36,284 nucleotides of DNA. Source: a virus. A program made the translations under genes and the position numbers. This document shows positions 1 to 36,284 of the stretch, piece after piece. The notes under the pieces were generated by a model. It worked only from the letters and a program-made list of their open reading frames with translations. It had not been told where the DNA came from and did no database searches. The stretch is from positions 1 through 36,284 of the IMG/VR virus record IMGVR_UViG_3300035665_000134; one strand, 5' to 3'. Each line of letters starts with the position of its first letter. Position 1 is the first letter of the stretch.

Positions 1-233
1 AGGGCTTTGAGGACAATTCTTGGCACAACGATGCGTGTCCTCGATTTGAGAAGCAATTGCCCGACGGTAATTATTTGGTGATTTGGGTTAATTATGCAAA
101 CCCACAAGACCGAGACTATCCAGACTTTCATCGTTTCTCGATTGACTTGCACCAAGCAGATTTTACATATTTGGAAACATTACGGTCATCCGATAATTGG
201 CAAGACATACTTGATTTCATTGCATCCATTTAA
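1..233 (+). CDS. Hypothetical protein, 5' truncated
   Basis: An open frame enters from the left edge (first full codon at 3) and stops with TAA at 231-233, leaving 76 residues. The visible part starts GFEDNSWHNDACPRFE and is rich in Asp, Tyr and Trp, with no membrane segment and no motif that I recognise. It is followed 17 nt later by another small gene with a strong ribosome binding site, so it looks like the tail of the same rightward early operon. The start lies outside the window. It could be one of the small early phage proteins of unknown role; no function is proposed. Confidence 0.55.
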   Translation, partial: GFEDNSWHNDACPRFEKQLPDGNYLVIWVNYANPQDRDYPDFHRFSIDLHQADFTYLETLRSSDNWQDILDFIASI

Positions 234-250
234 CCTGACGGAGATTAGAC

Positions 251-463
251 ATGAAACCTATTTCTTATGATTTTCAAGAAGGACAACTTGTCCAACTGTT
301 CGAAGGTAGACCGCAAGCTTCTTGGGATATTTATTCCGTGCCGAATGAAATGCTGGAGTCGGCACTAGCTTGGAACGATTCAAACGGTGATTTCGAAGGG
401 TTAGAGCGTGTCACTCTGCTAGAGATTTTCCTGTCTGACTTCATTCAATCCAAGAAAGGTTAA
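251..463 (+). CDS. Small early phage protein, unknown function
   Basis: A 70-residue acidic protein (starts MKPISYDFQEGQ) with no recognisable domain, signal peptide or membrane helix. The start is supported by a GGAGATTAGAC leader ending directly at the ATG; almost the same leader precedes three genes near the right end of the window (34452, 34645, 35346). That links this left-end gene to the right-end early genes. Only 2 nt separate its stop from the next ATG, so the two are probably co-translated. Function unknown. Confidence 0.65.
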   Translation: MKPISYDFQEGQLVQLFEGRPQASWDIYSVPNEMLESALAWNDSNGDFEGLERVTLLEIFLSDFIQSKKG

Positions 464-465
464 TC

Positions 466-681
466 ATGAGAGAGACTGAACTATTCGGACATGAGAAATT
501 TGTCTGCTATTGGAGAACCGGTATCGACGGTCATGTTCATGAGATTCATGGCGCAGACTTTTTCACAAAGGACAACGGTTATTCCGAGTCGGACATAGAA
601 ATCCTTGCAAATATTCACATTGGCGAGTCGGCAGACTTGACCGCAGTAACGCAAGAGCATTACGTCTTGCGAATCGAATGA
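466..681 (+). CDS. Small early phage protein, unknown function
   Basis: A 71-residue acidic protein (starts MRETELFGHEKF) with several His, Tyr and Trp residues but no motif that I recognise. It begins 2 nt after the preceding stop; the ribosome binding site (AAGAAAGG) lies in the 3' end of that gene. Its own stop overlaps the ATG of the methyltransferase-like gene (ATGA at 678-681), the usual sign of translational coupling. It may be a small partner or regulator in the same operon; this is inference from position only. Confidence 0.65.
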   Translation: MRETELFGHEKFVCYWRTGIDGHVHEIHGADFFTKDNGYSESDIEILANIHIGESADLTAVTQEHYVLRIE

Positions 682-1268
682 GAGTCCTTGTTGCTTGCGA
701 GTATTCCGGCACGGTCAGAGATGCTTTTGTCCGTGCTGGACATTACGCCATGTCATGCGATCTGTTGCCAACTGAACAACCAGGTTTGCATTATCAAGGA
801 GACATCAGAGATGTTCTGACTGATGGTTGGGATTTGATGATTGCTCATCCCCCATGCACCTATCTCTGCTCATCCGGTCTTCATTGGAATAAAAGACGTC
901 CAGAACGGGCTGAGATGACTCTACAAGCCCTCGAATTCGTTCGACTGCTACTTGACGCACCTATTCCTAAAATTGCCTTAGAGAACCCTATAGGAGCAAT
1001 TTCAACGCAAATCAGGAAACCAGATCAAACTGTCCAACCCTACCAATTCGGACATGATGCAAGTAAGGCAACTTGCCTCTGGCTCAAAAACCTACCGCTG
1101 TTGCAGCCAACGCAAGAAATTCTCCCGCGCATGATCGACGGTAAACCGCGTTGGGGTAATCAGACAGATTCCGGTCAAAACAAATTGCCACCAAGCAAAG
1201 ACCGCTGGAAAATTCGTTCAACAACTTACTTAGGAATTGCAGAGGCTATGGCGCGTCAATGGGGTTAA
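678..1268 (+). CDS. Cytosine-C5 methyltransferase-like protein (short)
   Basis: A 196-residue protein with features of the C5-cytosine MTase catalytic core: an N-terminal VLVACEYSGTVRDAF segment (residues 3-17) matching SAM-binding motif I, an acidic residue after the second strand (D28), HPPC at 57-60 matching the catalytic Pro-Cys motif IV, and ENP at 102-104 matching motif VI (normally ENV). Full-length C5 MTases exceed 300 residues and carry a target-recognition domain; there is little room for one here. Comparable short proteins are common in phages and are usually annotated as DNA methyltransferase. It could protect phage DNA from host restriction or be a modified-base enzyme. The fold is fairly sure; activity and target are not. 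Confidence 0.7.
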   Translation: MRVLVACEYSGTVRDAFVRAGHYAMSCDLLPTEQPGLHYQGDIRDVLTDGWDLMIAHPPCTYLCSSGLHWNKRRPERAEMTLQALEFVRLLLDAPIPKIALENPIGAISTQIRKPDQTVQPYQFGHDASKATCLWLKNLPLLQPTQEILPRMIDGKPRWGNQTDSGQNKLPPSKDRWKIRSTTYLGIAEAMARQWG

Positions 1269-1355
1269 CCCATGTCGTGGTAGCCTTATTTCTTTTTAAC
1301 GCCTCCCAGGTGCCTTAAATCGCTTGCTAGAGGCATTCTTAAACAGGAGTAACCC

Positions 1356-1553
1356 ATGTCACCAGCTAAGAAACTGGCATTAGTCAAAAATTCTCCCGCG
1401 CGCGCCCCCGCGCCTAAGCCTGAGTCATCAGAACCGCTAACCATTTTGGACAACAAATTTCGGTGGACTCCACCAGGAACCGATATCAGAGAACGGTTCA
1501 AAGCAATGGGATTCAAAACCCCAAAACCCAAACGCCCCACATTCGGAAAATAA
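1356..1553 (+). CDS. Small basic Pro/Lys-rich protein (repeat copy A)
   Basis: A 65-residue basic protein (starts MSPAKKLALVKN) with an Ala/Pro-rich N-terminal linker and a C-terminal Lys/Pro tail ending PTFGK. ACAGGAG lies upstream of the ATG. No known domain. A second copy begins at 36164: its first 40 codons encode the same peptide, with three base differences in the first 30 nt and then 91 identical bases (1386-1476 versus 36194-36284). The upstream leader is also related. The gene lies just before the origin-like segment, so a nucleic-acid-binding role is possible but unproven. Confidence 0.65.
   Translation: MSPAKKLALVKNSPARAPAPKPESSEPLTILDNKFRWTPPGTDIRERFKAMGFKTPKPKRPTFGK
1386..1476 (+). 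repeat. 91-nt direct repeat, copy A
   Basis: Perfectly identical to 36194-36284, the last 91 bases of the window, inside the coding sequence of a small basic protein. Identity to copy B ceases at 1385 going left; the right-hand limit cannot be judged because copy B runs off the window. A weaker match continues upstream, including AATCGCTTGCTAGAGGCATT at 1318-1337 against 36127-36146 with one mismatch. Confidence 0.95.
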
Positions 1554-1624
1554 CCCCTGCTTAATTTTTAAGCAAATCGGGTTTTCCCATATACATATTT
1601 TTTAAGAAATATAACCATTGTCGA

Positions 1625-1646
1625 TAATACTACGACAGTAGTATTA
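1625..1646. repeat. Perfect 9-bp inverted repeat in AT-rich region
   Basis: TAATACTAC (1625-1633) and GTAGTATTA (1638-1646) are exact reverse complements separated by GACA. It lies about 75 bp left of the DnaA-box cluster. It may form a hairpin or cruciform, or be a binding site for a dimeric protein. No T-run follows, so it does not look like a terminator. Confidence 0.7.
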
Positions 1647-1719
1647 AGGAACTAGTAATGTAGTAGTACTAATGTAGAACAGTACTATATTCTATATAAC
1701 CAAGAATCATGCCAGGTAG

Positions 1720-1752
1720 TTATCCACACAGTTATCAACAGCTTTATCCACA
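1720..1752 (+). other. Three DnaA-box-like sites with 12-bp phasing
   Basis: TTATCCACA at 1720-1728, TTATCAACA at 1732-1740 and TTATCCACA at 1744-1752. The outer two match the bacterial DnaA box consensus TTATNCACA perfectly and the middle one differs at one position. All three have the same orientation and start exactly 12 bp apart. Chance occurrence of two perfect boxes plus a near-match in phase is unlikely. They are the core of the proposed origin. Confidence 0.7.
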
Positions 1753-1788
1753 GGCTATTGAATGAAAGGAAACGATAGAAATTACTCA

Positions 1789-1816
1789 TTGTTAAAGTTA
1801 TTTGTGTTACTGTAAT
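1789..1816 (+). promoter_or_regulatory. Candidate sigma70 promoter before gene at 1867
   Basis: TTGTTA (1789-1794, 4/6 to the -35 consensus), a 16-bp spacer and TGTAAT (1811-1816, 5/6 to the -10 consensus). The predicted start site would be near 1823, at the left edge of a perfect palindrome. It would drive the zinc-binding protein gene and the recombination operon downstream. Confidence 0.45.
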
Positions 1817-1823
1817 GTCCGGT

Positions 1824-1839
1824 TGTGCAATTTTGCACA
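1824..1839. promoter_or_regulatory. Candidate operator, 7-bp perfect palindrome
   Basis: TGTGCAA and TTGCACA are perfect reverse complements separated by TT. The palindrome sits exactly where the transcript from the promoter at 1789-1816 would start, so a bound dimeric repressor would block initiation. The small HTH protein encoded at 5813-6055 at the end of the same operon is an obvious but untested candidate ligand. Confidence 0.45.
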
Positions 1840-1866
1840 GCGATTAGACCTTCTAGGAGATTAGTT

Positions 1867-2142
1867 ATGACGTACCTGAAAGACATTAAGTTGTGCGTAG
1901 ACTGCGCGTTCTACGGCAACCCACACGGTCAGAAAGACCGCTGTATCAATCCAGAAGTTACCGAAGTCAGCATGGTAACTGGCAAGGAAGATTACCCCTA
2001 TTGCTTTGCTCAACGTCAGTCCTACCGGCTTGGTGACTGCGGTCAGTCTGCGCGTTTCTTTGTCCTGAATGAAGAAATGTCTATTGAACGCGAAAAGAAG
2101 CGCCAGGAGTTCGAGGAAGCTATGCGTGACTGTCCGTTCTAA
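1867..2142 (+). CDS. Cys-rich, probably zinc-binding small phage protein
   Basis: A 91-residue protein. The ATG at 1867 is chosen over an upstream in-frame GTG at 1825, because AGGAG precedes it at proper spacing and the GTG lies inside the palindromic operator. Cysteines are arranged as C-x2-C near residues 9-12 (CVDC), a C before INP, a C after DYPY, and a C in GDCGQSARFF. This spacing matches a common phage family beginning 'LC.DC.(H/F)...C.(H/N)P...VTG....C...R...CG..ARFF', thought to bind zinc. It is the first gene after the origin-like region. Specific role unknown. Confidence 0.7.
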   Translation: MTYLKDIKLCVDCAFYGNPHGQKDRCINPEVTEVSMVTGKEDYPYCFAQRQSYRLGDCGQSARFFVLNEEMSIEREKKRQEFEEAMRDCPF

Positions 2143-2151
2143 GGGGATGCC

Positions 2152-2385
2152 ATGACTAAAGATGACATTATCCGCATGGCGAGGGAAGCTAACGGTGAAC
2201 CAGCATGGGATGGCGGTGTTGACTGGTATTGGGATGAAGTCGAACGGTTTGCCAACCTAGTCGCAGCAGCAGAGCGTGAGGCATGTGCGAAAGTGTGTGA
2301 AAACCTGGTTATCGAGCATCCAGGACGTGCTGACCTGACCGCCAAACAGTGCGCTTTTGCTATCCGCGAAAGGGGTGCGCCATGA
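2152..2385 (+). CDS. Conserved phage hypothetical protein
   Basis: A 77-residue protein starting MTKDDIIRMAREANGEPAW, with an ERFANLVAAAEREACAKVCE helix in the middle. Proteins with an 'I.RMAREAG ... ERFA.LVAAAEREACA' pattern are frequent in phages of proteobacteria and are always hypothetical. GGGGATGCC precedes the ATG. The stop overlaps the next small gene (ATGA at 2382-2385), indicating coupled translation. No catalytic motif is visible. Confidence 0.75.
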   Translation: MTKDDIIRMAREANGEPAWDGGVDWYWDEVERFANLVAAAEREACAKVCENLVIEHPGRADLTAKQCAFAIRERGAP

Positions 2386-2525
2386 CCAATGAAATAGCCA
2401 AGCTACCCTGGTCGCTCACTTGTGAGATTGCCTGTCGCGCAATGTTGCTAAACATATCTTTCGAGCAAGCAGTTCAAATTGCTATCCGTCAATACTTAGA
2501 AGTTACAAAAGGGGAAACTCAATGA
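2382..2525 (+). CDS. Small hypothetical protein, 47 aa
   Basis: A short frame starting MTNEIAKLPWSLTCEIACRA and ending VTKGETQ. Support comes from overlaps at both ends: its ATG overlaps the upstream stop (ATGA at 2382-2385) and its stop overlaps the exonuclease ATG (ATGA at 2522-2525). It fills what would otherwise be a gap in a tightly packed operon. One amphipathic helical stretch is likely in the middle; no known motif. It may be a coupling peptide for exonuclease translation or a real small protein. Confidence 0.55.
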   Translation: MTNEIAKLPWSLTCEIACRAMLLNISFEQAVQIAIRQYLEVTKGETQ

Positions 2526-3427
2526 CAAGTCCTAATCAAGATGATTTCGCGCCAGAGATTCGGCGCTCTGCCTGGTGGTCAGGTGACAGCCGTAAAGCTG
2601 CTAATGGTCGCGCTGCTGACGTGATCCTAGAAAAGCTAGGCAAGAAGGAAGCGCCTGATCTGAGCAACATTGAAGCTGTCCAGATGGGCAAAGTGATGGA
2701 GCCTACCATTGCCAGACTATTCCAGGATAAGCACAAGATCGAACTCAAGGACGCAGACTATGCACTTTCACATCCGGTTGAAACGTGGATGCGCTCTCAC
2801 TTTGATTACATCAGTGCAGATGGACGCACGCTCGTTGAATGCAAAAATTACAACGCTAGCGTTATGTCTAAGTTCGACGAAGAAACAGGTGTGGTTCCTG
2901 CTGCTGATATGGCGCAACTTGTCCACGAAGCGGCCTGCCATAACGTGGATGAGATTTACCTTGCGGTCTTGTTTGGGGGGCAGGCATTCCGTACCTATCA
3001 CTTCAACATCACGCCAGAGATGAAAGAAGACCTGATCCGACAAATGGCAAAACTTTGGGGCATGGTAGCCACCAACACCCTGCCAGAACCTGATTCTCTC
3101 GACAGCGTGAAGCTTATCTATCCAGAGTCCACAGAAGCCACCATCGTCGCGTCCGGCGCTGTCGAGAAAGCCTGTGAAGCACTCAAGGCATACAAGGCCA
3201 AGATCAAGGAACTAGAGGATCAGTCAGAAGCATTAGAAGTCGCTATCAGGGGCTACATGGCAGACAAGTCAACCCTGACAGACTTAGGCGGCAGAACCCT
3301 AGCAACCTGGCGCACCGCTAAGTCTTCCAGCAAGTTTGACGCAAAGCTATTCCAGCAAGCTATGCCGGACATCTATGAAAAGTTTGTTGTGGAAACGCCA
3401 GGTAGTCGTAGATTCCTTTTGAAATAG
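2522..3427 (+). CDS. YqaJ/lambda-Exo-type recombination exonuclease
   Basis: A 301-residue protein of the YqaJ viral recombinase group in the PD-(D/E)XK nuclease superfamily. It would digest one strand of double-stranded ends to expose ssDNA for annealing. Visible motifs: early RRSAWWSGDSR, GKVMEP with a conserved Glu at 60, HFDYISADG with D95, then VECKN with the E107-x-K109 catalytic pair. A coiled-coil stretch follows at about 214-240, and the C terminus (FDAKLFQQAMPDIYEKFVVETPGSRRFLLK region) resembles the usual end of this family. GGGGAAACTCA precedes the ATG. The next gene is RecT-like, giving the classic exonuclease plus annealing pair, which supports replication by recombination or end repair. 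Confidence 0.88.
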   Translation: MTSPNQDDFAPEIRRSAWWSGDSRKAANGRAADVILEKLGKKEAPDLSNIEAVQMGKVMEPTIARLFQDKHKIELKDADYALSHPVETWMRSHFDYISADGRTLVECKNYNASVMSKFDEETGVVPAADMAQLVHEAACHNVDEIYLAVLFGGQAFRTYHFNITPEMKEDLIRQMAKLWGMVATNTLPEPDSLDSVKLIYPESTEATIVASGAVEKACEALKAYKAKIKELEDQSEALEVAIRGYMADKSTLTDLGGRTLATWRTAKSSSKFDAKLFQQAMPDIYEKFVVETPGSRRFLLK

Positions 3428-3437
3428 GAGATGAGAA

Positions 3438-4250
3438 ATGAGTAACTTAGTACCAGTGCAAGACATAGAACGTATGGCATTAGCTGTTGCTAAGTCCGGT
3501 CTATTTGGTGTCAAGACCGCAGACGAAGCAATGGCGTTGATGTTAATCGCTCAGGCCGAAGGCCAGCACCCTGCAATAGCTGCGCGTGACTATCACATTA
3601 TTCAGGGCAGACCAGCACTCAAAGCTGACGCAATGCTGGCACGTTTCCAAAACTCAGGCGGCAAGGTGCAATGGGAGGACTACACAGATGAACGAGTTTC
3701 TGGAATTTTTAGTCATCCTAGTGGCGGGTCTATTACTGTTACTTGGACTCTCGATCAGGCAAAGCATATTGGATTGGTTAAGCCTAGTTCGGGATGGCAT
3801 AAGTATCCTCGCGCAATGCTTAGATCGCGCTGCATCTCAGAAGGAATCAGAGCAGTGTATCCAGGCTGTGTGGTTGGAACCTACTCAGTGGAGGAAGTCC
3901 AGGACTTTGACGATAAACCGGCAAAGACTGCTGCACCAGAGATCAAAGACATGGGTGCGGCAGACATCGTTGACGAGATTAAGTCAGCTAAGGCCGTAGG
4001 TGAGGATTTTTTGCCTCTGTACATTCCAGGTCAAGAGGAACCATACGATACAGCGGTGAGTTTAGAAGATTGGGAGAGTATCTTTTACCAGATGATTTCA
4101 AAGGTAAAAGCAGGAAAGCTTGATGACAAGCAGAAGCTAGAGAAGCTTAAAGCTTTCAAACAATCCAATCAGCAGGTTATTGAAACAATGACACCCACAG
4201 CACGAACCAAGGTGTTGGCAGCGGTAAATACACTGGAGGCATCAGCATGA
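3438..4250 (+). CDS. RecT-like ssDNA annealing protein
   Basis: A 270-residue protein resembling phage RecT-family single-strand annealing proteins. Seen: an N-terminal AEGQHPAIAARDYHIIQGRPALKADAML segment (about 40-67), a central beta-rich region (GSITVTWTLDQAKHIGL), and WHKYPRAMLRSRCISEGIRAVYPG (120-143), matching the 'W.kyP..Ml..R......R..fp' signature. It would coat the strand made by the exonuclease and anneal it to complementary DNA. The C-terminal third is acidic and less conserved. AGGAGATGAGAA lies before the ATG. It overlaps the following gene by 4 nt (ATGA). Confidence 0.85.
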   Translation: MSNLVPVQDIERMALAVAKSGLFGVKTADEAMALMLIAQAEGQHPAIAARDYHIIQGRPALKADAMLARFQNSGGKVQWEDYTDERVSGIFSHPSGGSITVTWTLDQAKHIGLVKPSSGWHKYPRAMLRSRCISEGIRAVYPGCVVGTYSVEEVQDFDDKPAKTAAPEIKDMGAADIVDEIKSAKAVGEDFLPLYIPGQEEPYDTAVSLEDWESIFYQMISKVKAGKLDDKQKLEKLKAFKQSNQQVIETMTPTARTKVLAAVNTLEASA

Positions 4251-4549
4251 AACAGCATCAATCAGAACCAGGCAAGGGCGTACTCTTTCAGAACGATAAG
4301 AAAGCGCCAGGATCGGCACAGCCTGACTACAAAGGCGTACTCACTGTAGACCGAGATGTTAAGGCGGGTGAGCAGGTCAAAATTGCCGCCTGGAAAAAAG
4401 CCACCAGAATTGGTGAACTGATTAGCCTAGCGCAAGACAACTGGACACCCGATCCTAATTACCGCAAGCCACCAATGGAAGCGCCACAGGCTACGCTCAA
4501 GAAGCCTCGGGAGTATGACCCATTCAAGGATGACGAAGTACCGTTCTGA
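4247..4549 (+). CDS. SSB-like protein with acidic C-terminal tip
   Basis: A 100-residue protein. The segment GVLFQNDKKAPGSAQPDYKGVLTVDRDVKAGEQVKIAAWKK resembles phage proteins of the 'L(F)KND.K....PDY.G....... .I..W.K' kind, predicted OB-fold-like and often called SSB-like or DUF736-like. The C terminus, EYDPFKDDEVPF, closely imitates the acidic Asp/Glu-x-Pro-Phe tip by which bacterial SSB recruits partner proteins. It lies directly after exonuclease and RecT-like genes, with ATGA upstream and TGATG downstream overlaps. A role in ssDNA protection during recombination is likely; ssDNA binding itself is inferred. Confidence 0.65.
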   Translation: MKQHQSEPGKGVLFQNDKKAPGSAQPDYKGVLTVDRDVKAGEQVKIAAWKKATRIGELISLAQDNWTPDPNYRKPPMEAPQATLKKPREYDPFKDDEVPF

Positions 4550-4869
4550 TGGCTTCCTCTAAAACACCAACCCAACGCAGTCTTGAGTATCTGCGAGATC
4601 AAGGCTACTTCTGCGCGATAGTAGAGAAATGGAATCCTTGGTCAAAGATACGTCAAGACCTTTGGGGATGGTGCGACATCCTGGCTATTCGCAAGAACGA
4701 AGTCTTAGCCGTTCAGGTGACTAGCACGGGTGTCGCAGAGAGGATCAAGAAAATTCAAGAATCACCCACGATTGCGCTGGTCAGAGATGCCGGTATTCGA
4801 GTTGAATGTCATGGCTGGCGCAAGAATGTCAAAGGCAGATACGTTATTAGAGTGGAGGATATTTCATGA
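4549..4869 (+). CDS. PD-(D/E)XK-like nuclease-fold protein
   Basis: A 106-residue protein with a signature seen in small phage endonuclease-like proteins: RSLEYLRDQGY, then DLWGWCDILAI (about 37-47) followed by VLAVQVTS (about 51-58) and an ERIKKI helix. In the Holliday-junction-resolvase/VRR-like fold the strand after the Asp carries (E/Q)-x-K; here it reads Q-V-T, so the Lys position is replaced. It may be a variant active site with Lys supplied elsewhere, or a non-catalytic DNA-binding relative. Position in the recombination operon supports a DNA-processing job, such as junction resolution. The start overlaps the preceding stop (TGATG). Confidence 0.6.
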   Translation: MASSKTPTQRSLEYLRDQGYFCAIVEKWNPWSKIRQDLWGWCDILAIRKNEVLAVQVTSTGVAERIKKIQESPTIALVRDAGIRVECHGWRKNVKGRYVIRVEDIS

Positions 4870-5072
4870 ACGCAGCGAACCTAACTAAGTCTGATCGCTT
4901 GCAGCGCGTGTTTAAGTTGCTGTCGGGCGGTGGTGAGTTTACTACTCTGGAGATCATCCAGAGAGCAGGTGTTTGTGCAGTCAATAGCATCATCTCGGAG
5001 TTGCGGCAGAACGGTTATCAGATCGACTGTCAGCGGCGTAATGACAAGTGGTTTTATAGGATGACAATATGA
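4866..5072 (+). CDS. Small winged helix-turn-helix protein
   Basis: A 68-residue protein with the layout of a minimal winged HTH: helix (SDRLQRVFKLLSGGGEF), helix-turn-helix (TTLEIIQRAGVCAVNSIISELRQNGY) and a beta wing (QIDCQRRNDKWFYRMTI). Small phage proteins of this kind are annotated as HTH domain proteins and probably bind DNA. It overlaps the nuclease-like gene by 4 nt (ATGA) and the glycosyltransferase gene by 4 nt. It may regulate this operon or be an accessory to recombination; context does not decide. Confidence 0.7.
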   Translation: MNAANLTKSDRLQRVFKLLSGGGEFTTLEIIQRAGVCAVNSIISELRQNGYQIDCQRRNDKWFYRMTI

Positions 5073-5803
5073 AAGTATTTATCGCAACACCAATGTACGG
5101 CGGTCAGTGTTTCGGCTTCTATGCTCAGTCTTTATTGCAACTAAACAACATGATGCGTGACAAAGAGATCACCACCATGATGAGTTTTATGTTCAACGAA
5201 AGTCTGATTACCAGAGGACGTAACGCATTGGTTCACCAGTTCCTAAAGACTGACTGCACCCACTTGTTTTTCATTGACGCTGACATACGCTTTAACCCTG
5301 CTGATGTCTTTCCTATGCTAGACGCTGACAAAGATATTATTTGCGGCATCTACCCTAAGAAAGAAATCAACTGGCATGGCATCACCAGAGCAGTAGAAGC
5401 CGGTGTATCACCAGACGAACTAAAGTGGCACACAGGTAGCTTTGTGGTCAACCTGGTGGGCTACACAGGCGAGGTGACTGTGCCTGTCAGCGAACCTGTC
5501 GAGATTTGGAATGGCGGCACAGGCTTTATGATCATCAAGCGGGAAGTGTTCGAGAAGCTGGCTGACTCAGTTCCGGCCTACACCAACGATGTCACAGACC
5601 TGGCAGGCAACATCAAGGCTGATGAGATCAAAGAGTTCTTTGCTACCAGTATCGAACCAGGCACAAACCGACTGCTGTCAGAGGATTACCACTTCTGCCG
5701 TATCTGGCGAGAGGCTGGCGGTCAAGTCCACGCAGCACCTTGGGCGCACCTAGCCCACGTTGGAACCTATGTCTTTGAAGGCGCTCTGACGCCAGCACCA
5801 TAA
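5069..5803 (+). CDS. Family-2-like (GT-A) glycosyltransferase
   Basis: A 244-residue protein with features of phage GT-A glycosyltransferases: N-terminal VFIATPMYGG, RGRNALVHQFL (49-59), and HLFFIDADIRF with the metal-binding D70-A-D72. A GGTGFMIIKREVFEKL segment and a C-terminal SEDYHFCRIWREAGG acidic motif complete the fold. No membrane helix, so it should be cytosolic. It would transfer a sugar from a nucleotide-sugar donor, possibly to modified phage DNA or to a virion or host glycan. It sits in the DNA-recombination operon rather than among the tail genes, which slightly favours a DNA-related acceptor. Acceptor and donor are unknown. Confidence 0.78.
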   Translation: MKVFIATPMYGGQCFGFYAQSLLQLNNMMRDKEITTMMSFMFNESLITRGRNALVHQFLKTDCTHLFFIDADIRFNPADVFPMLDADKDIICGIYPKKEINWHGITRAVEAGVSPDELKWHTGSFVVNLVGYTGEVTVPVSEPVEIWNGGTGFMIIKREVFEKLADSVPAYTNDVTDLAGNIKADEIKEFFATSIEPGTNRLLSEDYHFCRIWREAGGQVHAAPWAHLAHVGTYVFEGALTPAP

Positions 5804-5812
5804 GGAGAGATC

Positions 5813-6055
5813 ATGTCAGAAGAAACTAAAAAGCATATGCCAGAGCATGACATCTTTGACATCATCAAGGATGAGTTCAGACTGAAGAATGATCGGGAAC
5901 TGTCAGAGTTCTTGGAGATCACGCCATCAGTGTTGAGCAGACTGCGGCATGGCAAGATGACATTCACGCCAACCTATCTGCTGGCTGTGCATGATGCGAC
6001 AGATTGGAGTCTGGATAAGATTAGAGGCTACCTGCCAGGTAGTTCTATCGAGTGA
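5813..6055 (+). CDS. Cro/CI-like HTH regulator (XRE type), putative
   Basis: An 80-residue protein. The region from about residue 27 (NDRELSEFLEITPSVLSRLRHGKMTFTPTYLLAVHDATDWSLDKIRGYL) has the five-helix pattern of XRE-type DNA-binding domains, with the HTH at ELSEFLEITPSVLSRLRHG. GGAGAGATC precedes the ATG. No oligomerisation or RecA-cleavable domain is present, so it resembles Cro rather than a full CI repressor. It is near the end of the early operon, close to the junction with the convergent late block, and could bind palindromic operators such as 1824-1839. With no integrase seen, timing of lytic transcription is more likely than lysogeny. Confidence 0.65.
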   Translation: MSEETKKHMPEHDIFDIIKDEFRLKNDRELSEFLEITPSVLSRLRHGKMTFTPTYLLAVHDATDWSLDKIRGYLPGSSIE

Positions 6056-6147
6056 GCATCCTGTTTATCGCAGGTATGCTGGTGGGGATCGGATTAACGA
6101 TCCTTACCTTTTTGTTCCTCTTTTGGCTGTTTTTGCTGACTTCCTAA
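6052..6147 (+). CDS. Small single-pass membrane peptide, 31 aa
   Basis: A frame opening with GTG at 6052, which overlaps the stop of the HTH gene (GTGA); an in-frame ATG at 6076 is an alternative start. It encodes SILFIAGMLVGIGLTILTFLFLFWLFLLTS, almost entirely one transmembrane helix. Small hydrophobic peptides at the end of phage early operons can inhibit host functions or act in lysis. A perfect 7-bp GC-rich stem (6163-6169 and 6180-6186) follows within 20 nt but lacks a T-run. A second hydrophobic frame overlaps this region, so the assignment is tentative. Confidence 0.35.
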   Translation: MSILFIAGMLVGIGLTILTFLFLFWLFLLTS

Positions 6148-6255
6148 AAGCGGCTGCGGTGGGAGCGCCTTTACTTCCTGGCGCTCTCATCCTCTCCCCA
6201 CTACCGGCTTTGATCCTTGCTCTCTTGGCATGGATGTTTGCGTAGAGTCCTTCTT

Positions 6256-6768
6256 TCATTTGACACCCCAAAAGTAAAGGTCGTGCGCCTGATCATTGGT
6301 CGAGAAAGCATACTGCTTGAATTCTGACAGGTCAAACGCTTCTCGGAAGTCTTGCTCAGTTAAGTTTTTATAGTAGTCACCGCAGAATGGCGCGTCATAC
6401 GGGTTGCTGCGGCGTGTGCCATGCTCTGCCCTGCCTGTGGTCGCACAACTAAAGAAGACCAGACCAGAGGACATCCTAATCATATTGGCAAAGGTTTTCA
6501 CCCAAGCAGGATTATGCTCAAAGCACTCGCAACTAGCGACAACATCAAAACTGCTATCAGGATAGGCGAGGTCTTCTCCTCTAGCCACCACATCAACATC
6601 GGCTCCTGCGCCAAGATCAACGCCAACATAGATACATTGCTCAAAAAATGGACGTATTGAACCATTGATGTTTAGGCTACCAACTTCCAGCACGTTCTTG
6701 CGAACAAAGTAATCAGGGAACTGTGACTTGAGGCTGGCAACGAATTCAATCTGTGCTGGATGGCTCAC
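6256..6768 (-). CDS. Class I SAM-dependent methyltransferase
   Basis: A 170-residue protein, the last gene of the leftward late block. The GTG at 6768 is chosen because it overlaps the preceding stop (GTGA); it gives MSHPAQIEFVASL. Rossmann-fold methyltransferase motifs are visible: VLEVGSLNINGS (motif I, degenerate glycine loop), YVGVDLGAG with the acidic residue after strand 2, and FDVVASCECFEHNPAW (motif IV region followed by an E-H pair typical of small-molecule and protein MTases). No (D/N)PPY motif, so N6-adenine or N4-cytosine DNA methylation is unlikely. The substrate could be a glycan, lipid or protein. It converges on the early operon with a 10-nt gap from the nearest rightward stop. 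Confidence 0.75.
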   Translation of the reverse strand: MSHPAQIEFVASLKSQFPDYFVRKNVLEVGSLNINGSIRPFFEQCIYVGVDLGAGADVDVVARGEDLAYPDSSFDVVASCECFEHNPAWVKTFANMIRMSSGLVFFSCATTGRAEHGTRRSNPYDAPFCGDYYKNLTEQDFREAFDLSEFKQYAFSTNDQAHDLYFWGVK

Positions 6769-6998
6769 CGGCAACCCCAACGCTTCCTGGCTGCTTTACC
6801 GCGATCACCTGTCCAACTGCGGCTTCTAGCGCAGAAAGACTTGTGGCGAGGATTTGAAGAATCTTTGGTGGGGGCTTTGAGGTTGCTGCCAGTGGCACGG
6901 TTGTACTTGGCTCTGCCTTTAGCAGTTAAGCCGCTACCTGCTTTGACGGACAGCTTCTCACCTCTGCCTACTGATAGCTTGACGTTCTTTCTTGGCAT
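6765..6998 (-). CDS. DUF6321-like small basic phage protein
   Basis: A 77-residue, strongly basic protein. The ATG at 6998 overlaps the upstream stop (TGATG). The central GLTAKGRAKYNRATGSNLKAP segment followed by HKSFCARSRSW and a C-terminal ARKRWGC matches a widespread phage family that I recognise as DUF6321. Members occur among structural or lysis genes and have no established function; the basic charge suggests nucleic-acid contact. It lies between the endolysin-linked gene at 6998-7399 and the methyltransferase. Confidence 0.8.
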   Translation of the reverse strand: MPRKNVKLSVGRGEKLSVKAGSGLTAKGRAKYNRATGSNLKAPTKDSSNPRHKSFCARSRSWTGDRGKAARKRWGCR

Positions 6999-7399
6999 CA
7001 CTTACCCTTTTTCATCATCTTCAGCAGCAGTTCCTGTTTACGCTTATTGACTGCCTCGCGCAACATATCTGCTTTGACTTTGTTGAAATAGGCGCTTCTT
7101 GCCTGTGCTGCCTTCTCTGCTTCCTGAACGGTCGGGAAGTTAGGGAAACGGAATCCTGTTTGTGCTTGCTTCTGGACGTTCTGTTTGATGACATCGAACT
7201 GTGTCTTAGGATCGTAGATCACGCCACCGTAGATGCTTGGCACGTTATAGAAGCCCTTACCTGGCAGACCTAGCGCCTCTGCTGACTCGGTAATGGAAAG
7301 TTCGGTGTGAGGACTTTTGTAATCCCCTTCCTCGAACACTACCGGCCTGTCCATCTCAATTGGAAAGCCAGCGGGGTCTAATGTTTCCTTCTTAGGCAA
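6998..7399 (-). CDS. Hypothetical protein with basic coiled-coil C terminus
   Basis: A 133-residue protein. The start is a TTG at 7399: GAGGAG lies at good spacing and the frame overlaps the endolysin stop by 8 nt; no early ATG is available. The N-terminal half is acidic with Pro/Gly turns (PAGFPIEMDRPVVFEEGDYKSP). The C-terminal half is helical and basic (QEAEKAAQARSAYFNKVKADMLREAVNKRKQELLLKMMKKGK region). It has no membrane helix, so it is not an obvious spanin. Similar proteins appear near phage structural genes as hypothetical. It could be virion-associated; this is not established. Confidence 0.65.
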   Translation of the reverse strand: MPKKETLDPAGFPIEMDRPVVFEEGDYKSPHTELSITESAEALGLPGKGFYNVPSIYGGVIYDPKTQFDVIKQNVQKQAQTGFRFPNFPTVQEAEKAAQARSAYFNKVKADMLREAVNKRKQELLLKMMKKGK

Positions 7400-7811
7400 T
7401 TTTGGCTCCTCGCTGTAGTTGCGCTAATGTCAGGCCACCTGTGTACTGGAAGTGCGGATATTCCTTAAACCGCTTCCAATCACCCGCCCACTCTAATCCT
7501 GCTGCTTTGCCTATTCTGCCAACGTCTTGCCAGATTGAGTTCTTGGCATCCCAAACAGGTTTTCCGTGTAGTAACGGAACGACATCCACAGCACAACGGT
7601 AATTATGAAAAGACTGACCAGCCCGTGCATTTGTGACAATCCTTCCTGGTGTGGTTCTACCTTGAGCGTATAGCGCTGCTTGGCTAAAGTTATCTCGGTA
7701 GATGCTGGTGATCAGCAGTTCTATACCTTCTGCCTCGCAACCAGCAATCATCTTCTCGACGCGCTCTCTAACCTGCGGTAACAGGTCATCTAGACTGCGT
7801 GAGTTGATCAT
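7392..7811 (-). CDS. Endolysin, M15 peptidase (L-Ala-D-Glu endopeptidase type)
   Basis: A 139-residue single-domain enzyme of the VanY/peptidase M15 group that cuts the peptide stem of peptidoglycan. Zinc ligands and catalytic residues are visible: S-F-H (H69) and A-V-D (D76) in AGQSFHNYRCAVDVVPL, and EYPHFQ (E117, H120), matching the SxHxxGxAxD...(D/E)xPHF pattern, although the usual Gly in the first motif is Arg here. There is no signal peptide or transmembrane anchor, so release needs the holin just upstream, whose stop overlaps this ATG (ATGA). The length suits phage T5- or A500-like endolysins without a cell-wall-binding domain. Confidence 0.88.
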   Translation of the reverse strand: MINSRSLDDLLPQVRERVEKMIAGCEAEGIELLITSIYRDNFSQAALYAQGRTTPGRIVTNARAGQSFHNYRCAVDVVPLLHGKPVWDAKNSIWQDVGRIGKAAGLEWAGDWKRFKEYPHFQYTGGLTLAQLQRGAKIA

Positions 7812-7972
7812 CCCTTGGTGACCATCCCGACGATACCGGCAATGCCCAGACCAACCGTGACTATGTGTTCAGCTAGAGCAGGGGCAATAGGCACACCCAA
7901 AGCGGTCAGGAAAAGAATTGCACCGCGCCAGGTGGACGGTTCTTTTGCACGATCAAGAATGTACTGTTTCAT
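7808..7972 (-). CDS. Holin-like membrane protein, 54 aa
   Basis: Starts MKQYILDRAKEPSTWRGAIL, with two hydrophobic stretches (AILFLTALGVPIAPAL and IVTVGLGIAGIVGMV) joined by a short AEH turn, and a Lys-Gly end. The length, two helices, and the start of the form 'MKQYILDRAKE.STWRG' match small holins found next to M15 endolysins. It overlaps the upstream gene (ATGA at 7969-7972) and the endolysin (ATGA at 7808-7811). It would form inner-membrane lesions that release the endolysin. Confidence 0.8.
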   Translation of the reverse strand: MKQYILDRAKEPSTWRGAILFLTALGVPIAPALAEHIVTVGLGIAGIVGMVTKG

Positions 7973-8316
7973 AGTCCTTCTCCTGGCGTGATGTATATCT
8001 CCGCATTGTTGTGAGGAGCAATAATACGAACGTAGACCGTTTTGGTTGCGCTAACCTGTGGCCCTGTAAAAACCTTTTCACTGTATGGTGGGATGGCAAC
8101 TACCGGAGCGCCATTAGCAGTTGGGATGCTTGCCGTGATATTGGCTGTTTGTCCATAGGCAACAAACACAGGATAGTCTTTACTTGTATTGAACACCAAG
8201 TATTGATTCACCGGACTAACAGCCGTTAAAGAAACCACAGCACCTTGAGTGTTCGCAGATGCGGCAACCGCAACCACGCAGTTGCCCATCGGCTGAAAGG
8301 CAATATTGTTAGCCAT
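7969..8316 (-). CDS. Beta-rich virion-type protein, paralogue of 17657-17986
   Basis: A 115-residue protein (starts MANNIAFQPMGNCVV) with alternating beta strands and a C terminus ending IYITPGEGL. The protein encoded at 17657-17986 is of similar size and composition and ends VYITPGDGL, which suggests a shared fold and ancestry across nearly 10 kb. Small beta-sandwich proteins like this are often capsid decoration or tail-tip components. It sits just upstream of the holin; its ATG overlaps the preceding stop (TAATG). Function is inferred only from composition and location. Confidence 0.65.
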   Translation of the reverse strand: MANNIAFQPMGNCVVAVAASANTQGAVVSLTAVSPVNQYLVFNTSKDYPVFVAYGQTANITASIPTANGAPVVAIPPYSEKVFTGPQVSATKTVYVRIIAPHNNAEIYITPGEGL

Positions 8317-8555
8317 TAGTACACCTTCTTGCCACCGCCAGAAGTCGGGCTTTCTTTGCTGTTGTAGCTGTCATCAAAGCAGAAAGTGGAACGGAAGCCA
8401 CCCATAGGTACTTGACCTGGTTGCCACTTCTGATAACGTTCTGTCGTATCAGATGGTTTCTGAGGACGGATAGCTTTCGCGTATTTCTGGCTGTAGTTGA
8501 GTTCTTCAGCCCCAGGTACGCTACTCTTGAGCGTTAGATCTTTCTTGTCGCGCAT
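8316..8555 (-). CDS. Hypothetical protein, 79 aa
   Basis: A polar protein starting MRDKKDLTLKSSVPGAEELNYSQKYAKAIRPQKPSDTT, with FRSTFCFDDSYNS near the end and a Gly-rich basic tail (GGGKKVY). It appears largely unstructured, with many Pro, Gly and Ser. GGAAAGGAATAAAG lies before the ATG. It overlaps the membrane-protein gene upstream by 35 nt and the next gene by one base (TAATG). No known domain. Confidence 0.6.
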   Translation of the reverse strand: MRDKKDLTLKSSVPGAEELNYSQKYAKAIRPQKPSDTTERYQKWQPGQVPMGGFRSTFCFDDSYNSKESPTSGGGKKVY

Positions 8556-8745
8556 CTTTATTCCTTTCCATTCTTATCAAAAGGTAGCTGAATAACGCAA
8601 ACACGGCTAACGCTACCAGCCTCTCCCACATCAATCCCCACATTGTCCAGCAAGCGAGTGCGAAGTTCAGGCACAAAGCCAGAATCACCAACAATCTCTC
8701 GCTGATGACACTCAAAGCCAAGCGTACCAGTGAAATAGCATCCAT
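8521..8745 (-). CDS. Small two-helix membrane protein
   Basis: A 74-residue protein with two hydrophobic helices (LLVILALCLNFALACWTMWGL and LVALAVFALFSYLLI) and a basic, polar C-terminal tail (RMERNKDARQERSNAQE). AAGGGG lies 8 nt before the ATG. A different frame covering 8558-8776 also reads open, but it is polar, lacks a good ribosome binding site and resembles nothing. This product could be an accessory holin or antiholin, since the holin and endolysin genes lie about 0.6 kb downstream. Confidence 0.6.
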   Translation of the reverse strand: MDAISLVRLALSVISERLLVILALCLNFALACWTMWGLMWERLVALAVFALFSYLLIRMERNKDARQERSNAQE

Positions 8746-8782
8746 ACTTGTATCCCCTTTCGAAATGGATACTCATATCTTA

Positions 8783-8983
8783 CTACTCATCCTCATCATC
8801 AGCAAACCCTGAACCCCAATCATCATCCGATATTCTGGCTTTTAGTTGTTCAAGTTTTAACGCTCTGTCGATGATCTTTGACTTGTCGGTCAAACTAGCA
8901 GTCGGGTCAGACATGGTGGCCTTCAGCAGATCACCAATCGCCTTCTCCAACTCTGGATTTATCCCCTTGGTCTTCTTAGTCAT
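8783..8983 (-). CDS. Conserved small phage protein, acidic C terminus
   Basis: A 66-residue protein with a helix-rich core (INPELEKAIGDLLKATMSDPTASLTDKSKIIDRALKLEQLKARISDDDWGSGF). The 'DPTA(S/T)LTD(K/R).K(V/I)IDRALKLE..K......D(D/E)WGSGF' pattern is a frequent phage family without assigned function. Its ATG overlaps the upstream stop (ATGA at 8980-8983). It is acidic at the C terminus while its upstream neighbours are highly basic, so a complex between them is conceivable. Confidence 0.75.
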   Translation of the reverse strand: MTKKTKGINPELEKAIGDLLKATMSDPTASLTDKSKIIDRALKLEQLKARISDDDWGSGFADDEDE

Positions 8984-9108
8984 CGCTTATTCTTGCGCTT
9001 CTGCATGGCCTGTTCTTGACGCTTCATCTTACGCATCGGCTTGATCATGGTTGGTGGTGGCGTTTGATCACCAATACCAGCTTCTTGCGGTCTACGGTTA
9101 CGCATCAT
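8980..9108 (-). CDS. Small Arg/Lys/Met-rich basic protein, 42 aa
   Basis: Starts [20 protein letters not shown] and ends in a basic, methionine-rich helix ([18 protein letters not shown]). Support comes from overlaps at both ends: its ATG overlaps the stop of the gene at 9105-9242 (ATGA) and its stop overlaps the ATG of the next gene (ATGA). A nucleic-acid-binding or packaging-related role is possible from charge alone. No family recognised. Confidence 0.6.
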
Positions 9109-9242
9109 TTTCTTCCTTTCTTTGCTTTCCTAGCAACATTAAGAGCAATAGCCACCGCTTGCTTCTGTGGCCTCCCACGCTTCACCTCACGACTTATATT
9201 CTTGCTAATTGTCTTTTGGCTAAATCCTTTTGTCAGCGGCAT
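9105..9242 (-). CDS. Conserved basic phage protein ([16 protein letters not shown] family)
   Basis: A 45-residue protein starting [17 protein letters not shown], with a central [21 protein letters not shown] and a Lys/Arg-rich end. Very similar small proteins (sometimes grouped with DUF6496) recur in phage genomes near head or internal-virion genes; the function is unknown. The net positive charge is high. It follows the 810-residue internal-virion protein gene with almost no gap and overlaps the next gene by 4 nt. Confidence 0.75.
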
Positions 9243-9244
9243 AA

Positions 9245-11677
9245 TTACCTCACTGGTTGCATAGAAGTTGGTTTACCTGCGCCAGTAATGACATCGTAGG
9301 CAGATGTGCCAACAGCAGGCGCTCCGTAAGTCACAATGATGTTCTTAATGGTTCTGCCAAACAAGGTGAGTTTCTGTTGCTCTGGCAATGCCGAATTAGC
9401 AATAGCATCTAGTTGCTGACTGATCTCATTGATCTTGTTAGTCGGCATCAAGCCTGTTCTGGCTAGCGAATCCTTCAGGCTAGTCTGCCAGAAACGCTGT
9501 GCGCCGAATACGCCTTGCTGCGCTCTGTCAGCCATCGTCTGACGGATCGCTTGCTCCAAAATTTGCTTGCCATTAGGACTAGCCGCAATCGCAGGCGCAA
9601 CCCGATCCCACAGGGTTCTGTCACCTGACGTAATGATCTCTTGGACACGGGCGGCAGGTTCAGCCGTACTCAGAATGGTCGCGGCTTCTTTCCTGGCTGC
9701 ATCCGTAATCTTTCCGGCAACAGCTTCGCCTTCCTTAACTAGCCTGCCAGCTTCTTTTTCACCGATCTCCAGCGCCTTGCCAGCTTCTCTACCGGCCTGG
9801 CGCTCTAACGCTTCTTTCCTTGTCGCAACCTTACCAGCACCCGCAGCCATGCCTTCAGCACGCTCTAGGTTCATAACGTAGTTGTTGGCGGCAGTTCTAA
9901 CCTCCGGCAACGCGCTCAACCAATCTGAGTTCTGCTTGCTGGTCAGCCAGTTCTTTGCGGCTTTAGCATCCATGTTGGCAATCGTTCTAGCCACATAGTT
10001 TCTAGCTTCTTGAACTACCAGGTTCCGATCACCCGTCAGCGCAATCGCGTCTGCCACAGACTGTTGGCTGTTGAACAATGCTCCAGGTAGTGACTTAGCG
10101 TCTGCTTTGAACTGAGTAGGATCTATCCGGTCTAACGCAGTCGCTTTAGCACCCGCCTTAGTTCTGTACTTCTCTAGCAGCCGAGAAGCAATCTCATACT
10201 CACTTTGCAAGACATCATGCGATTGACCAGCAAACTTGGATTGTAGATTGCTAATTTTGGCGTAATACTCCTGCGCTATTTTCTGTCCAAGTGCTTCATA
10301 TCCTTCTGCCTCTTTGCCAAAAGCAGCATCACCTAATTTACGACGAACATCATCCATTGCATCAAATGATGTTTTGTATTCCCGATAAAACACAGGTTCG
10401 CCAGTTTTAGGATTTGTGCCTTGTCTTACGCTAATACCTGCTGCTTTGAGTTCTGCAACATAATTAGCAACATCATCTGCCGAACCTTCAATCATCACGC
10501 GCTTGTTTGTAATCGCGTCATAGATTTTTCTGTAAGCTGATTCAACACCAGGCTCAGTTACTTCTGCGGTTTTCTTGGTAAGCGGTTGCCTTCCAATTAA
10601 CAACTTGCTTGTTAAATCTTTTAGAAGTTCTTTGTATTCAGGCGTTGAATCAACAAAAATACCTTTGCTCTCTTTGTTCGCAACATCCTGATCACGCAAG
10701 GCTTTTTGGTCTTTGTAGGCTTGCGACCTTTCCAGTGATCCAGTTTCAAACCTTTGCAAAATCCTGTCGCGCAAGGTTCTGCCCATTTGCGACAGTTCTA
10801 CTGTGGCATCGCCTACCTGTCGCAACCCACTCTTAGCCCTATCAACCAGAGTTCTTTTTGCTTCTTCTAATTCTGCTCTGGTTCCGGCTAACTTAACGCC
10901 TCGTTCCCGTTCTTCTCTAGATACGGTTTCTGCCGTACTACGCACACCTCTAGCCTCTGCTTCAGCAGCGCGTCTAGCCAGATCAGCCTCAACCTCCGCT
11001 ATGTTGGTAGATTTGCTAACGGAATCGGCAATCGTGTCGTAAATCTTCTTTTGAGCGTCAGTCGTAAACGGTGACTTGCGGAGTTCTTCAATCCGCTGCA
11101 TAACCAGTTCACGCTGTTTGCCTGCGAGATTAGCCACGCCAACATCTTGCATCACGCTTCTCATCACATTGTAGGCAGTGCCAGCACCAGGCTTGACCAT
11201 ACTAATCAATGATCCAACACCTCTAGTGCCGCTGGTCACTGCTTCTAGTGGTAGCAGACCGCCAACAATCCTAGCGCTCTCAGCAACAGGTGGAGAAGCG
11301 CCAAACAACTCAGCCGCCTGGCCTGCTGTTTCGCTAGTCAATCCACCAAAGCCACCAGCCAAAGAACCTAGCGCACGACCTTTAGCGCCTTCCATAGACG
11401 GGGCTGCGGCTTGCATGGCTCTACCAGCGGCTTTAACAGGTGGAGGAGACAAGGGGAACTTTTCTAGTAGCAAGCCTGTACCAAAAGCAATCTCCGGCGA
11501 GAAAGCGCCAGCAGCAGTACCAACACCTGTCGCAACACCAATGTCCTCTAAGCGCTGTCCAAACGGCTTTTCAGGTGATGTTGTCGGCGCTTTAGGCGCT
11601 GAAGGCGCTTTAGGTGTCGGCAGGTCGCTAAAATCTGTTTGCGACGGTTTTGGTAGATCGCTAATGTCAACAGCCAT
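9245..11677 (-). CDS. Large internal virion / ejection protein
   Basis: An 810-residue protein. The N terminus is a Pro/Asp-rich linker with repeated 'DLP(K/T)P' (ISDLPKP, FSDLPTP), followed by Ala/Gly-rich hydrophobic stretches ([31 protein letters not shown]) that could be membrane-active. From about residue 180 it is mostly long charged helices and coiled coils (Ala/Glu/Arg-rich). It is the largest gene in the window and the last of three successive large genes, which is where podoviruses place ejected internal proteins (compare T7 gp14-16 and P22 gp7/gp20/gp16). It would enter the cell with the DNA and help form a conduit. No lytic transglycosylase motif is evident. Confidence 0.65.
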
Positions 11678-13116
11678 TATTGATACCCCTGTGAACGTAA
11701 GAAGTCTTTAGCTTTGGTTTGATCGCCACCGAAGTTGGCGTCTGCGTAAGCCTTCAGCTTGTCACCGCTTGGCATAGATTTAGGCGCTGGCATTTCGCTA
11801 CGACGATCAACACCGCCACCTAGTTGCGGGAATTGGTCTTCTAACCGCGATTTCTCTCTCGACATTTCAGTCACGCCCTGAACCATCGCGTTTCTGACCG
11901 CCTCATAAACACGCAAGTCAGACCTATACAGCGGAGCAAGAATGCGGTCTTCTATTCTAGTTAGTGCCTTACCACCCGTTTCAAATTCTTTACTACGGAA
12001 GAATGCAAAGGTTCTGATTAGCTTTAGTGCCTCTGGATCATCCTTGAACGCAAGTTCTGCGGCTCTAGTGTCTACGGCTAGTAAGGAAGTCATCTTGCTC
12101 CATTGACCATCTCGGTTCAAACGGTCAAGTATGTCAATACCTTCCTCTAACTCAGGAATCAGGTTTTCACGCAAACGATGCGCTGAACGATCTTTTTCAG
12201 TAAGCTTTTGACCGCCACCCTTGCCATCACCTCTTAGACTATCTCGCAAAACGACAATATCTCGGCGTCCAGACTGCCGGATGGCTTCCATAATTTTGTC
12301 GTTCTGAAACTTTTGTTCTGCCGTTGCAACTCTTGCCAATTCTTTTTCTAATCTATCAATGTTTTTGTCATTAGAGGCTTTTAATGATTTCACATATTCA
12401 ATGGTTTTTGGCAAGCCAACTTTATCGGAATAGTTTATTAAAAAGTCAGCTTCATTCTGCAAAGCCACCTCTTTAAGTTTTGCCATGCCTTTGTCATAGC
12501 TAATAGAAGCAAGTTGCGCTATGTCATCCAGTTCTGCATCAATAGCAGAAATTTTCGTTGTTAAAGATTTGACGTTATTTAAAAAAATATCTTTCTCTTT
12601 TTCGTAACGCGCTATGTTTCCTTGTTTGTAACCTTCCATCATGCCATTCATGGCGCTCATGGCTTGTATGGAATTGTTCTTGCCGCCAGCACCTAACGCA
12701 AACCCTAATACACCAATAAAACTAAAAATGGTTGCCATTTCTTGAGCGTTTTCTTGAGTCGGCACAAATGGCTTACCAAGTTCTTGACGCAACTGTGTAC
12801 GCTCTTGACGCAGCGCTGGCTGCTCTAATGTGGTTGCTCTTTCCTCCGCAAGTTGACGTTCACCTTTAGCAACCTCAGCGGCTCTAGTAGCTGCTTCCTT
12901 TTTGGTCAAACCCTCAAACTCAGCAGACTGCACTGCCAAATTTCCGAGTTTTGGAATCAGCTGATCTTGTATTTGATACTCTCTGCTAAGCCTAGCTTGA
13001 GGCGTCATAAAATCTTGTTTAGGGGCTTGTGTACGCCCAGTAACCGCAGAACCAGCAAGCGGATCACGCATTCCAGTGATGTTCTCTAACGCGCTAGAAA
13101 ATCTTGGATCAGCCAT
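11677..13116 (-). CDS. Internal virion / ejection protein, coiled-coil rich
   Basis: A 479-residue protein, mainly alpha-helical, with charged coiled-coil stretches (about 65-115 and 160-290) and one short hydrophobic segment around 128-143 (MATIFSFIGVLGFALGAGG). The C terminus is Pro/Gly-rich and ends in DQTKAKDFLRSQGYQ. The helical composition, single hydrophobic segment and location between two other large internal-type proteins support an internal-virion role. GAGGTAAAC precedes the ATG, and its TAA shares a base with the next ATG (TAATG). No enzymatic motif seen. Confidence 0.6.
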   Translation of the reverse strand: MADPRFSSALENITGMRDPLAGSAVTGRTQAPKQDFMTPQARLSREYQIQDQLIPKLGNLAVQSAEFEGLTKKEAATRAAEVAKGERQLAEERATTLEQPALRQERTQLRQELGKPFVPTQENAQEMATIFSFIGVLGFALGAGGKNNSIQAMSAMNGMMEGYKQGNIARYEKEKDIFLNNVKSLTTKISAIDAELDDIAQLASISYDKGMAKLKEVALQNEADFLINYSDKVGLPKTIEYVKSLKASNDKNIDRLEKELARVATAEQKFQNDKIMEAIRQSGRRDIVVLRDSLRGDGKGGGQKLTEKDRSAHRLRENLIPELEEGIDILDRLNRDGQWSKMTSLLAVDTRAAELAFKDDPEALKLIRTFAFFRSKEFETGGKALTRIEDRILAPLYRSDLRVYEAVRNAMVQGVTEMSREKSRLEDQFPQLGGGVDRRSEMPAPKSMPSGDKLKAYADANFGGDQTKAKDFLRSQGYQ

Positions 13117-13123
13117 GTTTACC

Positions 13124-14293
13124 TCACGTTTGCGGTCTTTGACCCATGTTCATCATTGCCATTTGCATAGCATTAGAGAAATAGTTGCCAGTTAATTCGC
13201 TGACATACTGATCTGCTTCCAAGCCTGCTTTAATAGCGCCTGTCGCAATTTGATCAGCAATTCCAGACACTTTCAGACCTAAGTCATATTTGTTTTGCAA
13301 GATTTGCTGACGGAAAGCCTCTAGCTGAACTTGTGCTTGTTCTGCGCCTACGCCACCACGACCTGCTACACCTTGTGCTATCCGTGCTTGCATAGCTTGC
13401 AGTTGCTGTTGCTCGGCAGGACTTAACGCACCAGACTGTGCTTGAGCAAGAAGTTCCTGACCGCGCTGACGATAAGGCTCTGCCATCGCTTGCATTTCTT
13501 CTCTAGCACGTTGGCCTTGTCTAGCAGCATTCCTTGAAGCAATAATTCCAGGCAAGGCTTGCAAACCACCCAGTGCTAGGTTTTCAATCATTCTTGGGCT
13601 GGTCAGTGTTGATTTCAAACGCTGTGCTACTGATGGCTCTCTAGTCAACGCTTGTTGCACTTCACCTACTGGCGTAATTGCGCCTGGAAAAACTGGCGAA
13701 GGAGGCGCTGCCGCTGCTGCTGCTGGCGTCATTCTTAAACCTTGAACAGATGGCACTGCTCTTAAGTTTTGGCTACCTGGTCTTACTCCATACAGTGAAA
13801 AGTCACCAGTGACATCTGTTGGCTGACCCGTAACACCGCCTGTTCTTGGGTTAAATTCACCAGTGCCTAAATTCATGAGATCAGTTCGACCTCCTGCCGG
13901 TGTATAAGTAGGCTGTTGATAACCACCTGTCTGCACATTTGGCGAACCACCAAATTGCATCAAATCATATCGACCCGATGGCACATAATCTGAAACTGAT
14001 GGCGTAGGAACGGATTGCGTCATAGACCTGGTATAGCCACCTGTTCTAACGTCTGGATCACCTGCGTATTGCATTAAACTGAAATCGCCATCATAGAACT
14101 CCATCAGCCCCGTATCAGGGTTGATCGTGCCAGCGCCACCAGCGTCTTTCAGCATCATGGCTTCTCTAGGAGTGATGTGGACAAGCATACTGTCACCACC
14201 CCTGCCTTTACCGGCAAGCTGTTTGGCAATCTGTTTAAGGTCGCTGCTGTCTTGAATGGTAGCCTTCAGCAGTTTTGCAATTTGTTTAGCCAT
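13124..14293 (-). CDS. Virion protein with LM-x-GG repeats, internal/tail-needle cassette
   Basis: A 389-residue protein. The ATG at 14293 is preferred to an upstream GTG because AGGTGG lies at proper spacing. The N-terminal HITPREAMMLKDAGGAGTINPDTGLMEFYD segment matches a motif common in phage structural proteins ('TP.EA.MLK..GG.GTINP.TGL.EFYD'). Three imperfect repeats of the form (F/Y/T)-(S/D)-LM-x-(Y/F/L)-x-G ... TGG follow at about 71-88, 109-125 and 137-154. The C-terminal half is Gln/Ala-rich helix and coiled coil. It is the second of the internal-type genes and is probably a virion component. Exact position in the particle unknown. Confidence 0.62.
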   Translation of the reverse strand: MAKQIAKLLKATIQDSSDLKQIAKQLAGKGRGGDSMLVHITPREAMMLKDAGGAGTINPDTGLMEFYDGDFSLMQYAGDPDVRTGGYTRSMTQSVPTPSVSDYVPSGRYDLMQFGGSPNVQTGGYQQPTYTPAGGRTDLMNLGTGEFNPRTGGVTGQPTDVTGDFSLYGVRPGSQNLRAVPSVQGLRMTPAAAAAAPPSPVFPGAITPVGEVQQALTREPSVAQRLKSTLTSPRMIENLALGGLQALPGIIASRNAARQGQRAREEMQAMAEPYRQRGQELLAQAQSGALSPAEQQQLQAMQARIAQGVAGRGGVGAEQAQVQLEAFRQQILQNKYDLGLKVSGIADQIATGAIKAGLEADQYVSELTGNYFSNAMQMAMMNMGQRPQT

Positions 14294-16022
14294 AACGTCC
14301 ACCTAATTCATCTGATAGTTTTAACGACTCCACGTTCCAAACAGGCTTACGTTCCTTACCCTTCTTACTTAAATACGACACCCCAGGATCACCCACACCC
14401 AATGCCTGCGCTAGTGCGCTTGATCCAGGCGCCATAGCAGTTGTTATCGGTGGCATAGTAAAAGTAGGATCAAAAACATTAAAAGACCTGTAGTCAATAA
14501 TTGGTGGTCTTTTAATTATTGGCTCATCAGGTGTTAGCGGGAATCGTTGGCTAACAATTGTGTCTTCAGTTGGCTTTCTAGTAACTTCTGTTTCTTCCTC
14601 GCCAGTAACGTCAACATTCGGCAACCTGTCGAGTTCGTCTTGACCAGTAACCTCTACGCCTGGCAATGCGTCGGTAGGTTTTGTAATACCCGTTAAATTT
14701 AATATCTGCGTATCTCTATTGGTTGTTGTTTGACCTGTTAATCCAGCAGCGCCACCAGTACGGGTAGGCGTTGATGGTTGTCTTGTTGTAAATCCCGTTG
14801 TTGAAGCAAGCGCTGGATTGATAGTTGTACTTGGCGTGGCGGTTGGCAACCCGCCTGTTTGTGTTACTTCTCTTAAAGTTTGTACATCGCCTGTAATCGC
14901 AGCACGCCTTAATTCATCTAACGCAAGCCTATCGCTTGGACTTAATGTTTCTTCACCGCCAACAATAGTCGGATCAAATCTTCCAGCAATAGGTCTGCCA
15001 GAAGCTGTAAATTCAGGCGTATCAAACTCAGTGGTTGTATATCCAGGTAAACGCGCTGGTGTTGCTCCCGCTGTTGCTGGTCCAAATTGTGTGCTAGGTG
15101 TAGTTGGTTGTTCAAATGCAGAGATAATTTGCTGTGTTCTTGCTTCCTCTGCTCTACGCGCTGCGTCTGCATCCATTGCAGAAGTTACACGGGCTGTTTG
15201 TAGCGCACTACCAAGAGCGCTTGTAATCGGGTTTGCACCTTCAATAGCGGCCTCTGTTGCGCCACCAGTGCCACCAGCAACTAACGCTTGTGTTGTTCTA
15301 CTTGTACCTGCTGGCAACGCACCTTGTGCTGTTACGGATGCGGCCTGACCAGCGCCTGATGCTAATCCTGATAAACCAGCAGCCTGTAATGATCTGCCAA
15401 CATCACCCGTTTCTACTAATGTTCTCGCGCCAGTACCCGCAGCACCACCCGCAGCAGCAGGTACAACACCAGAAGGTAGTGAACTTGATATGCCTATCTT
15501 ACCGGCGGCTTCTGCCGCTTTAACCGCTTGACTAGCTGTTGTGCCTGCGTATCCACCAGCAGCACCAGCCGCACCAGACCTCAAAATGTCACCAGCATCA
15601 CCGCCTTGAGCCGCCGTAACAGCAGCATTAATGACTGCGCTACCTGCGGCATTGACCGCAGCCGCACTTGCGCCAGCAGGCAACAAAGCAGAACCAATAG
15701 TCGGGATTAACGTAGGTGCGACAATTGCAACGATGGGAATAACAAAAGGAGCAAGCTGTTGAAAAAAGTTGGTTGATTTATCTGGTGTATAACCTTCTTC
15801 TCCAGGAAGCGCGATTCTTGAATATGGATCGGTTCCCATACCGCTACCTCGCGGCTGACCAGCCTGCGGATTTTCTAGTTTAGCGGCTTCACGAAACTCC
15901 AGATTAAGCTGGGCAGGAGGAACTTCTTTCGCTCTGTTTTCCCAAAATGCTTGTCCTCCAGCATCGGGTGTTCTGCCTAAATCTCGCAGGAATAGTCTGG
16001 CAACGTGCTGAGAAGCATCCAT
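14286..16022 (-). CDS. Internal virion protein with DUF4214-like N terminus
   Basis: A 578-residue protein. The first 30 residues (VARLFLRDLGRTPDAGGQAFWENR) match the DUF4214 pattern 'LY.(D/R).LGR.PD..G..YW', found in secreted and virion proteins. A strongly hydrophobic segment at about 90-130 (FVIPIVAIVAPTLIPTIGSALLP) could insert in membranes. A very long Ala/Gly/Thr-rich low-complexity region follows, then a Pro/Thr-rich acidic region with two 'LP.V(E/D)VTG' repeats. Membrane-active segments and location suggest an ejected or inner-core protein. GGAAAATAAC precedes the ATG. Confidence 0.6.
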   Translation of the reverse strand: MDASQHVARLFLRDLGRTPDAGGQAFWENRAKEVPPAQLNLEFREAAKLENPQAGQPRGSGMGTDPYSRIALPGEEGYTPDKSTNFFQQLAPFVIPIVAIVAPTLIPTIGSALLPAGASAAAVNAAGSAVINAAVTAAQGGDAGDILRSGAAGAAGGYAGTTASQAVKAAEAAGKIGISSSLPSGVVPAAAGGAAGTGARTLVETGDVGRSLQAAGLSGLASGAGQAASVTAQGALPAGTSRTTQALVAGGTGGATEAAIEGANPITSALGSALQTARVTSAMDADAARRAEEARTQQIISAFEQPTTPSTQFGPATAGATPARLPGYTTTEFDTPEFTASGRPIAGRFDPTIVGGEETLSPSDRLALDELRRAAITGDVQTLREVTQTGGLPTATPSTTINPALASTTGFTTRQPSTPTRTGGAAGLTGQTTTNRDTQILNLTGITKPTDALPGVEVTGQDELDRLPNVDVTGEEETEVTRKPTEDTIVSQRFPLTPDEPIIKRPPIIDYRSFNVFDPTFTMPPITTAMAPGSSALAQALGVGDPGVSYLSKKGKERKPVWNVESLKLSDELGGRYG

Positions 16023-16032
16023 GTTATTTTCC

Positions 16033-16365
16033 TTAAATCAATTTCGCAGCCGTAGCAAATATTGCAAGTGCTTGGTAATCAATATCACCTTGCATACTTT
16101 CCGCATCACCCAATCCAAATCTTCTAAGCCTTTCCAAAAACATTGGGTAAGCCTGTTTATTTTGGATACTCATTTCTGCCAACTGCCCTAGTTCTTTTAA
16201 TTGTTCTGGCATCAACCCGTGTTCTTGCATAAGCTGCATAACCATTTGTTTGGCTTGTTCAATTTGCGGATTATTCGCAAAATTGTTACCGCCTTGCATG
16301 GCTTGCATCACATCTGCATTTTGTTGCGCTGCAACATTCATATTTGGTTGGGGAGGAGCAATCAT
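16033..16365 (-). CDS. Gln/Met-rich hypothetical virion-region protein
   Basis: A protein of about 110 residues starting MIAPPQPNMNVAAQQNADVM. The ATG at 16365 is reported; a TTG at 16371 that overlaps the upstream stop would add two residues. The first half is Gln/Asn/Met-rich and probably disordered; the second half is helical (MQEHGLMPEQLKELGQLAEMSIQNKQAYPMFLERLRRFGL). Such Met/Gln-rich proteins often sit beside internal-virion genes. No known domain. Confidence 0.62.
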   Translation of the reverse strand: MIAPPQPNMNVAAQQNADVMQAMQGGNNFANNPQIEQAKQMVMQLMQEHGLMPEQLKELGQLAEMSIQNKQAYPMFLERLRRFGLGDAESMQGDIDYQALAIFATAAKLI

Positions 16366-16367
16366 GT

Positions 16368-16712
16368 TCAACTCGACAAGTTAAGGGATGCTGCAATTTG
16401 TTCGTGAATATACAAGTGACTAGCGATCCAATCGTAGAAATCTTCCTCTCTATTCCAATCCGTATCAAGCAAATTAAAGGGGTTATTTAGCCCCAAAAGG
16501 CTTGCAAATGCTTGGTGTTCGACCTGGTGAACCTGTAACCAATCGTCCAAATTGTCGATATTTGCGTCAATTAAAGGGAAAACAGGCACTGAAATGCCCT
16601 GATCCATGAAGGTTTCTTGGAATAACTTGTGCTGTAGACCGTTTTCAAACAAAAACTCTCCCAGCGAATCCCTATCGCCGAACTTCACAATGCTAAGAGC
16701 GTCCATGTTCAT
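16368..16712 (-). CDS. Conserved hypothetical protein, 114 aa
   Basis: An acidic protein starting MNMDALSIVKFGDRDSLGEFLFENGLQHKLFQETFMDQG, with DNLDDWLQVHQVEHQAFASLLGL and NREEDFYDWIASHLYIHEQIA later. These 'H.(Q/E)HQ' and 'DW...H..IH..IA' patterns recur in hypothetical phage proteins near tail and internal-virion genes. There is no membrane segment. The ATG overlaps the upstream stop (ATGA at 16709-16712). Function unknown. Confidence 0.65.
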   Translation of the reverse strand: MNMDALSIVKFGDRDSLGEFLFENGLQHKLFQETFMDQGISVPVFPLIDANIDNLDDWLQVHQVEHQAFASLLGLNNPFNLLDTDWNREEDFYDWIASHLYIHEQIAASLNLSS

Positions 16713-16933
16713 GTTTTGTCGGCCTTACCTTCTAACTTATCGAAAATCTTGCCCAACATCCCTTTGATATCATGGATATCAGTTTTGTAATCTTCTTTAC
16801 TGACGTACAAATGCGGCAACTCCCGAATGTCATCGTCTATCCGGTTCAACATCCGTGTAATGTTGTTTAGTGTCCAGCCACCAAAGAATGCTGCAACGCC
16901 GACAACAAGATTAAAGAGCATTTGACCTTCCAT
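16709..16933 (-). CDS. Single-pass membrane protein of a common phage family
   Basis: A 74-residue protein with an N-terminal hydrophobic helix (MLFNLVVGVAAFFGGWTLNNI) followed by a charged helix containing LPHLYVSKEDYKTDIHDIKGMLGKIFDKLEGKADK. The pattern 'FN......GG........(L/I)....LP..YV.K(D/E)DY..DI..IK.ML..I.(D/E)(K/R)L..K.D(K/R)' is widespread in phages. Members are described only as membrane proteins and sometimes as holin-like. It lies between fibre and internal-virion genes, 9 kb from the lysis pair, so a role in virion assembly or entry is as likely as lysis. Confidence 0.72.
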   Translation of the reverse strand: MEGQMLFNLVVGVAAFFGGWTLNNITRMLNRIDDDIRELPHLYVSKEDYKTDIHDIKGMLGKIFDKLEGKADKT

Positions 16934-17647
16934 TTACACACCGTAGTAAGGAATTTTTTTGTTCACACCACCAATTTGTATGGTGATGTAGCCCTCTGGC
17001 ACTAACGGCAAACTGTCTGTTGCAAACGTAGCCGTAGATGACGTACTGCCTGTCAAATTGACATTAGCAGACGTTACATTTGCTGTGACTGACCCGCCAG
17101 TAATCGTGACATTGTTGGCATCTTGTGTAGACATCGTGCCAAGACCAGACACCGCGCTGTTGGCAATAGCGATAGCGACATTAGATGCGCTGGTAATGCG
17201 CCCTTGAGCGTCTACAGTGACCTGCGACACTTGAGTTGCTGTGCCGTAAGTACCAGCGGTGACTGCTGTGTTAGCTAAGTTGATAGTGACATTGCCGGTC
17301 AACTGCCCACCACCGGAGATGCCAGTTCCTGCCAATACAAAAGTCGTGTTTGGTGTTGCGCCGACGTTAGCCGCTGTCAAAACAACTGCGCCCGTCTGAC
17401 CATTGACGGACAAAACCGCCGGACTTTGATCTATCTTTTGCCAAACAGAACCGTTAAAGATTGCCCAATCACCAATCTGCCAATCGGTAATGCCATTAAG
17501 ATTAGTTGTTCCGGCAACACTAACAACGTAATACTGGTTCTGCGTTCCTACGCTAGAAGTAAGCAAAGGTGAGTTTGCATTAGCATCCCATGTGCCTTGA
17601 TAAGACAGTGTGCCTGTCGCTATACCACCACCAGCTACCTTTAGCAT
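16934..17647 (-). CDS. Tail fibre-type protein
   Basis: A 237-residue protein, Thr/Val/Asn-rich with alternating strands typical of trimeric fibres. Recognisable pieces are DWQIGDWAIFNGSVWQKIDQ (a common phage fibre segment ending 'W.KID'), VLSVNGQTGAVVLTAANVGATPNTTF (the 'V.SVNG.TG.VVL.A.DVGA' fibre motif), ISGGGQLTGNVTINLA and QVTVDAQGRITSASNVAI (the 'V.VDAQGRITSA' motif). It probably forms part of a fibre or spike contacting the host. AAGGAGTAATC precedes the ATG. Confidence 0.78.
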   Translation of the reverse strand: MLKVAGGGIATGTLSYQGTWDANANSPLLTSSVGTQNQYYVVSVAGTTNLNGITDWQIGDWAIFNGSVWQKIDQSPAVLSVNGQTGAVVLTAANVGATPNTTFVLAGTGISGGGQLTGNVTINLANTAVTAGTYGTATQVSQVTVDAQGRITSASNVAIAIANSAVSGLGTMSTQDANNVTITGGSVTANVTSANVNLTGSTSSTATFATDSLPLVPEGYITIQIGGVNKKIPYYGV

Positions 17648-17656
17648 GATTACTCC

Positions 17657-17986
17657 TTATAGGCCATCGCCAGGCGTGATGTACACAGTCGCTGTGCCAG
17701 ATGCCGTTATGCCCGTGAAATACGCATTTGGAACAAACGTCAGAATCTCATCTGTATTTGGCAATAACGGAAATGCTGCTTGGCTACTACTAACTAATTG
17801 CGCTGAACTGTTAGCGTCAGCCGCTGTTGTTCCGTAACCTAAAAACACGATACCCGTGCCAGAGTTAATGACACGGTATTGGTTGCCGCCAAGAGTCGTT
17901 GACGAACACTGCACGGGAGTGGGGGCAGTCGTAGCCGCCAGAAACGTGACCGTGTTACCAGTTTTGGTAAAAGCATTAATTCCCAT
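17657..17986 (-). CDS. Beta-rich tail-region protein, paralogue of 7969-8316
   Basis: A 109-residue protein starting MGINAFTKTGNTVTFLAA, with Thr/Ala/Ser-rich strands and an FVPNAYFTGITASGTATVYITPGDGL end. The terminal 9 residues and the overall strand pattern parallel the protein encoded at 7969-8316. The start overlaps the upstream stop by 11 nt. It sits between two tail-fibre-associated genes and is probably a small fibre, tip or decoration component. No enzymatic motif. Confidence 0.65.
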   Translation of the reverse strand: MGINAFTKTGNTVTFLAATTAPTPVQCSSTTLGGNQYRVINSGTGIVFLGYGTTAADANSSAQLVSSSQAAFPLLPNTDEILTFVPNAYFTGITASGTATVYITPGDGL

Positions 17987-18344
17987 CTGTCACCTCCCAA
18001 GATTGCGTTTCTTCATTCCAAGAGTAACGCTGATCGTCAGTAGGCATAGGCACTGGCGCAACCCACTGGCAAACATCAGGATCAAGGTTCCAGCTTGGAT
18101 ACGGACGGGGTGGCGCAAAGCCATCAATCGGTGCAGGCAAATAGCTGTAGCCAATACCGGCAAAGTTTTTACGAAAGTTGCCGTTATAGCTAGTTTGTTT
18201 CCATGTGCCGCCAAATAAACGCTCACAGAAGGCTGCGCCTATGTATTCCTTCTCAACGCCGTTGGCATCGCTTGTGTCTTTGTTATCCACCACAATGACA
18301 CGCAACACCACGTTGTTGCTATCAAGTTCAGCAAAGTGCGCCAT
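17976..18344 (-). CDS. Conserved tail-region protein (MAHFAELD family)
   Basis: A 122-residue protein starting MAHFAELDSNNVVLRVIVVDN, continuing with EYIGAAFCERLFGGTWKQTSYNGNFRKNFAGIGYSY and PYPSWNLDPDVCQWVAPVPMP. This whole pattern is highly recognisable from many marine and freshwater phages, where it is found with tail-fibre genes and annotated as a hypothetical or tail-associated protein. It is acidic and Trp/Tyr-rich. Its exact role is unknown; a chaperone or small receptor-binding component would fit its position. Confidence 0.8.
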   Translation of the reverse strand: MAHFAELDSNNVVLRVIVVDNKDTSDANGVEKEYIGAAFCERLFGGTWKQTSYNGNFRKNFAGIGYSYLPAPIDGFAPPRPYPSWNLDPDVCQWVAPVPMPTDDQRYSWNEETQSWEVTDGN

Positions 18345-18947
18345 TCAAGCCTCCAATTTCAAACCAGTCAACGACATCTCATCCCCAACAATCCCAACAG
18401 GGAACGTATTAAAACTCATGCTTATCCGCACATCTTCACCCTGAACTGTCGGCACGTTATGCTCAAGCGACGAAGGAAACAGAATCAGCCGCCCTTTAAT
18501 CGCCTCAAACCACCACGATTCAGAGTTGTACAAGTTATAGTTTTCAGGTGGAAACTTTATTTGCTGCCAGCCTGAACGATAAAAGTAAATACGGTCATCA
18601 GGGTTGGTATTCAGATAAAACACGCCTGAAACAAAACTGTTTGGGTGAGCGTGTTTGTGATGCCACTGACCTTGCTCTGAATAGTTAAACCAAGACTGAG
18701 TAATTCGCAAATCAACGTCATGCTTTGGATCGCTTGTAGCCTTAAAGTATTCAGAAACGCAGCCCTCTACCCAATCCCGCAAAGAAGTCATAATCGGATC
18801 ACGCAGCACAAAGTTGTTTACGCTAGTGGTATTGCCTTCATTTGCTCTAGTTTCCTGACCACGAACAAACAACAGTTCCTCATCGGTAAATTCTCTATCT
18901 AAGTCGAACATACCGATTGGCGTAGGAAACAGGTTGTGCATATTCAT
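18345..18947 (-). CDS. 2-oxoglutarate-Fe(II) oxygenase
   Basis: A 200-residue protein matching the putative 2OG-Fe(II) oxygenase family common in phages of aquatic bacteria. It begins LFPTPIGMFDL. The Fe-binding region is QWHHKHAHPNSFVSGVFYLN (95-113; candidate ligands among H97, H99 and H101); the distal ligand is H163 in PSSLEHNVPTV; the 2OG-anchoring Arg is R174 in EDVRISMSFN. Expected chemistry is hydroxylation of a protein or nucleic acid using O2 and 2-oxoglutarate. It lies among tail-fibre genes and overlaps its upstream neighbour (ATGA), so modification of a fibre protein is plausible. Substrate unknown. Confidence 0.82.
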   Translation of the reverse strand: MNMHNLFPTPIGMFDLDREFTDEELLFVRGQETRANEGNTTSVNNFVLRDPIMTSLRDWVEGCVSEYFKATSDPKHDVDLRITQSWFNYSEQGQWHHKHAHPNSFVSGVFYLNTNPDDRIYFYRSGWQQIKFPPENYNLYNSESWWFEAIKGRLILFPSSLEHNVPTVQGEDVRISMSFNTFPVGIVGDEMSLTGLKLEA

Positions 18948-19195
18948 GCGAGTGCCTTTTCTAGTTCTTCTTCCTCTTGCTTGTGCTGCTCTAACTGTTC
19001 AGGTAGCCAAATGGTCGGGATGCTTTCCTCAAACTCTTTGATCTTTTCCATCATCCAATACACTTCTTCCATGCTTGGGCAAGGTCTAGGATCATCCCAA
19101 CGGGTAAAGACGTTGTTGCTGATCTCCCATTTAGCACCCGGACGAAGCATCTGCATTGCAACGTCGATGCCGTAGAAGCGGTAGATTTTTTTCAT
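18944..19195 (-). CDS. Small tail-region protein, unknown function
   Basis: An 83-residue protein starting MKKIYRFYGIDVAMQMLRPGAKWEISNNVFTRWDD, followed by a helical acidic end (EEVYWMMEKIKEFEESIPTIWLPEQLEQHKQEEEELEKALA). It lies immediately after the glycine-rich adhesin, where phages commonly encode a small chaperone for fibre or adhesin folding, and this is the most economical guess. It overlaps the oxygenase gene by 4 nt (ATGA). No recognised domain. Confidence 0.65.
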   Translation of the reverse strand: MKKIYRFYGIDVAMQMLRPGAKWEISNNVFTRWDDPRPCPSMEEVYWMMEKIKEFEESIPTIWLPEQLEQHKQEEEELEKALA

Positions 19196-19197
19196 GG

Positions 19198-20841
19198 TTA
19201 TGAATTGAGTTTAATAATTACGATACCGGAGCCGCCAGCATAGGAAGTGTTTTCTGTACCACCACCACCGCCGCCCGTGTTTGCAGTACCGGCAGAACCA
19301 GCAGGATTGTTATTTTCACCCCCGCCATTACCTCCACCACCTGTGCCTCCAGTACCACCGGGGTTGGGCGATTGGGCATTTCGATGCCCTCCACCGCCGC
19401 CAGCGTAAGTCACAGACGAACCTGAAATGCTTGATGCCGTTCCATTGCCACCATTTCCGGGCGCAACTGGAGAACCAGACGCGCTTCCACCAGCAGCAGA
19501 AGCTCCACCACCGCCACCGCCAGCATTAGTCGCTCCTCCATCTAAACCTGACCCACCGTTATTTCCTTGGGACGGTGATGTGCTGGGAGTGTTGCCCGCT
19601 CCGCCAGCGTTATTACCATCCCCTGAACCACCACCCCCCGAACCGCCACTACCGCCAATTCTTTCCCCCGAATTTGATGACCCACCTCCGCCGCCACCAT
19701 TAGACGTAATTGAGGAAAAAACCGAATTCCCCCCTGAAGAACCCCTTAACCCGCCACTAGACCCACCAGCGCCGCCTGCGCCGACCGTTACCGTGTAGGT
19801 ATTTCCTGCGGTAACCGATAAACTTGTGCCTGTTCTAAAGCCACCAGCGCCGCCACCAGCAGCAGCAGCACCATCGCCACCACCACCACCACCAGCTACG
19901 ACCAGATAATCAACGCTGGTCACACCTGTTGGGCAAGTCCATTGAGATGAACCTTTGAACACAAGCACGTTGTTAGATGGTGCTGTGTACTTAATGATGA
20001 CTACGCCAGAGCCGCCAGCACCGCCAGCGAAAGATGCGCTCGGAGTTCCAGAAGAACCAGTACCGCCGCCGCCACCACCAGTATTTGCTGTTGCACTAGA
20101 ACCAGTAGATTTAGCGCCGCCATTTGCTCCGCCACCAGTACCACCAGCTCCAGCATTTGTTGAAGCAGGAGCTGTATAACCACCACCGCCACCACCACCA
20201 GCATAGGTTACTGAACTTCCTGAAAGCGTAGATGCTGTTCCGTTGCCGCCGTCACCGCCTTTTGTTCCTGATCCATCGCTACCAACTGCACTCGCACCAC
20301 CACCACCTCCCCCGCCAAACTGTGCGCTAAATATAGCTCCAGCTCCACCATTATTTCCTTGTGATGGAGATGTTGAAGGCGTGTTACCAGCCCCTCCGGG
20401 CGAACTATAACTAGAACCACCACCAGAACCACCCGATGACCCTTGTATTGTTCCTGAACTTGGTTGTCCTTTTGCCCCGCCACCACCGCCATTAGATGTA
20501 ATCGTAGAAAAAACAGAATTTGATCCGCTACTTCCTTGATTTGAACCAGCCGCACCACCATTCCCACCACCGCCAACAGTCACTGTGTAAGTTGTGCCAG
20601 CGGTGACAGACAAACCAGTACCAGTACGGAAGCCACCAGCACCACCACCGCCAGCACAATAATCTCCGGGGCTTGCACCGCCCCCACCACCACCACCTGC
20701 CACCACCAAATAGTCCACTTGCGTGACACCATCTGGACAAGTCCAGTCCTTTGTCGATGTGAAAGTTTCGATGATGGTTAAACCGCCACCGCCTCCAGCA
20801 GCGCCATAACCCATCAAAAGTGCTTGTAGGATGCCTGTCAT
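19198..20841 (-). CDS. Glycine-rich adhesin/tail protein with tandem domains
   Basis: A 547-residue protein. The ATG at 20841 is chosen because it overlaps the preceding stop (ATGA); it gives MTGILQALLMGYG. Two tandem domains of about 260 residues each start with a '(D/Q)WTCP.GVT.VDYLVVAGGGGGG' segment, contain GGFRTGT.LSVTAG.TYTVTVG.GG, and end in 'GGSG(V)VIIK'. In between are dense glycine tracts. This is the glycine-rich (PF21722-like) architecture of phage adhesins, which may pack as polyglycine-II helices as in T-even gp38-type adhesins. It probably forms a receptor-binding tip. The tandem duplication within one gene is unusual. Confidence 0.75.
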   Translation of the reverse strand: MTGILQALLMGYGAAGGGGGLTIIETFTSTKDWTCPDGVTQVDYLVVAGGGGGGGASPGDYCAGGGGAGGFRTGTGLSVTAGTTYTVTVGGGGNGGAAGSNQGSSGSNSVFSTITSNGGGGGAKGQPSSGTIQGSSGGSGGGSSYSSPGGAGNTPSTSPSQGNNGGAGAIFSAQFGGGGGGGASAVGSDGSGTKGGDGGNGTASTLSGSSVTYAGGGGGGGYTAPASTNAGAGGTGGGANGGAKSTGSSATANTGGGGGGTGSSGTPSASFAGGAGGSGVVIIKYTAPSNNVLVFKGSSQWTCPTGVTSVDYLVVAGGGGGGDGAAAAGGGAGGFRTGTSLSVTAGNTYTVTVGAGGAGGSSGGLRGSSGGNSVFSSITSNGGGGGGSSNSGERIGGSGGSGGGGSGDGNNAGGAGNTPSTSPSQGNNGGSGLDGGATNAGGGGGGASAAGGSASGSPVAPGNGGNGTASSISGSSVTYAGGGGGHRNAQSPNPGGTGGTGGGGNGGGENNNPAGSAGTANTGGGGGGTENTSYAGGSGIVIIKLNS

Positions 20842-21626
20842 GTGATATTCGATCCAGAGATAACCCAAACTTGGCTAGAAATCTTGACTGCGGTTGCCAC
20901 ACCCCACTGGGTTAGTGTTCTGCTACCAGTTGCGCCATTTGATGACAAATACAGCGTGTCTGTTGTCAAAGAGATCGTGACGTTGTTGGCAGAACCATTG
21001 ATGATCGTAACCGCTGAACCCACCGTGAATGCCACGTTAGAGTTTGCAGGAAAAGTGTAAGTCGCTGCTGCTTGGCCTGTCGGGTGATAAATATGTTTAC
21101 CCGCATCCCCCAACACGACGTTGTAATTACCATTCTGGCTATTCTGTGGCAGACCGATATAGCCAACTACATTGGCGCTATCAGATACGGCATTACCCGC
21201 AGTCGCATTGTTTAACGTAACATTGCCTAACGAACTGCTTGTGCCACCTAACGCAATGGTTGTATTACCAATGGTGACGTTGCCGCTTGCTGCTCCTGGT
21301 GCTTGGCTAGCCCAAGTGGTTCCCGTAGACACCAGCACGTTACCAGCAGTGCCTGGCGCTACAACCTTGACTGCATTTGCGCCATTACCAATCAACACAT
21401 TCTCTGCGGTCAAACTGGTTAAACCAGTACCGCCTTGTGCAGCAGTAATCGGTGTTGATACGCTAGTGATGGTCACATTCGCAAAACTCATGTTGTTGAG
21501 TGTTGTGACCGTGTTGCCAAGCTGGATAGCAGTATTGCCTAACGTGATCGGGGTAGCAAAATTGGCATCCAATTGCGACAACGGTATAGACGTTGTTGCA
21601 TTGGCAAATGTATTTGGAACTGGCAT
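20838..21626 (-). CDS. Tail fibre-type protein upstream of adhesin
   Basis: A 262-residue protein starting MPVPNTFANATTSIPLSQLDANFATPITLGNTAIQLGNTV, a well-known phage fibre N terminus (ANATT.IPLSQLD.NFATPITLGNTA). It continues with ITAAQGGTGLTSLTAENVLIGNG and AGNVLVSTGTTWASQAPGAA, which recur in fibre shafts. A beta-rich C-terminal head with TYTFPANSNVAFTVGSAVTIINGSANNVTI follows. It would link to the tail via the N terminus. Its ATG directly follows the stop of the stabilisation protein and its stop overlaps the adhesin start, fitting a fibre-adhesin pair. Confidence 0.78.
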   Translation of the reverse strand: MPVPNTFANATTSIPLSQLDANFATPITLGNTAIQLGNTVTTLNNMSFANVTITSVSTPITAAQGGTGLTSLTAENVLIGNGANAVKVVAPGTAGNVLVSTGTTWASQAPGAASGNVTIGNTTIALGGTSSSLGNVTLNNATAGNAVSDSANVVGYIGLPQNSQNGNYNVVLGDAGKHIYHPTGQAAATYTFPANSNVAFTVGSAVTIINGSANNVTISLTTDTLYLSSNGATGSRTLTQWGVATAVKISSQVWVISGSNIT

Positions 21627-23591
21627 TTAGAACCTCACTCTCAATTCATGTTCGTACTCAAAACCGTTAATCACCATTGCTGATGAATTGGAAGTAACGG
21701 TCATACCAAGATACTTACCCCATTGCTGCGCGTCTGTTTTGTACAGCACAAATCCCTGACCACCGATCCACAAAATAATTGCAGAGGAATTATTAAGCCA
21801 AGAAATTGGATTTCCAAAATTATTAATCCAATTGACGTAATTGCCAAGTTCATAAACAGGGCTGGCGCTAGTTTCGCTATCCACCGTTGTTAGCAAAATG
21901 CCACCACCAGAGATAGTTGCCTCAATACCAATCTTTAGCGCCTGCTTTGTCCTGATCGGATCAGTCATCGGCATCAATGCCGTTTCAATAAGACTTGGCA
22001 CAGTGCTTACAGAATCGGAATACAGATACAACAAGTCTGTTCCGGTCGTGCCGTACAAATTGATCTTGCCGCCTGTTTGGATGGACGTAATCAACTTGGT
22101 TGCTGTGTTCTGATTGGTAAAAAACCATTTCTTATCAAAAAACACCGCTTGAACATACCGATAAGTACCGTTGTCGTTGTACCGGATGTTAAACGCCGCG
22201 CACAGAATGTTATTCAGCAGCACCTGACCTGCCGTAATAATGGCAGTTGTAAAGTCAATGTTCGGGAATACACCGTCTAGCGGGTCTGAAATCTTGGATG
22301 TGGTCGAGCCAACCAAAGCGTACATCCCGTACTCATTCATAAATAATACTGAACGAAAATACGGGAACAGACCGTAAGGCAAGCGCGTACCTACTGACGC
22401 ACTGACGTTTGTGTTGGTAAAAATCGTTGTGCCAACATTGGTCACCCTGACATCAGAGAAGACGTTAATGCTGTCCTCACCAAAGATGTACAAAAAGTTA
22501 TTGGCTGACAACAGTTGCACGATATTACTGTGCAGTGTCGAATCAGTCAGAGTAAGTGCGCCAGCAGAAACGCTTGTAAAGTCGCTGTAGCTACCAGCAG
22601 CAGAATAACTAACCGTTCTTCCCTGACTAACCCAAGTTCTGCCCGAAAAGGTTTGGATGCCTGAGATGGGGTCGGTGAGGATGACTGCTTTGGCTGTCGC
22701 ATTGCTGCCTCCCCCGCCCGTAATGGTTACGGTGATGTTTGAGTTGTTGGTGTAGTTCGTGCCAGGATTGGTCATCACCACACGGGTAATTTGACCACCT
22801 GCCAACACTGCCGTACCTGCTGCGTTTGTACCGCCACCACCTGAAATCGTGACTACCGTGTTAGCTGCGTTGGTGTAGCCTGAACCACCGTTTGTAATCA
22901 GCACCGACACCGTGCCTTTTTTAAACGTAGACAAACTAGCAATTGCTGTCGCGTTTGTGCCACCACCACCGGAGATTGTGACCGTAGGCGGCGAGGTGTA
23001 ACCTGATCCGGCTTCTGTCAGGGTAATCGCTGTTACCACATTCGCCAACACCGAGGCTTGTGCTTCTGCTTGTATCCCGCCTGTTTCATTCGGGGCGCTA
23101 ATGACTACCGCAGGCACGTTGGCATAATTGCTGCCGCCATTGGTAATAACTACTGATCCAACTGATCCAATAGATACAAGATTAGTGCCATCCCAAGTGT
23201 AGACACCATTGTTTGGATCGCCGATAAGTATGCGTTCGCTTTTCCACTGTGTGACGTTAATACCGCCATTAGAAAACGTACCAGTAGTTGCGACATTTCC
23301 TTTACTGTAACCAATGACGTTGACATATTCTGCCCTTCCGTCCGCACAAAAACCTAGCGCAAGATCATCATTGTTGATGTTGCAAGATGCTAAAGTAGTT
23401 ACTGTATTGGCAAACGTGACGTTCGCAGTGGTGTACGTTGGAACAATCTTGAGGTTGGCGTAACCGATAGGCATGGCATTTTCTAGCCACGCAAACTCAT
23501 CCTTATCAATAGCCGTGCGGTTAGCTTTGGTATTGATACCTTTGAAGTTCTTGACTACTTCGTAGCTTTTCTTTTGCTCTGTCGCAGCCAT
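21627..23591 (-). CDS. P22 gp10-like tail stabilisation protein with inserted repeats
   Basis: A 654-residue protein. The N terminus (VVKNFKGINTKANRTAIDKDEFAWLENAMPIGYANLKIVP) is typical of podovirus tail-hub/stabilisation proteins, and the second half (FSGRTWVSQGRTVSYSAAGSYSDF; LYIFGEDSINVFSDV) matches their beta-propeller-like body. Between about residues 146 and 305 lie four repeats of about 40 residues of the form 'ITNGGSGYT....VVTISGGGGTNATA.AV', not part of the core fold. The protein would sit under the adaptor and close the tail. The preceding gene encodes the adaptor, in the P22-like order. Confidence 0.75.
   Translation of the reverse strand: MAATEQKKSYEVVKNFKGINTKANRTAIDKDEFAWLENAMPIGYANLKIVPTYTTANVTFANTVTTLASCNINNDDLALGFCADGRAEYVNVIGYSKGNVATTGTFSNGGINVTQWKSERILIGDPNNGVYTWDGTNLVSIGSVGSVVITNGGSNYANVPAVVISAPNETGGIQAEAQASVLANVVTAITLTEAGSGYTSPPTVTISGGGGTNATAIASLSTFKKGTVSVLITNGGSGYTNAANTVVTISGGGGTNAAGTAVLAGGQITRVVMTNPGTNYTNNSNITVTITGGGGSNATAKAVILTDPISGIQTFSGRTWVSQGRTVSYSAAGSYSDFTSVSAGALTLTDSTLHSNIVQLLSANNFLYIFGEDSINVFSDVRVTNVGTTIFTNTNVSASVGTRLPYGLFPYFRSVLFMNEYGMYALVGSTTSKISDPLDGVFPNIDFTTAIITAGQVLLNNILCAAFNIRYNDNGTYRYVQAVFFDKKWFFTNQNTATKLITSIQTGGKINLYGTTGTDLLYLYSDSVSTVPSLIETALMPMTDPIRTKQALKIGIEATISGGGILLTTVDSETSASPVYELGNYVNWINNFGNPISWLNNSSAIILWIGGQGFVLYKTDAQQWGKYLGMTVTSNSSAMVINGFEYEHELRVRF
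22677..23156 (-). repeat. Four coding repeats of about 40 codons in tail protein
   Basis: Within the tail-stabilisation gene, four successive units carry 'TNGGS(G/N)Y', 'V.IS/VTI', 'GGGG(T/S)NA(T/A)A' and 'AVL/SVL' at corresponding positions (residues about 146-185, 187-222, 228-263 and 269-304). The first unit is the most diverged. They probably form an extra beta module on the surface of the tail. Confidence 0.75.
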
Positions 23592-23593
23592 AG

Positions 23594-24439
23594 TTAGAAC
23601 GGAGTGCTATAGGGGTCAGGCATTCGCCTTGTGAACGTGGTGTTGAGTACAGAGCGAACCTTGCTGACATATTGCTGATAGAAAATTTCAGATTCGCCAT
23701 AAGACTGTTCTTTAAACTTCGCCGTATACGATGCGTAGTACGCAACAGGTGTTGTATACGGATCAATAATGGTATCGACCTCTGCGCCATTCACTAAGGG
23801 CAAAGGCAAAATGGTCGTGTCTACCTCAATGGTGTAGACCTGATCAGGTACTGGCGAAATGTAAATCTGGTTTTGACCAAATACCGAAAACGCTACTGGA
23901 CGCCCGATGTAGTTCTGCCAATACCGCAACTGTGCGTTGAACTGTGTCCAAGACATATAGGACAGCGGGTAGCGGCTGTTCCCCCAAAACACATTAATGT
24001 TCAGAATGTCTAGCGTCTGACCAGCTTCCGGCAAACTGCCATAAGGAATGATCTCAACATTGCCGACATACTGAAGCTGTGCTGTGCCATTCGCAAAAGG
24101 CGTTGATGGCGGGAAGTTCGTATAAGAATCTGGATACGGCGGCGGGTCATCACCCGTTATACCAGCCGTAGTAACGACATAGGTAAAGATGTTTGAGAAA
24201 ACCAAGTCATTCAGATTGACCGCCGTATTCGCAGCCCACGCTACCGGATTACCGGAATAGCCTACGGGTGCTATTGGTGTTTGAGCAACTTGTAGTTTTC
24301 TTAAACAGCCGGTATCTCTGGCAACACGCTCCCGCGCTCCGTTGATGTAATCAGTCAGTTCGGAGTCGGAATAGAAATTCCCGTTTGCATCGTGCAACAG
24401 CCTACGGACTTCCGTGATATAGCTGTTAAGAGTTGCCAT
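23594..24439 (-). CDS. Head-tail adaptor protein (P22 gp4-like)
   Basis: A 281-residue protein. It starts MATLNSYITEVRRLLHDANGNFYSDSELTDYINGARERVARDTGC, which matches the helical N-terminal domain of phage adaptor/connector proteins ('YI..VR.LLHD....Y.D..L..YIN.AR..VA.DTG'). The middle is Pro/Tyr-rich with beta strands, and the C terminus (AYYASYTAKFKEQSYGESEIFYQQYVSKVRSVLN) is helical. It would dock under the portal ring and bind the tail-stabilisation protein encoded directly downstream. The gap between the two genes is 2 nt. Confidence 0.8.
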   Translation of the reverse strand: MATLNSYITEVRRLLHDANGNFYSDSELTDYINGARERVARDTGCLRKLQVAQTPIAPVGYSGNPVAWAANTAVNLNDLVFSNIFTYVVTTAGITGDDPPPYPDSYTNFPPSTPFANGTAQLQYVGNVEIIPYGSLPEAGQTLDILNINVFWGNSRYPLSYMSWTQFNAQLRYWQNYIGRPVAFSVFGQNQIYISPVPDQVYTIEVDTTILPLPLVNGAEVDTIIDPYTTPVAYYASYTAKFKEQSYGESEIFYQQYVSKVRSVLNTTFTRRMPDPYSTPF

Positions 24440-24452
24440 TTAAGACCCATAT

Positions 24453-24791
24453 CTAAGCGGCTTTAACGACTGTTCTCCCCCGATGTGCTTTAGGCACAAG
24501 GGGGGTTACTGAGTCATCGCCAGGGGATAAAAAGCGATTCTGTTCCGGCTTGTCTTGGGTTATCTCAAACTTTGCCAACCTGACCAAACCTTCTTCGATC
24601 TCATTGGTTGATTTGCATAACCCAAGCATCACCATCGCAGGAAGTTTATTTTCCTGCTCATAACCAAATACATGACGCGCCATCTCCACGCTGATCTCAA
24701 CTGATTCGTTTACAGGAAACTTATAGTCTTTAAAAGCGTAGGTTTGGATCAGAGCCTTTTCGCCCCGATTCGTCACATAGATAGTTGTCAT
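24453..24791 (-). CDS. Conserved head/connector-region protein
   Basis: A 112-residue protein starting MTTIYVTNRGEKALIQTYAFKDYKFPVNESVEISVEMARHVFGY. The basic C terminus ends RGRTVVKAA. It sits between the decoration-type proteins and the adaptor; small proteins here often belong to the head-completion set. The ATG overlaps the upstream stop (ATGA at 24788-24791). I recognise the N-terminal pattern only as recurrent in phage head regions; no enzymatic feature is visible. Confidence 0.65.
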   Translation of the reverse strand: MTTIYVTNRGEKALIQTYAFKDYKFPVNESVEISVEMARHVFGYEQENKLPAMVMLGLCKSTNEIEEGLVRLAKFEITQDKPEQNRFLSPGDDSVTPLVPKAHRGRTVVKAA

Positions 24792-25198
24792 AGCGTAATA
24801 ATGTCACCGTAAACAGTAATGTCGCAAGTGCCGCCGCTAACCGCTGTGTTCACTTTTACATACATTGAACCAGCAGAATAAACCGTCGTAGCAGTACCAG
24901 TTGCCAAGGTAACATCCTGGTACTTATCTGTGCCACTGACGGAGGACAAAACAGTTGCATTGCTAACAGCGTTAGACGCATTGCCATCGTTAGATGTCAA
25001 GATCGTCACGTTAGCCGCAGCAATGCTCTGATTTGCATTAGCGACAACAATCCTGCGAACAATGTACTCGCTGCCACCCACGACAGGAATTTGAGCAACT
25101 GCGTTTCCGGTAGCAGCGACGCTAACGCCAACTGCCTTACCGAAAGCAAAGTTACCAAACCCGTCTGGATAGAGCGAACCTACATGGTTTGCGTTCAT
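24788..25198 (-). CDS. Capsid decoration / head-fibre-like protein
   Basis: A 136-residue beta-rich protein (starts MNANHVGSLYPDGFGNFAFGKAVGVSVAATGNAVAQIPVVGG), Ala/Val/Thr/Asn-rich with a regular strand pattern and few charged residues. These features fit a capsid-surface decoration or head-fibre protein. Two such genes (this and 25211-25543) directly follow the major capsid gene, a common arrangement. AGGAGCCAACAAC precedes the ATG. Assignment rests on composition and location only. Confidence 0.62.
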   Translation of the reverse strand: MNANHVGSLYPDGFGNFAFGKAVGVSVAATGNAVAQIPVVGGSEYIVRRIVVANANQSIAAANVTILTSNDGNASNAVSNATVLSSVSGTDKYQDVTLATGTATTVYSAGSMYVKVNTAVSGGTCDITVYGDIITL

Positions 25199-25210
25199 GT
25201 TGTTGGCTCC

Positions 25211-25543
25211 TTATGCGTAGGTGCTGCCTACATCCTCGCCACCATTAACGGTGTAGAGGGTAATGGTCGGCGTACCTGACAGCACGTTTGCACGGACGTT
25301 AGTACCGTCAGCAATGAACAGACCACCAGTATTGTTAGCAACAACAACAGCCCAAGTAGCGTTGCTGATGTTGCCCGACGTATTGGTGTTCAGTTCAATC
25401 GTGACGTTTGCCGTTGGCGCAATGTAATAAGTGCCAGCATCAAGAACAACAGTTGCGTTACCGGCAGAATAAGGCTGGAAGTACGAACCGTCACCGCCAG
25501 TTGCCGAGTTAGCAAGTAGAATTTTATTTAAGCCAAGTGCCAT
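25211..25543 (-). CDS. Capsid decoration-like beta-rich protein
   Basis: A 110-residue protein starting MALGLNKILLANSATGGDGSYFQPYSAGNATVVLDAGTYYIAPTANVTIELNT. It is mostly beta and very rich in Asn, Thr, Ala and Gly, with the look of a small jelly-roll or beta-tulip decoration protein. It is the first gene after the major capsid gene, separated by 13 nt. No specific family recognised. A head-stabilising role is inferred from position. Confidence 0.62.
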   Translation of the reverse strand: MALGLNKILLANSATGGDGSYFQPYSAGNATVVLDAGTYYIAPTANVTIELNTNTSGNISNATWAVVVANNTGGLFIADGTNVRANVLSGTPTITLYTVNGGEDVGSTYA

Positions 25544-25556
25544 GACTATTTCTCCT

Positions 25557-26558
25557 TTACAGTGTTAGAGAGTTATAGCCCGTGACCTTGGTCATCGACT
25601 TAGGCTTCGTATTGACCAATTCAGCAATCGTCAGCACTGCGCCAACGTAGCCAATCTGCCAGTTCGGAAGGGTCGATTCAAAGCCCGTGAACACGAACGA
25701 ACCCTGCTCATGAATATAGAGCGACAGGTAGTTGCTGTTCAGGAAGTAAACAGTACCTTCAGGGCAATAAGGATCAGGATAAATTGGCACACCAGCGACC
25801 ATCAAAGCGCGGAAAGCTGCTTGTGGGCCATTGGCGTCACCATCAAAGCCGTTACCTGGGGTGATCATGTACTGCTCTTGACCGACAAAGTCTTGAGCCA
25901 ACAGAGTCCAAGTACCGAAACCGCAAACACCAAACGACGGTACTTCAGCACCGTTCTTCACGGTTCCGCTAATGTACTGAAGGATGTTTTGACGGGTTGG
26001 ATTGACCGAACCAGCGGCATACTCTTTCGACTGCCACCAAGTGTAGGCCGAACGGCTAATGTTGCCGTAAGTACCCGATGACGAAACAGCAGCCGGTAGG
26101 CCGGTGAACTGTTGGGTGTTCGTCGTGTTGTTGTACAAGGCAGTTGCCATTGCATCCATCATCACGTTAGTCGCGTCATTCATACGCGCTTCGATCAGAG
26201 GAATGATAGCTGCGTCTTGCTGAACTGCACCTTCCATACCGAGGAACGGTACTGGGGCAATCATCAGCTTCAGGTTGAATTCAGCGTTGTAAGCACCCTG
26301 CTGAACAGACGGTTGAGCGAACGAGCCGCTGTAGTCTGACCACTGAGCGTTTACGAACTGTGAACCCTGGACAGGAACAGTTACAGAGGAAACACCGCCG
26401 GAAGCCTGTTGCGAGTTAGCAATCAGAGCCGCCATCAGCGGTGTCGAGTTATAGAGTTGTACGACCAGCTTCGGGATAAACGCCCTACGGGTAACGTAAG
26501 TTAGTTCCGTAAATTGCGTACTACCCGTTGCCGGAAGAATACCGCCACCAATAGGCAT
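25557..26558 (-). CDS. Major capsid protein (HK97-fold type)
   Basis: A 333-residue protein. The order of features fits an HK97-type capsid: an N-terminal arm (FTELTYVTRRAFIPKLVVQLYNSTPLMAALIANS), an E-loop-like region with VTVPVQGSQFVNAQWSDYSGSF, a spine helix with EARMNDATNVMMDAMATALYNNT, and P/A-domain strands (FRALMVAGVPIYPDPYCPEGTVYFLNSNYLSLYIH). No N-terminal protease-cleavage domain is present, and a separate scaffold-like gene lies just upstream, as in many podoviruses. The decoration-type genes follow. GGAGATAAACT precedes the ATG. Confidence 0.82.
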   Translation of the reverse strand: MPIGGGILPATGSTQFTELTYVTRRAFIPKLVVQLYNSTPLMAALIANSQQASGGVSSVTVPVQGSQFVNAQWSDYSGSFAQPSVQQGAYNAEFNLKLMIAPVPFLGMEGAVQQDAAIIPLIEARMNDATNVMMDAMATALYNNTTNTQQFTGLPAAVSSSGTYGNISRSAYTWWQSKEYAAGSVNPTRQNILQYISGTVKNGAEVPSFGVCGFGTWTLLAQDFVGQEQYMITPGNGFDGDANGPQAAFRALMVAGVPIYPDPYCPEGTVYFLNSNYLSLYIHEQGSFVFTGFESTLPNWQIGYVGAVLTIAELVNTKPKSMTKVTGYNSLTL

Positions 26559-26588
26559 AGTTTATCTCCGAGTCAAAAATCCCCTTGT

Positions 26589-27119
26589 TTACAGGCCAAT
26601 GGGTCGCGGGTTTTTCCGCAACTCATTGAGTGCTTTTGCTGCTTCATCCCGTGCGCCAGCAACAGGGTTCTTCCAGTATTTCGACAGGTCGAACTTGTTG
26701 ATAGTTGACGGGTTGTAACCAGTTGGCGTCGGTGCGGCAGATTGCTGCATCCAGCGCCAGTATTCTGCTGCTGCTTCGTGGTTAGTAATGCCTTTTTCCA
26801 ACATCACCTTCTCCACTTCTTCAATATCTTCGTCGTTGTCAATCAGACCTTTGGACTTCAACTTGCTACGACGCTTGTTGAGTTCATCCATCGCATCGCG
26901 CTCACGCAGCTTTGCTTCCAATTGATTTACACGGTCATACGCTTTATCTACCGCATTGCGCGTGTAGTCTTCAATTTCCAGTTCGGGAATCGGCATCTCC
27001 GGCTTAACCTTCCGTACTTGACGCAGAAAGTCTTTGCGGGTTTCAGGATTCTCGGACAGTTGTTTTGCAAGCAAAGCCAGTTCGTCACGGGCTTCTGGTG
27101 TTAGGTCTTCTAATGACAT
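26589..27119 (-). CDS. Scaffold-like protein
   Basis: A 176-residue charged, helical protein with coiled-coil stretches (DYTRNAVDKAYDRVNQLEAKLRERDAMDELNKRRSKLKSKGLIDNDEDIEEVEKVMLEKG) and a Pro-rich basic C terminus (YWKNPVAGARDEAAKALNELRKNPRPIGL). A small helical protein encoded immediately upstream of the capsid gene, with a basic helical tail, is the hallmark of a scaffolding protein that binds acidic patches of the capsid. AAGGGGATAGTC precedes the ATG. No protease motif was seen. Confidence 0.68.
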   Translation of the reverse strand: MSLEDLTPEARDELALLAKQLSENPETRKDFLRQVRKVKPEMPIPELEIEDYTRNAVDKAYDRVNQLEAKLRERDAMDELNKRRSKLKSKGLIDNDEDIEEVEKVMLEKGITNHEAAAEYWRWMQQSAAPTPTGYNPSTINKFDLSKYWKNPVAGARDEAAKALNELRKNPRPIGL

Positions 27120-27137
27120 GACTATCCCCTTAATAAA

Positions 27138-27323
27138 TTAGATAACGCGCTTACCGTCACCAGGCTTCTGAACTTGCATCTTGTTCTTGCTGCCTGCTGC
27201 GCCAGCGTTCTTCAGACCGCCAAACTCCGAGTAACGTGGAGTATTAACGATTTGACCATTCTGCTGGTTGTTGTCGGTAGGTTTACGAGGTGCAGAAGCA
27301 CCGCGAGGCTTGAATAAATCCAT
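27138..27323 (-). CDS. Small basic disordered protein, 61 aa
   Basis: Starts MDLFKPRGASAPRKPTDNNQQNGQIVNTPRYSEFGGLKNAG and ends KMQVQKPGDGKRVI. It is basic, rich in Gln, Asn, Gly and Pro, and probably unstructured. GGAGAAATC precedes the ATG. It lies between the Met/Pro-rich protein and the scaffold-like gene in the head module, suggesting a minor head-assembly role. No family recognised. Confidence 0.6.
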   Translation of the reverse strand: MDLFKPRGASAPRKPTDNNQQNGQIVNTPRYSEFGGLKNAGAAGSKNKMQVQKPGDGKRVI

Positions 27324-27332
27324 GATTTCTCC

Positions 27333-27776
27333 TTACATTGGTTGAGGGGTTGCGCCTGGCATCTGCATACCAGGTATTGCTGGCGCTGCTGCCAAAGCTT
27401 TACCTTCCGGCGTTGCGCCACCCGCCTGCGGAAGTGTTTGTAGCATCTGAAGAATCTCAGACTGCTTCAATTCGTCAACGGATTCTTTCTTGCCGCCGAT
27501 GACACCAGTTAAGGTGCGTAGCGCAGACAAGACTTTAACGCCTTCAGGTGAACTGCTACCCAACGCAGGCAGTGCTTGTTGAATTAAGTCCATCGCCAAG
27601 CCTAAGTTGACCATTGCGCCTTCACGATTACCCATTTTGGGTTCAGGTGTGGACATTGGGGCAGACATTGGCGGGGTTTGATCTGTTGCAGACGCTTCAG
27701 AGGCCAAAGGAGAAGGCTGTTCAGCCCCACGCTGGCTACGCATCATTTGCATCAGTTGATCCGGTGGTACGCTCAT
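27333..27776 (-). CDS. Met/Pro-rich head-module protein
   Basis: A 147-residue protein starting MSVPPDQLMQMMRSQRGAEQPSP, with Pro/Met/Ser-rich disordered ends (AIPGMQMPGATPQPM) around a helical core (GAMVNLGLAMDLIQQALPALGSSSPEGVKVLSALRTLTGVIGG). This composition recurs in proteins encoded between portal and scaffold in podoviruses, where the role is unknown. It is the first gene after a 105-nt gap that may hold an internal promoter. Confidence 0.62.
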   Translation of the reverse strand: MSVPPDQLMQMMRSQRGAEQPSPLASEASATDQTPPMSAPMSTPEPKMGNREGAMVNLGLAMDLIQQALPALGSSSPEGVKVLSALRTLTGVIGGKKESVDELKQSEILQMLQTLPQAGGATPEGKALAAAPAIPGMQMPGATPQPM

Positions 27777-27802
27777 AAATACCCCAATTAATTTTGGCGA
27801 TA

Positions 27803-27831
27803 GAAGTAAGCTTTTTGATAGCTTTTGTCAA
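27803..27831 (-). promoter_or_regulatory. Possible internal leftward promoter before head genes
   Basis: On the minus strand a perfect TTGACA (27826-27831) is followed at 17 bp by TACTTC (27803-27808), a poor -10. It lies in the only sizeable gap of the head module, just upstream of the gene at 27333-27776. The -35 match is good but the weak -10 makes this uncertain. Confidence 0.25.
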
Positions 27832-27881
27832 GTAGGGGCGTATATTTAAACTCCCCGCCCCCGCAGGGAAATCACTAAGGA

Positions 27882-27923
27882 TTACTTGCGGCCTTTACGA
27901 CCTTTGCGACCTTTGCGTGCCAT
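27882..27923 (-). CDS. Tiny basic peptide MARKGRKGRKGRK
   Basis: A 13-codon frame with a strong Shine-Dalgarno (GGAGG, 5 nt before the ATG) and a TAA stop. The product is MARKGRKGRKGRK: nine of thirteen residues are Lys or Arg, arranged as three RKG units. It lies 67 nt downstream of a second 13-codon basic frame. Such a peptide would bind DNA or RNA, or an acidic protein, by charge. Small J-like basic proteins condense DNA in microviruses; a comparable role here is only an analogy. The good ribosome binding site is the main argument that it is translated. Confidence 0.5.
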   Translation of the reverse strand: MARKGRKGRKGRK

Positions 27924-27990
27924 AGTAGCCTCCACAAAATGCGGCCAACTTAACAGGGGAAGTCAGCCAGACCCCATTCCTTACTAGGAA

Positions 27991-28032
27991 TTACCGACGA
28001 GTCTTGCGACCGCGCTTCATTTTCTTGTACAT
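27991..28032 (-). CDS. Tiny basic peptide MYKKMKRGRKTRR
   Basis: A 13-codon frame; AGGAG lies 6 nt before the ATG at 28032 (an in-frame ATG at 28038 directly abuts the AGGAG and is too close). The product is MYKKMKRGRKTRR, with eight of thirteen residues Lys or Arg. It is the same length as the peptide at 27882-27923 and also has a consensus-grade ribosome binding site, so the two look like a deliberate pair in the head module. Function unknown; nucleic acid or capsid-interior binding is the natural guess. Confidence 0.5.
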   Translation of the reverse strand: MYKKMKRGRKTRR

Positions 28033-28050
28033 CGTCATCTCCTGACAGGT

Positions 28051-28218
28051 TTATCCCCTTACTGTACGTCCGTAAGTCCGTGTGGACGGGCTACGGTCAA
28101 AACTCCTTACGCCTTGCACCCGATACTGCAAATTAGGCTGGCGGGGCGAATCTTGCATCGGAGCCGTTGTGCCTGCTCTCGGTTGGTCAGCCTTTGGTGA
28201 AATTGCATCTTGTGCCAT
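28051..28218 (-). CDS. Small basic hypothetical protein, 55 aa
   Basis: Starts MAQDAISPKADQPRAGTTAPMQDSPRQPN and ends RTYGRTVRG. It is rich in Pro, Arg, Gln and Ser and probably disordered. Its ATG shares a base with the portal stop (TAATG at 28216-28220), a coupling seen repeatedly in this block. It is the first of three successive small basic frames between portal and the Met/Pro-rich gene. No known domain. Confidence 0.6.
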   Translation of the reverse strand: MAQDAISPKADQPRAGTTAPMQDSPRQPNLQYRVQGVRSFDRSPSTRTYGRTVRG

Positions 28219-29843
28219 TATTCCCCCACTGCTTTTAGGTCAGGTTTACTTTGTTGCGTTTGCTGTTGCGGCTGCTGCGCCTGCTTTGCTTCCATTATCT
28301 TCAGCTTTTCCTTCAGCAACTGCTTCATCGGCGGTTCAAGCAAATCTATCAAAGATTCCTTGTCGATAGCGCCAGCCTTAAACATATTGAAGGCAAGCTG
28401 TCGCAGGTCTTCCGTAAAGATTGGGCTGTTGGAATGCGCGTCTACCTTCACCACATAGTTGTTTGTAAACTGTTCTGCTATAAATGACAACCCTTCAGCG
28501 TCTTTCAGCTTGCTGTCATCGTAGGCTTGAATCAGTTTTAGGAACAGTGTGGCTACTTTTTCCAGACTATCTTCAATAATGAGCGCACGTTTTTTCGCTC
28601 TTGAGGAACCAAGTCGGGCGAGTTGGGAGGCGTGACCTTGGCTTCTGACGCCGGTTTCTCCTCTGCCTGAGAGTACGCTTGTAATACCTGACGCTTCCGC
28701 GAACATCTGATCCACTTCACGGATCACCTCGAACAAGTCACCTGGCATTTGCGGAGCCATCTTCTCAACTTTGGCGTTAGGCATATCGGTTGCCAGCAAG
28801 CCGCCTGCCCGATTCAACGCAAAGTTCTTTTCATCCAAGATGCCGGTAAAGCCAATCAATGCCGTAGGCGGCGCAACTTGCTTAGACAGCAAGTCCAAAA
28901 TCTCCGTCATGCGCTTGTTCCGCAACGACTGCAAGAACACCAGACGTTGCACCTCGCTCTGACCCCAGTAGTAGTCGTACATTGGGTTAGGGCAAAGTTG
29001 GACAAACGGCAGTTCGCCCTTCAGGAAGACTTGCTCACCTGGTCGGTCATAGATGATGACGTCCGGTTCGGCAATTGTGACCACTTGGTAATCCAGCGTG
29101 TCATCGTTCCAGACCCACAGTTCCGTCATCTCTACCGTATCTTCAGCCACCCGCGCCTTGTAGCGGTTCATGCCGGACAGATCTAGGTTGACTGTACCTG
29201 TCATGGTCGGGTTGGTCTGCGACATGATGATGCGGTCAATGCCATCAGGGATGTCGAGTTGCTGCGGCTGGTAGGAAGACGTTACCCGTTTAACAATCTC
29301 ATCGCGCTTGGGATGCGAGTACAGACGAGCGTAGAGTTCCGACTTGGTAATGTAGTAGGTCTGCGCTATCGCTTCTTGGCGGTCTGTGTAGGGAACATCC
29401 TCACGCAATACGCCAATACAAGACGGTTCCACCATGTAGGGGTGAACGCCATTGTTGACGATTAGCTTGACGTAGGTTGTGCCAAAGCACAGCGCCCAGG
29501 TTAGGGCAGTAGAGAACACCTGATCACAGTTGCTGTTTAACCATTCATCGTTTAGCTTGTTCGTCAGAACGGGAATCTTGCGGTGTTCTTGAGGACTAAC
29601 TTCAGCGCCGAGGTTGATGGTAAAGCGTGTCGTTTCTGCGGAGTACAGGAACGAGGTCAACTGGTCGATATGCGGAAAAATCTTATTAAAAAGCGCCGGT
29701 GATTCTTCCGGCGCTGCGCCAAACAAATAGTAGGATCGAAGTGCGGAGTAATCAGCCTTGCGTTCCTCCCGTGACACAAAGCACTTCTGGATTAAGTCCA
29801 GATAGAACTCCTCACGATGCAGTGGGTTGCTAGGTATCCGCAT
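28218..29843 (-). CDS. Portal protein
   Basis: A 541-residue protein forming the dodecameric channel for DNA at one capsid vertex. Seen: an N-terminal helical region with EERKADYSALRSYYLFG, HIDQLTSFLYSAETTRF, the stem-crown region with WVWNDDTLDYQVVTIAEPDVIIYDRPGEQVF, YWGQSEVQRLVFLQSLRNKRMTEILDLLSKQ and GRGETGVRSQGHASQLARLGSSRAKKRALIIEDSLEKVATLFLKL. The C terminus is Gln-rich (QAQQPQQQTQQSKPD), perhaps part of an extended barrel. The size fits podovirus portals. The terminase gene lies two genes upstream. The start overlaps the preceding gene by 14 nt. Confidence 0.88.
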   Translation of the reverse strand: MRIPSNPLHREEFYLDLIQKCFVSREERKADYSALRSYYLFGAAPEESPALFNKIFPHIDQLTSFLYSAETTRFTINLGAEVSPQEHRKIPVLTNKLNDEWLNSNCDQVFSTALTWALCFGTTYVKLIVNNGVHPYMVEPSCIGVLREDVPYTDRQEAIAQTYYITKSELYARLYSHPKRDEIVKRVTSSYQPQQLDIPDGIDRIIMSQTNPTMTGTVNLDLSGMNRYKARVAEDTVEMTELWVWNDDTLDYQVVTIAEPDVIIYDRPGEQVFLKGELPFVQLCPNPMYDYYWGQSEVQRLVFLQSLRNKRMTEILDLLSKQVAPPTALIGFTGILDEKNFALNRAGGLLATDMPNAKVEKMAPQMPGDLFEVIREVDQMFAEASGITSVLSGRGETGVRSQGHASQLARLGSSRAKKRALIIEDSLEKVATLFLKLIQAYDDSKLKDAEGLSFIAEQFTNNYVVKVDAHSNSPIFTEDLRQLAFNMFKAGAIDKESLIDLLEPPMKQLLKEKLKIMEAKQAQQPQQQTQQSKPDLKAVGE

Positions 29844-30312
29844 TTGGATTTATTTGCAGGTTGTCATGGTCGGCTATATAACTCGCAGTCTTAGGTGCTG
29901 TCAAGTTACCAAGGTCTTTAGGGTTTACGCCCACAGGTTCACCGTTAATAGAACGATAACCATTGCCCTTCACCAAGCTGTCCAGATTCCAGCGAGTGCC
30001 GGACGTATTGCCCCACATCACAGCGTCACCAGGGCGCTGCTCTCTTGGCGCTTCCGGTGGCGTCTTGTTGTTGCGCGTTAGGTAACCCGATTGGCTTTCG
30101 CCCTCGCGCACAGACTTGATATCCGTCATGTCAAAGTCCATTGCCAACTGACTCAAGGTCTTGTCGTTGTGTTTAGTCTTATCAGACTTTAAACCAACCG
30201 GCTGAAGATGCACAATAGACACTTCTTCATCGCAGTTCTTCATCGGACACTTAGCATCAAACGACTCAAAGTAGCCGTGTGTCTGACAATGATAATCACG
30301 CAATATCGCCAT
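29830..30312 (-). CDS. Zinc-ribbon-like protein between TerL and portal
   Basis: A 160-residue protein. The ATG at 30312 is preferred to one at 30318, because the GGGG ribosome binding site is 8 nt away. The N terminus (MAILRDYHCQTHGYFESFDAKCPMKNC) has a C-x2-H ... C-x4-C pattern like the 'RDY.C..HG.FE......CP.C' zinc-ribbon common in phage proteins of this location. A central region has DFDMTDIKSVREGESQSGYL, and the C terminus is Asn/Pro-rich. It may be a head-assembly or DNA-binding accessory; function not known. Confidence 0.7.
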   Translation of the reverse strand: MAILRDYHCQTHGYFESFDAKCPMKNCDEEVSIVHLQPVGLKSDKTKHNDKTLSQLAMDFDMTDIKSVREGESQSGYLTRNNKTPPEAPREQRPGDAVMWGNTSGTRWNLDSLVKGNGYRSINGEPVGVNPKDLGNLTAPKTASYIADHDNLQINPNADT

Positions 30313-30314
30313 AA

Positions 30315-30707
30315 TCATATCCCCTTCAATTTATCATCAAGTGAATAACCAGAATAATCAAGACGGTTCTTTATACCAATATCCAGTTTGATCTCGCCAT
30401 CTTTCAACGTTAGTCCATAGCCTCTGACCATCCGCATCTTGGGTTCTTTGCGCCATTCGATCCATTTCTTGCCGTAGCGCTCCATGACCGCCACCTCGCC
30501 ATTACGCCAGGCGTCATACCCTCTGGACACCCTGCGCTGAATCAGTTCAGTCATCGGATACTTTTCATTGATGAAGACGTTGTAGAGCGTTTTGCGGTCA
30601 ACACCGCATAGTTCAGAAAACAACTCCAGCGGAATACCGCGCCTCTCATCAGCCACAAACGCTTTGATAATTCTTAACAATTCCTTTTTAGGAATAATGT
30701 CGATCAC
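30315..30707 (-). CDS. HTH protein beside terminase; possible TerS-like
   Basis: A 130-residue protein with an N-terminal helical domain containing LELFSELCGVDRKTLYNVFINEKYPMTELIQRRVSRGYDAW, which looks like a helix-turn-helix; a basic C-terminal half (RYGKKWIEWRKEPKMRMVRGYGLTLKDGEIKLDIG) follows. It directly follows TerL (ATGA overlap at 30704-30707). A DNA-binding protein of this size adjacent to TerL could be the small terminase subunit, though TerS usually precedes TerL; no other candidate was seen. A regulator is the alternative. Confidence 0.6.
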   Translation of the reverse strand: MIDIIPKKELLRIIKAFVADERRGIPLELFSELCGVDRKTLYNVFINEKYPMTELIQRRVSRGYDAWRNGEVAVMERYGKKWIEWRKEPKMRMVRGYGLTLKDGEIKLDIGIKNRLDYSGYSLDDKLKGI

Positions 30708-32470
30708 GCATTGCCTCCATAAATACCAATTCTTTTCAAGTAATCAGATACGTTCCTGCCCACCGCCACCTGCTCCGGCGTCATGTCATCTGTCTTTCTG
30801 CTCATCTCGCGGGTGATCTTCATGTTGATCAACTTAGGCTGTACCTGCTCGGCAAATGCCGCGCAAGCCAAAGCCGCCGCCATCACACGATCATCCTTGT
30901 TCCTGCCTGTTGCTTCAATGCTTGAACCATCACGCACAATGGTCTTCATCTCATCAATCAACTCAGTTGAATAGATCGCCATCATGTTGCGCTCAAAGTA
31001 ATCTTTCATGTACGACAGCATTCGCTCTTTCGTCTGTGATGTCGTAATCCAGCCGATGCTGTTACTGATGCCGCCTAACGTATCGTTACGCCGCCAGATG
31101 TAATTACTCATGCTGCCAAGCACATTCATCAAGTCATAGCCTTGTTGACCTGTTAGTGTCGCAGCCTGTCGCTTTAAGTTTCGCAGTTCATTGATGACCG
31201 CCTGACCAGGACCATTGACCTCAAGGTTAAGTGTCGAGTTCTTGTAAGCGCCAGCAAGGTGGGCAATCACCCACGCGAACTGATAGGTGTTCATCTCCGG
31301 TGTCGCAAACTCTGCAACCTGCTCCATACCGTCAGCGTAGCAACGGAAGACTTGTATGCAAAAACGATCAGCCCAATCAGAACTGCCATAAGCAGGGTCT
31401 GCACCAATAACGTAATAAGCCGTATCAACTGGTTCCTCCCATATCTTTAGGGTTGCCAAGCGCTCAGTAGACTTCACCACTTCTGTATCCAAGAAGTTCG
31501 CGCCCATGCTGTAACGGTAGTAGTCGCAACCAATCTTCTTGGCTATCTTCATCATGTCTGTACAACGGGCGTTCGAGAAGAACGACGTACCCGTCATGAT
31601 GAATGCGTAGTCTTCTGTTGGCGGGAATTCCTGATACATCAACGCATCATCCTTGATGCCCTCATGCAGCTTCCAACGCCACCAAGCCATTTGCCGACTG
31701 TTGATCTCTACGTCGTAGAGTTTCTTAATGTCGCGTGTCCATTCTTTTTCTTCTGGTGTTAGCTTGCCATCCCAATAGACTTTGTAAATCTGTGAGGCAG
31801 CATCAACAGAATAGAACTGGTTACGCCACCAGCCACAGAAAATGGCTCTTTGTGTCTTAGCGCGTTTCGCGGTGACGTACATATCGTGGAACATATTAAA
31901 GCCACGCGCAGTGGACTCGAAGATGTACAGACGATTCGGGTTGGTTTCAGCAAGTGAGGCTAATAGGGACGCTAGTCCTTCTTCATCGCCCCAGGACGAA
32001 GTTTCAGTTCCGTGTAGAAATGTAATGGCCTTACCGCGACCAAGTGAACCTTTTGCTCTAAGCCCCGCGACTTGATAAAAGAGGCGGCTTCTATTCTTGA
32101 GTTGAAGCTGATTCCGGTTGTGGGCAAGAAGCGGGATACGCCACTCTTTAGGTAAACCTTCCATGTACATGGCAAGGGTTGACCGGAACATATCTCGGTT
32201 TTCTTCTGTGTCTGTGGTGAGTGTGCCTTGAAGTCCATTGTGTATAAAGTGCCAGTAAAGGTCTAAAGCCAAAGAGATTGTCGTGATGCCAAGCTGCCGC
32301 CCCTTTAGGATCACAAAGAAGTGGATGTCTTCAGCAAGTCCTCTGTTGATCTCATCCATCACATAGGTTTGTGTGCCTAGCAGCACATCCATCTTCTTCA
32401 AGCCTTGCTCTTTGGTTTCAATCTTTAGCTGTGAGCAAAACTTGTAAAACTGCGAGAGATTAAATTTCAT
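30704..32470 (-). CDS. Terminase large subunit
   Basis: A 588-residue DNA-packaging motor. The ATPase domain carries LKGRQLGITT (55-64), an atypical Walker A, followed by an acidic TE-SSW-DEE stretch near 155-164 in the Walker B position and YIFESTARG (182-190) as the coupling motif. The nuclease domain has the RNase-H-like acidic triad: D358 in VIGADPAYG, E417 in NLEVNGPG and D526/D527 in GRNKDDRVMAAALA. Length and order are normal for TerL. The upstream gene overlaps by 4 nt (ATGA at 32467-32470) and the HTH protein follows. The packaging mode (cos or pac) cannot be told from the sequence. Confidence 0.9.
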   Translation of the reverse strand: MKFNLSQFYKFCSQLKIETKEQGLKKMDVLLGTQTYVMDEINRGLAEDIHFFVILKGRQLGITTISLALDLYWHFIHNGLQGTLTTDTEENRDMFRSTLAMYMEGLPKEWRIPLLAHNRNQLQLKNRSRLFYQVAGLRAKGSLGRGKAITFLHGTETSSWGDEEGLASLLASLAETNPNRLYIFESTARGFNMFHDMYVTAKRAKTQRAIFCGWWRNQFYSVDAASQIYKVYWDGKLTPEEKEWTRDIKKLYDVEINSRQMAWWRWKLHEGIKDDALMYQEFPPTEDYAFIMTGTSFFSNARCTDMMKIAKKIGCDYYRYSMGANFLDTEVVKSTERLATLKIWEEPVDTAYYVIGADPAYGSSDWADRFCIQVFRCYADGMEQVAEFATPEMNTYQFAWVIAHLAGAYKNSTLNLEVNGPGQAVINELRNLKRQAATLTGQQGYDLMNVLGSMSNYIWRRNDTLGGISNSIGWITTSQTKERMLSYMKDYFERNMMAIYSTELIDEMKTIVRDGSSIEATGRNKDDRVMAAALACAAFAEQVQPKLINMKITREMSRKTDDMTPEQVAVGRNVSDYLKRIGIYGGNA

Positions 32471-33261
32471 GCCATTAGCATTTCATATTTATAGTGGTCA
32501 GCAAACAATGCAAACACAGCGTCTTCACCCAAGAAGTTTGCCATCTGCTCCTTGGTTAGCTTCCACAACACTTTGTCATTATCAAGAAGTTGCCTGAATC
32601 TTGCGTGATGACCAAACACCTTGGTCAAGTCCATACCCTCATGGGGTGGCCCCAAGTGTTCAAAAGAAAAGTATTTAGAGAGTTCATCAGGGCAGAACTG
32701 GATACCCACGTTCTCTAACGCAGGCCGCATAAAGCAGCAGACCTGGACATCCTCATTCATCAACATCGGATCAGGCATTTGGTTACGCATGATGCCGTAC
32801 TTAGAAGGCGCTTCTAGCATGGCCTTACTCCGCAGGCTAAAGCCGCCGTTCTGTACCACTCTGATATCTGACTCGCCCCACCAGGTGTACATGATCTTGT
32901 ACTGACCATAAGATGTTAGTGCAGCGTGTGTCAGCCCACCCACATAGTCATAGGTCAGCCATTCATCTCGCCAGTTATCAGGATTCAACGCCCAACCGTC
33001 GTGTTGCACAATCAAGGCATACGGCGTGTCAATGTAGTGGTGCAGCCCGTACAGCACAAACTCAGAATAAGCATGGTAGTCCAGCCCATGCGCCACCAAC
33101 TTCTGCGGAACATCTGTCGCTACCGCCACATTGGTAATTAACAACTGCTTGCTGCCAGGCAGTGCTGCCGCAGTCTTCTTTAAAGCTGGCAGGGCTATCC
33201 GGCCTCGCCCATCGCCATAAATGGCAACGACCGTAATATCAGAATACTTATCGTTTGCCAC
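32467..33261 (-). CDS. DUF5672-like, probable glycosyltransferase-fold protein
   Basis: A 264-residue protein. No ATG is near; AAGGAG sits 7 nt before the GTG at 33261, which is taken as start (GTG at 33264 and TTG at 33279 are alternatives). Diagnostic DUF5672 segments are LIVQHDGWALNPDNWRDEWLTYDYVGG and VVQNGGFSLRSKAMLEAPSKYG, followed by NEDVQVCCFMRPALENVGIQFCP. The family is found near or fused to glycosyltransferases and is predicted to have a GT-like fold. The 'QHDG' element could be the metal site. It lies unusually directly upstream of TerL. Substrate unknown. Confidence 0.75.
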   Translation of the reverse strand: MANDKYSDITVVAIYGDGRGRIALPALKKTAAALPGSKQLLITNVAVATDVPQKLVAHGLDYHAYSEFVLYGLHHYIDTPYALIVQHDGWALNPDNWRDEWLTYDYVGGLTHAALTSYGQYKIMYTWWGESDIRVVQNGGFSLRSKAMLEAPSKYGIMRNQMPDPMLMNEDVQVCCFMRPALENVGIQFCPDELSKYFSFEHLGPPHEGMDLTKVFGHHARFRQLLDNDKVLWKLTKEQMANFLGEDAVFALFADHYKYEMLMA

Positions 33262-33508
33262 CACGACGCTCCTTATCAAACTCGCTCAAGTTCCAGTTAG
33301 CAATGCGATACATTGCTTCTTTGTTCCTTGCTACCCGCAACAGTTCTCTTGCGATCTTGGGTTCGTAGACCTCATTCCAGGTCTTCACTAACTCCCGCCT
33401 TTCGGCTGGTGAATAAGCGTGTGACGCCCTTCTCATCTCATTTCTGAGAACCGTTCTGGATAGCAATAACTCCTCTCGGTACTTCTCCTCAGGCGTAGGC
33501 TGATCCAT
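33248..33508 (-). CDS. Small helical charged protein, 86 aa
   Basis: Starts MDQPTPEEKYREELLLSRTVLRNEMRRASHAYSPAERRELVKTWNEVY and ends SEFDKERRGGKR. It is highly charged and helical with no hydrophobic segment. It overlaps its upstream neighbour by 20 nt and its downstream neighbour by about 14 nt. Position just before the packaging genes could suit a small terminase-type or accessory packaging protein, but no HTH is evident. Function unknown. Confidence 0.62.
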   Translation of the reverse strand: MDQPTPEEKYREELLLSRTVLRNEMRRASHAYSPAERRELVKTWNEVYEPKIARELLRVARNKEAMYRIANWNLSEFDKERRGGKR

Positions 33509-33686
33509 TCACCACCCTTTTAATTCTCGACAACTCTGACAGGCACTCAGCCAGCAGCTTTGCCGACCTGTCCTGCTGCCGACGTAACTCCATAATCAAC
33601 TCAGCCTGATTCATCTGGTGTACAGCACCCCAGTAATCATCCTGCGCCATATCCACATAGTCCTCTCTCAGTTCCACTACCTTCAT
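33489..33686 (-). CDS. Small acidic helical protein, 65 aa
   Basis: The ATG at 33686 is chosen over 33698: it overlaps the upstream stop (ATGA) and GGAGGG lies 5 nt upstream. The product (starts MKVVELREDYVDMAQDDYWGAVHQMNQAELIMELRRQQ) is helical with a probable short coiled coil. It is the second gene of the late block. No recognised motif. Confidence 0.62.
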   Translation of the reverse strand: MKVVELREDYVDMAQDDYWGAVHQMNQAELIMELRRQQDRSAKLLAECLSELSRIKRVVNGSAYA

Positions 33687-33913
33687 GTCACCCTCCATAC
33701 CCTAATACCATCCCCTTCTTTCCTAGCTGAGAACTTGTACCCCAACTTCTTACTCGCCCGCCAGTTGGCGTTCAGCACAACCTGCATCCCTAACCCCACC
33801 ACAAAAAAGCTGTCACCCACTTCCATATCTCCATGTGGATAACGGCTTTCCAACTTAGGCGGCATCACAACCCCTCTCTCAACCATAATCTCCATACCAC
33901 CCTCACTATACAT
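33683..33913 (-). CDS. First late-block gene, conserved small phage protein (VGDSFFV...RVWRV)
   Basis: A 76-residue protein. The ATG at 33913 has GGGAGG at good spacing; an upstream GTG at 33934 would precede that site and is not used. The sequence YPHGDMEVGDSFFVVG ... NANWRASKKLGYKFSARKEGDGIRVWRV matches a frequent phage family ('YP...M.VGDSFFV.........A..G.KF..RK..GG.RVWR', DUF7303-like). These small proteins are often near regulatory regions and are suspected nucleic-acid binders. It is the first gene of the leftward transcript, about 40 nt beyond the leader terminator. Confidence 0.72.
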   Translation of the reverse strand: MYSEGGMEIMVERGVVMPPKLESRYPHGDMEVGDSFFVVGLGMQVVLNANWRASKKLGYKFSARKEGDGIRVWRVT

Positions 33914-33950
33914 ACCTAACCTCCCTATCACCACATAATCATCATAGGCG

Positions 33951-33977
33951 AAAAAAAAGCCCCTGACAACCAGGGGC
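33951..33977 (-). terminator. Intrinsic terminator before the late block
   Basis: On the minus strand GCCCCTG and CAGGGGC form a perfect 7-bp GC-rich stem with a 5-nt loop (33959-33965, 33971-33977), followed directly by eight Ts (33951-33958). There is no T-run in the plus direction. It stands upstream of every gene it could serve, so it would end leftward leader transcripts started between about 33980 and 34450. Confidence 0.85.
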
Positions 33978-34126
33978 GAACTCTCACCACGAGAGGGCTT
34001 CAGCGAAGAATCTACAGCATACCAAAAAAGTGAAAAAACTTTTGGGGGGAGCTGGTTGGGGGGCGCGCCATCCCACCCCCACCTCGACCAACGGACAATG
34101 TTGACAACCTGACAGTTACCAGACCA

Positions 34127-34154
34127 ATAACAGGCCAGATCAGACCATAATCAA
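34127..34154 (-). promoter_or_regulatory. Candidate leftward late promoter
   Basis: On the minus strand TTGATT (34149-34154, 4/6), a 16-bp spacer and TGTTAT (34127-34132, 4/6). A transcript would start near 34120 and reach the terminator after about 170 nt. This is the best match that I found on this strand in the region, but it is not strong; a phage-specific promoter could replace it. Confidence 0.3.
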
Positions 34155-34170
34155 TAGCATACGCATATTA

Positions 34171-34183
34171 AATACCTGGTATT
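34171..34183. promoter_or_regulatory. 13-bp palindrome, candidate operator
   Basis: AATACC-T-GGTATT is a perfect odd-centred palindrome in the divergent control region, about 20 bp upstream of the candidate leftward promoter. It is the size of a small repressor site. No second identical copy was noticed. Confidence 0.35.
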
Positions 34184-34332
34184 GATAGCTTTACCCTACC
34201 CCGATAGGAAAATGACAATGCGAGAGGGCGTGTTGTCATACTGTCATCTTACTCTTTCCGCAACTAACTGACCATATTACATATAAGACAATTACTTACA
34301 TACCATATATATATAGTAACTATATAATGTGC

Positions 34333-34356
34333 CTATCAGATATGCTTTCCTGATAG
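34333..34356. repeat. 7-bp inverted repeat upstream of early promoter
   Basis: CTATCAG (34333-34339) and CTGATAG (34350-34356) are exact reverse complements with a 10-nt spacer, ending 22 bp before the -35 of the rightward promoter. It may be an operator or activator site. Confidence 0.45.
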
Positions 34357-34378
34357 AAATATATCATTGCATATTAGG

Positions 34379-34407
34379 TTGAATAATCACGAATATAATC
34401 ATATAAT
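34379..34407 (+). promoter_or_regulatory. Rightward sigma70-type early promoter
   Basis: TTGAAT (34379-34384, 4/6), a 17-bp spacer and a perfect TATAAT (34402-34407). Transcription would begin near 34414 and read the membrane-protein and beta-clamp-like genes. This is the best host-type promoter in the window, so early expression probably uses the host RNA polymerase. Confidence 0.65.
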
Positions 34408-34451
34408 ACGTTTCAGCAGCACTTGATTAATTCCTTAACGGAGATTCGACA

Positions 34452-34610
34452 ATGAAACAATCAACCATTGCAATGCTTGTATTTCTAGCCTTCACTTTGT
34501 GGTCACTGGTTTTTACAGTACATGGTGAATTTCTATGCTCACTTGGTGCGCTGATTATCGCTTTCGTTAGCTGGTTAGTCGGCATCACGTTAGAACGCGA
34601 AGCTAAGTAA
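34452..34610 (+). CDS. Small two-helix membrane protein, first early gene
   Basis: A 52-residue protein starting MKQSTIAMLVFLAFTLWSLVF, with a second hydrophobic helix (CSLGALIIAFVSWLVGITL) and a short basic-acidic tail (EREAK). GGAGATTCGAC (34440-34450) precedes the ATG. It is the first gene after the early promoter. Small membrane proteins made early can alter the host membrane or exclude other phages; no family was recognised. Confidence 0.65.
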   Translation: MKQSTIAMLVFLAFTLWSLVFTVHGEFLCSLGALIIAFVSWLVGITLEREAK

Positions 34611-34644
34611 TTACCATTAGTCAACATTAGATTGGAGATTCGAC

Positions 34645-35268
34645 ATGAAATTCACACTCAAGCGCAAGGAACTCAAAGCACTTTCACGGTTTGCAAGCAA
34701 GCAAGATATCCGTTTTTACTTGATGGGCGTTTGCGTCACTCAGGATCGGCGCGGAACTATCTTAGAAGCTACTAATGGTCATATGCTTGGAAGACTGTTA
34801 GTCAACGTCGAAAGCCATGAAACGCCGAAGCGCGTCATCATCAAGTCAAGCGACATTGAAAAGCTAAAAGGAACCAAGAAAACCGCCGATGATTGGTTGC
34901 ATTTCACCGTCAACGGTCAAGAAATCCAAGTCATTGCGCCCGATTCGACAATGATGCTAACCGCTTTGGAAGGCACTTTTCCCGATTGTGATCGAGTAAC
35001 GCCGAAAGTCTTAAAAGACGAAGACGCCAAGCCTGCTAACTTTAATCCTGAATACTTGGTTGCCTTTATGCAAGCTGCGGAAGACTTGACAGGCAAAAAG
35101 CAAACGCCGAGGATTTTCCATCAAGGCAAGAATCCGGCTTTAGTGGCTTTACCTGCCGTTGATGAGTTCGTTGGCGTTTTAATGCCAATGCGTGAAGATG
35201 CTTATGGCGGCACTTTGCCGCAATGGTTCCAAGCGGAAGCGGTCAAGTCAGAAGCTGAAACGGTCTAA
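34645..35268 (+). CDS. Mini beta-clamp-like protein (DnaN-related)
   Basis: A 207-residue protein with hallmarks of the DNA polymerase III beta sliding clamp: ATNGHMLGRLLV (42-53), GTFPDCDRVTPK (110-121), a FNPEYL segment (133-138), and GVLMPMR (177-183), nearly identical to the terminal PMR element of bacterial DnaN. Bacterial clamps have about 366 residues in three repeated domains; this has room for roughly two. It also has a 24-residue tail beyond the usual end. It could form a reduced ring, compete with the host clamp or recruit the host polymerase. A perfect GGAGATTCGAC leader precedes the ATG. Homology is fairly clear; function is inferred. Confidence 0.72.
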   Translation: MKFTLKRKELKALSRFASKQDIRFYLMGVCVTQDRRGTILEATNGHMLGRLLVNVESHETPKRVIIKSSDIEKLKGTKKTADDWLHFTVNGQEIQVIAPDSTMMLTALEGTFPDCDRVTPKVLKDEDAKPANFNPEYLVAFMQAAEDLTGKKQTPRIFHQGKNPALVALPAVDEFVGVLMPMREDAYGGTLPQWFQAEAVKSEAETV

Positions 35269-35345
35269 AGCGTGACTGTATGCGTCTTTAGGGGCGCATA
35301 TGGGCGTGTTTTAACGCCACTTCCTACACTTTCAGGAGATTCGAC

Positions 35346-35663
35346 ATGAACGACAAGACCTATAACGGATGGACTAATTACGCTACTTGGCGCGTCAATC
35401 TAGAAATGTTTGATGGTACGCATCCGACAATTGATTTCGGCTGCGACATTAATTCCGATGATGCAACATATGACTTAGCCAAATGCCTCCAAGAATACGC
35501 CGAAAACATCATCACAGATTACAAGTCAGAAACGAATCTTGCTCAAGATTACGCTCTGGCTTTCCTGAGTTACGTTAATTGGCGCGAAATAGCTCACTCT
35601 TTATTGATAAACCATTTCTCAGAAGAAAACTTACCTATTCCCGAAAAAGTGTGGGAGGCATAA
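35346..35663 (+). CDS. Conserved phage protein (NGWTNYATWRVNLE, DUF7249-like)
   Basis: A 105-residue acidic protein. YNGWTNYATWRVNLEMFD at the N terminus is a widely shared phage signature, followed by helical segments and VNWREIAHSLL near the C terminus; I associate it with DUF7249. No function is established. GGAGATTCGAC (35335-35345) abuts the ATG. The stop shares its last base with the ATG of the next small membrane peptide (TAATG). Confidence 0.8.
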   Translation: MNDKTYNGWTNYATWRVNLEMFDGTHPTIDFGCDINSDDATYDLAKCLQEYAENIITDYKSETNLAQDYALAFLSYVNWREIAHSLLINHFSEENLPIPEKVWEA

Positions 35664-35746
35664 TGCAAACCTTACTCGAAATGCTAGGTGGCTTTGTAGC
35701 TTTCTTATTTCTTTGGGCATTCCTTTTCGTTTTACTATCCTTTTGA
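35663..35746 (+). CDS. Small single-pass membrane peptide, 27 aa
   Basis: A 27-residue product (starts MQTLLEMLGGFVAFLFLWAFL) that is one transmembrane helix. The ATG overlaps the upstream TAA (TAATG at 35661-35665) and GGGAGGC lies just before, so translation by coupling is likely. A terminator follows about 30 nt later. It is short enough that chance cannot be excluded; the ribosome binding site and the helix support it. Confidence 0.5.
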   Translation: MQTLLEMLGGFVAFLFLWAFLFVLLSF

Positions 35747-35775
35747 TACAGGCCTTTTAAGACGTTTTTCTATCA

Positions 35776-35808
35776 AGGGTTGCCAGGATATCGACAACCC
35801 TATTTTTT
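35776..35808 (+). terminator. Intrinsic terminator after early genes
   Basis: AGGGTTG (35776-35782) and CAACCCT (35795-35801) form a perfect 7-bp stem with a 12-nt loop, followed by six Ts (35803-35808). A second stem, CGGCTT-AC-AAGCCG at 35809-35822 followed by TTTT, may reinforce it. Confidence 0.7.
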
Positions 35809-35837
35809 CGGCTTACAAGCCGTTTTAAGGGGATTAC

Positions 35838-36050
35838 ATGAGCAAACAGCTACCAGATAAGATTTCTATTCATTGGCATTTTACTGACATTCAGGAAATT
35901 GACGATTCGCTAACGAATGACGAAGCCCGTCAAATTCTGCAATTACTTGCCAAACACCACGATTGCAATAATGGCATTAACTGGGATGTTATCAGCGCAA
36001 CAATCGATATTTTCCTAGTGGAACAAGGCCGTTATCCCGTAGTGAATTAA
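35838..36050 (+). CDS. Small acidic hypothetical protein, 70 aa
   Basis: Starts MSKQLPDKISIHWHFTDIQEIDDSLTNDEARQILQLLAKHHDCNNGINWDVISATIDIFL. It contains a helical core and an N-terminal strand with two His and a Trp. AGGGGATTAC precedes the ATG. It lies between two terminators (35776-35808 and 36074-36107), so it may be transcribed by read-through or from an unseen promoter. The 'ISIHWH..D(I/V)' start recurs in phage early proteins; function unknown. Confidence 0.65.
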   Translation: MSKQLPDKISIHWHFTDIQEIDDSLTNDEARQILQLLAKHHDCNNGINWDVISATIDIFLVEQGRYPVVN

Positions 36051-36073
36051 ACGCGTTTTAAGGCGTTTTCATG

Positions 36074-36107
36074 GGCAAGTGATATCCTCGCTTGCCTTTT
36101 CTTTTTT
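36074..36107 (+). terminator. Intrinsic terminator upstream of repeat copy B
   Basis: GGCAAG (36074-36079) and CTTGCC (36091-36096) form a 6-bp stem with an 11-nt loop, followed by TTTTCTTTTTT (36097-36107). It would stop rightward transcription before the repeated small gene at the window end. Confidence 0.65.
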
Positions 36108-36163
36108 ATCGCCGCTATGAGGCTCTAATCGCTTCCTAGAGGCATTGTCATCAGGAGGTTGTC

Positions 36164-36284
36164 ATGTCACCAGCTAAGAAACTCGCTTTAGTTAAAAATT
36201 CTCCCGCGCGCGCCCCCGCGCCTAAGCCTGAGTCATCAGAACCGCTAACCATTTTGGACAACAAATTTCGGTGGACTCCACCAG
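36164..36284 (+). CDS. Small basic protein, 3' truncated (repeat copy B)
   Basis: The frame starts at ATG 36164 after AGGAGG and runs off the window after 40 codons. Its peptide is identical so far to the gene at 1356-1553, although the first 30 nt differ at three wobble positions. From 36194 to the last base the DNA is identical to 1386-1476. A diverged version of the same leader (36127-36146) lies upstream. It is either a second gene copy or an assembly overlap. Confidence 0.7.
   Translation, partial: MSPAKKLALVKNSPARAPAPKPESSEPLTILDNKFRWTPP
36194..36284 (+). repeat. 91-nt direct repeat, copy B at window end
   Basis: Identical to 1386-1476 and ends exactly at the last base. The offset between copies is 34,808 bp. 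Termination of the sequence exactly within a perfect internal repeat is typical of a contig path re-entering itself. Confidence 0.95.

Follow-up and report, generated by a model that had tools for sequence, protein, structure and literature searches.

A phased array of DnaA box-like sites is a candidate host-dependent replication origin in a freshwater phage lineage

Introduction

How phages without replication genes begin to copy their DNA is rarely known. DnaA-dependent origins of phages and plasmids include P1 oriR and those of F, pSC101 and RK2, and coliphage 186 requires host dnaA. A lytic phage origin of this type was not encountered in the open-access literature searched; one phage with DnaA boxes predicted by Ori-Finder has been described (PMC11512268). 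The DNA analyzed here, called the window, is a virus record of 36,284 bases, classed as linear and belonging to a phage from freshwater. Its intergenic control region at positions 1554 to 1866 (313 bp), between a 65-aa ORF (1356 to 1553) and a 91-aa ORF (1867 to 2142), holds three DnaA box-like sites next to AT-rich DNA. Does the phage start replication there by recruiting host DnaA, as the initial annotation proposed, or does the locus serve another purpose?

Results

The triplet TTATCCACA-cag-TTATCAACA-gct-TTATCCACA spans positions 1720 to 1752 on the + strand, and the starts 12 bp apart given in the initial annotation (1720, 1732 and 1744) were borne out. Boxes 1 (1720 to 1728) and 3 (1744 to 1752) match TTATNCACA exactly; among relatives, box 1 varies mostly at base 5 and box 3 is nearly invariant. 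Box 2 (1732 to 1740) has one mismatch to TTATNCACA, is presumed to be weaker and is the most variable box in relatives; its variant TTATCAACA is also found paired at 12 bp in arrays of T5-like phages. Single boxes with at most one mismatch occur at chance level (30 in the window versus 34 expected). A phased triplet with steps of 11 to 12 bp was seen once in the window and in none of 300 genomes simulated with the dinucleotide transitions of the record. Chance or base composition as the source of the triplet was ruled out by these simulations and by a reversed control pattern, which found no matches in viral contigs. The cluster therefore exceeds chance and has constrained spacing, as expected of an origin.

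Next to the array, an operon on the + strand begins with the 91-aa ORF, which is cysteine rich, conserved in most relatives and without a PHROG match. It is followed by genes for a YqaJ/RecE-like exonuclease (2522 to 3427; PF09588, 7e-9; phrog_434, 3e-50), a RecT-like annealing protein (3438 to 4250; phrog_561, 4.5e-26) and an SSB-like protein (4247 to 4549; phrog_18154, 4e-8). A long block on the - strand carries the terminase, portal, capsid and endolysin genes, and a sliding-clamp-like protein (DNA polymerase III beta, central domain) is encoded at 34645 to 35268 on the + strand (PF02767, 3.8e-6, over its cut-off; phrog_947, 8e-13). The clamp gene is missing from most relatives, which rules it out as part of a fixed unit. 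The clamp-like protein is also matched by phrog_3007, labelled RusA-like resolvase; this family has matches in bacterial genomes that have a beta clamp as well, and the RusA label looks wrong. As for the ends of the record, the last 91 bases (36194 to 36284) exactly repeat 1386 to 1476, as part of a 188-bp match of 88%. This repeat probably joins the record into a circle, and positions 1 to 1385 would then represent another upstream path, taken from a variant strain.

Pfam and PHROG searches, which covered the early genes and, of the late genes, the larger ones, recognized no polymerase, helicase, primase or initiator. The claim that no helicase, primase or polymerase is visible thus held as far as these searches went, but it had overlooked the sliding-clamp-like and SSB-like genes. 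Targeted searches of 17 lineage records for DnaA and DnaB homologues found neither, and no DnaA scored over the cut-off in 50 other array-bearing contigs. A phage-encoded DnaA was accordingly rejected as the partner of the array.

To follow the array across the lineage, we used 80 loci encoding RecT relatives. Box-like sites were present in 38 of the 43 relatives in which both flanking ORFs are visible, down to a RecT identity of about 63%, always in the gap separating the 65-aa ORF from the 91-aa ORF, with the strand unchanged and in 11- to 12-bp steps. The spacing is 12+12 in close kin and 11+12 in more distant relatives, several of which have two boxes 11 bp apart; the spacers between boxes in the lineage measure 2 to 3 bp. 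The exact 12-bp phasing claimed at the outset therefore applies to the window and close relatives only. Among 11 distinct triplets, base 5, which is free in TTATNCACA, was not C in 12 of 33 cells, versus 13 departures in 264 cells elsewhere, a result somewhat favored by choosing triplets with base 5 uncounted, although the loci themselves are anchored by their neighbors. For the outer boxes of the same triplets, the counts were 9 of 22 at base 5 and 3 of 176 elsewhere. Hence, variation in the boxes follows the specificity of DnaA, with its free base 5, as would be looked for in an origin.

The comparison with related phages that the initial annotation had called for thus confirmed slot and strand, but five of the 43 relatives (L007, L020, L022, L052 and L079) lack the boxes. 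In L007, L020, L022 and L052, whose RecT proteins are 79 to 98% identical, the segment holding both hairpin and boxes is swapped for a different, box-less and hairpin-rich one. This inverted-repeat-rich replacement lies at 3125 to 3705 in L007, and the conserved sequence resumes near CTATTGAC..GATAGAAATTACTCATTG. Two other relatives, L014 (about 320 to 830) and L035 (about 3200 to 3650), have DNA inserted right after the array, and their boxes have drifted; by eye, the reverse strand of the insert resembles an HNH endonuclease gene. Relatives from Manatee Spring (RecT about 50 to 54%) showed no phased array at 0 to 1 mismatch in the stretches examined. The isolated phages P8625 and S-LBS1, which encode RecT relatives, were considered as experimental models and set aside; both lack an exact DnaA box and carry annotated primase-type genes.

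The flanks of the array were also evaluated for the low stability expected beside the boxes of an origin. By nearest-neighbor energy, the AT-rich 5' flank at 1561 to 1710 ranks second among 150-bp segments of the record in low stability. This corroborates the AT-rich DNA noted earlier and makes the flank a candidate unwinding region adjoining the boxes. The least stable 150-bp segment, at 34264 to 34413, lies in the large gap from which the late and early genes diverge; this segment lacks phased boxes and is the other origin candidate. The AT-rich 3' flank (1755 to 1804), which holds the conserved GATAGAAATTACTCATTG, is one of the eight least stable 50-bp segments. Chromosomal origins usually unwind on the 3' side of the boxes.

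Several repeats accompany the boxes. The perfect 9-bp inverted repeat TAATACTAC[gaca]GTAGTATTA (1625 to 1646) and the two direct repeats TAATGTAG (1656 to 1663 and 1670 to 1677, + strand) were found as first described, the latter being altered in more distant relatives. At the 9-bp repeat, relatives carry the stems TAGTAATAC/GTATTACTA, ATAGTTCTTT/AAAGAACTAT and ATAGTTACT/AGTAACTAT, all paired; this element of changing sequence sits 60 to 95 bp upstream of the first box. Its arms seldom arose in shuffles for six of the eight sequences tested; those of L048 and L041 were unremarkable. A MAFFT alignment put the hairpin stems in the wrong place, and the covariation counts did not draw on it. That the stems stay paired while their sequence varies suggests selection for pairing, at the DNA or the RNA level. 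A 7-bp inverted repeat, TGCTTAA[ttt]TTAAGCA (1558 to 1574), is kept in most relatives and reads ACTGCCTA/TAGGCAGT in L048, and the inverted repeat TGTGCAA..TTGCACA (1824 to 1839), upstream of the 91-aa ORF, also occurs in most box-less relatives. Read by eye, the box-less relatives have other inverted repeats in the same place.

Strand asymmetry and DnaA-trios lent an origin no support. Third-position GC skew showed no consistent turn at the array; the values were -0.023 for the right and -0.153 for the left early genes, and -0.09 and -0.051 on the + strand for the late arms, against expectation. In the basal unwinding system, tandem DnaA boxes lie at most 3 bp apart (PMC8287927), as do the boxes here, with spacers of 2 to 3 bp. 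The DnaA-trio is another element of this system (PMC8287927, PMC6669920), and we looked for at least three trios 0 to 16 bp beyond the boxes, with a polarity taken partly from general knowledge. The window has a run of two, within shuffle expectation, and none in the 3' flank at 1755 to 1804; relatives have runs of two to five, none beyond shuffles.

Similar arrays are found well outside the lineage. The pattern TTATCCACANNNTTATCMACANNNTTATCCACA occurs in at least 119 viral contig stretches. When gaps of 0 to 30 bp were allowed freely, the spacings of exact boxes in unrelated viral contigs peaked at 11 to 12, about 22 and 33 bp, that is, at whole helical turns. Only 39% of 138 nonredundant array-bearing viral loci fall inside an ORF of at least 100 aa, versus 75% of random positions. 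Among the nearest ORFs at the 69 loci outside the studied family, RusA was the commonest match (11 of 138), and SSB and YqaJ were also seen. One of these 138 neighboring ORFs, on an unrelated viral contig, matches the DNA-binding domain of DnaA (PF08299, 1.3e-6). The idea that the array marks phages lacking DnaB was unsupported, DnaB being present in 5 of 50 unrelated viral contigs with arrays versus 5 of 28 controls. In bacterial genomes, DnaA or DnaN was the nearest ORF at about 13 to 14 of about 48 loci with the similar three-box pattern TTATNCACANNNTTATNCACANNNTTATNCACA, indicating that this pattern often marks chromosomal origins.

Isolated phages with arrays include Berlinvirus P483, nasanit, the SP6-like Klebsiella phage ZK1, T5_ev212, the KVP40-like Vibrio phage VH7D and microvirus 581. 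P483 (L515, 3310 to 3435) and nasanit (L519), both T7-like coliphages, have five to eight box-like sites on one strand near the early genome end. ZK1 (L516, 19 to 198) has eight, several at 20- to 21-bp steps, less than 200 bases from the genome end. Phages of the T7, SP6, T5 and T4 types bring replication proteins of their own, and microvirus 581 has an annotated initiator. Arrays are thus carried even by groups equipped in this way, and the presence of one need not signify an origin; phage arrays may also titrate or manipulate DnaA.

Discussion

The conserved slot, strand and 11- to 12-bp phasing of the boxes, their variation at the free base 5 and the lack of DnaA and DnaB in 17 lineage records make it highly probable, on the sequence comparisons, that the array is a binding site for host DnaA. 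Given such binding, an origin function is somewhat favored. Taken together, a replication origin that borrows the host machinery is our best reading of the array, at about even odds. Since the lineage has no recognized initiator or helicase, the start of replication by host machinery would be the simplest use of the boxes, and the exonuclease, RecT and SSB genes nearby provide a supporting context. The proposal that the phage replicates by recruiting host DnaA is thus well supported as to recruitment, through conservation, base 5 and the 17 records, while origin use is only plausible: the five box-less relatives and the arrays in phage groups with replication proteins of their own speak against it, and the GC skew and DnaA-trio results lend it no support.

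Under an origin function, three molecules of host DnaA would bind the triplet next to one another, all on the same face of the helix. The bound DnaA would nucleate a complex able to open the neighboring AT-rich DNA and to load the replicative helicase of the host. The host replisome would then copy the phage genome, assisted by SSB-like and RecT-like proteins of the phage and by the clamp-like protein that some members have.

Binding of DnaA could also serve the phage without starting its replication. The array, multiplied with the phage copies, might titrate DnaA or alter its nucleotide state, like datA or DARS, and so shut down or alter host initiation, while the phage starts elsewhere or by recombination. 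We regard this as rather unlikely here, even though same-strand arrays occur in P483, nasanit, ZK1, T5_ev212 and VH7D, from groups with their own replication proteins, and box-less relatives exist. The small DnaA-box clusters datA and DARS of E. coli likewise act on DnaA without being origins (PMC5835720). However, a decoy would not require one intergenic slot, one orientation and neighboring hairpins across a lineage, and it would have only three boxes, in a lineage in which no initiator or helicase gene (DnaA or DnaB, 17 records) was found. Its boxes also all point one way with no IHF site recognized by eye near the array, unlike datA.

Two further readings leave origin function aside. In bacteria, DnaA doubles as a transcription factor, and when bound to the boxes it might regulate early transcription of the operon with the exonuclease and RecT genes. 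The array is oriented along this operon, whose first ORF (91 aa) lies about 115 bp downstream, and relatives retain the 3' block GATAGAAATTACTCATTGTTAAA whether or not they have boxes. Such a promoter is improbable, however, as no sigma-70-like site exceeded the scan threshold on the + strand between 1500 and 1900, and box-less relatives retain the same downstream block and genes. Still less probable is that the hairpin pair is the essential element, acting in single-stranded DNA or RNA in priming or RNA control, with the boxes as accessories. The perfect pairing kept while the repeats change in sequence, and the hairpin-rich array slot of the box-less relatives, would fit this reading, but the boxes themselves are under strong constraint, and L048 and L041 have weaker perfect stems.

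As a host-dependent origin, the locus can be compared with known systems. Like bacterial chromosomal oriC, it has tandem DnaA boxes 2 to 3 bp apart beside AT-rich DNA; unlike oriC, it has only three boxes, lies on a phage, shows no DnaA-trio run in the window and has no dnaA or dnaN neighbor, although a clamp-like gene is found elsewhere in the record. With P1 oriR, F, pSC101, RK2 and coliphage 186 it would share the use of host DnaA by an extrachromosomal element. Origins with known initiators such as RepA, RepE or TrfA use iterons together with DnaA boxes, whereas no iteron set was recognized here, and no initiator by Pfam or PHROGs in the scanned ORFs, many of the small ones being without a match. 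The array resembles datA and DARS in being a small DnaA-box cluster, and the DARS of ColE1 has three boxes; yet DARS needs two boxes in a defined orientation and datA needs IHF, whereas here three co-oriented boxes lie beside an unstable region. The arrays of P483, nasanit, ZK1, T5_ev212, VH7D and microvirus 581 are similar in their same-strand boxes, mostly at steps of 11 to 12 or about 21 bp and largely non-coding. They differ in being often larger, in the position of the ZK1 array near the genome end and in the replication proteins that those groups possess.

The element adds a phage-borne variant to the known DnaA-box origins and DnaA-binding clusters. A broader view, which we put forward tentatively and hold to be possible rather than probable, is that helically phased same-strand arrays of host DnaA boxes are widespread and convergently acquired. 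They would serve small phages that lack a replisome as an origin and phages that have one as a DnaA-capturing device, and in this lineage a hairpin-rich segment without boxes could take their place. A short conserved array for host DnaA offers a directly testable answer to how DNA copying begins in an abundant freshwater lineage, and the arrays in well-studied T7-, T5- and KVP40-like phages raise the general question, open to test in laboratory strains, of what phages gain by binding host DnaA.
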